Positions 1 to 47,747 of a DNA stretch of 47,747 bases are shown piece by piece (positions within the stretch are counted from its first letter, which is position 1; each line of letters opens with the position of its first letter). This DNA is from Okeania sp. SIO2B3 (GTDB lineage Bacteria; Cyanobacteriota; Cyanobacteriia; Cyanobacteriales; Microcoleaceae), in assembly GCF_010672525.1 (NCBI RefSeq), contig NZ_JAAHGH010000052.1, forward strand, positions 1-47,747. Direction: 5' to 3'. The translations under genes were made by a program, and so were the position numbers. The notes below the pieces were generated by a model that worked only from the letters and a program-made list of their open reading frames with translations, ran no database searches and was not told the origin of the DNA.

Positions 1-555
1 TTCTATTTCTACTATTTCTCTATTTGCTTGGTCTACACTTTTTCCCTTATCTATTCTATTTGGTGCTGGCGTTGGTGCTGGTGTTGGTGCTGGTGTTGGT
101 GCTGGTGTTGGTGCTGGTGTTGGTGCTGGTGTTGGTGCTGGTGTTGGTGCTGGTGTTGGTGCTGGTGTTGGTGCTGGTGTTGGTGCTGGCGTTGGTGCTG
201 GCGTTGGTGCTGGCGTTGGTGCTGGTGTTGGCGCTGGTGTTGGTGCTGGCGTTGGTGCTGGCGTTGGTGCTGGTGTTGGTGCTGGTGTTGGTGCTGGCGT
301 TGGTGCTGGTGTTGGTGCTGGTGTTGGTGCTGGTGTTGGTGCTGGTGTTGGTGCTGGCGTTGGTGCTGGTGTTGGCGCTGGCGTTGGTGCTGGTGTTGGC
401 GCTGGCGTTGGTGCTGGTGTTGGCGCTGGTGTTGGGGATGCTGTCGGTATTGGTTGTAATGGTACAAACTCACCAAAATCATCAATGAAACCTCTGATAG
501 GAAAGCCATTGATTATCCTTGTAATTATTTGAGCACCGAAATTTGACGAACCCAT
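1..555 (-). CDS. RTX-array paralogue, N-terminal part, cut by window edge
   Basis: The reverse strand is open from an ATG at 555 to base 1 with no stop (185 codons). The first residues, [10 protein letters not shown], and the segment [12 protein letters not shown] are nearly identical to the start of the 1295-residue protein at 4567-8454, so this is a paralogue cut by the window edge. After about 45 residues comes a (PTPAP)n linker of some 120 residues, then a charged stretch ending NREIVEIE at the edge. There is no Sec signal peptide. In the family, export is by a type I system using the C-terminus, which is outside this window. The RTX repeats expected further on are inferred from the paralogue. 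Confidence 0.75.
61..435. repeat. 12-bp tandem repeat encoding Pro/Thr/Ala linker
   Basis: About 31 tandem units of the type GGTGCTGG(T/C)GTT cover this stretch. On the minus strand they encode PTPA repeats in the partial RTX paralogue. The unit is a multiple of three, so copy-number change alters linker length without breaking the frame. All long ORFs seen here in other frames (for example poly LV or CW) come from the repeat. Confidence 0.9.
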
Positions 556-904
556 TTTTATACCTCTTAAATAATAGATAATTTACATTAGCTAATATGA
601 GACAAGCTCGATATTTTTTTGTCGTTTTAGTTCTTGATTATGTATTATTATTGTTGACTTTAATAAGCCATAATATTGCGATTTTCACAGGCAATTAATA
701 TTTTGAAAACATAACTATTTTAATTGACAGAAAATATATTAATTAGAGACTTTTCAAATTATAAAAAATCAACTATAATTAATTAGTTTTAACCATACAT
801 TTAAGAATTTTTTTGAAACTTTTTCATATTAACAATTTTTTTGTATTTTTGACAATCAGTGTTATATCATGTCCGGTAGAAAAGTTATAAATAAATGATG
901 GAGT

Positions 905-946
905 CCTCAGGAGTCAGTCCTCAGGAGTCAGTCCTCAGGAGTCAGG
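905..946. repeat. Three tandem copies of a 14-bp unit
   Basis: The unit CCTCAGGAGTCAGT is repeated three times (last base differs in the third copy), followed by CAGGAGG-like sequence. It is non-coding. Similar GAGTCAG/AGTCAGAAGTCAG strings recur at about 39490, so this is a dispersed low-complexity element. Confidence 0.8.
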
Positions 947-1316
947 AGGAGAAAGAATTACAAAGATGAGCGTAGTTATGACGATTGAAGAATTTTTTTA
1001 TGTCCAATTAAACGGATTTGATATTATTCAGTATTAAAGATAAATAATACCAATTTGAAAAAAGAATGTTACAAATAGTTTCAAACTTTAGATGTCGAAT
1101 AATTTGCTGAAATTACTGAAGCATCAAAGTTTTGAGCTATAAAATCATAATGCATGACTGTCAGATGTGCGTCTTACATTCTGAGGAGACCTCGCCAATT
1201 AGCACTCGATGCATGACTTTTGACTTTTGAGTTCCGTGAAACGGTATTACTCCTATTTCTCGGGAACCTTAGCCAACGGATGTTTTTTCCACTCCAGGTA
1301 TCCCCTACTCCCCTAC

Positions 1317-1335
1317 GGGCGAATGCCATTCGCCC
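1317..1335. repeat. Dispersed GGGCGAATG inverted repeat
   Basis: GGGCGAATG and CATTCGCCC flank one central base, giving a perfect 9-bp inverted repeat. Related palindromes occur at 4491-4552 (two tandem copies) and 45751-45820, with weaker relatives near 39520 and 40560, so this is a family of short palindromes in intergenic DNA. It lies just after the stop of the RTX gene at 1352 and could act as a 3' hairpin. Confidence 0.75.
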
Positions 1336-1351
1336 CTACGACCCTACTCCC

Positions 1352-4258
1352 TTAAATGAATTTAAAGTCTGAAGCATCAATAACAGTACTAATAGCATCA
1401 GAAACAAGAGGTATATTATTAAGGACTGCTAAATCAAAAGCAGGATTACCATCATCCTCAAGATTCGGGTCATATCCCAAGATAACTTCACTATTCAAAC
1501 TATTATTTACATAGATAAAGAAAGCAGGACTTGTTCCCGAACCATTTTGATTATTCAGAATAGAATTAACTTGCTGCACATTTTCAAATCTATTCTCAAA
1601 AATAATTAGTTCTTGACCACTTATATCCTGACCTTGGGAACCCAAATTATCAAGAGAAATTATCACACTAGAAAATTCTGTAGCAGTACCAGGAGGATTA
1701 GTTAAATTACCAAAATTACTGGATCTAAACAAGAATACATCTACATTACTACCATTAAAATCAGTAATTACATCTACTCCTTCATTGGGAACTTCAAAAA
1801 AGAAAGCATCATCTCCCTCATCACCAGTTAACCTGTCCGCACCCAAACCACCACTCAATGTATCATCACCTATGTTACCATTAATACTGTCGTTACCTTC
1901 GTCACCACTGATAAAATCATTTCCTTCATTACCATCAAGAGTATCAACCCCTGCACCACCACTCAAAGAGTCATCACCGACCCCACCAACAGCACTATCG
2001 TTGCCCAACCCACCGAATAAACTATCGCTACCAGTTTGGCCAAGCAGGAGGTCATCATCAGCACCACCGTCTAGAGTATCATTACCAGAATTACCTCCTA
2101 GAGTATCATTTCCAGTATTACCAAATAGAGAGTCATTATCATCTTCACCAGATAGAGAGTCATTACCCGTACCTCCGTCTAGAGTATCGTTACCCTGTCC
2201 ACCTGCGAGAGTATCTTGTTGTTCTGCTCCTAATAATAGATCGCTGCCATCTTCTCCTAACAAAGAGTCACTATCAGCACCACCATCTAGAGTATCGTTG
2301 CCTACTCCTCCTAATAATGTATCAGCTTGTTCTGCACCAAACAAAGAGTCATTTCCAGCTTCACCTAATATAGAATCTTCATCTGCTCCTCCATCCAAAA
2401 CATCATCTCCAGCACGACCACTAATAGTATCCTCTCCAGCATTTCCGAGAATATAGTCACTTGCGGGAGTACCGTTAATAGTATTATCACCACCTGCACC
2501 TTCAGATACATTATCAACAACAGTAATACTAAAGGATGTAGTTGGAATTGTTCCATTATCCCCATCAGAAACAGAAAAGCTAAACGGAAACCTACCTGCT
2601 GTGTTACCAGGAGTATATAGAATTAAGTTGTTATTAATATCAGCTTGAGAAAAAGTATCGTCATCATTGATAGTATCATCAACTAATGTCAGATTACCTT
2701 GTATGGGTGTCGTAATAATATTGTAGGTAATTTCTTCTGCTGTGTTGTCGGGATCTGTAACTAAAAGATTAGTATTAAATATCGTTTGTCTTGCTCCACC
2801 CCTCTCAGCAATGATACCTCTGTTGTTAACTAACTGGGGTGAGTCATTGACTTTAATATTAACTTGGGCACTATCCGAACCACCATTACCATCACTAATA
2901 CTGTAACTAAAACTGTCCTCTCCAAGGAACCCAGTATTGGGAGTATATATGTAGGTTGTACTATTTTCTTGTACTAATGAGCCATTTTGTGGTGTACCGA
3001 TGGCAGAAATACTGAGAGAGTCTCCATCTGGGTCAGAGTCGTTTTCGAGTAGTTCTTGAACAGTAATAGTTAATGGTTCATTTTGATTTGTACTTAAGTT
3101 ATCGTCCTCTGCTTCAGGAGGGTTGTTAGAAGGTTCTGGAGTTTCTGTAGGTGTTGGTTCTGGAGTTTCTGTAGGTGTTGGTTCTGGAGTTTCTGTAGGT
3201 GTTGGTTCTGGAGTTTCTGTGGGTGTTGGTTCTGGAGTTTCTGTGGGTGTTGGTTCTGGAGTTTCTGTAGGTGTTGGGGTTGGACTTGGTGAAGTTGTTG
3301 GTCCAGGAGGTGTTGGTGTAGGGAGTGATAATGTGACAAAGTCACTAGAGTCTATTGTGCTACTTTCAACTCCTTCTAACACTGCTAAAAAATCGCCATT
3401 CGTACCACCGACACTAATGATAGTGTTATCAGGGTTGTCTTCTGATGCAAAAATAGTTAGTTCTTCAAAGGTCAAACCATTGCTCAGACCGATTAAATCT
3501 TCGTTACTGAAGTCATTAATAAAATCTGCACTGCTAACTCCTGGACCTCCTGAGTCACGAGTAATATTAAAGGTATCTTGTCCCGTTCCTCCTGTCATTG
3601 TATCTGCACCAAGGTCTCCAGATAGGAAGTCTGCGCCAACACCTCCTGCTAGTGAGTCTGCATCTTGTCCACCAAAAAGTACATCATCTCCTGTATTACC
3701 TTCTAGAATATCTCTACCTGTTTCACCAAATAATGTATCTCCACCATCATTTCCTAATAAGCGGTCGTCACCCGCTCCACCAACTACTGTATCATTACCG
3801 ATGTCCCCATCAGCAAAATCATCCCCCCGGTCGCCGAATAATAGATCGTCCTCTCCACCACCAACAATACTATCATTATCTTTACCTCCATAGATAGTAT
3901 CGTTGCCTTCATTCCCTATGATAGTATCACTGTCGCGATCGCCAAATAAGATGTCACTACCACTACCTCCGAACAGAGAATCTAAATCTTTGCCACCTCG
4001 TAAACAATCATCTCCCGGACCTCCGTCTAGAAAATCATTTCCGGCATTTCCGTTCATTTGGTCTTGACCTTCATCTCCCAGGAGAGCGTCATTGTCATCT
4101 AGAGCAAAAACTGTATCATCTCCAGACAATGCTAAAATTGTATCTGCTACTGTACTCCCGATGATGGAGTCGCTCAAAGTACTTCCCTCTCCTAAACCTT
4201 GAATAAAAATTGGTGGTGGTACTTCGACTTGTTGTTTAACTCTTTCTGTTTGTGCCAT
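1352..4258 (-). CDS. RTX calcium-binding protein with cadherin-like domains (968 aa)
   Basis: Probably a secreted or surface calcium-binding protein exported by a type I secretion system. No Sec signal is visible. Order of parts: a short N-terminus; a first block of hemolysin-type nonapeptides (GGxGxDxLx, about residues 35-230); a PTPTETPE linker; a tandem-95/VCBS-like domain around residues 380-470 (ending in a YSISDGNGGSDSA-type strand); a second cadherin-like/CSPG-like domain to about 590; a second RTX block; and a C-terminal domain ending VIDASDFKFI. That tail closely matches the neighbour's [10 protein letters not shown], so the two arose by duplication. Catalytic motifs are absent. Adhesion or sheath function is an inference. 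Confidence 0.85.
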   Translation of the reverse strand: MAQTERVKQQVEVPPPIFIQGLGEGSTLSDSIIGSTVADTILALSGDDTVFALDDNDALLGDEGQDQMNGNAGNDFLDGGPGDDCLRGGKDLDSLFGGSGSDILFGDRDSDTIIGNEGNDTIYGGKDNDSIVGGGEDDLLFGDRGDDFADGDIGNDTVVGGAGDDRLLGNDGGDTLFGETGRDILEGNTGDDVLFGGQDADSLAGGVGADFLSGDLGADTMTGGTGQDTFNITRDSGGPGVSSADFINDFSNEDLIGLSNGLTFEELTIFASEDNPDNTIISVGGTNGDFLAVLEGVESSTIDSSDFVTLSLPTPTPPGPTTSPSPTPTPTETPEPTPTETPEPTPTETPEPTPTETPEPTPTETPEPTPTETPEPSNNPPEAEDDNLSTNQNEPLTITVQELLENDSDPDGDSLSISAIGTPQNGSLVQENSTTYIYTPNTGFLGEDSFSYSISDGNGGSDSAQVNIKVNDSPQLVNNRGIIAERGGARQTIFNTNLLVTDPDNTAEEITYNIITTPIQGNLTLVDDTINDDDTFSQADINNNLILYTPGNTAGRFPFSFSVSDGDNGTIPTTSFSITVVDNVSEGAGGDNTINGTPASDYILGNAGEDTISGRAGDDVLDGGADEDSILGEAGNDSLFGAEQADTLLGGVGNDTLDGGADSDSLLGEDGSDLLLGAEQQDTLAGGQGNDTLDGGTGNDSLSGEDDNDSLFGNTGNDTLGGNSGNDTLDGGADDDLLLGQTGSDSLFGGLGNDSAVGGVGDDSLSGGAGVDTLDGNEGNDFISGDEGNDSINGNIGDDTLSGGLGADRLTGDEGDDAFFFEVPNEGVDVITDFNGSNVDVFLFRSSNFGNLTNPPGTATEFSSVIISLDNLGSQGQDISGQELIIFENRFENVQQVNSILNNQNGSGTSPAFFIYVNNSLNSEVILGYDPNLEDDGNPAFDLAVLNNIPLVSDAISTVIDASDFKFI
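3132..3275. repeat. Six 24-bp tandem units encoding TPEPTPTE
   Basis: The unit GGTTCTGGAGTTTCTGTAGG plus TGTT is repeated six times with few changes. It encodes the Pro/Thr/Glu linker between the first RTX block and the cadherin-like domains of the 1352-4258 protein. Period 24 keeps the reading frame. Confidence 0.9.
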
Positions 4259-4310
4259 TTTAATTTTTCCTGATAATTGCTATTAGATATTTCTAGAAAA
4301 AAGGGGGTAG

Positions 4311-4330
4311 GGACGTTGCATGCAACGTCC
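4311..4330. repeat. Perfect 20-bp palindrome upstream of an RTX gene
   Basis: GGACGTTGCATGCAACGTCC is self-complementary with no spacer and lies 53 bases upstream of the ATG of the 1352-4258 gene. It could be an operator or one of the dispersed palindromes; it is followed by CGTACGG. Confidence 0.7.
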
Positions 4331-4490
4331 GTACGGAGTAGGGGAAATAATTGATAATTTCTGTGTAATAATTGATTTGATTTTTTATTATTGGAGATGT
4401 CTATTTTTTTATAGACAACGGAACAGAAGTAAGGATATTCAGTTAGACAATAGGGGAAAAAGGTTGAAATTTACTCCCCCACTCCCCTAC

Positions 4491-4552
4491 TCCTGTAAGG
4501 GCGAATGCCATTCGCCCCTACTCCTGTAAGGGCGAATGCCATTCGCCCCTAC
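4491..4552. repeat. Two tandem 31-bp units with GGGCGAATG palindrome
   Basis: Two identical 31-base units lie head to tail, each containing GGGCGAATGCCATTCGCCC. They sit directly after the stop of the 4567-8454 gene. The 308-base gap (4259-4566) holds these, the 20-bp palindrome and AT-rich DNA; no gene is credible there. Confidence 0.85.
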
Positions 4553-4566
4553 TCCTTCTTCCTTCT

Positions 4567-7500
4567 TCAAATAAACTCAAAATCACCAGCATCAATAACG
4601 GTGGAAATTTGGTCTTCTTCAGGTTCAACAGACTGGAGAATACCCAACTCAAAAGCAGGAACACTGTCATCAGCAAGACTTGTGTCATAACCAAGGACAT
4701 ATTTTTCACGTTGACCATTTAGGTAAACAAAGAAAGCGGGGCGATCGCTAGAGCCATTTTGTACATTTAAGGCAGCGTTAACTGCTTGTGCATTATCAAA
4801 CTTACCTTCAAAAATAATCAACTCTGCATCACCGATACTCTGACCTTCCGACCCTATATTCTCATCCTGGAGAATTACACTAGAAAAACCGTTATTAGTT
4901 AAACCGCCAAAGTTAGCAGATGTAAACAGGAATGTATCATCATCACCAGGGCGATCGAAATCTCTGACTGTATCAATACCTTGGTCTGCAACTTCATAGA
5001 AGAAGAAATCATTCCCGGCACCACCTGTCAGTCGGTCTGACCCAGAACCTCCAGCTATAGTATCATTACCAATACTGCCGTCAATTCCATCATTGTCATC
5101 ACCACCTTGGATACTATCATCTCCTATATCACCCAAAATGATATCCTGACCAGGACCAGCGTCGATAGTATCATTACCATCATCACCAACCAGAGAGTCA
5201 TCACCTTCTTCTCCAAATATTGAATCGTTTTCTGAACCACCTAAAACGGTATCTGCTCCTGCTCCACCACTAATAGTATCGTTGTCTGAACCACCATCTA
5301 TTAGATCGCTACCGTCTCCACCTGTTACGGAGTCGTTGTCAGCTCCACTACGAATGGTATCGTTACCCGCATTACCAGCTATGGTATCGTCACCATCTGC
5401 TCCTAGAAGAGAGTCGTTCCCTTCTCCTCCAGTCATACTATCGCTGCCATCTCCTCCTAAGAGGTTGTCGTTACCAGCATCTCCAGAAAGACTATCGTTA
5501 CCAGCATCTCCAGAAAGACTATCATTGCCATCACCACCAAATAAACTATCGGAACCATCTCCACCTCTGAGAGTATCTTGTTGACTAGCACCAAATAGAC
5601 AGTCATCACCAGAGTTGCCAACCAGAGAGTCGTTTCCTTCACCACCATCTATATAGTCACTACTACTGAGACCATCAATACTATCATCTCCTGCCAACCC
5701 CAAAATATTATTACTTAGGGCAGTACCCGTGAAGTTATCCGCTTTATTTGTTAATGTTTTAGTATCATCTACAATACCAATACTAAATGAGTTTGGAGGA
5801 ACCTGACCCCCTGAAATATCAGAGACTGTGTAGGTAAAAAAGTCATTACCTGCCGTATCATCTGGAGTAAATTGTAGTAAGTTATTGTTAATATCTTCTT
5901 GAGTGAAGGTATCTCCCTCCCGTAAACGAGAACTACCTCCTATTTTTAGGTCGCCTAAGTCGGGAGCATCAGTAATTGTGTATATTAACTCATCAGGAGA
6001 ATTGTCAGCATCATCTGCTTGCAAATTATTGGAATTTATAAACCGTATACCCGAACCAGCTTCAACTACTATACCAGTATTGTTAACTAACTCTGGCGAT
6101 CGGTTAACTGTGATTGTCACATCAGCACTATCGGTACCCCCGTTACCATCGCTGATAGTGTAGCTGAAACTTTCTGTACCAACAAAGCCATCATCTGGGG
6201 TATATTCAAATAACCCATTGCTTTTCTCCACTAACTCTCCATTGGAGACTGATGTAAAATCAGTGACTGTCAGAGGATCGCCGTCAGGATCGGAATCGTT
6301 TTCTAATACATTAAATTCTACTAATTTACCTTGGCTAGTTGCTACTTCGTCATCTTCTGCATTTGGTCTCCGGTTAGGAACAGGTGGAGGTGTGGGTGGA
6401 GGTGTTGGACCTGGTGTTTCTGTAGGTGCTGGCGTTTCTGTAGGTGCTGGCGTTTCTGTGGGTGCTGGTGTTTCTGTGGGGTCTGGCGTACCTGTGGGGT
6501 CTGGAGTACCTGTGGGGTCTGGAGTGCCTGTAGGGTCTGGCGTACCTGTAGGGTCTGGAGTGCCTGTGGGAGAAGGGGTAGGAAAAGGAAACCCACCAGA
6601 ACCAATGAAATTACCCGCATTAATAGTATTACTGTCAACTCCCAATAGAATAGCCAAGAATGGACCATCGGAACCATTCTGAATAATGGTGTCACGGCCT
6701 TCCCCACTGGGACTTTGGTAAATAACTAAGTCGTTAAACCCAAGACCTCCTCCTAAACGAATTAGGTCGGCATTACCATTGAAGTCAGCAATAACATCTG
6801 CCTCAAAAATTTCCAGACCACCGTTTTCGGGACTAATGAAAAATGTATCGTTACCCTGATCCCCAATAAGAGTATCTGTGCCTAAACCCCCTATTAGACA
6901 GTCATTACCAATATTTCCTTGAATTTCGTCGTTATCATCTCCACCGTCTATCGTATCATTATCTCCATCACCACTGAGCAGGTCTGCTCCAGAACCTCCA
7001 AATATCGAGTCGTTCCCGAAACCGCCAGATACTTCGTCATTGCCTTCATCACCAAAAATAGTATCGCTGCCAGGGTCTCCAAATAGGCGATCGTTACCTA
7101 GACCGCCACTAACAAAGTCCTCGCCTGCGCCACCGCTAACAAAGTCGTTGCCCTCGCCACCAAGAACATTATCGTTACCATCTCCACCTAAGACAGCATC
7201 ATCTCCTCTATCACCAAATACCTCATCATCTCCTGCATCACCAGAAACACTATCATTATCTCTACCACCATAAATAGTATCTCGACCATCCCCTCCACTA
7301 ACTGTATCATTTCCGCGATCGCCAAATAATATATCATTACCCTCCTCTCCTAAAATTAGGTCGTCATCTTTACCACCACGGGCGTTATCATTACCTTGAC
7401 TTCCTATAACTGTATCATTACCTCGACTACCATTGAGAGTATCGTTATTTTCACCTCCTCTGATTTCATCATTACCACCTTGACCAATAATAGTATCATC

Positions 7501-8454
7501 ACCCACCTCTCCAAATATGACATCTACTTGGTCGCTACCAATTAAAAATTCATTATTGGGAGTACCTCGGAATACCCCCTCAACTCTGATAGGCGCTCCT
7601 TCACTAAGAACACTGATATTAACTGTTGCCAGAGAACTGCTAGTACCATTACTTACAGAATAACTAAAACTATCTGTTCCAATAAAAAATTGTCTGGGGG
7701 TATAAGTGAAAGTTCCTGTACCATTTTCTAGTAATGAACCATTGGTAGGTAAGCTAAAATTACTAACAAATATTGAATTGCCTGAAGGGTCAATGTCATT
7801 TTCGAGGACATTAAAACTAACGACTTGACTCTGGTTAGTTGTCACTTCGTCATCGACAGCTATTGGTTGTGGTGGTGGTACTGGCGTAGCAGTTGGTGCT
7901 GGTGTTGGTGCTGGTGTTGGTGTGGGTAATGCCTGAAACACACCGCCAATAATTAAACCAAGTAGCTCGCCATTATCACCTCTAACTTCGATAACTTCTG
8001 TTGGTGGTGGGGTTGGTGCTGGTGTTGGTGCTGGTGTTGGTGCTGGTGTTGGTGCTGGTGTTGGCGCTGGTGTTTCTGTTGGTGTTGGTGCTGGTGTTTC
8101 TGTGGGTGTGGGTGTTGGTGTTTCTGTCGGGGTTGGTGTGGGTGTTGGTGTTTCTGTGGGTGTGGGTGTTGGTGTTTCTGTGGGTGTGGGTGTTGGTGTT
8201 TCTGTTGGGGTTGGTGTGGGTGTTTCTGTTGGGGTTGGTGTGGGTGTTTCTGTTGGAGTTGGTGTGGGTGTTTCTGTCGGGGTTGGTGTTGGTGTGGGTG
8301 TTGGTGTTTCTGTCGGGGTTGGTGTTGGTGTTTCTGTTGGCTCTGGTATTGGCTGTAATGGTTGAAAGTTACCAAAATCATCAATAAAACCTCGTATAGG
8401 AAAGCCATTTATTATCATTGTAGTTATTTGAGCACCGAAATTTGACGATCCCAT
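4567..8454 (-). CDS. Large RTX calcium-binding protein with two cadherin-like modules (1295 aa)
   Basis: Predicted type I-secreted surface protein, paralogous to both neighbours. The N-terminus ([10 protein letters not shown]) is shared with the edge gene, the C-terminus ([10 protein letters not shown]) with the 1352-4258 gene. Order: about 40 conserved residues; a PTPTETP/PTPAP linker to about residue 165; a first tandem-95-like domain (FSYSVSNGT strand); a first RTX block with many GGxGNDxxxG turns; a linking domain; PDPTGT/PAPTET repeats; a second tandem-95-like domain ([15 protein letters not shown]); a CSPG/cadherin-like domain; a second, long RTX block; and a terminal domain. No enzyme motif is seen. 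The RBS upstream of the ATG is AGGAG-like. Calcium binding is a family inference. Confidence 0.87.
6412..6560. repeat. 18-bp tandem repeats encoding PAPTET and PDPTGT
   Basis: Roughly four 18-bp units for PAPTET pass into five for PDPTGT within the 4567-8454 gene. The gradual change from one unit type to the other suggests stepwise duplication and drift. Confidence 0.85.
7890..8350. repeat. 12/18-bp repeats encoding N-terminal Pro/Thr linker
   Basis: Interrupted tandem units (GGTGCTGGTGTT and GGTGTGGGTGTTTCTGT types) encode PTPAP and PTPTETP runs near the N-terminus of the 1295-residue protein. They explain all opposite-strand ORFs seen here. Confidence 0.85.
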
Positions 8455-8605
8455 TATTTTTCTCCTTATAAATAGAAATTATCTTTAAATTAGTTTGCGG
8501 TCTTTATTGACAAATTATTTTTTTTATAGTATAAAATTCATTTATTTTTCATTAGTCCTCAAATTGGCCAAAAATTATCATAGCCATTCATTGTAAATTG
8601 TCCAC

Positions 8606-10876
8606 CTAAACAGTATTAGATATAGAACTATAGACCAAGGGTAAAAGTGGCCCTGTTTGTTCCTGTCCATTAACAGCTAAATCGCTATGACAAAGATAAA
8701 TCCGATATTCATTTGACTCATTAACTGAACTATTGTTGCCATAACCTACAGGAGAACCTACACGACTTAACAAATCTAACAAAATTTTTCGTAGTCTTTC
8801 CCGGTCGGATTTTTGCGTATCTTCAATAGTCCAACAATTCCCTAACTGACTCTGCAAAAATAATGGCGCTCCATAGAGAGTAGCAGAACCTCCACTTAAC
8901 CATAGAGGAGAACCTATATCTAACCAAAACTGCCATCTATGACATCTACGACTAGCTCGGTATTGAAAAACTGTGGCCAAAGTAATTGCTGGGGGAGAGT
9001 AACCCATGGGTCTCACGGGAAAAGGATTTGCACTAACTACTCCTTTGCGTAAAAACTGGATAAATTTTTCTACTGTACTAGAGGATAAGTCTTCTTCCAC
9101 CGAGTCATTAGCAGTAGAAGTTGTTACCGAAAATTGAGAACTTTTTTGCAGTCTGCGCTCTACTTCCCAATAGTGGGTAGCAGTTTCCATCAACTCTCGT
9201 AGTGCTGCTAACTCAGCAAAAGAAAGATAGCTAGACATAAAAAAATTCTGAATTGCTCTGTCTAACAAAAATATTGGGTTAGGAAGTTGACGTTGTTCTT
9301 GTTGCGATCGCTGTTCTTCTATCCATTCCAAAATTTGATGATAAACACGAGTTGCTTGATACCCGACTCTATCCCATCGAGAAAAAGCTTGTATTGGCAG
9401 CAGGTGTGGATGTGTAATATCTGGATAAAAGCAATGATCTGCTAACAAACCTGCGCGCACTGGATCTATATGATTAGTTTTCTGTAAACTTTCTTGACCA
9501 TCCGTTTGTTTTTCAGCTTTGCCAATAGACCTTTGACTTAATACAACCAGCATTTCTGCCACTGCATCGCGGTTTACTAAACGTCCCAACCCTGGATAAA
9601 CCAAAGTTAAAAGACTCAATAATGCTCGGACTGTGGGATAGCTAATGAGAGGGCGTTGGTCTTTGAGTGACTCTACCGCAATTCCATGATGATTGAGAAT
9701 TGAAGTCAAACTATAACGAGCAATGGCATCTAAACCAGGAGCTATTATTGCCACTTCTTGAGGCTCTACTATACCCAATTTTATATCTTTAGCGATCGCC
9801 TCTGCTGTCTCTCGTAACAAAGCTGCCCGCGATCTAGTCTGAATTAATTGTAAAAAAGCCGGAAGTTGAAAAATAGAAGAATTAAGGCTATAAGTATCCA
9901 GAACTAACTCAACAATAGGTTCTCCTATTTCTTTAGCTAAATTTTCCTCTGTGTCTAATACTTCAATTTCACACCGTTTCTGCAGTTGTGCTAAATATTC
10001 GGGGTCAGCTCCCAGACCTAATCTAATACCACCATCAGGATTATAAGTAAAAACGCCTAAAGTTCCATTATCTAACAGAAAATTGCATAAATGACTAGCG
10101 ATCGCTGGATATTCATCCACATCATCTGCCAACAAAAATGGATAACGGTCAATTAGATATTGCTGATAATTAGGGTTTGGTAGTAGATACCGCCAGTACA
10201 ACTCTGTGATCATACCATAAGTTAGCAAGCATCTTTGTAAACACCAAGATCGCCACTGTTGCAGTAATTCTACTATATTCTCATAGAATTCCCCTGAATC
10301 TACCTGCTCAAATCCCTGTTGTAAAATCATTGCGGTCTCTTCTATAGGCGTGCAACTGAAAGCAGCCAATTGAAATAAGTCGAGAATGCGGCGTATCATC
10401 CGCTCTCTAGTTACCCCTGGCTGTTGCAATAATCCTTTCTCTATGTGAGGACGCCAAACTCTGCCAGCAAGTTCCTGTTCTGTTTCGGGCCGTAGTCGTA
10501 ATGGAAACTGTGCCTTTAAGTCCAAGGATTCGATTAGCAATGGCCAGAATAAGTTGACTTCATCTTCAAAAAAACCTAATGGAGTAGTTGAATGATAAGG
10601 GTATTGTTCTGATGTCGCCTCTGAAATTCTGTCCATCAAGTCAAGTCGATTATTTGCATTAGCCGCCAATATTAGTATCTTGGGCGAAGTATGCAGAAAG
10701 TCTCCTATTTGTGGGCGATCATCTAAAATATTTTCGGCATTTTCTAGCCTCACTGGCCTAACAATTTCATTTAGGGGAGACTTCAGATTTTGGCCTCTTA
10801 TACAAAATTGTTCTATTAAGCAACTTGTCTTACCGCTAAGAGTTGGCCCTGTAATCCAAAGAGAGCGATCAGGCAT
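8606..10876 (-). CDS. P-loop 'recombinase family' / helicase-like protein (756 aa)
   Basis: The N-terminus carries a Walker A motif, GPTLSGKTS (about residues 8-16), and the layout resembles superfamily I UvrD/AddB-like proteins annotated in cyanobacteria as 'recombinase family protein'. Supporting segments include FLLADDVDEYPAI (Walker B-like, about residue 247), VAIIAPGLDAIARY (helicase motif-like) and a C-terminal region with YRASRRCHRWQFWLDIG. I cannot see a clear PD-(D/E)xK nuclease. A role in DNA repair or recombination is inferred. The ATG at 10876 is followed directly by the P-loop, which fits the family start. It is a single gene, with no operon partner. Confidence 0.6.
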   Translation of the reverse strand: MPDRSLWITGPTLSGKTSCLIEQFCIRGQNLKSPLNEIVRPVRLENAENILDDRPQIGDFLHTSPKILILAANANNRLDLMDRISEATSEQYPYHSTTPLGFFEDEVNLFWPLLIESLDLKAQFPLRLRPETEQELAGRVWRPHIEKGLLQQPGVTRERMIRRILDLFQLAAFSCTPIEETAMILQQGFEQVDSGEFYENIVELLQQWRSWCLQRCLLTYGMITELYWRYLLPNPNYQQYLIDRYPFLLADDVDEYPAIASHLCNFLLDNGTLGVFTYNPDGGIRLGLGADPEYLAQLQKRCEIEVLDTEENLAKEIGEPIVELVLDTYSLNSSIFQLPAFLQLIQTRSRAALLRETAEAIAKDIKLGIVEPQEVAIIAPGLDAIARYSLTSILNHHGIAVESLKDQRPLISYPTVRALLSLLTLVYPGLGRLVNRDAVAEMLVVLSQRSIGKAEKQTDGQESLQKTNHIDPVRAGLLADHCFYPDITHPHLLPIQAFSRWDRVGYQATRVYHQILEWIEEQRSQQEQRQLPNPIFLLDRAIQNFFMSSYLSFAELAALRELMETATHYWEVERRLQKSSQFSVTTSTANDSVEEDLSSSTVEKFIQFLRKGVVSANPFPVRPMGYSPPAITLATVFQYRASRRCHRWQFWLDIGSPLWLSGGSATLYGAPLFLQSQLGNCWTIEDTQKSDRERLRKILLDLLSRVGSPVGYGNNSSVNESNEYRIYLCHSDLAVNGQEQTGPLLPLVYSSISNTV

Positions 10877-11352
10877 TGTTGGCTGTCCTTTGTTTTGTTG
10901 GCAAACTAGACTATATTATCGAAATTATCGAAAAATTGAGTTTAATGCCTTAGCATAGCAGAGGGTTCAAAATTGGCCTCTGACCGAAAGGAATAGCAGA
11001 CTTTCTCTGGGCCTTATACGAAAGTACAGCCTTCAATGGGGATAGAGATTAATTAATAGAACTATAAAATAGTCTCAAATATATACAGGGAGATAGTTTT
11101 ACGTCAAAAAGGTATAATTCCTTCACCAGCACGGGTTCCAGATTTACAAAACTGATACAGAGGGTAACATAACTTTACAATATGATATTTACTTCCTGCT
11201 TTCTCTGAGACCATCGGCGGTTACTTATCCACAGGCATTCATGGTCGAGCCGACCGCATCTCTTGAGTGCGTAATTCTAAAATTTCCTCAGAATATAGGT
11301 AAAGTTATATGGCCATATAGCCCTAAACCTGTAAAATGTTTCAGTAGTACCA
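10877..11352. other. Intergenic between recombinase-like gene and tnpB
   Basis: 476 bases without a credible gene. They include the promoter region of the minus-strand gene and short palindromes such as TATATGGCCATATA at about 11307. The sequence that should encode the N-terminus of TnpB is not recognisable here, and an in-frame TAA lies at 11332. Confidence 0.6.
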
Positions 11353-12597
11353 GTGGACCGGATTTATCAAAATATCCCTGAATTTAGGGTACAAACACGG
11401 GATGGCAGAAAAAAGGACAATAATGGTAATCCAATAACAAAGAAAGGGGATAAGCATCCGAATATAGTTAATGGCTATGTTTTGTGGGAGACTGTTCAAC
11501 TAGCAAACTTAGGACAAACCAAACAGCTATTCCCTGAATACAAGTCCATGCACTCTCAGGTTTTACAAGATGTTATCCAAAGAGTACAAACTACTATGGA
11601 TAATTTTATCAAGCCGGATAAAAACGGTAAAACCAGCGGTAGACCTAAATTTAAAGGTAAACATTACTATAATTCTTTTAGTTATCCCCAGTTATCAAAC
11701 ACTAATATTGTCAAAAATGCTAACGGTCGGTATTGTATCAATTTACCGAAAATAGGCTTAGTCCCTTTTGTCTTCAATCGCCCAATACCAGAAGGATTCA
11801 AAGTTAAGGCAGGTACTGTGATACGCGCGGCAGATGGTCTGTATATCAGCTTAACGATAGAAGATCAGACTGTACCTTTGAGGCGTGCAGAAATTCAACC
11901 CACTGAAGATAACTCAATAGGTATTGATTTAGGATTGCTGCACTATATTGTTACATCTGATGGTGAGTTTATAGAAGTTCCTAGGTTTTTCAGAAAATCT
12001 GAACATCGCTTGTCTAAACTACAGGTAAGATTAGCTAAAAAACAAAAACATTCAAAAACTTGGAAAGTTCTCAAACGTAAAATAGCTAAACTGCATCAAC
12101 TAATAGCTAGGCAACGACTGGACTGGCAGTTCAAACTGGCTTATCATTTATTTAGTGACTATCAAGTGATATTTTTAGAAGACCTACAGATAGCAAATTT
12201 AGTGAGGCGTTGCAGAGCTAAATTAGGTGACAATGGTCAATTCTTACCCAATGGTCAGTCAGCGAAGTCAGGATTAAATAAGTCTTTGCAAGATGCAGCA
12301 TTTGGCCAGTTTGTTCAAGTCTTAGAGTATGTAGTCTGGAAATTAGGCAAGAGAATTATCAAAGTAGACCCAAAAGGTACGTCTCAAAATTGTTGGGAAT
12401 GTTTGAATAAAGTCTCTAAAAGCTTATCAGAGCGTTGGCATTCTTGCTCTAGATGTGGTCAAGAATTAGATAGAGACTATAACTCAGCCCTTCTGATACA
12501 AAAAATCGGATTATTGTCAACACAGGGGGAGGACATCACCTCTGTTAAAACAGCGGTCAGGGTTTCCCAGGCTGAAGAATCCCGCGTTGTCCCGTAA
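11353..12597 (+). CDS. tnpB: TnpB-type RNA-guided nuclease of IS200/IS605 family, 5'-truncated
   Basis: The protein matches TnpB of IS200/IS605 elements. The RuvC-like triad is intact: D192 (GIDLGLL), E276 (FLEDLQI) and D375 (DRDYNSA). A zinc finger is made by C347-C350 and C365-C368. The ORF opens with a GTG just after an in-frame TAA at 11332 and lacks the usual N-terminal segment (Y-x-Y-x-L-x-P-T-x-E-Q type, seen in the second copy at 44266), so about 50-60 residues are missing. No tnpA is nearby. Known function: TnpB cuts DNA under an RNA made from the element's right end and promotes element retention. Activity of this truncated copy is doubtful. Confidence 0.85.
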   Translation: MDRIYQNIPEFRVQTRDGRKKDNNGNPITKKGDKHPNIVNGYVLWETVQLANLGQTKQLFPEYKSMHSQVLQDVIQRVQTTMDNFIKPDKNGKTSGRPKFKGKHYYNSFSYPQLSNTNIVKNANGRYCINLPKIGLVPFVFNRPIPEGFKVKAGTVIRAADGLYISLTIEDQTVPLRRAEIQPTEDNSIGIDLGLLHYIVTSDGEFIEVPRFFRKSEHRLSKLQVRLAKKQKHSKTWKVLKRKIAKLHQLIARQRLDWQFKLAYHLFSDYQVIFLEDLQIANLVRRCRAKLGDNGQFLPNGQSAKSGLNKSLQDAAFGQFVQVLEYVVWKLGKRIIKVDPKGTSQNCWECLNKVSKSLSERWHSCSRCGQELDRDYNSALLIQKIGLLSTQGEDITSVKTAVRVSQAEESRVVP

Positions 12598-12621
12598 GGG
12601 CAACGTCGGGAGTATGTCAAC
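12580..12621 (+). mobile_element. IS200/IS605 right end with hairpin (possible guide-RNA scaffold end)
   Basis: After the last tnpB codons comes an imperfect hairpin, CGTTGTCCC-gtaa-GGGCAACG, then GGGAGTATGTCAAC. The terminal GGGAGTATGTCA matches the end of the gutted element at 43714 read on the minus strand. In characterised TnpB systems the RNA scaffold ends at this boundary and the guide is copied from the flank, here from about 12622 on. Confidence 0.6.
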
Positions 12622-12757
12622 AAAAGTTTATTTAGGCTTGGTGAACGTTTAAACCTTGAATGATGACTAAACTATACTAAAATACGCTTGTGTTGCTTGT
12701 CGGTATTGATTTCTTGCGCTACTATTTTAGTGTTGTGATACTAAAGGAGAAGAACAT

Positions 12758-13093
12758 ATGCCATCACCACATAAGGTAGAGATTGCTGATTTTAGGGCAG
12801 CAATTTCTTCCGCGGGACTTGGAGTGACGATAGGAGCTGTGTACGAAGATACAGACGATGCTTTGCTATTGATGTTTAAGCTAAACCAAGCTTTTGCTGT
12901 TGCGCAGCAGCTGCAAAATGACGCGGTTGAAGCTGGAGAAAGAGTAGCTGCGATGCAAATCAGTCGTGGAGCTGTTCAAACAACAACTTTTCCTCCGGGT
13001 ACTGGCGAAACTAAACAGTCTAGGTGCTTTTCGTGCTTGCTTCAAGGAAGCGCAGTAGAAGACGTCATCTCTACAATTCCTAACCTGATATAG
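12758..13093 (+). CDS. Unknown protein, 111 aa
   Basis: Not recognised. It has a strong RBS (AAAGGAG) 9 bases before the ATG, so it is probably well translated. The sequence is helical and alanine-rich in the middle (LNQAFAVAQQLQNDAVEAGERVAAMQ) and ends with a CFSC pair. No membrane segment or signal peptide is seen. It starts a run of four same-strand genes ending at 14462. Its base composition is more GC-rich than the AT-rich genes further right, which hints at different ancestry. Confidence 0.6.
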   Translation: MPSPHKVEIADFRAAISSAGLGVTIGAVYEDTDDALLLMFKLNQAFAVAQQLQNDAVEAGERVAAMQISRGAVQTTTFPPGTGETKQSRCFSCLLQGSAVEDVISTIPNLI

Positions 13094-13164
13094 AATTTTG
13101 GCTTGATTGAGTCAGCAAATTTGACACTAGGTTTAATACAAGTTTTGCAAGAAGGAGAAAAAAA

Positions 13165-13839
13165 ATGGCAGCGACCAACCCTTATGGCGACAAAGACCTT
13201 AGATATGTTGTCTTTTCTCATCCAAGTTCAGCTTCCTTGAAGCTCGCGTATATGTTCGCGACTAACACAAACTTTTCTGAGGTCAGTATATTAGGACAAC
13301 AGCAGATTACAGGATCTTTGCCAGAATTAACTTCAACCCCTTTTATAACCAAAACCAGATCTCCTCGTCCAAGAGTGATGAGGCACAAAGTAAAGAAAAT
13401 CAGTGGGTTTTGTTCGAGTGAAAATTATGAAGCTGCTTATGCTGCTGGCTGGAGAACTATAGAGCGCCTTTTGTTTACAGGCCAGCAGGCGCAGCCTAGT
13501 TTAAGCAGCGCCACAAATACCGCAAAAGGATCTATTATCGCTACGGTAAAATGCCCGAGCGTAGGAGGAGATATTCAGTGGGGCTGGAGACCTCTTTTGA
13601 GGCAGTTAGCTAGAATAAAAAATGACTTAGTAGCGCTGGGTGTAACTTTCCCTGAAACAGCGAACGATTGGAGAGAGGTCGTTCTTGAAGCAAACAGACC
13701 CCGCCCCCCGCAGGCAGTCAAACCTTTAACAGGGGAAGCTGCAACAGGAAAAGTGGACAACGTTTCCTGTTACTACGAGTTCGGGAAAGCGCTTCCGGCA
13801 GGATGGAGGAGTACAAGTCCACTTTTGGAATTTGAGTAG
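13165..13839 (+). CDS. Unknown protein, 224 aa
   Basis: Not recognised. The RBS AGAAGGAG lies 9-10 bases before the ATG. It has no transmembrane segment or signal peptide. The central part is Trp-rich (WGWRPLLRQLARIK, then NDWREVV), followed by a Pro/Arg stretch (RPRPPQAV) and a GWRSTSP segment near the end. The order with its neighbours (12758, 13850, 14112) and short gaps suggest one transcript. A small structural or phage/plasmid-derived protein is possible, but nothing in the sequence decides this. Confidence 0.6.
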   Translation: MAATNPYGDKDLRYVVFSHPSSASLKLAYMFATNTNFSEVSILGQQQITGSLPELTSTPFITKTRSPRPRVMRHKVKKISGFCSSENYEAAYAAGWRTIERLLFTGQQAQPSLSSATNTAKGSIIATVKCPSVGGDIQWGWRPLLRQLARIKNDLVALGVTFPETANDWREVVLEANRPRPPQAVKPLTGEAATGKVDNVSCYYEFGKALPAGWRSTSPLLEFE

Positions 13840-13849
13840 AGACTAAGGA

Positions 13850-14119
13850 ATGCAATTAATACTTCCGGGTCATCCTCAATATCAAAGTACTTTGGACAAT
13901 GCTCCATTGTATTGGTGGCAGCAAAAACAAAAGTATGTTTGCGACCCCATCCACTTAATAGAGACTCCTGATGGACTGAGGCGTGAAGCTAGTTCAAAAG
14001 AATTACTGGATTACGTTTTTGGAGGGGAGCTAGAAGAGCACATTCTCATAGAAGAAAAGCGTCTAGAAGATGAAAGACTTTTCGCTGAAATACTAGAGGC
14101 AATGAGGCAAAGTGCCTAG
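13850..14119 (+). CDS. Unknown protein, 89 aa, acidic helix at C-terminus
   Basis: Not recognised. It starts 10 bases after the previous stop and overlaps the next gene by 8 bases, so it is translationally coupled. The first half is aromatic (YWWQQKQKYVCDP); the second half is a Glu-rich amphipathic helix (EEHILIEEKRLEDERLF). Confidence 0.6.
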   Translation: MQLILPGHPQYQSTLDNAPLYWWQQKQKYVCDPIHLIETPDGLRREASSKELLDYVFGGELEEHILIEEKRLEDERLFAEILEAMRQSA

Positions 14120-14462
14120 TTTTCAACCCATAGGCATGATCAAACCCGACTTTACCTGGAAAAGAACGACGGTTCAGATCGGCATGACTGATCTGATCAG
14201 GCTGACATGGCTAGCTCCTTCTAGCACGGTAAGAAGTCAATTATTGATTAGAAAGGCTTGGACAGACTTTGTTGGCGAGGCTAAATTTGTTTATCCAGAC
14301 CTTTCCTCGCCTTTGGTGATTGTTTTGCCAGTTTCTTTTGAAGAAAAAATACCTCCGGTTATTGAGATAAAGAAGTATATTCCTAGCTGGAGATTCAAAA
14401 GATTTGGGATGATTACCGAGGACGATTATTCAGTAATTGTCGAAGCATATACAGATTTATGA
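14112..14462 (+). CDS. Unknown protein, 116 aa
   Basis: Not recognised. It is the last of four coupled genes; its ATG overlaps the end of the 89-residue gene. It is predicted soluble, beta-rich and moderately basic, with no membrane segment. The stop lies just before an IS605 right-end remnant at 14470, which may have truncated or replaced what followed. Confidence 0.55.
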   Translation: MPSFQPIGMIKPDFTWKRTTVQIGMTDLIRLTWLAPSSTVRSQLLIRKAWTDFVGEAKFVYPDLSSPLVIVLPVSFEEKIPPVIEIKKYIPSWRFKRFGMITEDDYSVIVEAYTDL

Positions 14463-14469
14463 CAGAAGG

Positions 14470-14640
14470 TTGACATCCTCTCCGGCCTAAAGGCACGAAG
14501 ATTCCTACTGAGCCGTAGCTCTTCGGCGGGTTGACGCTTCTTAGGCTGCTGCTACTTTGACAGTAGTCTTATGCTTGCCTCCACGTCCGTTTAGAGTTTC
14601 CGAGTGCCCCCGGCAACTGTTAGTACTGTAGCATATATTC
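14470..14640 (-). pseudogene. Remnant of tnpB 3' end plus IS605 right end
   Basis: On the minus strand this reads a TnpB-like tail (NGRGGKHKTTVKVAAA), then a stop and the right-end motif. The terminal sequence GGCCGGAGAGGATGTCAAC forms the usual short hairpin with the preceding CCTTTAGGCC. No catalytic domain remains upstream, so only the 3' end of an element survives. Confidence 0.7.
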
Positions 14641-14656
14641 AATTTACTTGCAAATA

Positions 14657-14685
14657 AAAAGTCGCCCGCTTATGGGCGAGGCTTT
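14657..14685. terminator. Hairpin, likely bidirectional terminator
   Basis: TCGCCC and GGGCGA pair around GCTTAT, with an A-run on one side and GGCTTT on the other. It lies between the tnpB remnant and the small membrane gene. Confidence 0.5.
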
Positions 14686-14782
14686 AAACCCAATTTTTCG
14701 GTAAAGCCTTAAAGGTAGGACGGTTTAAGATTAGAGTATAATTGCAGAAGCAAGAATATTTCTAGGGTTTAAATAAATTGAT

Positions 14783-15046
14783 ATGATGAATTTTTGGTGT
14801 CTTATTCTAATTTCAGTTCTCTTGCTATTTCTCGCTGTTGTATTTATTTCAGAAAGAGTAAGAAAAAGTTTAAAGCCTGTCGGTTTTTTATTTCTATCTA
14901 TCGCTGCAGACTATTTATAACAAGTGGAAAATTCCTATCAACATATCTTAATTTTATCTGTAGCAACAAAAATTTTAATAATTGGATGGGCTTTTTTTGT
15001 CTTGTATTTTGAAGTCAGAACAAAAAATTTAATCTCAAGCAAATAA
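14783..15046 (+). pseudogene. Small membrane protein gene split by one in-frame TAA
   Basis: Frame 14783 encodes MMNFWCLILISVLLLFLAVV and onward to a TAA at 14918-14920 (45 codons). The same frame then continues CAA GTG for 41 more codons with a second hydrophobic segment (ILILSVATKILIIGWAFFVL) to TAA at 15044. Two complementary membrane segments in one frame, separated by a single stop, suggest a two-TM protein broken by a nonsense mutation; two tiny adjacent genes (the second with a GTG start) are the alternative. Family unknown. Confidence 0.5.
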
Positions 15047-15114
15047 ATGTTATTGGAAGCAAACTTTGTTTTTTTTTAGTTCAGCAGGTAAAATTTAACA
15101 ACGAATTTTATCAG

Positions 15115-15453
15115 TTGATATCAATAATAGTAGGAGCAATTGTTACTATTGCAACAATTGCTCTACCCATTGTATTATCCCAAAGAAAAGAAAGCTTTAA
15201 AAATTTAAAGTCCAAAGTATCTCGCCTAGAAGAAGATAGTAATAAATTGAAAGTTTTAGAAAGCAAGTTGGGGAAAATAGACACTATTTGCGAGACTGCG
15301 ATAGGAGCTAGCGGCTTTACAGAAAACTCCGCTAATTATTACATAAAAGTGGTAAATGATATTCAAGAAACCATTCGTCAAATAGATTCAGGTAAATCAA
15401 CGCAATTAAAAGTAAAGAGAAAGCATTTAGGAAATTCTGGGCACAATAAATGA
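15115..15453 (+). CDS. One-TM protein with coiled coil, 112 aa (start uncertain)
   Basis: It begins with a hydrophobic segment (IISIIVGAIV-type to LPIVLS) followed by a basic stretch and a coiled-coil tail (KVSRLEEDSNKLKVLESK). The only standard start in frame is TTG at 15115, right at the membrane segment. An ATG at 15047 overlaps the previous stop (TAAATG) but is in another frame; a 9-T run at 15069-15077 separates the two. The position before a peptidoglycan-type enzyme recalls holin/spanin-like proteins, but that is only context. Confidence 0.5.
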   Translation: MISIIVGAIVTIATIALPIVLSQRKESFKNLKSKVSRLEEDSNKLKVLESKLGKIDTICETAIGASGFTENSANYYIKVVNDIQETIRQIDSGKSTQLKVKRKHLGNSGHNK

Positions 15454-15529
15454 AAAAAGAATAAAAGCCTATGACTATCATGGATGCAGCAAAAAAAGGA
15501 AAAACAATTAAGGACTATAAAGAGAAACA

Positions 15530-16042
15530 ATGTCTAAGAATTTTTTATTTTTATTTAATACCGAGAAAAAAGATTATACTGGCTGCAATATTCTGAATCT
15601 GCAATATATCAGAGAAGACTTCAGTGACATTGAAGTGATTGACAGTATTCCTTGCTGCTCCGGCTCTCCTGGAAGGCAGAATTTTAGAGTTGGGCTGGAT
15701 TCTTGGGCTGGTTCATTAGAACCCTTGCCAGAAGGGAAATGGTATGTCCACGATATTGAATGGGCAGCAGGAATTGACAATTACGAAGGTGATGTATGGT
15801 CTACTGGAATTGGTCCAGTGACAGTGCCCTTGGACTATATCGAACCTAATAGTACTGAAAGAAGCGCAATTGAGATTCATATTGACTGGAACCAAGGTTA
15901 CTCTCCGGGAACCGCTGGCTGTATAGGTCTTTATTCGGTAGAGCACATGGAACGACTTGTTGAATGGTTGAGAGATACAGACCCTCGTTATCTGTACGTT
16001 GACTGGGGATTGGGAACTTGTCCGGCTTTTGTGGAAAACTAA
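15530..16042 (+). CDS. L,D-transpeptidase/lysin-like protein, 170 aa
   Basis: The sequence HIDWNQGYSPGTAGCIGL (about residues 132-149) has the His...(S/G)xxxxGCI layout of YkuD-type L,D-transpeptidases and related DUF2778-like enzymes, where Cys attacks the peptide stem of peptidoglycan. The N-terminal two thirds are beta-rich with Gly/Trp turns (LPEGKWYVHDIEW). No signal peptide is visible, so export would need help, for example from a holin-like partner; the one-TM gene just upstream is a candidate. Two cysteines at about 42-43 (CCSG) are unusual. The assignment rests on the motif only. Confidence 0.5.
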   Translation: MSKNFLFLFNTEKKDYTGCNILNLQYIREDFSDIEVIDSIPCCSGSPGRQNFRVGLDSWAGSLEPLPEGKWYVHDIEWAAGIDNYEGDVWSTGIGPVTVPLDYIEPNSTERSAIEIHIDWNQGYSPGTAGCIGLYSVEHMERLVEWLRDTDPRYLYVDWGLGTCPAFVEN

Positions 16043-16046
16043 AGCA

Positions 16047-16232
16047 ATGAGAGCGTTTAATGCAAGACAACTACTTGAAGAGTTGATTCGGAAGCTTAAA
16101 TATCTATCGAATTGCGATCGCAGGAAAGATCAAAAATGTGAAATTTGCCCTAGATGCAAATCTTTAAATATTACCACAGGTCATGTTAATTGTTATTGCC
16201 AGGACTGTAATCATATTTGGCCAAGGCTTTGA
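16047..16232 (+). CDS. Small zinc-ribbon protein, 61 aa
   Basis: Starts at an ATG 4 bases after the previous stop. A helical basic N-terminus is followed by two CxxC pairs: CPRC and CQDC, preceded by CEIC. This is a typical zinc ribbon (CPRCKS...CYCQDCNHIW), as in many small DNA- or RNA-binding proteins of mobile elements. The stop codon lies inside an IS605 right-end remnant that starts at 16231, so the natural C-terminus may have been changed. Confidence 0.6.
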   Translation: MRAFNARQLLEELIRKLKYLSNCDRRKDQKCEICPRCKSLNITTGHVNCYCQDCNHIWPRL

Positions 16233-16290
16233 CATCCTCCCCGGCCTAAAGGCGCGGGGATTCCTACTAAGCTGTAGCTCCTTAGCGGGG
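16229..16290 (-). mobile_element. Solitary IS200/IS605 right end
   Basis: Reading on the minus strand: GAGCTACAGCTTAGTAGGAA, then CCCCGCGCC, TTTAGGCCGGGGAGGATGTCAA. It matches the right end at 14470 and has no tnpB attached. It supplies the last codons and stop of both flanking genes (16047 and 16282). Confidence 0.7.
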
Positions 16291-16839
16291 TAAGTCGCTT
16301 TCATCTGGCTTGAATCCAAAGAACTCTAAAGGAAAAGACTGGGCAATTGGCATAATGCAAATAGTCCCATCTTCGTCAAGTTCTAGGTTGCTGTAAAAAT
16401 CGACATCAAAACTATCAGGGAAAAGCTGTGGAAAATCTTTCCTTGCTCTATCTTCAGCCTCTTTGCTCGAAAAGCATTCGCTATAATTAGGGTTGGCAAT
16501 AGCTTCATACCATCCAGCCTCTTGATAGGCTTTAGTCTGTTCTTCTGGACTACAAGGAAAGTAAACCTCCAAGCAGGAGCAATCTTCACTGCTTTCCTTC
16601 TCGTAAAAAGAATAAGGAATACGCCAAGCTTCTGCCCATCCGCATTTTTCCAAATCTTCAAGAGTGTTTTCAGGGTATCCACAGATAAAAACCACTAACT
16701 TGTCTGGAAATACTTCATAAGGTAAGGGCAATGCTTCGCTTAACTGACAGCATCTATAGTGATTAACGCAATAACTAATGCCATCAATAACGTTGTCAGG
16801 AAAAAAATTGCAATCAAATCCTATCGGACATTTTTTCAT
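16282..16839 (-). CDS. Cys-rich protein of unknown family, 185 aa
   Basis: Paralogue of the 33232-33690 product. Both start MxxxCPI...C, have a second Cys pair near residues 24-31 (CVNHYRCC here, CSNKYYC there), then ALPLPY and repeats of the type 'E..GWAEA..IP'. The Cys arrangement suggests metal binding or a small disulfide core. No function is known to me. The last residues (DLPR) are encoded by the IS605 right end, so the C-terminus is probably not original. Confidence 0.6.
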   Translation of the reverse strand: MKKCPIGFDCNFFPDNVIDGISYCVNHYRCCQLSEALPLPYEVFPDKLVVFICGYPENTLEDLEKCGWAEAWRIPYSFYEKESSEDCSCLEVYFPCSPEEQTKAYQEAGWYEAIANPNYSECFSSKEAEDRARKDFPQLFPDSFDVDFYSNLELDEDGTICIMPIAQSFPLEFFGFKPDESDLPR

Positions 16840-16917
16840 TAATCAAATCCTATTTTACTACTTTTTTAGTGGACTTTGTCTCATGATCTCTTTTTCATTT
16901 GCAGTAGAAAAAAAATA

Positions 16918-17355
16918 TTATTCAGGAGTTATTATATGTTTCCTTTTCGAGACTTTTAAAACATGGTTTTTCATTCCACTCTTTTTAGAATACCATTCTA
17001 ATTGAGGAGCTAATACTGCTAGCCTCTCGGCCCTTTTGGTCAAAATTTGACAAACATGATGAGGAGTCTGAGCAATTATATCAAATACTTGCTGGATATA
17101 TTCTAGAGGTATTTTTTCGTGGAATAAATCGCTCATTGATTTAACAAAAATCTCACAAGGATCTTTGAGTTTAAGCGGCTGTTTAAGGCGTTCCGGGTGT
17201 AGTTTTACCTCTGAGAACCCATTGGGATAGAATCTTTTCAGCCTGGTATTAGCGAGCCTCTCAGCATAGCAATGTGCGCAGCCAGGGCTAACCTTGTCAC
17301 ATCCTGTTACTGGATTCCATGTAACGGTTGTCCATTCAATTTCAGAGTTGTTCAT
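16918..17355 (-). pseudogene. Truncated phage Gp37/Gp68 (DUF5131) family protein
   Basis: The first 120 residues match the phage Gp37/Gp68 family: IEWTTVTWNPVTGC, SPGCAHCYAERLA and a C-terminal IAQTPHHVCQILTKRAERL. The CxxxxxGCxxCYA pattern resembles radical-SAM-like cysteine clusters in this family. After LAPQLEW the sequence diverges and stops at 145 residues, against about 240 usually, so the C-terminal half is missing. It lies at the 3' end of the minus-strand plasmid-type operon, 7 bases after the previous stop. Confidence 0.7.
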
Positions 17356-17361
17356 AATTTT

Positions 17362-17886
17362 TTATTTTTTGAATTGATTCAATAACAAAAGCCCTAAAAA
17401 TACACCGCCAACAAATATTATGTTTCCCATCATATTTTTGCTAATTTCTATGTCTAGAATCTTCCAAGCTTGCTGCTTGACTCCTGCTTTTGCTGCCTGG
17501 CTTTGTTCAGCTCTCACTACTTTTGATTTTGGTTGATAAGCTTGAGCCAGGACGCAATTTATTCCACCACCATTAAGCAAGCAATTATACTCAATAGTAG
17601 TTATATTTTTTAGATGTAATTCAGACTTTTGATTGTGGAATCTGAGAATTACTTCATTATCCTTTTCCCCTATGACAATTGTGTAAGGCGCTGGAGATAG
17701 TATACTCTTATTTTGCTCTACTTTTTCCTCAGCTTTCTCCAGAGATTTAGTATTAATTAATGGGTAAATTGCTAGTCCGGCGATCGCCACAACTCCGCAG
17801 CTGATACTAAGAGGCTTTAATAGCTTAATATACCTCTTTAAAATAAGTAGATTTGATTTGGTTGAGTTGATAGTCATTTTATTCAT
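17362..17886 (-). CDS. Membrane protein with two TM segments, 174 aa
   Basis: A TM segment near residues 30-50 (SISCGVVAIAGLAIYPL) and another at the C-terminus (MGNIIFVGGVFLGLLLLN) flank an extracytoplasmic domain of about 100 residues with two Cys (NCLLNGGGINCVL) that could form a disulfide. It lies 4 bases after the ATPase gene stop, so it is co-transcribed and probably part of the same membrane complex. No family recognised. Confidence 0.6.
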   Translation of the reverse strand: MNKMTINSTKSNLLILKRYIKLLKPLSISCGVVAIAGLAIYPLINTKSLEKAEEKVEQNKSILSPAPYTIVIGEKDNEVILRFHNQKSELHLKNITTIEYNCLLNGGGINCVLAQAYQPKSKVVRAEQSQAAKAGVKQQAWKILDIEISKNMMGNIIFVGGVFLGLLLLNQFKK

Positions 17887-17889
17887 TCC

Positions 17890-19353
17890 TTAGCTAGTTT
17901 GAGATTTAACTTCGTCGTACCAATATGAGGCAGCCTTCCAGGATTTAGACTTGCCAGATTTAGAACAGCCAAAAACTAATTTAATCGTCTCCTCTTTAGG
18001 GGTATTAATATTAATTAAACTCACCATCACGCCCCTCACCTCAGCATCTAAACTATCCACTTTAGGACTGACTGGAGACCAATTATCAGGAATGAGTGCT
18101 AGGGGTGATAGGTCACTGCATCCTTTACTAAGTATGTCTTCTAGCTCTTGTGCTTTAGGGTGAGGGGTGGGTGAGGTCTCACTCTCATCCTCACCCTCAT
18201 CTTCATCACTAACACTCTCTTTATTTAGGTCGAATCTGCCAGTCTCTGTGTGAATAATGTTATTACCATTACTGTCGTTATTTTGCTCTACATTACTAAT
18301 ATAATTTTTGGCAAAAGGTATAGTTACAATATTCCAATTTTTAGGTTTACTTACGTTCTCTGGTGTTTTTCCTTTCTTGGCAAAAGTAGTATGATTTCCG
18401 TGAGTAGGATGGTCTGCTATTGTCGTAGATTGATAGCCCGTAATTAGGCAACAATAAGGTCTGTTTTTATCAGTTAAATAGGTATATTGTTGATCGGATA
18501 ATTTCTTTTTGTTTTGACTTGCTGTTTCTCTAGCAGCACCATTCAATAGAATGATCATTGATTGCCTTCTAATAGCTCCTGACAATCCTATATCCTCACA
18601 CAAATGCGACTGCATCATGCCAATAATTAAAATGTCAAATTTACGGCAATTCAGCAATGTTTGGAGGATGAGTTGAGCATTACTCAACCTCTTAGTTTTG
18701 TTTTGTTTGTCGTATCTTTCCAAGTAACTCCACATATCATTAATTTCATCAAATATACAGATGATTAAATGATGATTTTCTTCACTATTACGACGACGTT
18801 CTCTCTCTTCATCTAGCCACAACAAACACTCGTAAATTTGCTCATAATCATTAATTACTCTGTGATAACCTATACCTTGCCAGTCGTTCTTTTTAGCATG
18901 AGAATCTAACACTATAATTTCTGAGGAGTACGCTTGAGAAATTTTGGGTACAATATAACCCGCTGCAACTGAAGTTTTTGCACTTCCTGGTTCACCACCA
19001 ATAAGTAAGCAGTTCTCATCTACTATTTGCTCCCAGTTGTACTTATCTGTATTTTCAGGAATAGTCTCAGTAGCTTGTACGTCAATAATTTCAGCTTGTG
19101 TTTCTTCTGGCAGTAGTGCAGCTAATTCCGCTTGTGCTGCTAGTTCAAACTTGCTAATTTCTGTATTACGTAGGATGACATTAACCTCATCATCAATGAA
19201 CCTTTCAGATGCTTTGCTCATGGCTGTTTGAGCTAATATTACACCACCTAGACTAGCTGCCATTGCTCCTGTAGGTGACTGCTTGCCGTGAAGTGCTATC
19301 AGCAAACAGCCAGCACTCCCTATTAAACATATTAAAGGACTTGATTTATCCAT
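17890..19353 (-). CDS. P-loop ATPase with N-terminal membrane segments (487 aa)
   Basis: Start chosen at the ATG at 19353 because a GGAGG RBS precedes it; it overlaps the previous gene by 22 bases. Two hydrophobic stretches (about residues 5-45) anchor it. Walker A is GGEPGSAKTS (119-128) and Walker B is LIICIFDE, with a sensor-like IGMMQSH further on. This is the layout of FtsK/VirD4-type DNA motor or coupling proteins, although the family match is loose. The C-terminus has a small helix-turn-helix-like segment (FGCSKSGKSKSWKAAS). Context with ParM-type partition genes suggests plasmid DNA handling. Transfer function is an inference; no relaxase is seen in the window. Confidence 0.6.
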   Translation of the reverse strand: MDKSSPLICLIGSAGCLLIALHGKQSPTGAMAASLGGVILAQTAMSKASERFIDDEVNVILRNTEISKFELAAQAELAALLPEETQAEIIDVQATETIPENTDKYNWEQIVDENCLLIGGEPGSAKTSVAAGYIVPKISQAYSSEIIVLDSHAKKNDWQGIGYHRVINDYEQIYECLLWLDEERERRRNSEENHHLIICIFDEINDMWSYLERYDKQNKTKRLSNAQLILQTLLNCRKFDILIIGMMQSHLCEDIGLSGAIRRQSMIILLNGAARETASQNKKKLSDQQYTYLTDKNRPYCCLITGYQSTTIADHPTHGNHTTFAKKGKTPENVSKPKNWNIVTIPFAKNYISNVEQNNDSNGNNIIHTETGRFDLNKESVSDEDEGEDESETSPTPHPKAQELEDILSKGCSDLSPLALIPDNWSPVSPKVDSLDAEVRGVMVSLININTPKEETIKLVFGCSKSGKSKSWKAASYWYDEVKSQTS

Positions 19354-19613
19354 GTCCCCGCTCCTCCAACTAAAGCACCTATTAATAAGCAAAAAAGAAT
19401 CATAATAAACTCGCCCTCATCTATTCCTAGTGAGTCAGCGAACGCCTGCCTAAATCCTTCACTGAACTGGGACTTAAAGAACCAGCCGATAGCTATTACT
19501 AATAGAATATAGACAATTCGTAGAGCTGAAAATTGTATTGCTAGATAGCTAACAAAAACTGTTAAATTAGCAGAAAGTACGGTTAAGGAACCGTACCAAA
19601 TTAATTTGTTCAT
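19332..19613 (-). CDS. Small membrane protein, 93 aa
   Basis: Three hydrophobic segments (about residues 5-25, 30-47 and 69-90; MILFCLLIGALVGGAG is the last). The end of the gene overlaps the start of the ATPase gene, which means tight coupling and suggests a joint membrane complex. No family recognised. Confidence 0.6.
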   Translation of the reverse strand: MNKLIWYGSLTVLSANLTVFVSYLAIQFSALRIVYILLVIAIGWFFKSQFSEGFRQAFADSLGIDEGEFIMILFCLLIGALVGGAGTWINQVL

Positions 19614-19641
19614 ATTACTTTTAGTTAGTTATTAAAGTCTA

Positions 19642-19666
19642 AGGGTACTCGGGTTACGAGTACCCT
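19642..19666. terminator. Perfect 10-bp hairpin between operon genes
   Basis: AGGGTACTCG and CGAGTACCCT pair around GGTTA. It lies downstream of the 19681 gene on the coding (minus) strand and before the 19613 start. On the plus strand it is followed by CTATTTTT. It may attenuate transcription into the membrane-ATPase genes or stabilise the upstream mRNA. Confidence 0.5.
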
Positions 19667-19680
19667 CTATTTTTAGATAA

Positions 19681-20256
19681 TTAAACTGTTGCTTTCTTGC
19701 GTCTAGGACTACGTTTTGAATTACGGAGCTGCTTTTCTAGTTGTTTCTGTAACTTTTCATGCTTAATGTCAAGCTGTTGTCTTCTAACTTGGGCAGTAGC
19801 TCTAAGATTTGCGATCGCGAAATCGTAAGTAGTTCTGATGTTGCTGTATTTATCATTCCGTCGTTCTGTGGTTAAGTCATATCCGGCCTGTGTTTTGTCC
19901 ATTGTGGTATATTGTCGTGCCACAGAATCAAATCTTTTTTGATTATTAGTACCAATTCTGCTAAATACTTTAGAATGAGTGGAAACAATCTTAGTATTTG
20001 CATCACTTAGACTAATTATTTTCTCACCAGCTTCTACTACTTTTTCAGCAATTTCTACTCTTTCGTCAGCTTTTGCCGTGATTTTTTCTAGCTGTTCATC
20101 AGTGACAACACCACCATTAAAAATAATTTCCAGAAACAAATCATTGTCGTCGCTAAAAATGTCTCTTAAATCTTTATAGCCATAGTTATTTGGGGTAATA
20201 GTGCCATGATTACTATTCGGCATCTTGGCTTTTTTATTGCCTTTAAAATTAAACAC
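19681..20256 (-). CDS. Coiled-coil protein, 191 aa
   Basis: Mostly helical with long heptad-like stretches (ITAKADERVEIAEKVVEAGE, then VRRQQLDIKHEKLQKQLEKQ) and a strongly basic tail (NSKRSPRRKKATV) that could bind nucleic acid or membranes. No family recognised. Between the small partition-region genes and the ATPase block. Confidence 0.6.
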   Translation of the reverse strand: MFNFKGNKKAKMPNSNHGTITPNNYGYKDLRDIFSDDNDLFLEIIFNGGVVTDEQLEKITAKADERVEIAEKVVEAGEKIISLSDANTKIVSTHSKVFSRIGTNNQKRFDSVARQYTTMDKTQAGYDLTTERRNDKYSNIRTTYDFAIANLRATAQVRRQQLDIKHEKLQKQLEKQLRNSKRSPRRKKATV

Positions 20257-20270
20257 AATTAATCCTCCTG

Positions 20271-20423
20271 TTATTCTGATTTTTCTGTTTTTTGAGGCTT
20301 AGTTTTGTCCAGTTTAGACAGTAGTTCATCTGTTAGCTTCATCCCCTCTTGATATTTTTGAGTGCATTTATCAAGCAACAAGTCAAGTTGTTTTAGCTGT
20401 TCCTCAAACTCTCCTGTTTCCAT
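20271..20423 (-). CDS. Small coiled-coil protein, 50 aa
   Basis: ATG at 20423 with an AAGGAG box 7 bases upstream; stop TAA at 20271. The translation starts METGEFEEQLKQLDLLLDKC and ends in a Lys-rich tail. It overlaps the 55-residue gene by 20 bases, so it is read by coupled translation. The short length makes it easy to miss; RBS and overlap support it. Confidence 0.5.
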   Translation of the reverse strand: METGEFEEQLKQLDLLLDKCTQKYQEGMKLTDELLSKLDKTKPQKTEKSE

Positions 20424-20571
20424 AATTTTCTCCTTGATTCAGCTTCTGCTCTAGTAATTGAGATTTGATTTTTATTCTGGTTTGATAGAGAGAATAAAGG
20501 ATTAATTCTTGCTGCTTAATTTGTAATTGAATCTGCTGATAAAGTTGTTGAAAATCTTGTTCCGTTGACAT
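20404..20571 (-). CDS. Small Gln-rich helical protein, 55 aa
   Basis: ATG at 20571, TGA ending at 20404. It is predicted as a single amphipathic helix rich in Gln (QDFQQLYQQIQLQIKQQE). It starts just after the stop of the RHH-like gene at 20574, with overlapping reading frames on both sides, which fits a compact plasmid operon. No family recognised. Confidence 0.5.
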   Translation of the reverse strand: MSTEQDFQQLYQQIQLQIKQQELILYSLYQTRIKIKSQLLEQKLNQGENYGNRRV

Positions 20572-20573
20572 GG

Positions 20574-20810
20574 TTAATCCTCCAAATCTAAACTACCAAA
20601 AGCATTATCTAGGTTTACTGCTGGCAACGCTTGTTCTATATGTGTAGGTGTTGGCACAGCTGAAGAAGATAGCCTATGTTTTTTATACTCATTTATCACA
20701 TAATCAACGGCATCAGAAATAGAAGGAAATTCCATTTCATCAGCTATCTGCCTTAGAAATGACAGTTGATGGGGACGGATAGAAGCTTTCCTTGACTGCC
20801 AATTATTCAT
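20574..20810 (-). CDS. ParR-like small DNA-binding partner of the actin, 78 aa
   Basis: The N-terminal half (RKASIRPHQLSFLRQIADEM, then ISDAVDYVINEY) reads like a ribbon-helix-helix domain: a short basic strand followed by two helices. A flexible, acidic tail follows (NLDNAFGSLDLED), like the C-termini by which ParR adaptors contact ParM filaments. It directly follows the ParM-like gene (its ATG abuts the parM stop), the order seen in type II plasmid partition loci. Family assignment rests on context and fold pattern. Confidence 0.6.
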   Translation of the reverse strand: MNNWQSRKASIRPHQLSFLRQIADEMEFPSISDAVDYVINEYKKHRLSSSAVPTPTHIEQALPAVNLDNAFGSLDLED

Positions 20811-21869
20811 TTATTTGCTGCCTCCTAATTTGTTTTTTGCTAATGCTAAGAGACCTTCAGCGTTGAGAGTGTGGGCATTAGGGAGAACTTGGAAACCTTT
20901 AGACTGAAGATGTCTATCAACCATTGGTAAGCAAGCACCACCGCCAACAGCAAACATACAATCAGCAGAATCAATTTGATCTTTGAGGTCGGACAAAGTA
21001 GTTCTCAAATTTTCATTTGCCCAAACTTGTAGACAATTACGGTAAATTTCAGCAAAGCTAAAAGGTTGATATTTTCCATATTGGAAAGACTTAGATTCAA
21101 TACCTTCACGGATTATGAATGAGTCACCTTCACGACCGTTTTTGGCTTTCATCATGTCGGAATGTTTGGCGATCGCTGTGTATAAATCTCTTACACCAAA
21201 ATTCATCACATTCCTGTCGATCTGCTTTCCAAACTGGTACACGGTCGAGATGCTCGTGCCATACCCCAAATCCAAAAGTAATAGCTTATGGTTTTGGCTA
21301 ACACGACCATCGGCTAGCAAGCTAGCCAGCGTTCCCATTCCCTCATTAACGACTAACATTTTGTTGACAGTTATGTTGTAATTTCTACTGCCCAACTCTA
21401 CTGTGTGACAACCTTTTAGTGCTTTGACCAGGTCTTCTCTGAAACTCTTGGCATGATGGATTGATATACAGAGATTCACTTCTAAATTATCGGATTCAAT
21501 ACCCATACAGCCAATAGCACCTAAAAACAGTTGCAGCGCGTAATCAACCTTGCCTCTAGCTAACTGAGCAACTTCTAATTTCCCTTGAGGACTAGCACTG
21601 TAAGCAGGTGAACCTATCAACCATTGTTGATTCCCTAACTCTCCATAACGAGGGCCGGAAACATATACCACAGAGCATCCTTCGTTGGCAACTATGTTAC
21701 TTTCGGTTTCAGCTTTGGGGTTATAGATATAGCTAGGTATCTTAGTACTATGACCCATATCGGAAAAGGCTTTGAGGAATCCATTGCCACTGTCAATACC
21801 TATATTTAGATAGGCTGTTCTCATTTGTTCTAGCTTAGTATTATTTGCGCTTTTGGTCGTTGCTATCAT
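20811..21869 (-). CDS. parM: ParM/StbA-like plasmid segregation actin (352 aa)
   Basis: Actin-fold ATPase. The phosphate-1 motif GIDSGNGFLK lies near residue 24, phosphate-2 LLLDLGYGTS near 198, and the adenosine motif FAVGGGACLPMV near 315. This matches ParM/Alp-type proteins (actin-like N-terminal domain family) that form filaments pushing plasmid copies apart. An AAGGA RBS precedes the ATG. A small RHH-like gene follows directly, giving an actin-adaptor pair. The upstream 160 bases contain repeated TTTGTTC/TTTGTTCT strings and could include the centromere, but I cannot prove this. Confidence 0.8.
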   Translation of the reverse strand: MIATTKSANNTKLEQMRTAYLNIGIDSGNGFLKAFSDMGHSTKIPSYIYNPKAETESNIVANEGCSVVYVSGPRYGELGNQQWLIGSPAYSASPQGKLEVAQLARGKVDYALQLFLGAIGCMGIESDNLEVNLCISIHHAKSFREDLVKALKGCHTVELGSRNYNITVNKMLVVNEGMGTLASLLADGRVSQNHKLLLLDLGYGTSISTVYQFGKQIDRNVMNFGVRDLYTAIAKHSDMMKAKNGREGDSFIIREGIESKSFQYGKYQPFSFAEIYRNCLQVWANENLRTTLSDLKDQIDSADCMFAVGGGACLPMVDRHLQSKGFQVLPNAHTLNAEGLLALAKNKLGGSK

Positions 21870-21980
21870 ACAAAATCCTTGTTTTGAAGGTGTTTATTTG
21901 TTCTCATTTGTTCATATTAATATCATTGCAGAACTACTCAATGGGAGCAACGTACATTGTCAAAAAAATATTTCTCTCAT

Positions 21981-22012
21981 AAAAAAAAAGACCCCATTTT
22001 TTGAGTGAGGCC
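21981..22012 (-). terminator. Rho-independent terminator after HTH gene
   Basis: On the minus strand GGCCTCA pairs with TGGGGTC around CTCAAAAAA, followed by a 9-U run. It lies 20 bases after the stop of the HTH gene, separating that upstream operon from parM. Confidence 0.7.
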
Positions 22013-22031
22013 ATGACGTCATTGGACATAT

Positions 22032-22241
22032 TCATGCTGTTATTGATTGCGATCGCCACTGAGATAAAATCATTGCTGCTAGCTTCTTCACAGGGATAGC
22101 AGGCCGACGTCGTCCTTCTTGCCAAGAGTATATTGTGTTCTGCGACACTCCTAATAGCTCGGCTAGCTCATGCCGATCAATAGGTTGATAGGGGTTGTAA
22201 AGCAAGTCCAGTGGGTTGATTTCTGGTATTTTCGTTAGCAT
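22032..22241 (-). CDS. Helix-turn-helix regulator, 69 aa
   Basis: A clear HTH lies at about residues 25-47: ELAELLGVSQNTIYSWQEGR, of the XRE/MerR-like type. It is preceded by AAAGG and begins just 3 bases after the upstream stop, so it is the last gene of the 24357-22032 operon. A likely autoregulator or copy-number/partition regulator acting near parM; role inferred from position. Confidence 0.7.
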   Translation of the reverse strand: MLTKIPEINPLDLLYNPYQPIDRHELAELLGVSQNTIYSWQEGRRRPAIPVKKLAAMILSQWRSQSITA

Positions 22242-22246
22242 TACCT

Positions 22247-23104
22247 TTATTGGTTGTCAATCATTCTTAATGCGATTCTTATTGCTTCTCTTAGGCTGGA
22301 GGCAGTCTCGCGAGGTGCTAGACTGAAGTTGGTCAAGGCCGATATGTAATATTCCTGCTCGCGCCAACGCTTGAGGTAGCAGTACTGTTTGACATTTTTC
22401 TGGATTCGGCATTGGCTTTGACAGTCGGTACTTACCATGTAAGCTTTATAGCCATCTGGCAAGTAACTCGCTACCTTACTACCTAAACTGATTTCTTTTG
22501 GATGACGAAATATTTCTTTTGATTTAATTTCTTTCCAGATGGCGTCAAAGTAGGGTTTTAGATAGTCTGGGTTGTGTAACCAGTTGGACTGGTAAATCTG
22601 ATGGCGATATACTAATTCAATATAGTCGCCGTGATAGTCATTGCGGTGATAGCCGAAATAATGTCCGTTGATGCACCCATCATTGGGATACAAGTCTTTT
22701 GACCACTGAATGCTAAGATGTAGGTCTGGCCTGTTTTTGGGATGTAAGATGTGCTTGGGTTTGATGAGCTGGTAGCTGATGGACGACGCTGTCATGAAGG
22801 CTTCCAAATCTAAATCATACTTTGCCAGTTCATTTACTAGGCTAGGAGTGATACTCAAGTACGTACCGTGATGGTAACAAGAGCCGATTTCTGTACCCCA
22901 CTGCCAAACCTTCATAATTATCTCGTCATGGCCAATTTTGAACCCTTCTAATTTCTCAATCTCAGCTTGTATTAGTTTGTACCAGGTAGGTTCATCGAAG
23001 TCATAAAGTGCTGCATACTCCAAATATTCGGGATTGCAGGTGTAGCCATTGTCTCTCGCTTTCCATTCCGCAGCGGGAAGGGTGTCAGAAACCTTCCCAA
23101 ACAA
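22247..23104 (-). CDS. Unknown protein, 285 aa, TTG start
   Basis: Not recognised. No ATG exists near the start; a TTG at 23104 lies 6 bases after the upstream stop and fits coupling. The product is rich in aromatic residues and His (HYFGYHRNDYHGDYIELVYRH), with no membrane segment, and ends in a small helical part (SSLREAIRIALRMI). It is part of the operon ending with the HTH gene. Confidence 0.6.
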   Translation of the reverse strand: MFGKVSDTLPAAEWKARDNGYTCNPEYLEYAALYDFDEPTWYKLIQAEIEKLEGFKIGHDEIIMKVWQWGTEIGSCYHHGTYLSITPSLVNELAKYDLDLEAFMTASSISYQLIKPKHILHPKNRPDLHLSIQWSKDLYPNDGCINGHYFGYHRNDYHGDYIELVYRHQIYQSNWLHNPDYLKPYFDAIWKEIKSKEIFRHPKEISLGSKVASYLPDGYKAYMVSTDCQSQCRIQKNVKQYCYLKRWREQEYYISALTNFSLAPRETASSLREAIRIALRMIDNQ

Positions 23105-23109
23105 TGGCT

Positions 23110-24357
23110 TTATGCCTTTTTTGGTTGCTGCTCATAGACCGCTTCTCCTGACTCAAATGCAGCGTCTATTTCTTCTTTGGTAAAACCATGAAAAGTAAGT
23201 TTATTACTCCCTACTACATAAACATCGCCGCCACTGTCTTCAAAGCAGGCTACCTCAGAGTCTCCATGAACGATGCCAAGGTAAATTGAATCTTTGACCT
23301 GTTCGTACTCGAAAATCAGATCGCTTTGGGGCTGATAGAATTTCAATTTAGAGGCTATCGCCTCCAACGCTGGAGTAGGAGCTGCTTTGACCTTTTTAAG
23401 CTCCGGCGTTGGTTTAGCATAAAGGTTTAGCTTTATTTGCGTTTCTGCGTTTGGCTTTGAAAGTATCGAGTCTGGCTTTTTTCCAATCTTTGAACCATTT
23501 TTTGGCTTTGGGGATGGTGTGGCTCCTGTAAATAAATTAGTTGCGACTGCCTCTGTTGTTGGCTCATCATCTTGCATTCGTGGTTTGATGAGGAAGCGCT
23601 GTAGCTGCTCAAGTTCGCACGAGGATGGAGGCTCCTGGCCTTTTGCGGAGTAAGTTTTCAGTGCAGATTTTTTAACTACTATTGGTTTTAGCGCTCCAAA
23701 AATCAAGATTGAACGCTCACTATCTTTGAGAGGCTCGCCATAAAGGTAGTGCCCAATAAGATGTGCTGTATGCTTGTTTTTCTTATCGTCAGTGTACTGG
23801 AATAAGCAGCCTGTAGTTGCAGGTGCTTTAGTGGGACTATAAGACAAGCTGATTGATTTAATGTAGTTGCGTTCTAAAATGTCTAGTTCTTCCCATAGCT
23901 CAAATTCTTTCTGTACTCCGATTTCTGCTTTGAATGTTTCTAGCTGTTGCTGGCATTTGCACGCTAGCATCCTATCTTTAAGTGAGTCGTCCTCGATTTC
24001 AATCTCTAGTATCGGCCAATCTGAATCATCTTCTGTCTCGACTATTTCTGGAGTTTGAGATACTGGTAAAGCTTGAGCTTGTTCAACAATCAAAGCTTTT
24101 GCTTCTTCTGCTGAAGCTGTTACGATCGCTCCGACGGAACAGGGTTCTATCGCTTTACCTTCTATCTCTGCGATGGCAGATTCAAGATTATAGATAATAT
24201 AGCCAAGAAGACGGTTATAGTAGAATCTAAATTCTCCTACAGAGTTAGTAATGGACTTAGTTGTGGGTGACAATAAACCGAGGTAGATCCTAGGTAAAGC
24301 TTCCTCTTGGCTCAAAAAGCCTATTAAATTGGTAACGGGACTGATAAAGGAAAACAT
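23110..24357 (-). CDS. Unknown protein, 415 aa
   Basis: Not recognised. The N-terminal third is helical, the middle has an acidic patch (TEDDSDWPILEIEIEDDSLK), then a globular part, a long low-complexity Lys/Pro-rich linker (about residues 270-330) and a final small domain (KLTFHGFTKEEIDAAFESGE). GGAGACC precedes the ATG at 24357. It is the first gene of the operon 24357-22032. Confidence 0.6.
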   Translation of the reverse strand: MFSFISPVTNLIGFLSQEEALPRIYLGLLSPTTKSITNSVGEFRFYYNRLLGYIIYNLESAIAEIEGKAIEPCSVGAIVTASAEEAKALIVEQAQALPVSQTPEIVETEDDSDWPILEIEIEDDSLKDRMLACKCQQQLETFKAEIGVQKEFELWEELDILERNYIKSISLSYSPTKAPATTGCLFQYTDDKKNKHTAHLIGHYLYGEPLKDSERSILIFGALKPIVVKKSALKTYSAKGQEPPSSCELEQLQRFLIKPRMQDDEPTTEAVATNLFTGATPSPKPKNGSKIGKKPDSILSKPNAETQIKLNLYAKPTPELKKVKAAPTPALEAIASKLKFYQPQSDLIFEYEQVKDSIYLGIVHGDSEVACFEDSGGDVYVVGSNKLTFHGFTKEEIDAAFESGEAVYEQQPKKA

Positions 24358-24581
24358 TTATTGGTCTCCTGATATTTTAGTTTTACGAAGTGAAACGGGT
24401 AATTAATACGCTAGCCAACACAAGTGCTTGCTAGTTTTTTTATAAATTTAAAACTCACAAGGCAGTAGTTGTCGCTCCTAAGTATTATGATAGGGGGCAT
24501 TTCATCAATTTAAGAAGCAGATGAAGTTAATTGCTGTTAGCCAGAGAGCAGTGGCAATAAAACAGAAAATCAAAGAATTAG

Positions 24582-24773
24582 TCATTGTTTCAATGCCTCC
24601 GAAGCTATAGCTTGTGCTTTCTGCATTTGTTCAGGGGTAAGAGTACCATCGTCTGATAATCCTGGCTCATCACTATTACTAAGAATGCGCCATCCTGCAT
24701 CTTCTTTAATTCTTGGATGAGTAGCTGATTGCATTTTAGCTGCTTGCTTTTTGATATAGTTATTGTCTGGCAT
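24582..24773 (-). CDS. Small unknown protein, 63 aa
   Basis: Not recognised. An AAGGAAT box lies before the ATG at 24773. Charged and helical (MQKAQAIASEALKQ at the end). Isolated from its neighbours by gaps of more than 100 bases; the 24358-24581 gap holds only promoter-like AT-rich DNA. Confidence 0.45.
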   Translation of the reverse strand: MPDNNYIKKQAAKMQSATHPRIKEDAGWRILSNSDEPGLSDDGTLTPEQMQKAQAIASEALKQ

Positions 24774-24832
24774 TTTTTATTCCTTATAGTTACTGATTGA
24801 GTTATGTGACTAAAGCTTGAGTTTGCTTGGTG

Positions 24833-24879
24833 GCCCGTTTTTTGCTACAGAATAGAAAATTCTGTAGCAAAAAACGGGC
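24833..24879. repeat. Perfect 21-bp inverted repeat with 5-base loop
   Basis: Left arm begins GCCCG and ends AGAAT, right arm is its exact complement; the spacer is AGAAA. It lies 9 bases past the stop of the 24888 gene, so on the minus strand it would form a very stable 3' hairpin. It is not followed by a strong U-run. Confidence 0.85.
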
Positions 24880-24887
24880 GCAAAAAT

Positions 24888-25349
24888 CTACTTATTCAGG
24901 CTGTTAATTTTTTCAGCTAAAATTTTCCCCGATCGAGATTCTTTGAACTCATCAGACTCCCACTCAATATGGAATTTGGCATCCGTGCAATCAAGTTGGT
25001 TGATGTCTATACAGAGAAATGCTAAAACCTGGTCTTCTCCGCTCAAAATGGTAATTCTGAAGGGAATGCTTGTTAAATCAATTTCTTTCAGGATTACAAA
25101 GCATGATAATGAAAAATCAATCTCTGACGTTATCCTTGACAGTTCATTTAATAGAGTCAAAGGTAAGGATGATAGGCTGTAATCACCTTTTTTTTCGAGA
25201 TTTTCTTCCTCTAATGCTATAGAGTCAAGGGCTAGGTGCAGCACTCCAAGTTGCTTTTCTAGGGATTTTACTTGGAGTTTCAAGCTGTCTTTCTGAACAC
25301 TCAAGCGGAACTTGGCTAATTCGTTTTTTGTTTCGTTAGCAGAAGTCAT
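24888..25349 (-). CDS. Unknown protein with N-terminal coiled coil, 153 aa
   Basis: I prefer the ATG at 25349; an in-frame TTG at 25376 would add nine residues. Residues 10-55 form a coiled coil (QKDSLKLQVKSLEKQLGVL). The second half is a beta-rich globular part with a solitary Cys (DINQLDCTDAKFHIEW). No family recognised. A strong hairpin follows the stop. Confidence 0.55.
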   Translation of the reverse strand: MTSANETKNELAKFRLSVQKDSLKLQVKSLEKQLGVLHLALDSIALEEENLEKKGDYSLSSLPLTLLNELSRITSEIDFSLSCFVILKEIDLTSIPFRITILSGEDQVLAFLCIDINQLDCTDAKFHIEWESDEFKESRSGKILAEKINSLNK

Positions 25350-25499
25350 CTTTAATGATTTTAGGGGTGTAAGCAAAAACTTTTTCTTTGTCAGGAAATT
25401 TCATGTCTAATGAACTTACCTCAAGCATTCTGAGCATCAGGAATGAATTTAAACCTAACGACTCAAACGGTCATGTCTAATTTTCCATTGAAAAATCTA

Positions 25500-25724
25500 T
25501 TAATAAATTCCTTCGGTTGAGAAAGATGGGCTTTCATTTACAACCCATTTGGCGATCGCCTTTTTGTCTCTTTCAGTCATATTTTTCATCTGAGGATATT
25601 CTTCTTCAAGGGACTGAAAAAACCTCTGCGCAATATCCGAAGCAACTATTGGTGGCTTCCCGTCAGGATCTAAATTATGAGCAACTTGTTTGCTTGCCCC
25701 GTAGTATCCTAGTGGTTTTGTCAT
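25500..25724 (-). CDS. Small unknown protein, 74 aa
   Basis: Not recognised. ATG at 25724. Charged, soluble, with a helical second half (EEYPQMKNMTERDKKAIAKW). Stands between larger unknown genes on the same strand. Confidence 0.5.
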   Translation of the reverse strand: MTKPLGYYGASKQVAHNLDPDGKPPIVASDIAQRFFQSLEEEYPQMKNMTERDKKAIAKWVVNESPSFSTEGIY

Positions 25725-25804
25725 TTTCTATTTGGGTTGTCAAAGTACTGTTTGCTAAATGCTTGCAGCTCCAAGGGACTACCGGAAGGGAGTTCGCTTC
25801 TCTT

Positions 25805-26197
25805 TCATTCATAAGCAATGTTAGTAAAGATTTTGGTTCCATGAAATACCGTAAATCTTTTGAAAGAATCACTAGGGTCGTCACAATTACCTATCTCCTC
25901 AGAGCTGTAATGATGCTTGCCTGATACAAGGCCGGCAAACTGCACCACATAAATTCTGTCTAAATGGTTGAAGTTCTTAAACTTGTTCGTGCCATCCATG
26001 TGTACCATTTCAATGTCCAAATCCCCATAGAAAGCTTCAAAAACTTCGTACAGTGGGGCTGTTCGAGCTGAAACTATCGGAATAGGTACATTTTCATCTT
26101 CTAAAAAGTCCCTTACTGACACTTCTTCAACAGATAATGTCCATCCATCTTCAAGCTTCTCAATAGGAAGCTCGTTGAACGCGAGATATGTTGTCAT
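25805..26197 (-). CDS. Unknown protein, 130 aa
   Basis: Not recognised. ATG at 26197, with CGGAG 8-9 bases upstream and a leader hairpin (26221-26240) just before it. Acidic, beta-rich, no membrane segment. The leader hairpin is shared with the 28093 gene, which suggests common post-transcriptional control. Confidence 0.55.
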   Translation of the reverse strand: MTTYLAFNELPIEKLEDGWTLSVEEVSVRDFLEDENVPIPIVSARTAPLYEVFEAFYGDLDIEMVHMDGTNKFKNFNHLDRIYVVQFAGLVSGKHHYSSEEIGNCDDPSDSFKRFTVFHGTKIFTNIAYE

Positions 26198-26220
26198 TTG
26201 AAAACTCCGTTTTTAAGGAA

Positions 26221-26240
26221 GCAGGGTTTGAGCACCCTGC
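26221..26240 (-). promoter_or_regulatory. Leader hairpin GCAGGGT...ACCCTGC (copy 1)
   Basis: A 7-bp stem lies in the 5' leader about 24 bases before the ATG of the 26197-25805 gene, followed by TTCCTT. The same arrangement precedes the 28093 gene. An attenuator, riboregulator or protein-binding hairpin is possible. Confidence 0.5.
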
Positions 26241-26406
26241 ATTGCAACTGATAGATAGCGATTCGAGAAATATAAAGGTTTTAAATTTAGTAGTTGATAC
26301 ACCTCCTTTTTCTTTTAGTATTTGAAGCTATCAACTGATAGCCTCACCAAGCGACTCTTCAACTGGAGAGAAAAGTAGCTTGGTGAAGCTACCAGTGGAA
26401 GCCGTC

Positions 26407-26589
26407 TTACTCTTTGTTGGCATCAGAGAATATGTTTGATGCTATGACCGAATAATCAGCAGCAGCTTTCAATTCCCTGACCATTGCTTGCGGTTCTAAA
26501 TTTTTCAATTTTTCTCCACGAGTTTCGCGCAAATAAATCTCAATCGCTAGCTCTTTATAGATTTGAGCTGATACAAGTACTTCAGCCAT
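26407..26589 (-). CDS. Small helical protein, 60 aa, paralogue of the 27903 product
   Basis: Shares 'IYKELAI.IY..R' and a closing 'A...S..A..IF' pattern with the 92-residue product at 27625-27903. Both are short all-helical proteins. ATG at 26589. The upstream neighbour (26628 gene) ends 38 bases away. Function unknown. Confidence 0.55.
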   Translation of the reverse strand: MAEVLVSAQIYKELAIEIYLRETRGEKLKNLEPQAMVRELKAAADYSVIASNIFSDANKE

Positions 26590-26627
26590 TAGTTTTTCAC
26601 AAACAAGAAGTCTTTCATCTAGTCTTG

Positions 26628-27434
26628 CTATCGGAACATCAAAGCCAATGTGTTATTTCTTAATCCTTCCTGTAGGCATTGAATATTGCCCTTGGCAATG
26701 TCGCTAGGTCTAAGAATAATAATTCTTTTAGGAAGTGCCCTAGCAAGGTCTTTGTCGCGATCGCTCTCGATTATTTCAATTACTCGGTCTTTATGGCGAA
26801 ATAACACTTGATAATGGCATTCTCTCGAATCAAAAGAATAGATGTGTTTTCCTTGAGAATAGATGAATTCACAGTCAAAATTATATTGGCGACCATAAAA
26901 ACTATGAATCACGTTACGCACAAATTCCCTAAGCTGTATCCATTGATGCTGACTGTCAGAATTCCTGTCTATATGAGATGGTGTAAGAGCAAGGCAATTT
27001 TCTAGCCTCTGAATTTGAAAATCTTTATCCATAGGATTAAAACTCTGCGTAGCTGGCAAAGGAAATAGCTTTAGGTGTGGAAGTTTGCGAGTACTGGGTC
27101 GTGAGGGAATAGTTGAGTTAGTTTCCTTCTGTGCTATCTCTAACTGTTCTTGGTTGTCAGGGATGGTAGCTGTCACATCAACTTGTTCACCAAGCATAAT
27201 ATTAATGTCTTCGTTGCTAAATTGCAGGTCTTTCAGTTCTTGTATGCGCATACGCTTAATATTTTCCCTGTCTGCATAGGCTTTTTGCCAAGTATCTAAG
27301 CAACGCAAATCGCTGTTACCGTATTTTCTGATTTTGCTGCTTAAGCTTGGGTCTGAGGAAAGGAAGTGCGCGAAAAATTCTTTAAATTCTGAAATTCTGG
27401 CTGGTTTTTTGGTGTCCCAATATCCTTTTTGCAT
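26628..27434 (-). CDS. Unknown protein, 268 aa
   Basis: Not recognised. The N-terminal half is helical and basic (FKEFFAHFLSSDPSLSSKIR), a Ser/Thr/Pro-rich linker follows near residues 100-120, and the C-terminal half is a mixed globular domain with VIEIIESDRDKDLARALPKR. No membrane segment or catalytic signature. ATG at 27434. Confidence 0.6.
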   Translation of the reverse strand: MQKGYWDTKKPARISEFKEFFAHFLSSDPSLSSKIRKYGNSDLRCLDTWQKAYADRENIKRMRIQELKDLQFSNEDINIMLGEQVDVTATIPDNQEQLEIAQKETNSTIPSRPSTRKLPHLKLFPLPATQSFNPMDKDFQIQRLENCLALTPSHIDRNSDSQHQWIQLREFVRNVIHSFYGRQYNFDCEFIYSQGKHIYSFDSRECHYQVLFRHKDRVIEIIESDRDKDLARALPKRIIILRPSDIAKGNIQCLQEGLRNNTLALMFR

Positions 27435-27464
27435 ATTCCGAATGTCCTTTTGGTGAATTTTTTA

Positions 27465-27650
27465 TTAGTGTTGAGGGGGAAAGATGTGGGGAAATAGAAC
27501 ATGACGTAAAATTTCTTGGTCTGTCATTAAAAGTTGTTTCCGCCATTCTTTCTGGGCTTGGAGTACAGCTTTTTCAAGGTTTGATAATTTTGTTGATTTA
27601 CGGCCTGAGTCACGATCGCTATAATTAATCTAGTTCAAGCTGATTATATT
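27465..27650 (-). pseudogene. Decayed copy of the 87-aa gene
   Basis: Reads SGRKSTKLSNLEKAVLQAQK and QLLMTDQEI, nearly identical to the 28093-27830 product (SGRKSAKLLNLEKAVLQAQK). The start is lost: the frame is broken near 27630 so that its remaining N-terminal codons (EYNQLELD) have become the tail of the 92-residue ORF. It ends at TAA 27465. Confidence 0.75.
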
Positions 27651-27903
27651 CCGTCGCCTCAGACTTTTTCTTCCTTTTGCTATCAAATATGGTTGCTGCT
27701 CTGAACGAAAATTCAACAGCAGATTTCAAGCAATCGTCTGACGAAAAATCAGGATTAGAGCGGGATTTATAAATTGAGATGGCTAGTTCTTTGTAAATTG
27801 AAGCTGCCAGGAAGATACCTAAGAGCTTATCAATTTCTATTCCTATCTTTAGCGGGATTTTTGCTAAGATCCTTACTAAGCTGTTCATATTTTTTGCTTT
27901 CAT
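27625..27903 (-). CDS. Helical protein, 92 aa, paralogue of the 26589 product
   Basis: Overlaps the upstream 87-residue gene by 74 bases in another frame, which is a long overlap; an internal ATG at 27888 would shorten it. The core (AASIYKELAISIYKSRS) matches the 60-residue paralogue. The last residues (TEYNQLELD) come from the decayed duplicate that follows, so the C-terminus is chimeric. Confidence 0.5.
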   Translation of the reverse strand: MKAKNMNSLVRILAKIPLKIGIEIDKLLGIFLAASIYKELAISIYKSRSNPDFSSDDCLKSAVEFSFRAATIFDSKRKKKSEATEYNQLELD

Positions 27904-28093
27904 TATTATTCCGACGCAAAACAGATAACATCTGACGCAAAAATTCTTGGTCTGTCATTAAAAGTTGCTCCCACCACTTTTTTTGTGCTTGGAGTACAGC
28001 TTTTTCAAGGTTTAATAATTTTGCTGATTTACGGCCTGAGCCACGGTAGTTTTGTATTCTCAGGTCTAGTTCAAGTTGAACGTATTCTGGCAT
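27830..28093 (-). CDS. Basic helical protein, 87 aa
   Basis: ATG at 28093, 19 bases after a leader hairpin. Helical and strongly basic (RGSGRKSAKLLNLEKAVLQ, WWEQLLMTDQEFLRQML), so nucleic-acid binding is possible. An intact version of the decayed copy at 27465-27650. Not recognised as a known family. Confidence 0.55.
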   Translation of the reverse strand: MPEYVQLELDLRIQNYRGSGRKSAKLLNLEKAVLQAQKKWWEQLLMTDQEFLRQMLSVLRRNNNESKKYEQLSKDLSKNPAKDRNRN

Positions 28094-28111
28094 TTTTGGC
28101 GTTTCAAGGAA

Positions 28112-28131
28112 GCAGGGTGGTTAAACCCTGC
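28112..28131 (-). promoter_or_regulatory. Leader hairpin GCAGGGT...ACCCTGC (copy 2)
   Basis: Same stem as at 26221-26240, here 18 bases before the ATG of the 28093 gene and again followed by TTCCTT. The loops differ while the stem and the following sequence are kept. Confidence 0.5.
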
Positions 28132-28210
28132 AAGTAGAGAATTAAAAAGTAATAGTTATCAATCAATTAGATTTATGGACGCTTCACAAGATCGCTATAG
28201 TCACCTCCTT

Positions 28211-28384
28211 GTTATGGGACATTTGGGGCTACCTATTAGAAGTCCCGCTTATGGCTTCTCAACTAAGTAGAAAAGCCTAATTTTTCTGGATTTTTCCGAG
28301 CATTTAACTGTTTAAGCAAATTAGGTACTAGCTGTGGTTTCCGGCATTCGCGCTTTCTCCTACGTTCCCTTTCTTTGCTTATGT
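28211..28384. repeat. 174-bp direct repeat upstream of RHH gene, copy 1
   Basis: Matches 29044-29217 at constant offset 833 with only four base differences by eye. It lies immediately upstream of the operator-like repeats of the first RHH gene. On the minus strand it contains a short basic reading frame (SKERERRRKRECRKP to a stop) kept in both copies. Confidence 0.9.
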
Positions 28385-28390
28385 CGCTAT

Positions 28391-28467
28391 AGTAGCAAAA
28401 CATATATATAATGTCAACATAGTAGGAAAACGTTTTTTCGGAGGATGATATATCATGGTAGGAAAAC
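28391..28467 (+). promoter_or_regulatory. AGTAGnAAAAC iterons, putative operator of RHH gene 1
   Basis: AGTAGCAAAAC (28391), AGTAGGAAAAC (28421) and GGTAGGAAAAC (28457) are repeated in the same orientation just before the RHH start. RHH regulators of the CopG/Omega type bind short direct repeats in their own promoters. GGAGG boxes lie at 28439 and 28468. Confidence 0.55.
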
Positions 28468-28958
28468 AGGAGGCCAAACACAGTAATGCCGAAAGTAGCA
28501 AACAAATATCATGGAGTAGCAAAGAAAAAAATTTCTATTGCCCTGACACCAATGGTTTTGGATTACATAGAGAAATATCAGACGGAGATGGGAGGGAAGA
28601 TAAGCCGTTCAGAAGCACTAGAGCAGATACTGAGGGGACAGATAGAGACAGAATCTTCTGGGACATTTTCCCAAGAGGAGAATCTGACCAAGCAGCGTTG
28701 CTTAGGTATATTAAAAAATTAGTAGGCCGTCTGGAACTTCTTGAGGCAGAAAGTATTTCTCTCGCAGAGGAACAATCTCGCTTCATAAACGATCACCGAG
28801 ACAGGTTATTGAAACGGCTAGGAGAAAATGAAGAGTTCGCCCGCAGGAGTGAAGAAACACGCCAAAAATTAGCTCAAGGCAGAAGTGCATTAAGGCAAGA
28901 GATAGTAGAGCTTACGCGGGTTCTGGGTGCATCAGAATTAGAATCAACAACTGAATAA
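28455..28958 (+). CDS. -1 frame ORF carrying conserved coiled-coil extension (copy 1)
   Basis: This frame is open from 28455 to the TAA at 28958. Only its end looks like a conserved protein: from about 28684 (SDQAALLRYIKKLVGRLELL) on, it matches copy 2 (FDQQTILQFLKKLVRRLEIL) and both finish GASELExTTE. The upstream part is low-complexity and probably a shadow of the RHH frame. It is best read as the extension joined to the RHH domain by -1 frameshifting; an independent start (ATG 28455 or TTG 28698) is the alternative. Confidence 0.6.
   Translation: MVGKQEAKHSNAESSKQISWSSKEKNFYCPDTNGFGLHREISDGDGREDKPFRSTRADTEGTDRDRIFWDIFPRGESDQAALLRYIKKLVGRLELLEAESISLAEEQSRFINDHRDRLLKRLGENEEFARRSEETRQKLAQGRSALRQEIVELTRVLGASELESTTE
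28486..28722 (+). CDS. Ribbon-helix-helix regulator 1 (78 aa), with predicted -1 frameshift extension
   Basis: Frame-0 product. It has a typical RHH domain: basic N-terminus, strand KKISIALT, helix PMVLDYIEKYQTE and helix ISRSEALEQILRGQ. A GGAGG box lies about 13 bases before the ATG. The frame ends TTA AAA AAT TAG. A_AAA_AAT is a -1 slippery heptamer placed directly before the stop, and the -1 frame continues for 79 codons with a coiled coil. The predicted long form has 157 residues. The paralogue at 29323 shares domain, heptamer and extension. A plasmid copy-number or partition regulator is likely by family. Confidence 0.8.
   Translation: MPKVANKYHGVAKKKISIALTPMVLDYIEKYQTEMGGKISRSEALEQILRGQIETESSGTFSQEENLTKQRCLGILKN
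28713..28722 (+). promoter_or_regulatory. Slippery heptamer A_AAA_AAT followed by TAG (copy 1)
   Basis: Codons read TTA AAA AAT TAG in frame 0. Tandem -1 slippage re-pairs AAA with AAA and the AAT tRNA with AAA, then reads TTA GTA in the new frame. The stop in the next codon would pause the ribosome and favour slipping. Confidence 0.65.
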
Positions 28959-28963
28959 CATAA

Positions 28964-28998
28964 AGTCCGGCGATCGCGTTTTAGATTGTCGGGCTTTT
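28964..28998 (+). terminator. Rho-independent terminator with HIP1 in stem (copy 1 of 3)
   Basis: AGTCCGGCGATC pairs with GATTGTCGGGCT (three G-U pairs) around GCGTTTTA, followed by TTTT. Placed 6 bases after the RHH-1 extension stop. The same module follows at 29741 and 30214. Confidence 0.8.
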
Positions 28999-29043
28999 GT
29001 TGTGTTGGAGTTAAATAATAGCTTCACCTCCTTTGCTATTGGT

Positions 29044-29217
29044 GTTATGGGACATTTGGGGCTACCTATTAGCAGTCCCGCTGATGGCTTCTCAACTAAG
29101 TAGAAAAGCCTAATTTTTCTGGATTTTTCCGAGCGTTTAACTGTTTAAGCAAATTAGGTACTAGCTGTGGTTTCCGGCATTCGCGCTTTCTCCTACGTTC
29201 TCTTTCTTTGCTTATGT
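29044..29217. repeat. 174-bp direct repeat upstream of RHH gene, copy 2
   Basis: About 98% identical to 28211-28384. With the terminator repeat it frames each RHH gene in nearly identical flanks, although the genes inside have diverged strongly. The gap 28959-29322 contains no gene other than this repeat, the terminator and operator-like strings. Confidence 0.9.
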
Positions 29218-29224
29218 TGACATA

Positions 29225-29291
29225 TTACTACTATTTTAGATAAAATGTTAATATAGTAGTAAGATATTTTTTTTATTTGGTAGTAAAATAC
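29225..29291 (+). promoter_or_regulatory. TAGTAGTAA-type repeats, putative operator of RHH gene 2
   Basis: TTACTACTATTTTA (inverted), ATAGTAGTAAGA and GGTAGTAAAATAC occur before RHH gene 2. They resemble, but are not identical to, the AGTAGnAAAAC repeats of copy 1 (AGTAGTAA instead), as expected if each regulator has its own operator. Confidence 0.45.
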
Positions 29292-29735
29292 ATGAAAGAA
29301 CAACTAGGGGACTCAAATAAAAATGGCTCACAAAACGAATCACAAGAGATATGGGGAGAGGAAAATCAAAACTTCAATAGCATTGACTATGAAAGCCATG
29401 AATTATGTGGACGAGGTAAGAGAAGAGAAACAACTCAGCCGAAGCGAATATTTGGAACAAATGGTAAGGATAGACATGGAATCAACTTCAGAGGGCAAGC
29501 CTTTGACCAGCAAACAATACTGCAATTCCTTAAAAAATTAGTTCGCCGCCTGGAAATCTTAGAAGAAAAACATACTAAGTATGCAGCCGAACACCGAAGC
29601 AGGCTAATAGCGACATTAAAAGAGAATGAAGATTTCGCCCTCGAAGTTCAGCCAGAGATTGATGCCTTAAAAGAGGACATAGCTGAACTACTGGGGGTCT
29701 TGGGTGCATCAGAATTAGAGCCAACAACTGAATAA
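29292..29735 (+). CDS. -1 frame ORF carrying conserved coiled-coil extension (copy 2)
   Basis: Open from TTG 29277/ATG 29292 to TAA 29735. From about 29505 it encodes FDQQTILQFLKKLVRRLEIL, then a coiled coil and GASELEPTTE, homologous to copy 1 in the same relative frame. In this copy no ATG, GTG or TTG exists near the start of the conserved part, which argues against internal initiation and for frameshifting from the RHH frame. Confidence 0.6.
   Translation: MKEQLGDSNKNGSQNESQEIWGEENQNFNSIDYESHELCGRGKRRETTQPKRIFGTNGKDRHGINFRGQAFDQQTILQFLKKLVRRLEILEEKHTKYAAEHRSRLIATLKENEDFALEVQPEIDALKEDIAELLGVLGASELEPTTE
29323..29541 (+). CDS. Ribbon-helix-helix regulator 2 (72 aa), with predicted -1 frameshift extension
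   Basis: Paralogue of the 28486 product: KIKTSIALTMKAMNYVDEV and LSRSEYLEQMVRIDME form the RHH domain. AGGGGA lies 12 bases before the ATG. The frame also ends TTA AAA AAT TAG. A -1 shift at A_AAA_AAT would add 65 residues to give a 137-residue product. The core differs at about half its positions from copy 1, so the conserved heptamer is not explained by recent duplication alone. Confidence 0.8.
   Translation: MAHKTNHKRYGERKIKTSIALTMKAMNYVDEVREEKQLSRSEYLEQMVRIDMESTSEGKPLTSKQYCNSLKN
29532..29541 (+). promoter_or_regulatory. Slippery heptamer A_AAA_AAT followed by TAG (copy 2)
   Basis: Identical to copy 1 in sequence, frame and distance to the stop: TTA AAA AAT TAG, with the -1 frame continuing TTA GTT CGC. 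Confidence 0.65.
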
Positions 29736-29740
29736 CATAA

Positions 29741-29775
29741 AGTCCGGCGATCGCGTTTTAGATTGTCGGGCTTTT
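29741..29775 (+). terminator. Rho-independent terminator (copy 2 of 3)
   Basis: Same 12-bp stem, loop and TTTT as at 28964, again 6 bases after the extension stop. The following TTGTTGTGTTGGAGT is also shared. Confidence 0.8.
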
Positions 29776-29815
29776 GTTGTGTTGGAGTAAATTTATTTTT
29801 AGATTAGGAGCAGAA

Positions 29816-30214
29816 ATGGACGACAAAACAGATAAATTCAAGAAAACCAGCCAAGATAACATCCCGGAGATAACAGTAGAAAAAGCTTGCAACCTGCTTA
29901 TGGCTTGCCCTCAAATTTTCCTAACAAGTGCTAAAATGCCTCCCCTTAAAGTGTGGAGACGATGCCTGCTTTTAAGTGACATACTCAGAAATATCATTGT
30001 TTTACATGGCCGTAACCTCTTATCCTCTAAGCCTGGCAGCCTTATGGAAAAGTATGTACTCCCAAAAAATTTGCAGATAGAAGCAAGTGATATTAATTGG
30101 CTGAATTCTGTTTTAAATGAAAATCCAGTATACATCTTTCGGGCAGGAGTGTCTTTATTAGGAGATGATTCTTTTTGGTGGAAGCCCATCGAAGAGGAAA
30201 ATATTGATGAGTAA
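29816..30214 (+). CDS. Unknown protein, 132 aa
   Basis: I prefer the ATG at 29816 because an AGGAG box lies 6 bases before it; a longer frame from 29774 would run into the terminator region. The product is soluble and helical (ACNLLMACPQIFLTSAKM, then WRRCLLLSDILRNI). Not recognised. Its 3' end has terminator copy 3, so it belongs to the same family of gene modules as the RHH genes. Confidence 0.55.
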   Translation: MDDKTDKFKKTSQDNIPEITVEKACNLLMACPQIFLTSAKMPPLKVWRRCLLLSDILRNIIVLHGRNLLSSKPGSLMEKYVLPKNLQIEASDINWLNSVLNENPVYIFRAGVSLLGDDSFWWKPIEEENIDE

Positions 30215-30248
30215 GTTCGGCGATCGCGTTTTAGGTTGTCGGGCTTTT
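30214..30248 (+). terminator. Rho-independent terminator (copy 3 of 3)
   Basis: AGTTCGGCGATC pairs with GGTTGTCGGGCT through several G-U pairs, followed by TTTT. Slightly diverged from copies 1 and 2; the AGTT overlaps the stop of the gene. Confidence 0.75.
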
Positions 30249-30290
30249 GTTGTGTTGGAGTAAATTTATCCTTCAAGAAGGGAGAAGCGA

Positions 30291-30542
30291 ATGGAAAATA
30301 TAATCCTACTGTTTGAACTTTGGAATCAACTGCTATTTGATGACACCTACAATTTTTGGTACAAATACAACATATTCTGGGACAATATGAATTTAAATCA
30401 TACTTGCTATGACAAAGAATTAAAAAAAATAATATTTGCTCATAGAAAAGGATTGCATATTTACAACAGAGGGTACGAAATTGATAAAAAAAATGTGCCA
30501 AATGTTGTCATTCGAATAATCAAAACGTTGCGTCAATTCTAA
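30291..30542 (+). CDS. Small unknown protein, 83 aa
   Basis: Not recognised. AGAAGGGAG lies before the ATG. Rich in Trp, Tyr and Asn in its first half (FWYKYNIFWDNMNL), basic in the second half. No clear membrane segment. Confidence 0.5.
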   Translation: MENIILLFELWNQLLFDDTYNFWYKYNIFWDNMNLNHTCYDKELKKIIFAHRKGLHIYNRGYEIDKKNVPNVVIRIIKTLRQF

Positions 30543-30579
30543 GTGTATTAACAAAAATCATATATTTAAAGAGGAAACC

Positions 30580-30945
30580 ATGAAAGATCCACAAGAGACA
30601 TCTTTAGCTAAAGTTGGCGAACAAACATTTATTCGCTTCGACTTCATTCTTTGTTCGGCAAACGTCGTTCGTCTCATACCTCTCAAAGAAATTGCCTCTG
30701 TATCCATGCAGGAAAAAAATCCAGGCTCCCAGGATGACGACCATGAATTCATTAGCATTTTCTTCTGCAAGTCTGATTACATCAACTATCTTATATTTGA
30801 CGACGAGCTAGATGATGTAGAAGCAGAAGCTATTTCCAGTGCTTATAGAACAGAGGAGATAGGAGTTAGTTTTTCATTGAAGTCTCGTTGCGGTCAGGCT
30901 TTGAAGCAGATATTTTTTGGCAATAAAATTAAGCTACTTAAGTAG
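30580..30945 (+). CDS. Unknown protein, 121 aa
   Basis: Not recognised. AGAGG before the ATG. Beta-rich first half (VVRLIPLKEIASVSMQEK) with an acidic insertion (SQDDDHEF), then DDELDDVEAEAIS and a basic C-terminus. Same strand and spacing as its neighbours. Confidence 0.5.
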   Translation: MKDPQETSLAKVGEQTFIRFDFILCSANVVRLIPLKEIASVSMQEKNPGSQDDDHEFISIFFCKSDYINYLIFDDELDDVEAEAISSAYRTEEIGVSFSLKSRCGQALKQIFFGNKIKLLK

Positions 30946-30974
30946 GGAGTAGGGGGAGCATAAGGAGGACAATA

Positions 30975-31505
30975 ATGGAGTTCACAGATATCTTAAAATT
31001 AATTCCTCAACAGCTATATGGGGTTGGGGAAGCAAAAACATTGGAACAACTAAAAACAGAGTTTGACAACGGAGAATCTGCTTTTAGAATTCTCAACGGA
31101 AATATTTGCCGTGAAACTTGGATATGCAGAATCTACGCATATTCCACAAAAGGCAAATTGTATGAAACTCATCAAATCACCCCCGATAGTCCCAAGGAAA
31201 GGGGATACGGCTATATTTCAGAAAAATTACTTTCCTATGAAGTAGAAGCAGGAATGAGGAGTAATTTTTACCATGAACATTATTACCTGTGGCGCATCTT
31301 AAGTGAAAAATTGCAAATAGACAAAGACGATGTAAATCGATTCGTGTTTTTAGCGCAAACTTGCGAAAAGAAAACATCAGATTCTTATCCAGGAATCCTA
31401 TGCACATACAACCTTTTAGAATGGAGAATATCTATTGCTAATCCACAGGAACAGTATGCGAAAGAGGCTGAAAATGGCGCTAAAATCTTTTTTCATTGGG
31501 ATTAA
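30975..31505 (+). CDS. Unknown protein, 176 aa
   Basis: Not recognised. A strong AAGGAGG box precedes the ATG by 7 bases, suggesting high expression. Helical and beta mix with several Tyr; two Cys-containing segments (GNICRETWICRIY and LCTYNLLEW). No membrane segment. Confidence 0.55.
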   Translation: MEFTDILKLIPQQLYGVGEAKTLEQLKTEFDNGESAFRILNGNICRETWICRIYAYSTKGKLYETHQITPDSPKERGYGYISEKLLSYEVEAGMRSNFYHEHYYLWRILSEKLQIDKDDVNRFVFLAQTCEKKTSDSYPGILCTYNLLEWRISIANPQEQYAKEAENGAKIFFHWD

Positions 31506-31509
31506 ATTA

Positions 31510-31734
31510 ATGCTTGCAAAAACTTCTAGCAGAGGAATGAAAGTAAAAAACAAAATCAACGAAATAGCCAGAGAAATGTATATGCTCGCAGGCTACTCAG
31601 TTAGAGCAGGATACGACTTTTTTGAAACAACACATCCAGACGAACAGAGAGCATTAAAGCAAGCATTAATCGCCTGGGAAATGCTACTTGGAGATTCACC
31701 CAATCTAGAGGCTACTTGGGTCGATTGGTACTAA
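31510..31734 (+). CDS. Small unknown protein, 74 aa
   Basis: Not recognised. I chose the ATG at 31510, 4 bases after the previous stop; a second ATG at 31537 has a better AGAGGA box and gives 65 residues. The product is helical (VKNKINEIAREMYMLAGYSV) with an acidic, Trp-containing end. Confidence 0.5.
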   Translation: MLAKTSSRGMKVKNKINEIAREMYMLAGYSVRAGYDFFETTHPDEQRALKQALIAWEMLLGDSPNLEATWVDWY

Positions 31735-31760
31735 TAAATCACTTGGAATGAGGCCAAAAT

Positions 31761-32186
31761 ATGAATACGTCCTTGATAGACACAACAAGCAAAACCATTA
31801 AATGTTTAACTCTCAAGCAGCCTTGGGCTTGGGCTATTTTTAATTTAGGCAAAGACATTGAAAACAGAATTTGGAGAACTGCCTACCGAGGCTTGCTGTA
31901 TATCCACGCAGGGAAACAATTTGACGACCTTGGTAAGCTTTGGATTCTACAGAGATTTAATGCTGTGATTCCTGACAATTTAGAAACTGGCTGCATTCTT
32001 GGAAGCGTTGAGATTACTGACATCAGTCGTGATTCATTCGGAAGCCGGTGGTCAATGTCAGATCAATGGCACTGGAAATTGCGAAATCCCTTGCTATTAA
32101 ATAATCCAATTGAAACGAAGGGGCATCTAAGTTTGTGGGACTTTAAAGTTCCAGAAGATTTATTAATTTGCCGTAAAGAAGGTTGA
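31761..32186 (+). CDS. ASCH-domain protein, 141 aa
   Basis: The start of the domain is characteristic of ASCH proteins: KCLTLKQPWAWAIFNLGKDI, ENRIWRTAYRGLLYIHAGK, and later GCILGSVEITDI and the closing GHLSLWDF. ASCH domains are beta-barrel RNA- or nucleotide-binding modules related to PUA and common in phages and mobile elements. Its role here is unknown; some family members act on modified nucleosides. Starts 26 bases after the previous stop. Confidence 0.8.
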   Translation: MNTSLIDTTSKTIKCLTLKQPWAWAIFNLGKDIENRIWRTAYRGLLYIHAGKQFDDLGKLWILQRFNAVIPDNLETGCILGSVEITDISRDSFGSRWSMSDQWHWKLRNPLLLNNPIETKGHLSLWDFKVPEDLLICRKEG

Positions 32187-32201
32187 AAACTAGAAAAAAT
32201 T

Positions 32202-32432
32202 ATGACTCCACAGTCGAAACAACATCAAAAATTACCCAAAAGTTTCTTGGTAACTTTATCCATACTTAAAGACAGTAAAGACTCATTGTCTAGAGAAGAG
32301 GTATTTTCAAAGGTAAAACGACTACATGAATACAAGTCAAATACTATCTACTATGCATTATGCATATTGCATAAGAGAGGCTTGATAGAAAAAAGGAAGA
32401 TAAAGAGCAAAACCTATTACTACACAGTATAA
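32202..32432 (+). CDS. Winged-helix DNA-binding protein, 76 aa
   Basis: Helix-turn-helix with wing: LSREEVFSKVKRLHEYKSNT, then IYYALCILHKRGLIEKRKIK and a final strand KTYYYTV. This is the compact MarR/PadR-like wHTH layout without a sensor domain, so a plain repressor or plasmid regulator is likely. The target is unknown. Confidence 0.65.
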   Translation: MTPQSKQHQKLPKSFLVTLSILKDSKDSLSREEVFSKVKRLHEYKSNTIYYALCILHKRGLIEKRKIKSKTYYYTV

Positions 32433-32443
32433 AGAAGGAGAAA

Positions 32444-32881
32444 ATGATTTTCAACAAAGAAAATCCCAAAATAATTCATTTGGGAAATATAATTTTTTGG
32501 CATGAAGAAATTCTGGATTTTATTAGTCAGGAATGTGGTGTATCTGCTTCAAAAGAAGAAGGGTACACAAGCATCGGATTTAAGCCTGACTTCTATAGTT
32601 TTCATCTTGCAGAAATAGACAAAATTAGACATAAGATATTTGCTTTTACGATTCTTCATCCATTAGAAAATAGTGAAAAAATACATACAGCAATTATGTT
32701 TTTAAACAAAAGCTCTAGTTCCGAAAGCCAAATAATCATAGGAAAAACCATTGTAGACTACATCAATGAGTGTATAGCAAAAGTCCTTAATTCACAAGAA
32801 GAAGTATTTGGTCAAACTCTTTTAGGGATAAGACTTCTTGACATCAGACGGGAATTTATCAACAGTATTATTCAGGAGTAA
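32444..32881 (+). CDS. Unknown protein, 145 aa
   Basis: Not recognised. AAGGAG precedes the ATG by 5 bases and the gap to the wHTH gene is only 11 bases, so they share a transcript. The product is soluble, with mixed helix and strand. No motif found. Confidence 0.55.
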   Translation: MIFNKENPKIIHLGNIIFWHEEILDFISQECGVSASKEEGYTSIGFKPDFYSFHLAEIDKIRHKIFAFTILHPLENSEKIHTAIMFLNKSSSSESQIIIGKTIVDYINECIAKVLNSQEEVFGQTLLGIRLLDIRREFINSIIQE

Positions 32882-32887
32882 TTAACC

Positions 32888-33136
32888 TTGCTTAAATCCG
32901 AAAACAATCAGCCTCTTGGAGTAAGCGGTACAATTTTCAATCATTTCTGGGTCTCAAGTTTGCAGGATAATTTTACAGAAAAATATCTTGGTTCAACTGA
33001 GACAAAAAGGCCAAAGCTGTATGTAGTTTGCGGAAAGCCAAACCATACAGTCACCGTAGCAATGATGAGTACAGAGAAACAAGCCGAGCAACTAGCAGAG
33101 GATTTGAATAACAGAATGAAAAATCTTTCTTATTAA
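32888..33136 (+). CDS. Small unknown protein, 82 aa, TTG start
   Basis: Not recognised. No ATG is available near the start; TTG at 32888 lies 6 bases after the upstream stop. Beta-rich first part and a helical end (KQAEQLAEDLNNRM). Confidence 0.45.
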   Translation: MLKSENNQPLGVSGTIFNHFWVSSLQDNFTEKYLGSTETKRPKLYVVCGKPNHTVTVAMMSTEKQAEQLAEDLNNRMKNLSY

Positions 33137-33231
33137 CAGTAATAACTTAGGAGCAATCATTATTAGCTCACGCGATCGCCTAAACCATCAATTTCTTTTT
33201 ACATCAAAACTAACTATAATCAACTTCAATC

Positions 33232-33690
33232 ATGGAAAAATTGTGCCCAATCAATCTAAATTGTAGCGACCATCCTGATGACGAAATTACACCTGAGCAC
33301 TGTAGTAACAAATACTACTGCGGGGTAATAGGGCGTGCCTTACCTTTGCCATATACAATCAGTCACGGGTGTATCAAGGTAGAAATTCCGCGAATATCTA
33401 GCGAATATCAAGAACGCATTAGAAGAGACATAGAGAGTACATATCTTGAAGAGCTAGAGGAACATGGGTGGGCGGAGCCAGAAACGCTCCCGTTTTCTTA
33501 CGCGGAAAACTCTGGACTGCCTTTCCCAGTACTTATAGTAAACATTACTTTCAAGTATACTTCCAAAACCTTGAGGGAAGTTGAAAATTGTGGATGGGCA
33601 GAAGCCGAATACATACCCGATTTTCAAAGCCCAAGAGCAAGCTATGTACTTGATCATAACTATTCTAGTGGCAATCACATCCCCTATTGA
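33232..33690 (+). CDS. Cys-rich protein, 152 aa, paralogue of the 16839 product
   Basis: Shares MxKxCPI...C, the second Cys pair (CSNKYYC), ALPLPY and two GWAE(A/P) segments with the protein encoded at 16282-16839. Here the C-terminus is natural (SYVLDHNYSSGNHIPY). Flanked on both sides by an imperfect 28-base repeat (33154 and 33704), which hints that it moves as a unit. Confidence 0.6.
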   Translation: MEKLCPINLNCSDHPDDEITPEHCSNKYYCGVIGRALPLPYTISHGCIKVEIPRISSEYQERIRRDIESTYLEELEEHGWAEPETLPFSYAENSGLPFPVLIVNITFKYTSKTLREVENCGWAEAEYIPDFQSPRASYVLDHNYSSGNHIPY

Positions 33691-33729
33691 TTCTCGTCAA
33701 TACAATCATCATTGACTCACACGATCGCT

Positions 33730-34305
33730 TTAAAGGTTGAGTTTTTCAGCCTTCCATAAAAGTTGATTCCCAGACTTACCCACGCTAATAAATAACCATC
33801 CCCCAATCTGACATAAATCACTGCCTTTCCTGGTGGGTTTGCGTCCTGTAATTGCCTGGACATCTTTAGATGTCAACAACCAACCATTCTCAGCCGCTTG
33901 CTGAAGTTGCTGGTGCCTCTTAATAACAGGACTCACTGGCTGAATAGTAGTAGCGATCGCTCCTACCAGTTTTTCCAGTAATTCAATTGAACTGGTCTGT
34001 CGTCTCTGTTCACTAGACAGCTCACTGCATCCACTGTACTGTTCAACGGAATATTCATTGCTAGATCTGCTATCCACCGGGCTTACCGAAATTACATGAG
34101 CATCATGTACTGGAGAGTAATTCGACAACCTCCCTCCACCTTGCAAATGGCCATGGAGGTCATCTAGCATATCTACCTGCTCCTTGCTTGCAAAAGCCCT
34201 GTCATTCTCATCCTTAGCAAACTCTATCCCCAAAGCTTTGCGCCGGTTGTAGAGTGCAGCACGAGACTTAAGTTCATACCTAGCGAGTAACTCAGAAATT
34301 TTCAT
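33730..34305 (-). CDS. HTH DNA-binding protein divergent from the replication gene (191 aa)
   Basis: Start chosen at the ATG at 34305 (MKISELLARYELKSRAALYN); an upstream GTG at 34347 is inside an inverted repeat and seems less likely. The N-terminus looks like a helix-turn-helix, the middle is Ser-rich and disordered, and the C-terminal part (WLLTSKDVQAITGRKPTRKG) contains a second possible DNA-contacting motif. Its divergent position to the replication gene suggests that it controls plasmid replication or copy number. Confidence 0.6.
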   Translation of the reverse strand: MKISELLARYELKSRAALYNRRKALGIEFAKDENDRAFASKEQVDMLDDLHGHLQGGGRLSNYSPVHDAHVISVSPVDSRSSNEYSVEQYSGCSELSSEQRRQTSSIELLEKLVGAIATTIQPVSPVIKRHQQLQQAAENGWLLTSKDVQAITGRKPTRKGSDLCQIGGWLFISVGKSGNQLLWKAEKLNL

Positions 34306-34341
34306 TTGTTCAGTACGCTGTTTACTACACCGTTCATTTAC

Positions 34342-34372
34342 GCCCACTATAACACAGCACTATCTAGTGGGC
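34342..34372. promoter_or_regulatory. Inverted-repeat operator candidate in front of the replication gene
   Basis: GCCCACTA (34342-34349) and TAGTGGGC (34365-34372) form a perfect 8-bp inverted repeat with a 15-base spacer in the divergent promoter region between the HTH gene and the CyRepA1-like gene. Confidence 0.65.
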
Positions 34373-34468
34373 TGTCTAGCTGTCACAAAACATCTTACAA
34401 ACAGGCTACAACAGTCAGGTCAATTCAGAGAAGAAGCGACAAGAAAAAATATAAAACAAAGAACTATT

Positions 34469-37400
34469 ATGTTTACTCACTACGACTTAGAAGATGGGTA
34501 CATCCGCCCAGAAGGTGAAAATTTCCGCCTACAGCCCCCAACAAAAAATCAACATAATTACAGTAAAATTTACCATAACAATCGTCCTGGTCAGTGGATA
34601 AGATACAACAGTTTTAGCACCCCTTGCCCAGTCTGTTCTGGCGAACGTCGTGACTGCCGAAGTAAAGACGAGCTATACTTTTGCCGTACCGACAATCCCT
34701 CAAAAGATTTCAAGTACAAGGGAACAGACGAGATAGGCTTTGGCATGTATGTGAGCCTCAGTGATCGCCTACCGCATCCCCCATCACAAGACATTAATTA
34801 TAGTCAAAAGCACCAAAAATACTCTCCCATTTCTGATATCGATCGGACCAAAGGGTTCAAAAAAGTAGTCAAACAATTAGGACTATCAACTCCTCATAGG
34901 AAACAGCTAGAGAAACGAGGTCTAACACCAGAACTAATAGAGAAATATCAATTCAAGTCAGTTGATAATGCTACAAAATTAATTAATCTTGTAGCCAGTG
35001 GAATGCCATTAAAATATGGCAGAAAATTCAACGCAAAAGATAGCTCTATCTTCATACCAGTCTGGCAAGGTAATCAGATATTAGGAGCACAGTTACGTCC
35101 TAAAAATACGTCTGAAATGAAATACTACTGGCTCAAAGCTGGTCAAGCAACTTCACATTTAGAGTCAGGAGAAATTCCTTTAGCGTGCATCATTCCTGAA
35201 GAAATAAATCAAGTTGGTGTAGGGTTATGTGAGTCAGTTGGCTTCAAACCTATCATTGCTGCGGAGAAATTAAAAAGAGTAATGATAGGAGCTGCTGGCG
35301 GTAATTTTACAGGCGGTCGTAAACAACTATTACAACTACTAAATAGCAATCATCCAGATAAGTCAATCCCCATAATACTATACCCTGATGCTGGTGCGAA
35401 TGAAAACAGAAATGTTTTGTCTCAATATACAAACTTAAAGCATTTTTTAGGACAAAATGGATACACTTTAGAAGTTGCTTGGTGGGAACAGTGGCAGAAG
35501 GAAAGAGACCTAGATATAGACGATTATTTAGTAAGTGGTGGCGATGAAATAAAGATTATTAACTGGAAGCAATATACACGGAATCAGAGGATAGCAAAAG
35601 GTCTTTATAAACGATCAAGAAGGTATAAGCCTAACATTGAAATTAATGAGCGTTTTTTGCCCAATAATATTATTAGCAAATACCTAAAACCAAAATCAAT
35701 TATTGCTGTTAATTCAGCAATGGGAACAGGTAAAACTGAAGCATTAAAATCAGTGTTAGAAGAGCACTGCAAAGACCATGGGCTACTAATGCTTGGCACT
35801 AGAAATGCACTGCTGATGCAATCATGTGGACGCTTAAATATTTATCATTTAAGAGACGATAATGCCAGCTTGTTTATGAATGACAGATTGAGCGAAATTG
35901 CGAACTGTTTTGATTCCCTGCCAAAATGGGATGACGAAAATTTAAAAGACAGAGTTATTGTCATTGATGAAATTAGTAGTGCTATACCACATTTACTAGC
36001 AGGTGCAACTTGCAGAAGACATCGTTCTCTTATACAAAAAAAATTAGAAATAACACTCAAGTATGCTCATGCGATTATTTTACTAGACGCAAACCTTAAA
36101 GACCGAGAAGTTCAGTACATACAAAGAATTTCAGAATTTAATAATGTCATCAAAATCAAGAATAATTACAGCCCCGTCAGTAGAAGTGTTGAGTTCATCT
36201 GTGGTAGTGAAACTATCAACGACACCCTCGACAATAATGTACCAAGACTAACTAAAAACAACAACGAATATCAACCATTGATATCAGAATTGGCAGCCAA
36301 TAAAAATCCCTATGTTGTTGCAATTGACGGACTAAAAAAAGCACAACAATTAGAAGCTCAATTAATCAACTTAGGAGTAAATCCTGATGACATCTTGAGG
36401 ATAGATTCTACTACTATAGATGGAGCAGAAGCTAAATCATTTATGCGTAGTCCTAACAGCTACATAGGACAAATACGCCCACGTATAATCATTTATACTC
36501 CCACAATAGATGCGGGGGTTAGTATCGACATAAAAGACTACTTTACTGATATTTACGCGTTCAGGTTTCACTTAGGGACAGATGAATTTATGCAAATGTT
36601 AGGACGCGTTCGCGACCCTAAATGCAAGTGGCATATTTACAGCAGGGAATTTGTCATAAATGATGCAGATGGTTTTAGTTCACCATTCAAAAAGAGAGTA
36701 GAAAAAACTTTAACTAATGCAATTACTGAAGATGCTCATATGAATCTCAGTATAGATAAAAAACTAAATAGATTAATTCCCAAGTTTAAAGAGTTATTGA
36801 CTAGCGCTCAAGACAAACATTTCCAAGCTTTTTGTGAACTAAAATCAGCACGCAATTATGAGAAATTAAACTTGAGAGAAACACTCAGGGATAGATTAAT
36901 TGTAGATGGTCACAACGTTACTGATATTTATTTAGAATCTGACAAAACCTTAAATCAACAGTGGAAAAAGACCAATAGAGAAGTCATTGCAGATAATGTT
37001 GAAAGATTCTTAAAGTCTGAAAATATTTCTCTTGGAGATGCTGATGACATTTTATCTAAATGGAGTTCTTCCTATGAAGATAGATTGAAAGCTGAAAAAT
37101 CTATCCTCACAAATCGCACTTTGCCTGGCATTAGACATACCTCATTGTGGGGGGAAGAACTGCTGACCAAAATACTCTATACAGACAAGCAGCTAATATC
37201 ACGCCTTGAATTAAGGTGGCATTTTCAAAACATGGATAAAAGTTCAACAATTCAGAAGAATTATTGGTTAAAAAAAATAAAAAATTCCGAAGTTTATTTG
37301 CCAGATTGGCGATCGCCTCACTTCGTGGCCTCTAAATTATTAGATACTGGACTAAGAAAAATTTTAGAAAATCCCGACCGCGAATGGACAGGAGACGACA

Positions 37401-37993
37401 AAGAGTTGGAGGCCATTGTTAAATCGGCCAATCATTGGCGGCGACGAAACTACCTTCCTAAAAGAGGCAAAGCATCAACTATCCAGTATATAAATCGCGT
37501 ACTTGAAAAAATCGGCTACACGCTTATCGTGTCGCGACGAAATGGCAAACGATATTACAAGCTTTTTGACATCTATCTTGCAATCTCTATCAACGGAAAA
37601 CTTGAGGCATTGTCTCAGCCACTTATGCAGATTCTTGGTCAAAAACTAGACTCTAAAGCTGAACACTGCCAAACCCAAGTATGGGGAGATTTAGAGGCAA
37701 TGACACCTAGCGATAATAATATATATAAATCGGAGGAGGTGGTAGAGGCTAAAACCTCTTCACCTGGAACGCTAGAAAAGGAAAAATCAACAGGTGTGAA
37801 AATAGGAGATTTAGTTGACGTTACAACTCCTGATAAAGAGTATGGGATGTGCGAAGTCTTAGAATCTAATGGAAATACTCTTAAGGTTAAATGGGGGATT
37901 GTAAACTCCAAAATACTTAACTTTAGTATTGATTTAGTGACAAAAATTTGGAGATATGGACCTGATGGGCTAAAACTAATTTGGTCTGTGTAG
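34469..37993 (+). CDS. CyRepA1-type plasmid replication protein (1174 aa)
   Basis: Large initiator of cyanobacterial plasmids. Order: zinc finger C53-C56-C63-C72 (CPVCSG...FCR) near the N-terminus; a DUF3854/Toprim-like domain at about 248-304 (VGLCESVGFKPIIAA, then ILYPDAGAN); helicase domain with Walker A SAMGTGKTEAL (about 414-422) and Walker B RVIVIDEIS (about 494-502); SF2-like C-terminal motor with ARGinine-containing QMLGRVRDPK (about 715); a long helical C-terminus. Start at ATG 34469; an upstream in-frame GTG at 34367 overlaps the operator. It indicates a plasmid or integrated plasmid. Replication role follows from the family. Confidence 0.85.
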   Translation: MFTHYDLEDGYIRPEGENFRLQPPTKNQHNYSKIYHNNRPGQWIRYNSFSTPCPVCSGERRDCRSKDELYFCRTDNPSKDFKYKGTDEIGFGMYVSLSDRLPHPPSQDINYSQKHQKYSPISDIDRTKGFKKVVKQLGLSTPHRKQLEKRGLTPELIEKYQFKSVDNATKLINLVASGMPLKYGRKFNAKDSSIFIPVWQGNQILGAQLRPKNTSEMKYYWLKAGQATSHLESGEIPLACIIPEEINQVGVGLCESVGFKPIIAAEKLKRVMIGAAGGNFTGGRKQLLQLLNSNHPDKSIPIILYPDAGANENRNVLSQYTNLKHFLGQNGYTLEVAWWEQWQKERDLDIDDYLVSGGDEIKIINWKQYTRNQRIAKGLYKRSRRYKPNIEINERFLPNNIISKYLKPKSIIAVNSAMGTGKTEALKSVLEEHCKDHGLLMLGTRNALLMQSCGRLNIYHLRDDNASLFMNDRLSEIANCFDSLPKWDDENLKDRVIVIDEISSAIPHLLAGATCRRHRSLIQKKLEITLKYAHAIILLDANLKDREVQYIQRISEFNNVIKIKNNYSPVSRSVEFICGSETINDTLDNNVPRLTKNNNEYQPLISELAANKNPYVVAIDGLKKAQQLEAQLINLGVNPDDILRIDSTTIDGAEAKSFMRSPNSYIGQIRPRIIIYTPTIDAGVSIDIKDYFTDIYAFRFHLGTDEFMQMLGRVRDPKCKWHIYSREFVINDADGFSSPFKKRVEKTLTNAITEDAHMNLSIDKKLNRLIPKFKELLTSAQDKHFQAFCELKSARNYEKLNLRETLRDRLIVDGHNVTDIYLESDKTLNQQWKKTNREVIADNVERFLKSENISLGDADDILSKWSSSYEDRLKAEKSILTNRTLPGIRHTSLWGEELLTKILYTDKQLISRLELRWHFQNMDKSSTIQKNYWLKKIKNSEVYLPDWRSPHFVASKLLDTGLRKILENPDREWTGDDKELEAIVKSANHWRRRNYLPKRGKASTIQYINRVLEKIGYTLIVSRRNGKRYYKLFDIYLAISINGKLEALSQPLMQILGQKLDSKAEHCQTQVWGDLEAMTPSDNNIYKSEEVVEAKTSSPGTLEKEKSTGVKIGDLVDVTTPDKEYGMCEVLESNGNTLKVKWGIVNSKILNFSIDLVTKIWRYGPDGLKLIWSV

Positions 37994-38215
37994 TCCACAG
38001 ATTAGCGACTTGTTTCTTGGCAGTATAATTTTTTATTCTCCCCAGCCATTTATACTGGCTGGGTTAGAATTTGAGTGTAGATAATTGGTATAACCATACA
38101 GTATAAGCGATTAGCATAACAATACAAAATTTAAACGTACCTAAAAATGTGCCAAGGAAATAAGCTAAAATAGTCCGTGGCAGTTATAGGCTTAAAAAAG
38201 CTAAAACCCATAATA

Positions 38216-38302
38216 TGGTGGGGGTGGTGGGACTTGAACCCACACGACTGTTAAGGTCAACGGATTTTAAGTCCGTAGCGTCTACCATTCCGCCACACCC
38301 CC
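38216..38302 (-). tRNA. trnL: tRNA-Leu (UAA), uninterrupted, CCA encoded
   Basis: Acceptor arms GGGGGTG and CACCCCC close the molecule; the anticodon loop is CTTAAAA (anticodon TAA) in the stem ACGGA/TCCGT; a long variable arm and GTGGG-TTCAAGT-CCCAC T-arm identify a type II leucine tRNA. CCA is genome-encoded. No group I intron splits the anticodon, although many cyanobacterial trnL(UAA) genes carry one. Confidence 0.95.
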
Positions 38303-38932
38303 GTTTTGATGTCGAGTTTTGAACTCACTGCTTTTGCAGAAAAAGCTCATTCTTTTATTTAATCACAATGTTCAAATTTTTGGCAACTATTTTGAAAAAA
38401 AAATTGAGACTTCTTGTAGAAGTGGGGAATAGGAGTTGCTCAACAAGGGAGGAAAAAAAGTATTTAGGGCTTGCGGATTGACACTCGCCGTCCTTCTAGG
38501 GCGGGGTCAATTTATTGTCACTAGAGAAAAATTGATAGGGAGATGGCCAAATGTGGATAGCCAGGAAGGGAGATGGCCAGATGGAGAGATTCTTAAATAA
38601 ACGATATCTCATTAAGAGATGGTTTGATCCTCAGACTTTTACTTCATTTCAGAAATTTTGTTCCAAAAAACTGAGTCCTTCCAAAATATGCAATAATAAT
38701 GCTAGCTTAAATCTCGCTATGGTCGGCAGTCTATCCGTGTCAGCTTTTGGACTGGACAGGCGCCGACGTTGCCAGAATGAAGCAGGAATAGAACAGGTTA
38801 TTTATAGAAAATCATAGATTTATATAGAAAATCATAAGTTTCTAAGAACTGTTAATGGGAAATAGGCATTCAGCCAATAATATATTAGACAGAATACGAT
38901 TAACTATTGCAATTTCTAAATAAATATTGTTT
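38303..38932. other. Intergenic with IS605 right-end relic
   Basis: 630 bases without a convincing gene. An 88-codon frame (38551-38817) has no recognisable family and starts in a small direct repeat (GGGAGATGGCCA). The remainder is AT-rich and includes the ndhL promoter. Confidence 0.5.
38476..38513 (-). mobile_element. Solitary IS200/IS605-type right end
   Basis: TTGACACTCGCCGTCC-ttctaGGGCGGGGTCAA carries the hairpin and the inverted GAGTGTCAA end typical of cyanobacterial IS605 right ends. No tnpB is attached. Confidence 0.55.
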
Positions 38933-39169
38933 ATGAACTTAGATCTAGACGCGAATCTGGTAATCCTAATTATTTATGCAGTCCTAGCAGGAGCCTACCT
39001 TCTGGTAATGCCAGCTATAGTTTATGCTTACTTGAATATCCGTTGGTATCTTGCTAGTTCCTTTGAACGTGGCTTTATGTATTTCTTGATGTTCTTCTTC
39101 TTCCCTGGTATGTTAGTATTGTCCCCATTTTTGAACTTTCGCCCCAGACGGCGACAAATTGAAGGTTAA
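38933..39169 (+). CDS. ndhL: NAD(P)H-quinone oxidoreductase subunit L
   Basis: 78-residue membrane subunit of NDH-1, which takes part in photosynthetic cyclic electron flow, respiration and CO2 uptake in the thylakoid. Two TM segments: [20 protein letters not shown] and [19 protein letters not shown], separated by [15 protein letters not shown], the family signature. Start at ATG 38933 (MNLDLD); an upstream in-frame TTG is not needed. The stop overlaps the start of the DUF3007 gene (TAATG-type), followed by trpA, a conserved order in cyanobacteria. Confidence 0.93.
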
Positions 39170-39489
39170 TGCGACGAATTGAGGCCATTGGAATAAGTGT
39201 CGGTATTTTTGCTGCTGGTGGTATCCTCTACTTTATATTTCAGGTAGTAGGAGTAAATGGTATTGAGGCTGGTATCTGGACACAAGCTGTATTGGTCGGT
39301 GGCTTGGTTGGCTGGCTACTGACCTATTTGTTTCGGGTTACTAATAGCAATATGACCTATAACCAACAGTTAAAAGATTATGAGGACGCAGTGATTCAAA
39401 AGCGTCTGGAAGAAATGACTCCAGAGGAATTGGCTCAGTTGCAGGCAGAAGTTGAACAAGAAAGGGTAGCTCAGAATAAGCAGGATTAA
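39169..39489 (+). CDS. DUF3007 family membrane protein, 106 aa
   Basis: Two TM segments (AIGISVGIFAAGGILYFIF and AVLVGGLVGWLLTYLF) and a charged C-terminal helix (EEMTPEELAQLQAEVEQERV). It overlaps ndhL by one base, so it is translationally coupled to it, and precedes trpA. The family is conserved in cyanobacteria and plastids; a role linked to NDH-1 assembly is suggested only by position. Confidence 0.85.
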   Translation: MRRIEAIGISVGIFAAGGILYFIFQVVGVNGIEAGIWTQAVLVGGLVGWLLTYLFRVTNSNMTYNQQLKDYEDAVIQKRLEEMTPEELAQLQAEVEQERVAQNKQD

Positions 39490-39691
39490 CGAAGTCAGAA
39501 GTCAGAAGTCAGTAGGGTGGAATGGCCATTAGCCCGTACAGAAGTTAACCCACCCCCGCCCCTCCCAGGAGGTGAGCCAGGAGGGGAAGTAGGGGATTTG
39601 AGCAAGGCTCCAAAAAGATTTGGCCTTAAAAGGCGGGGTTGCGCGACCCAATTATTTTGATCAATTCTCTATCCAATATTGAAAATTAAAA

Positions 39692-40495
39692 ATGATTTCA
39701 GTTTCTCATCGCTTTGAATCTCTACGCAATTCGGAAAATGGTCGCCAGTGTGCTTTTATTCCTTTTATTACGGCAGGCGATCCAGATTTGGAAACTACGG
39801 CCAAAGCTTTGGAGGTATTGGATAAGAGTGGGGCAGATCTGATTGAGTTGGGTGTGCCCTATTCCGATCCTTTGGCTGACGGTCCAGTAATTCAGGCTGC
39901 TGCGACTCGCTCTTTGGCGCGGGGGACTACTTTGGAGTCGGTGTTAGAGGTGGTTCAGACGACGAGCAAAAGGTTGCGATCGCCGATTATTTTGTTTACT
40001 TACTATAATCCGATTTTGTCTCGAGGGGTGGAGAGCTTCCTGAAAAAAATTTATGATGCTGGTGCTAGGGGTTTGGTTGTGCCGGATCTGCCGTTGGAAG
40101 AGGCGGATATTTTGTTAAAACCTGCTCGGGATATTGGGATTGAATTGACCTTGTTGGTGGCTCCTACTAGCCCAAAAGAGAGAATAGAGGCGATCGCTCG
40201 TCAGTCTCAAGGGTTTATTTATTTGGTGAGTGTGACTGGGGTAACGGGAATGCGTAATCAAGTACAGACGCGGGTTGAAGATTTGTTGGTACAAATGCGA
40301 GGGGTGACAGATAAACCTATTGGTGTTGGTTTTGGTATTTCTCAACCGGAACACGCTTTGCAAGTAAAAAAGTGGGGGAGTGATGCGGTTATTGTCGGTA
40401 GTGCGGTGGTTAAGCGTTTGGCAGAGGGAAGGCCAGACGAGGGTTTGGAGGCGATCGGGCAGTTTTGTCGAAGTTTGAAGACTGCTATTAGTTGA
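39692..40495 (+). CDS. trpA: Tryptophan synthase alpha chain (267 aa)
   Basis: Cleaves indole-3-glycerol phosphate to indole and glyceraldehyde 3-phosphate, in complex with TrpB in the cytoplasm. The TIM-barrel signature [19 protein letters not shown] contains the catalytic Glu and Asp. Further conserved parts are [30 protein letters not shown] and [12 protein letters not shown]. Length is typical. The gap to DUF3007 (about 200 bases) holds degenerate repeats including AGTCAGA strings and a weak GAATGGCCATT palindrome. Confidence 0.97.
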
Positions 40496-41351
40496 TGGGT
40501 ATTATGCTTTGAAGAAGTAGTTAGTAGTAGGGGCTTTAGGGTCAGCTCTGGGTTAATAAATGGCCATTCGCTCCGATGTTCAATAATTTATAATTACCTC
40601 TCCTTAAAAGAAGAAGATTGACAAAAAGGATTTTGGCGTTGGTGATTTGAGGTATGATATCTTGTCCGGACAACAGCGCAAACAAAAAACTTTCTCCCTC
40701 TACTACTCTTTCTTCTTCTTTCCTTCCTCCTGACTCGGTCGTTCCTCTCCTGGGAGGGGTTAGGTGTGGGTTGACTCCTAAATAATTAGGGTTTGTGCTT
40801 CACTAGTCTTATGGGTGAGGGTAGGAGACAGCTATACTGGAGACAGGAGACAGGAGAAAATGGTCGGGAGCGAGGAGGTAGGAGCGGGCGTTTTGTCCCA
40901 ATAATTGTTCTGCCCAACTATGCGCCTAAAATACGCTCCTAGCATGAGCATCAATAGCTGAAAACCAGGCACTTTTTCAATGCCCCAAAAAGGCTAAAAT
41001 CTTTATCTGTAAATACTTTTAGATTTAATCAGCAAGCCGTAATTAAGATTAATATCATACACGCGCTTCAACAACGCCAGGATTTTTTTTCTTTAAATTG
41101 GTCAGAATAGTTGTTGATAAAATTTTTTAGACAAAGATTTTGTCCTATAACTTCAGTAGAGCGATCGCTCTACTTTAACTCTCAGAGTCTCGCGCTGTAT
41201 TTGATAGCATCAGCGATGGTATGTCTGAAAACCTAATCCCTCTCTCAAAAATCTTGCCCCAGTGTCAAATAGATTGTAAAATTAAGAAATACTTAGAAAT
41301 TTCTGGTTGTTTTATGTAAGCTGTTGTTCGGTAGTAGGGAGAAATAAAATT
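40496..41351. other. Intergenic, low-complexity, no gene seen
   Basis: About 850 bases with pyrimidine-rich runs (40690-40740), a small GGAGACA tandem repeat near 40840, an isolated HIP1-containing palindrome AGAGCGATCGCTCT (41159-41172) and the promoter region of the PRK-like gene. No convincing ORF or RNA found by eye. Confidence 0.55.
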
Positions 41352-42287
41352 ATGAATTATCGTCCAATCATTCTAGGAATTGTAGGTGATAGCGCTGCGG
41401 GTAAAACTACTCTGACTAGAGGAATTGCTCAAGTCTTAGGGCCAGAAAATGTGACTACGATCTGTACAGATGACTACCATCGCTATGACCGAAAACAAAG
41501 GGCGGAAATAGGTATTACAGCCCTACACCCAGATTGTAACCATCTTGATATAATGCAGCAACATTTGACTCTGCTGCGTACTGGACAACCAATTCTTAAG
41601 CCCATTTATAATCACTCAACGGGAAAATTTGACCCGCCAGAATATATTAAGCCTAGCAAGTTTGTGATTGTTGAAGGACTATTGGGTTATTCAACTAGGG
41701 GGGCGAGAGATTCTTACGATGTGAAGGTGTACCTAGCACCACCAGAAGATTTAAGGGCGAAATGGAAAGTAAAACGAGATACAATGAAGAGGGGATATAG
41801 TGAAGAACAGGTCCTCAAAGAAATGGAAAAACGGGAACCAGACTCGGAGGCTTTTATCCGTCCCCAACGTAAGTGGGCAGATGTAGTTGTCACTTTCTAT
41901 CCTCCTTCAGATGATGAAAATAGCTCTCAACTTCATGTACGTTTGGTGCTTAGACCAACTATTCCTCACCCAGATTTTCTAGAGATTATTGGCCAAGGTA
42001 GCCCTAGTTTTCAGCCAGCAGTTCGCTTGGGGTTAGACCGAGATATGGGTAAACCAGTGGATGTTTTGGAAATTGATAGTCATGCTACTAAGGAACAGGT
42101 AAATGAATTAGAGATGATTTTATGTCAAGATACGCCTTACTTAAAGGATTTTTGTTCGCCGAAAGGAGACCCAGATCTTGGTAAGTTAGTTGGTACGACT
42201 GGGGAGCTGCTTCAAAGTTATCCTTTGGCTTTGACTCAGTTACTTGTTGCTTATCATATGATTAAGGCTACTAATATTTTTCAGTAA
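41352..42287 (+). CDS. Phosphoribulokinase/uridine kinase family protein (311 aa)
   Basis: P-loop kinase. Walker A is GDSAAGKTTL (residues 10-19), then CTDDYHRYDRKQR with the catalytic Asp region of phosphoribulokinase-type enzymes, LHPDCNHLD and FVIVEGLLGYST. It looks like the second PRK-family member found in many cyanobacteria, different from the Calvin-cycle enzyme, whose motif is GVAGDSGCGKST. The substrate is therefore uncertain. Start at ATG 41352, where homology begins. Single gene. Confidence 0.85.
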   Translation: MNYRPIILGIVGDSAAGKTTLTRGIAQVLGPENVTTICTDDYHRYDRKQRAEIGITALHPDCNHLDIMQQHLTLLRTGQPILKPIYNHSTGKFDPPEYIKPSKFVIVEGLLGYSTRGARDSYDVKVYLAPPEDLRAKWKVKRDTMKRGYSEEQVLKEMEKREPDSEAFIRPQRKWADVVVTFYPPSDDENSSQLHVRLVLRPTIPHPDFLEIIGQGSPSFQPAVRLGLDRDMGKPVDVLEIDSHATKEQVNELEMILCQDTPYLKDFCSPKGDPDLGKLVGTTGELLQSYPLALTQLLVAYHMIKATNIFQ

Positions 42288-42387
42288 TATTTAGTTTTCA
42301 ACTATTGTATTCTTGTCATATTTTTTCTGACAATAAAGTTGGGTTTGATCGGTAGATTAAGTATAAGTAAATATTGAAGTAGGAACT

Positions 42388-42975
42388 ATGCTTGACAAAA
42401 TTTCCGCCGAAGAATTTTATGATAATTATGCTATCAAATATGATGATGTTGTGTTTAAGGGTAAGTGTAATGCACAGCATTTGAATGAGGCGGTCAAAAT
42501 CTTCCATCAACACAATTATCATCAAGGTATGATTTTAGATATAGGTTGTGGAACAGGTTTTCTAAGTGGATTATTGCAGGGAAATTTTGAATATACAGGA
42601 ATTGATATTTCAGCTAAGATGCTGGATATTGCAGCTAAAAGAGGTTATAAAACCATCCATAAACCGATAGAAACTGCTTTAGCTGAGATTGATTCCCAGT
42701 CCTATGATTTTGTTTTTTGTTTAGGTTCATTGTATTTTGTTGAAGACGCTCAAACTGCGATTGAACATATTTATCGGATTTCCCGCAAAGCTATTATAAT
42801 CAGTATTGATGAATTGACAGAGGAATATATTAAAAACTTTGTTGTTCCGGTTTATGACCATTCAAAAATTGTGCTTGAAGATGCCATAGAAGATTATTTT
42901 ATTATAGGCTGGACTTCTTCAAGCCAAGGTATTCATATCCGAACTCGCATGATTTATATTGAGCAAAAAAACTAA
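42388..42975 (+). CDS. Class I SAM-dependent methyltransferase, 195 aa
   Basis: Motif I ILDIGCGTGFLSGLL lies near residue 48, then YTGIDISAKMLDIA (motif II region) and FCLGSLYFVEDAQTAIEHI (motifs IV-V). This is a short Methyltransf_11/25-like fold without a recognisable substrate domain. The substrate is unknown. Followed by a broken tandem copy at 43067. Confidence 0.85.
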   Translation: MLDKISAEEFYDNYAIKYDDVVFKGKCNAQHLNEAVKIFHQHNYHQGMILDIGCGTGFLSGLLQGNFEYTGIDISAKMLDIAAKRGYKTIHKPIETALAEIDSQSYDFVFCLGSLYFVEDAQTAIEHIYRISRKAIIISIDELTEEYIKNFVVPVYDHSKIVLEDAIEDYFIIGWTSSSQGIHIRTRMIYIEQKN

Positions 42976-43066
42976 GGTAATGGTTTAATAACATTTAACG
43001 TTTAATGTTGCAGATTAATTAGACCATAAGGGATGAAAAATCTAAGTCAATTTTGAACTATAAATT

Positions 43067-43647
43067 ATGGTAAATAAAATTTCTGCTGAAGAATTTTATG
43101 ATGATTATGCTGCAAAATATGATGATGTGGCAAAGAGAAAGTCTAATGCAAATCTGCATAATGAGATGTTGAAAATCTTCCAAAAATACAATCATCATCA
43201 AGGTAGTATTTTAGATATTGCTTGTGGAACTGGACTTTTAAGTGAATTATTACAAGGAAATTTTGAATATACAGGGGTTGATATTTCAGGTAAGATGCTG
43301 GATTAGCTAAAAGAGGTTATAAAACCATTCACAAACCTATTAAAACTGCTTTAGCTGAAATTGATTCTCAGTCTTACGATCTTGTTTTTTGTTTAAGTTC
43401 ATTGCATTTTGTTGAAGATGCTAAAACAGCAATTGAGCATATATATCGAATTGCCCGTCAAGCTATTATTATCAGTCTTGATGAGATGACAGAGGAATAT
43501 ATTAAAAACTTTGTTGTTCCGGTTTATGATCATTCAAAAATTGTGCTTGAAGATGCCATAGAAGATTATTTTATTATAGGTTGGACTTCTTCAAGCCAAG
43601 GTGTTGATATTCGAACTCGCATGATTTATATTGAACAGAAAAACTAA
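43067..43647 (+). pseudogene. Tandem methyltransferase copy broken by a 4-base deletion
   Basis: Close paralogue of the 42388 gene: ILDIACGTGLLSELL, then GKMLD, and after the break KRGYKTIHKPIKTALAEI to the same C-terminus. Copy 1 has GGATATTGCAGCTAAAAGA, this copy GGATTAGCTAAAAGA, so 4 bases are lost at about 43302 and the frame shifts into a TAG. Both halves are otherwise intact, so the event is young. Confidence 0.85.
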
Positions 43648-43713
43648 GCCTAACTATAGATTAAGTAGTGATTTTTTAGTTTACCTCCTGACAATTAAAA
43701 GGATGTACTGAAG

Positions 43714-44266
43714 TGACATACTCCCACACTAAGCTGACGCTATAATGTGGGCTTCTCGTTTCGTAGCTCCGGTATCCCGCTTCGGTAAAGGTCGATGTTG
43801 AATCAACTTTATATTGCCTATTTTTGGCAAGTTGATCTTGTTTTCTTGAATGCAGTCTTGCTTGATTTGAGGATAAGTAAAACTACGATAACGACCTTTT
43901 CCCTTAAACCTTGGTTTCCCTAGTTTCTGTCCATTTTTGTCTGCTTTAAACCATCTATCAAAGGCAAGTTTTACTCGTTTTATGCAATCTTGTAATACTT
44001 GAGAATGAATTAGCTTGTAGTCAGGAAATTTGTCTTTGGTATTGACCAAATCTCGTTTTTGAGAGTAATAGTCTGGGTTATCTCTTAGTTGAGGAATTGG
44101 CATGCACCTTGGGGCAGGCGTTAACGGGACAACGGTTTTCTGACCACCACGAGAACCGCTCGTCTAACCTATAGTTGTACTGCCGACGCAACAATTCTAA
44201 CCACAATTCTATTGTGGCTATTTGTTCTTTGTTTGGCCTTAATTTATATTGGTAGGCAGTGCGCAT
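43714..44266 (-). pseudogene. tnpB relic with frameshift and deleted catalytic domain
   Basis: Minus-strand start at 44266 gives the N-terminus (MRTAYQYKLRPNKEQ), a frameshift occurs near CCCCAAGGTGC (about 44095) and the frame 44103-43729 continues with the next TnpB part (KLIHSQVLQDCIKR, FDRWFKADKNGQKLGKPRFK). After HRPLPK the RuvC and zinc-finger regions are absent and the element ends in GTGGGAGTATGTCACTT. It keeps both ends but not the nuclease. Confidence 0.85.
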
Positions 44267-44298
44267 GGTGGAAATTTTCCGGAGTTATAGCAAAATAA

Positions 44299-44454
44299 TC
44301 ATACAAGTTTTTCAACCAGGGGCAATATTGAAGTGGGGGCAGGTATCATTTCACTACCTCTCAAATCTAATAGTTGTACTATAATTAGATAGGCGATCGC
44401 CAAAGCTATAGAAATAGCTCCAGTAATAATAGCCACAATTTTTCCACGATCCAT
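44299..44454 (-). CDS. Small conserved-type membrane protein, 51 aa
   Basis: ATG at 44454, TGA ending at 44299. MDRGKIVAIITGAISIALAI begins the single TM segment; the tail is LLDLRGSEMIPAPTSILPLV. AGGAGTAG lies before the ATG. Small one-TM proteins of this shape are common in cyanobacterial thylakoid or cell membranes; I do not recognise a named family. The tnpB relic lies directly downstream. Confidence 0.6.
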   Translation of the reverse strand: MDRGKIVAIITGAISIALAIAYLIIVQLLDLRGSEMIPAPTSILPLVEKLV

Positions 44455-44623
44455 AATTTTCTACTCCTGAACTTGATGATAATTAAAAAAATTAGCTTTT
44501 TGTTGGTTGGGTATCGGAACGATATTCGTAGCTTATCTGTAGGATAAACTCAACAAACTCGTTTTGTCTGTTGGGTTGCGCTACCGCTTAACCCAACCTA
44601 CAGTATTATAACTGAATCCTGAG

Positions 44624-45604
44624 TTATGACTCCTGACTCTTCGCTCTTAACCCAGAACGTCTACGCAAAACCTCAACCAAAGTGAGAAAATCTTCTGGCA
44701 AAGGAGCGATCGCTGAAATTAACTCTCCAGAAATAGGATGTTGTAACTCTAGTCGCCAAGCATGAAGTGCTTGACCAGTTAAATTCACTCCTACGGAACG
44801 ACCTTTTCCATAAATAGTATCCCCCACAATAGGATACCCTATTTTAGCACTGTGAACCCGAATTTGATGAGTCCTGCCAGTCTCTAACCGAAACAACATC
44901 ATAGAAAAATTTCCCAAACGTTCCTTAACTTCCCAATGAGTAACAGCAATTTTTCCTCCTCTTTCCACTGGTGTCACCGCCATTTTTTTGCGGTCTATCC
45001 GATGACGACCAATAGGTAAGTCTATTTTACCACTATCTGTTTTCGGACTACCATAAACCACTCCTAAATATTCCCGCCTCGCCGTTTTTGCCTGCAACTG
45101 TGCTTGCAAATGTTGATAAGCTTGGTCTGTTTTCGCGACCATTATTGCTCCGGTCGTATCCTTATCTAAACGATGCACAATACCCGGTCGTTGCACTCCA
45201 CCAATACCTGCCAAAGAATCACAATGAGCTAAAAGTGCATTCACCAAAGTACCATCAGAATGTCCGGGAGCTGGATGTACGACTAAACCTGCTGGTTTGT
45301 TAATAATTAATAAAGCATCATCTTCGTAGAGAATGTCCAGAGGAATATCATTAGCTTCTATTTCTAAAGGTACTGGTGGAGGAATAGTTAAAACAATCCG
45401 ATCGCCATGCTGTACTATTACTTTTTTAGAAGTGCAGAGTTGGTCGTTTATTTTCACATTACCTTGGGATATTAACTTTTGAATATGCGATCGCGATAGG
45501 TCAGGTATTTGCTCAGATATCCAGATATCCAAACGCTGATTTATTTGCTTGACAAATTCACCCTTACTCTTTACCTCTAAAATTATTGAACCTTCATCAG
45601 CCAT
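44624..45604 (-). CDS. rluD: RluD-type 23S rRNA pseudouridine synthase (326 aa)
   Basis: Converts uridines to pseudouridine in 23S rRNA. An N-terminal S4 RNA-binding domain (RLDIWISEQIPDLSRSHIQK) is followed by the catalytic domain with GIVHRLDKDTTGAIMVAK, whose Asp is the nucleophile, and by RTHQIRVH near the end. Length fits the RluA/RluD family. RluD versus RluC is not certain. Single gene, same strand as the small TM protein. Confidence 0.9.
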   Translation of the reverse strand: MADEGSIILEVKSKGEFVKQINQRLDIWISEQIPDLSRSHIQKLISQGNVKINDQLCTSKKVIVQHGDRIVLTIPPPVPLEIEANDIPLDILYEDDALLIINKPAGLVVHPAPGHSDGTLVNALLAHCDSLAGIGGVQRPGIVHRLDKDTTGAIMVAKTDQAYQHLQAQLQAKTARREYLGVVYGSPKTDSGKIDLPIGRHRIDRKKMAVTPVERGGKIAVTHWEVKERLGNFSMMLFRLETGRTHQIRVHSAKIGYPIVGDTIYGKGRSVGVNLTGQALHAWRLELQHPISGELISAIAPLPEDFLTLVEVLRRRSGLRAKSQES

Positions 45605-45902
45605 AAGTTGTAAAAATTGTTAGTGGTATAAAAACCCGATTAAACCTAAACTTAAGTATAAAATAACAAAATATTAAATATAGCACTACGCAAATAGGGA
45701 GCGGACATTTATAAATGCTCAAAGTTAGTCAAGGATTACTTGTGACTTCTGTACGGGCGTTTTGCTCCGCAACATCTAAAGCGTCAGCTTTGCGGAGCGC
45801 AAATGGCCATTCGCCCGTACTAACTTCTGTACGTCGCCAATCCGACTGCTCCCCTATGCGCGTAGCGCTATAGGTTGGCCAAGATAGCTACTGATTTAGA
45901 GA
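45605..45902. repeat. Intergenic with a nested palindromic repeat
   Basis: GTACGGGCG ... CGCCCGTAC (45751-45820) encloses a second inverted repeat GCTCCGCAA ... TTGCGGAGC. It belongs to the dispersed GGGCGAATG palindrome family. No gene is seen. ilvH promoter elements are not evident. Confidence 0.6.
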
Positions 45903-46427
45903 ATGAAACATACTCTTTCTGTTTTAGTTGAAGACGAAGCGGGAGTTTTGACCCGCATTGCTGGTTTGTTTGCCCGTCGTGGTTTTAATATTGAAAGCCT
46001 GGCGGTTGGCCCAGCAGAACAATCAGGTGTTTCTAGAATTACAATGGTGGTGCCTGGGGACGACCATGTTATTGAGCAGTTGACCAAACAACTATATAAG
46101 TTGATTAATGTTTTGAAAGTACAAGATATTACTGCTATTCCCTGTGTGGAACGAGAGTTAATGTTACTCAAGATTAATGCTACTACAAATATGCGATCGG
46201 AAGTGGTTGAGATTGCAAATATTTTTCGGGCGCGGGTAGTAGACTTAGGTGAGGACTCATTAACTATTGAAGTAGTAGGAGACCCAGGAAAAATGGTTGC
46301 TATTGTCCAAATGCTTGCTAAATATGGTATCCGCGAAATTGCTAGAACAGGTAAAATTGCTTTAACTCGTGAGTCTGGAGTTAATACTGAGTTCCTAAAA
46401 TTGAGAGCTTTGGAAGTAAAAATGTAA
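45903..46427 (+). CDS. ilvH: Acetolactate synthase small subunit (174 aa)
   Basis: Regulatory subunit of acetohydroxyacid synthase in branched-chain amino acid synthesis, mediating valine feedback. An N-terminal ACT domain ([29 protein letters not shown]) is followed by the C-terminal domain ([28 protein letters not shown]). Typical length. The catalytic subunit is not in the window. Confidence 0.95.
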
Positions 46428-47050
46428 GTCTTTTCTAGGATGTGAATGAGGAAAGGGTTAATCCGATAGGAGAGGGAATGGTAATTTAAGCTTTTCTCTC
46501 AGTTTCAAGAATACTACTTGTCTCTTTCAAGACCTAATTTTCCTTGATATTTTACTGATTTAATTTTTATCCTAGTCCTAGTTATTTTCAATTAAATATT
46601 CAATCTTAAGTAATTACTCCTTTTTTGAGTCCCACCTCATTAGAAGTAATTACTTTTTTTTTATTAAAAATTATTTTTTTTGTTCATTAAATAGATCGAC
46701 TAACAATTTCCTTAATGATATCCCAGGGTAAGACCGCTCACAATACGATTTTTAGCTTAAAAAAATCAAGATAAGTGTTTTGAATTAAGACAAATATACT
46801 AACTTTTTGATCTGGCAAAATTACTCCCGGAACTCTACAAAGTTCCATGTAGTGATAGATAGTAAATTAAATAATCACTTGTTCTTAAAACACAAAACAA
46901 ATAGTTAAATTATTTCAATTAATTCTGAATTTTAACTACATAATTTGGCTGATTTTTCGAGCAATATTTAATTACTAAAAACTGGAGTTGACAAGGGAAA
47001 TCATCCCGATTTTTCAATTACTGTCCTTTAAATTTACAACAAAACAAACT
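46428..47050. other. Intergenic AT-rich region
   Basis: About 620 bases between ilvH and the CAP gene. It contains the terminator-like repeat at 46608 and AT-rich DNA that should hold the CAP gene promoter. No ORF is supported. Confidence 0.5.
46608..46660 (+). terminator. Terminator candidate downstream of ilvH
   Basis: AAGTAATTACT is repeated (46608 and 46644). The two arms can pair over an 11-bp stem with a 26-base loop, followed by a run of T's. It lies about 180 bases past the ilvH stop. Confidence 0.5.
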
Positions 47051-47747
47051 ATGGCTACTACACTTCCTTCCGCCCAAGACCAATATATGCTCGAATTGAT
47101 CAACAGAGGTCGCCAAGACCCTGCTGCAGAAGCAGATCACTATAATATTGATCTAAATGAAGGACTCGCACAAGATACAATCTCCACTGATGCCAAACAA
47201 CCTCTAGCATTTAATCTCAACCTCAATACTGCTGCTAACGAACACAGTCAATGGATGCTAGATAACAACGAATTTAGCCACACAGGAGAAAATGGTACAC
47301 AATTCTGGGAACGTATGACGAATGCGGGGTACCAATGGTTTGGTGCTGGGGAAAATATCAGTTTTGATTCACCACTAGCTTCCGGTATTTCCGACTTCAC
47401 CGGTCTTGTGGAGGAAAACCACAAAGATCTATTCATAAGTCCAGGTCATCGTGAAAATCTTATGAATGCTAGCTTTGAGGCAATCGGAGTTTCTTCATTA
47501 CAAGCAACGACGTATACTTGGAACGGGACAACTTACACTGATGTAGTGATGACTACCCAAAAGTTTGGCCGTAATAACGATGGTCCATTTATCACAGGTG
47601 TTGCCTACACTGATGCAGTTACTGATGACGATTTCTATACAGTTGGTGAAGGAATAGGCGGAATAACAGTTACAGCGGTTGATACAGAAAATAGTGCTAA
47701 TACTTTCACAACTACTACTTGGGATGCAGGTGGTTATAGTTTAGATG
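47051..47747 (+). CDS. CAP/SCP-domain secreted protein, C-terminus cut by window edge
   Basis: The reading frame is open from ATG 47051 to the window end (232 codons). The CAP domain shows NEHSQWMLDNNEFSHTG, GAGENIS, and SPGHRENLMN, the His/Glu cavity residues of the SCP/PR-1 family. A further domain follows (ITGVAYTDAVTDDDFYTVGE), of the type seen in calcium-binding repeat proteins, so the missing part may contain RTX repeats. No Sec signal is visible, which again fits type I export. Confidence 0.85.
   Translation, partial: MATTLPSAQDQYMLELINRGRQDPAAEADHYNIDLNEGLAQDTISTDAKQPLAFNLNLNTAANEHSQWMLDNNEFSHTGENGTQFWERMTNAGYQWFGAGENISFDSPLASGISDFTGLVEENHKDLFISPGHRENLMNASFEAIGVSSLQATTYTWNGTTYTDVVMTTQKFGRNNDGPFITGVAYTDAVTDDDFYTVGEGIGGITVTAVDTENSANTFTTTTWDAGGYSLD

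Follow-up and report, generated by a model that had tools for sequence, protein, structure and literature searches.

In the IS1 and IS3 families of insertion sequences, -1 frameshifting at sites of the A_AAA_AAx type yields a fused OrfAB beside a short DNA-binding OrfA. Slippery heptamers are also known from lambda gpG/gpGT (G_GGA_AAx) and E. coli dnaX (A_AAA_AAG), and in hok/mok the frames overlap such that an upstream start in the other frame reads over the functional ORF. Long same-strand dual coding in bacteria has usually been argued from single genes. In the accessible text of one source, frameshifting is reported in the IS1, IS3, IS5 and IS630 families (PMC5009743). The available parts of two others describe cyanobacterial ribbon-helix-helix (RHH) regulators: TrcR (all0854) of Anabaena sp. 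PCC 7120, an autorepressor whose site overlaps its own -10 box (PMC10272220), and Arc_1 and Arc_2, small RHH repressors of 53-72 aa of CRISPR-associated transposons (PMC9938897).

The two RHH genes described here lie in a window of 47,747 nucleotides (the whole stretch of Okeania sp. SIO2B3 DNA that was analyzed). Similar to IS1 and IS3, they combine a short DNA-binding ORF with a predicted -1 fusion and A_AAA_AAx-type sites, but the second frame is open over the entire first ORF and has an upstream start; an IS OrfAB identity was rejected because no transposase domain appeared among the Pfam matches shown for the joined proteins (alignment sets A1 and A3). The lambda and dnaX heptamers recur in place, here in a regulator with nested frames instead of tail or polymerase genes. 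As in hok/mok, an upstream other-frame start opens a frame across a functional ORF; unlike hok/mok, the second frame continues into a coil that is conserved, the two frames are linked by a slippery site and no toxin family was found among the neighbors scanned. TrcR, as described, is comparable as a cyanobacterial RHH autorepressor with a site overlapping the -10 box, and is set apart by that description, the available part of which mentions no trcR-internal frameshift or second frame (PMC10272220). The likeness to Arc_1 and Arc_2, again by the available description, lies in their being 53-72 aa RHH repressors on mobile elements (PMC9938897); no match to a CRISPR-associated transposon gene was named among 42 neighboring ORFs from ten loci, which is a weak test. 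A literature search found no description of this gene arrangement.

The features of both genes are collected in Table 1.

Table 1. Features of the two RHH genes and their surroundings, numbered from the first letter of the window
Feature	Position	Strand	Basis or remark
Upstream flank, gene 1, 185 nt	28210-28394	+	Repeated at 29043-29227, 96%
Three operator-like direct repeats, TAGTAGNAAAAC-type	28388-28401, 28418-28431, 28454-28467	+	86-100% alike
Complete coil-frame ORF (X-coil), gene 1, 167 aa, from upstream ATG	28455-28958	+	Openness test
RHH ORF 1, frame 0, 78 aa, ILKN-stop end	28486-28722	+	ORF and RHH profile match
Coil extension, -1 frame, gene 1, starts IKKLVGRLELLE	28710-28958	+	Homology
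Slippery heptamer A_AAA_AAT, gene 1, adjoins TAG	28713-28719	+	AAT/AAC conserved in homologues
Terminator-like hairpin 3' of gene 1	28962-28997	+	Hairpin scan
Sigma-70-like promoter, gene 2, TTGACA-18-TAAAAT	29217-29246	+	11/12 matches; consensus match only
Inverted repeat, arms 29222-29238 and 29249-29265, 88%	29222-29265	+	Overlaps gene 2 promoter; candidate operator
Coil-frame ORF, gene 2, from upstream ATG	29292-29735	+	ATG 31 nt 5' of RHH ATG
RHH ORF 2, frame 0, 72 aa, SLKN-stop end	29323-29541	+	ORF and RHH profile search
Coil extension, -1 frame, gene 2, starts LKKLVRRLEILE	29529-29735	+	Homology
Slippery heptamer A_AAA_AAT, gene 2	29532-29538	+	Letters and homologues
Terminator-like hairpin 3' of gene 2, identical to that of gene 1	29739-29774	+	Hairpin scan

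A single module is repeated here in tandem, with one gene in each copy. As the initial annotation had observed, the string TTAAAAAATTAG (TTA AAA AAT TAG) occurs exactly twice in the window (28711-28722 and 29530-29541), closing an RHH ORF both times; both genes continue in the -1 frame with homologous helical sequence, running to 28958 and 29735, and the joined products have 157 and 137 aa, with a mutual identity of 45%. The coil extension of gene 1 is 74% identical in Okeania G004. That annotation had placed the beginning of the -1 frame similarity slightly before the heptamer; the frame itself opens much earlier, from the upstream ATGs at 28455 and 29292. The ATG of gene 1 lies 31 nt 5' of its RHH ATG and is preceded, 10 nt ahead, by GGAGG; that of gene 2 is without a clear Shine-Dalgarno sequence, and folding 3' of the gene 2 slip site is only modest. 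A TTG at 29277 is also in frame with the gene 2 coil-frame ORF.

It had further been proposed that the site is maintained by selection. With one mismatch allowed, the window holds three matches to the 12-mer where 1.6 are expected, and the genes are paralogues with flanking DNA 85-96% identical, so the repetition proves little alone; it is the homologues that carry the claim. Among the matches listed, A_AAA_AAY, G_GGG_GAR or G_GGA_AAN is found close to the RHH stop in 104 out of 144 short, non-redundant RHH ORFs, which rules out a chance repeat or paralogy alone. Synonymous resampling preserved the heptamer in a mean of 20 (maximum 30) of the 104 genes. In this A-run subfamily, A_AAA_AAC or A_AAA_AAT recurs in all six other unfused genes (L003/L050, L007, L008, L009, L015 and L051) found in the window's own genome and its relatives, and in L016, a gene truncated in its RHH part by a contig end; two related heptamer types occupy the same position in 96 further genes. 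By their sequence matches, the window genes are one case of a family spread across their cyanobacterial class.

These genes were fetched by hand from part of the places with short open frames among the matches listed; ORFs were left out of the counts if they were longer than 135 aa, had a profile E > 1e-4 or lacked a stop within the stretch, and removal of genes at least 85% identical reduced 161 to 144. The heptamer rule, which excludes A_AAA_AAG and G_GGG_AAR, was fixed after seeing set 1, the discovery set, which contains genes used in building the profiles. Set 2 was ranked by A3, a profile of joined family members, and is therefore enriched for the joined type. Related genes are not independent. 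An earlier "FS-like" class required a 10-codon -1 overlap; the 144-gene test is cleaner, since it selects by the heptamer only. With the heptamer, a -1 extension of at least 30 aa was present in 54/55 genes of set 1 and 49/49 of set 2; without it, the numbers were 7/34 in set 1 and 6/6 in set 2, where only six genes lack the heptamer and all six carry related sites. Against plasmids, tblastn returned 11 and 7 records for two queries and none for a third. In the ten that were fetched, a heptamer is present in two RHH genes, whose -1 extensions reach 37 and 34 aa; the other eight genes lack it and extend by 2-19 aa. The two are copies in Gloeocapsa sp. PCC 7428, with G_GGA_AAG, and Allocoleopsis franciscana PCC 7113, with A_AAA_AAG. 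The PLSDB table, which is incomplete, gives no gene at the Gloeocapsa copy, and annotation at the Allocoleopsis copy covers the RHH part only; gene finders can thus overlook or shorten such genes. Plasmid blastn with 28001-30200 and phage tblastn with one family member found no match. Searched with A1, viral contigs gave 114 pattern matches and no relatives, and genome contigs 69 pattern matches and one locus, in Okeania sp. SIO1I7.

These counts also bear on the idea that RHH-coil fusions were broken by indels or mis-sequenced. The window belongs to a draft assembly of 249 contigs and one homologue is fused, but the same break, heptamer classes and open frames recur in about 100 non-redundant genes of many genera; we regard a pseudogene or sequencing error, refuted in the 144-ORF test, as next to impossible.

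We assign the family to the RHH (CopG/Arc) DNA-binding proteins on the strength of sequence statistics. ORF 1 matches the RHH profile built here with E 2e-23 (as L001 1734; ORF 1 is itself in the profile seed), PF01402 RHH_1 matches 4/7 A1 members (best E 1.5e-4, limit 1) and 7/12 A3 members (best 2.6e-8, limit 0.01), and the CopG chains 1b01/2cpg match A3 with E 5e-5. For the joined product of window gene 1, RHH_1 was not reached in the Pfam search with the A1 set (limit 1). The paralogue L017/L070 is a natural single-frame RHH-coil fusion that differs by one extra A in the run, and stops are present in the -1 frame of L017. AlphaFold2, run on this fusion as a monomer (9-row alignment, pTM 0.39), predicts one helix over residues 64-146, spanning the junction, and helices at 21-34 and 38-51 with low pLDDT and no N-terminal strand; the top Foldseek matches of the model are largely RHH chains, the best with an E of only 0.42 and none at E <= 0.001. 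The initial annotation had named such a single-frame fusion as evidence against frameshifting; it was found once, and in our reading it favors a functional fused protein instead of refuting frameshifting.

The letters of the site point in the same direction. In the window genes and the family, the heptamer is found in the zero frame inside the overlap with the -1 ORF. Near the RHH end, 96 of 101 xG[EK] sites are slip sites, all with a G preceding the Gly codon (the remaining five were set aside by inspection as other Gly residues). Which Gly codon is used varies with the codon that follows, matching what re-pairing would require: GGG precedes GAR in 57/57 cases, and AAR is preceded by GGA in 36/39 and by GGG in 3/39, whereas elsewhere 27% of Gly codons are GGT or GGC. 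G_GGG_GAR is an imperfect X_XXY_YYZ, in which A-site re-pairing needs a middle-base G-U pair, or else slippage in the P site alone. RNA folding is strongest directly 3' of the site, with a mean z of -0.96 in the window starting 5 nt 3' of the heptamer (n=59; 31% below -1.5), -0.82 in an overlapping window and 0.00 to -0.33 at five other offsets; the peak is a group mean, spread over genes without a single defined structure. Together, the heptamers, the covariation, the folding peak and the helix across the predicted fusion junction support programmed -1 frameshifting, and a short RHH with an RHH-coil product is strongly supported by the comparison of genes. Runs of A are known polymerase slippage sites, and such a run is one A longer in the fusion L017; transcriptional slippage at A6, G5 or GGGAAAA might thus yield the joined protein. 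We consider this very improbable: A6 and G5 are short for it, GGGAAAA is not a homopolymer, and the frame-dependent placement and downstream RNA structure implicate the ribosome.

The coil frame is depleted of stops far beyond its overlap with the heptamer. Across the RHH of the 104 heptamer genes it contains 13 stops, where synonymous resampling predicts 298 (minimum 256); the frame has no stop inside the RHH in 50/55 genes of set 1 and 48/49 of set 2, and an ATG or GTG lies upstream in this frame in 49/55 and 48/49. For genes lacking the heptamer, the corresponding numbers are 2/34 and 4/34 in set 1 and 5/6 and 5/6 in set 2. Over 103 genes, coil-frame stops fall from 7.8% at codons -12 to -5 to 0.8% at -5 to 0 and 0.0-0.3% inside the RHH, where the third frame has 4.5-12.6%; the edge is sharp at the upstream start, most commonly 13 nt 5' of the RHH start. 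Among 2890 synonymous differences in the RHH, 181 would be expected to introduce a coil-frame stop and only 3 do so; the X residues, those read in the coil frame over the RHH, were kept 107 times against 104 expected, by which an amino-acid-coding X frame was rejected. Selection over the overlap, as far as these statistics tell, is on openness only and leaves the amino acids free. The family thus bears one mark of same-strand dual coding, a second frame that has a start of its own and stays open more than chance allows.

This openness suggests that RHH and X-coil might arise from two starts only, the heptamer being a by-product of double coding (LGE/GG, LGK/GK, LKN/KK), and the depletion of stops is strong, with an open X frame and its own ATG or GTG in 97/104 heptamer genes. 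We nevertheless find such an origin quite doubtful. The residues at the site differ between classes while slipperiness is kept (A_AAA_AAY, G_GGA_AAN, G_GGG_GAR), a -1 Arg (GGA|GAR) is absent from all 57 GAR sites although a -1 Lys occurs at AAR sites, folding peaks directly 3' of the site and a natural fusion exists. Moreover, 6/104 heptamer genes retain the coil with the coil frame closed inside the RHH. A separate coil start was considered for these: L034, L138, L141 and L149 have no coil-frame ATG, GTG or TTG near the junction, the first being at +48, +19, +34 and +37 codons, and starts lie nearer in L024 (TTG at +5) and L255 (ATG at +1).

Conversely, frameshifting may be the only active process, with RHH and RHH-coil functional and the open coil frame a side effect of the upstream start that is tolerated or linked to expression, X-coil having no role. 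The free X amino acids would fit X as a by-product, the -1 frame of the natural fusion contains stops, and the coil frame is closed inside the RHH in the 6/104 genes and in the Gloeocapsa and Allocoleopsis plasmid genes (3 and 7 coil-frame stops), so that X-coil is not universal. This remains unlikely, if less so than overlapping genes alone: stops in X are purged along the whole RHH up to the coil, which would be needless if X-coil were useless. The initial annotation had set frameshifting and an overlapping gene as alternatives; the heptamers, covariation, folding and fusion uphold the former, and the stop-free coil frame with its own start makes both likely. The gene is thus probably both dual-coding and frameshifting, giving RHH, RHH-coil and X-coil.

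In our judgment, each unit is likely to be an RHH repressor gene under its own control, one mRNA giving up to three products. Ribosomes starting at the RHH ATG would make the short repressor, ending at or a few codons past the heptamer; a fraction would slip by -1 on it, the P-site tRNA re-pairing one base back, and enter the coil frame, joining RHH to one long helix. Starts at the upstream ATG or GTG (31 nt away in the window, commonly 13 nt elsewhere) would yield X-coil, in which a leader read out of frame from the RHH region, unconstrained and probably disordered, precedes the same coil without a DNA-binding domain. Sequence statistics show that the domain is RHH, that the heptamers are conserved, that the -1 frame is open from its own start and that repeats lie upstream; production of the three proteins, their ratio and their roles are inferred. 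RHH would bind the repeats at its own promoter, the coil would let RHH-coil bridge or oligomerize on repeated operators, X-coil could poison RHH-coil by pairing with it, and frameshift rate and start choice would set the mixture. We lean, somewhat less firmly, toward a cyanobacteria-wide class of regulators in which an RHH gene is nested in an open, sequence-free second frame, one mRNA giving an RHH repressor, an oligomerizing RHH-coil and an X-coil competitor without DNA binding through two overlapping starts and one slip site.

About 100 diverse genes here give one sharp signal, openness selected with the amino acids free, and the role of a sequence-free translated frame becomes directly testable. 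The family also supplies a large natural set of -1 slippery sites that fall into three main types and share one homologous position, from which it could be learned which heptamers function in cyanobacteria.

Upstream direct repeats of at least 13 nt (one mismatch allowed) occur in 50% of heptamer genes and in 1% of mononucleotide shuffles, which suggests autorepression of the RHH genes. In the window, the third TAGTAGNAAAAC-type repeat overlaps the upstream ATG of gene 1. Four promoter-like sites were found where shuffles gave 3.1, and two terminator-like hairpins where 1.2 were expected. A type II antitoxin was rejected, since each window gene has its own terminator-like hairpin and no toxin family was found among ten neighboring ORFs scanned. 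No gene family was common to most neighborhoods in the 42 ORFs from ten loci, which included three integrases, two IS110-like transposases and weak MADS-like matches.

The initial annotation had both RHH (ribbon-helix-helix) genes of the window ending in the same codons with a -1 slippery heptamer directly before the stop, and this is what we see in the two tandem ORFs (genes 1 and 2 in the table). Their flanks are repeated as well, at 96% identity upstream and 85% downstream, which makes the pair a tandem duplication; the common 12-mer may be mere inheritance, and a test in homologues was therefore required. In both genes, an ATG in the frame of the coil (the helical extension read in the -1 frame past the heptamer) lies 31 nt 5' of the RHH ATG, and the 60 nt from 5 nt past the heptamer fold with -11.7 kcal/mol in gene 1 and a modest -7.8 kcal/mol in gene 2.

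Positions of the RHH genes and of neighbouring domain matches in the window
Feature	Position	Strand	Remarks
RHH ORF 1	28486-28722	+	last codons TTA AAA AAT TAG; -1 frame onward to 28958
RHH ORF 2	29323-29541	+	last codons TTA AAA AAT TAG; -1 frame onward to 29735
Actin-like ParM-type protein	20811-21869	-	domain match (ALP_N, E 1.5e-13)
1208-aa protein	34367-37993	+	origin-binding/helicase-like domain match (E 6e-7)
ASCH domain	31761-32186	+	weak match (E 1e-3, slightly under curated cut-off); 3' of RHH pair

The same layout recurs in the genome itself and in its relatives, with the site A_AAA_AAC at loci L007, L008 and L015, A_AAA_AAT at L009, and the RHH end CTA AAA AAC TAG at L003/L050 and L051; a truncated homologue (L016) shares it. 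Profile searches covered 388 genomes of the order, 386 of the phylum and 217 of one other family, and gave matches in 189 (E limit 1e-3), 77 (1e-4) and 151 (1e-6) genomes, respectively, many of them with RHH proteins of other kinds; the loci studied are a hand-picked portion of the short matches. The homologue search proposed in the annotation recovered the adenine heptamers in near relatives and, more widely and unexpectedly, this design with a different site: most fetched short RHH genes end in YTG GGG GAR or YTG GGA AAA, followed by a Glu/Leu/Gln/Lys-rich, helix-like -1 extension. Four members (L082, L087, L098 and L120) come from outside the window's order, within its class. A heptamer A_AAA_AAY, G_GGG_GAR or G_GGA_AAN lies at most 15 codons from the stop in 104 of 144 non-redundant short RHH ORFs (GGGGGAA 54, GGGAAAA 34, AAAAAAC 5, GGGGGAG 4, AAAAAAT 3, GGGAAAG 3, GGGAAAC 1).

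A -1 extension of at least 30 aa accompanies the heptamer in 54 of 55 genes of the discovery set (set 1; the remaining one has 28 aa) and in 49 of 49 genes of set 2, for which the ranking profile came from the family itself, as against 7 of 34 and 6 of 6 genes without heptamer. Variant sites (G_GGG_AAR, G_GAA_AAG, G_GCA_AAG or A_AAA_AAG) are seen in those six set-2 genes and in L055 and L113, which belong to the seven of set 1. Because the genes share ancestry, P values would be overstated, which set 2 lessens and does not remove. Ten RHH genes on named plasmids include two with heptamer and extension (37 and 34 aa) and eight with neither.

That the conserved site looks selected is borne out by these genes: under synonymous resampling, the heptamer survives in a mean of only 20 of the 104. 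Sites defined by amino acids alone (xG[EK] near the RHH end) numbered 101, five of which were set aside by inspection as other Gly residues. The base 5' of the Gly codon is G in all 96 remaining sites; Gly is GGG in 57 of 57 sites before GAR and, before AAR, GGA in 36 of 39 and GGG in three, GGT or GGC occurring in none of the 39 vs 27% of Gly codons elsewhere. Judged from sequence, this codon choice matches what P-site re-pairing on GGG would require. The pair GGA|GAR, which would give a coil-frame Arg, was found at none of the 96 sites. The folding-energy z over 55 nt from 5 nt past the heptamer averages -0.96 (n=59); a window overlapping this one gives -0.82, and five further offsets lie between 0.00 and -0.33.

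An overlapping gene had been named as the alternative to frameshifting, and the coil frame is indeed open both past the site and through the entire RHH gene, with a start of its own: 97 of the 104 heptamer genes have an upstream coil-frame ATG or GTG, most commonly 13 nt 5' of the RHH ATG, as do 4 of the 34 genes in set 1 that lack a heptamer. Words of at least four Shine-Dalgarno bases are found before the upstream start in 24 of 52 set-1 genes and before the RHH start in 7. Within the RHH part, the 104 genes hold 13 coil-frame stops, where synonymous resampling predicts 298 (minimum 256); 98 of the genes hold none (5.5 expected). In a separate count, the other alternative frame is near expectation (418 vs 391), and RHH genes without extension exceed the expected coil-frame stops (244 vs 177), so the depletion is not general to RHH genes. 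Where the upstream start sits, the share of coil-frame codons that are stops drops first from 7.8% to 0.8%, then to 0.0-0.3%.

Where the two frames overlap, substitutions in the RHH frame follow the usual pattern (0.17, 0.11 and 0.36 for the first, second and third codon position; 15 pairs). Among 2890 synonymous RHH differences from 279 pairs with common ancestry, three create a coil-frame stop vs 181 expected, and 107 leave unchanged the residues of X, as we call the coil-frame sequence across the RHH gene, vs 104 expected; X must therefore be readable, its sequence being irrelevant. X would be a translated passenger leading into the coil and, from its high content of Gly, Ser, Arg and Glu, is probably disordered.

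The coil is also kept in genes where this frame is closed. In six loci (L024, L034, L138, L141, L149 and L255), the coil frame is interrupted within the RHH part, and both heptamer and coil are retained; pGLO7428.03 (Gloeocapsa sp. PCC 7428) retains the coil and a CTG GGA AAG site with three coil-frame stops, and pMIC7113.03 (Allocoleopsis franciscana PCC 7113) the coil and A_AAA_AAG with seven. Frameshift and dual coding are separable on this comparison of genes, and the slip would be the likeliest route to the coil in those with a closed frame; a possible start just past the site in L024 (TTG) and L255 (ATG) is an alternative to it. Three loci, L113, L241 and L186, make up another group, which has the classical A_AAA_AAG and a -1 extension starting (N/H)KKAL; the coil frame of L113 and L186 closes immediately 5' of the site, so that the coil is reachable only via a slip or a later start.

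Fusion of the two parts in a single frame elsewhere, which by the annotation would speak against frameshifting, was found in one case, the paralogue L017/L070, where seven As join RHH and coil; this run is possibly a homopolymer error in its MAG contig. Stops are present in its -1 frame. An AlphaFold2 model of the fusion (nine-row alignment, pTM 0.39) has both RHH helices and one helix at 64-146 (mean pLDDT 75-97 per ten residues), inside which the junction (about residue 72) is predicted to lie.

Direct repeats of at least 13 nt (one mismatch) occur upstream of 50% of heptamer genes vs 1% of mononucleotide shuffles. Along the gene 1 leader lie three TAGTAGNAAAAC-type copies, the last spanning the upstream ATG; gene 2 has an inverted repeat that overlaps its promoter-like TTGACA-18-TAAAAT, and each window RHH gene has a terminator-like hairpin of its own. 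Autorepression would be the simplest reading, for which TrcR of Anabaena is a published RHH precedent (PMC10272220).

Slippery -1 sites and overlapping frames are known kinds of mechanism. No description of such RHH frameshift or dual-coding genes was found among the papers listed by the literature searches, which covered few subscription journals; in term searches, CopG was absent from the available text of PMC3711429, PMC10885494 and PMC5009743 (first 300,000 characters), and "ribbon" from PMC3711429 and PMC10885494. The combination of slip site and overlapping frame, and selection for openness only, are new as far as could be seen.

The ParM-type and origin-binding/helicase-like proteins give the 47.7-kb contig the look of a plasmid or of a plasmid-like element; a terminal overlap was looked for and none was found. 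In many genomes, the same RHH domain starts proteins that are larger (about 230-570 aa) and read in one frame (e.g. G000:C228:150407-150742), which end in variants of ...NKWRNRTFSR. Plasmids of Calothrix sp. NIES-4105 (L181) and Gloeothece citriformis PCC 7424 (L184) encode in-frame RHH proteins (185 and 189 aa) that have no heptamer; these adjoin TnsA-like/Tn7-like genes and recall the CAST-associated Arc repressors described in PMC9938897. Four stretches of one chromosome (L161-L164, G018:C1) have 4.4-6.2 kb in common at 91-97% identity around a heptamer-type RHH gene, which in L161 adjoins an IS110-like transposase and a phage-type integrase. Three contigs (G373:C81, G379:C186 and G361:C10) each carry two identical 8-kb stretches with an RHH gene, 15-20 kb apart, the cause being either a recent duplication or the way a circular element was assembled.
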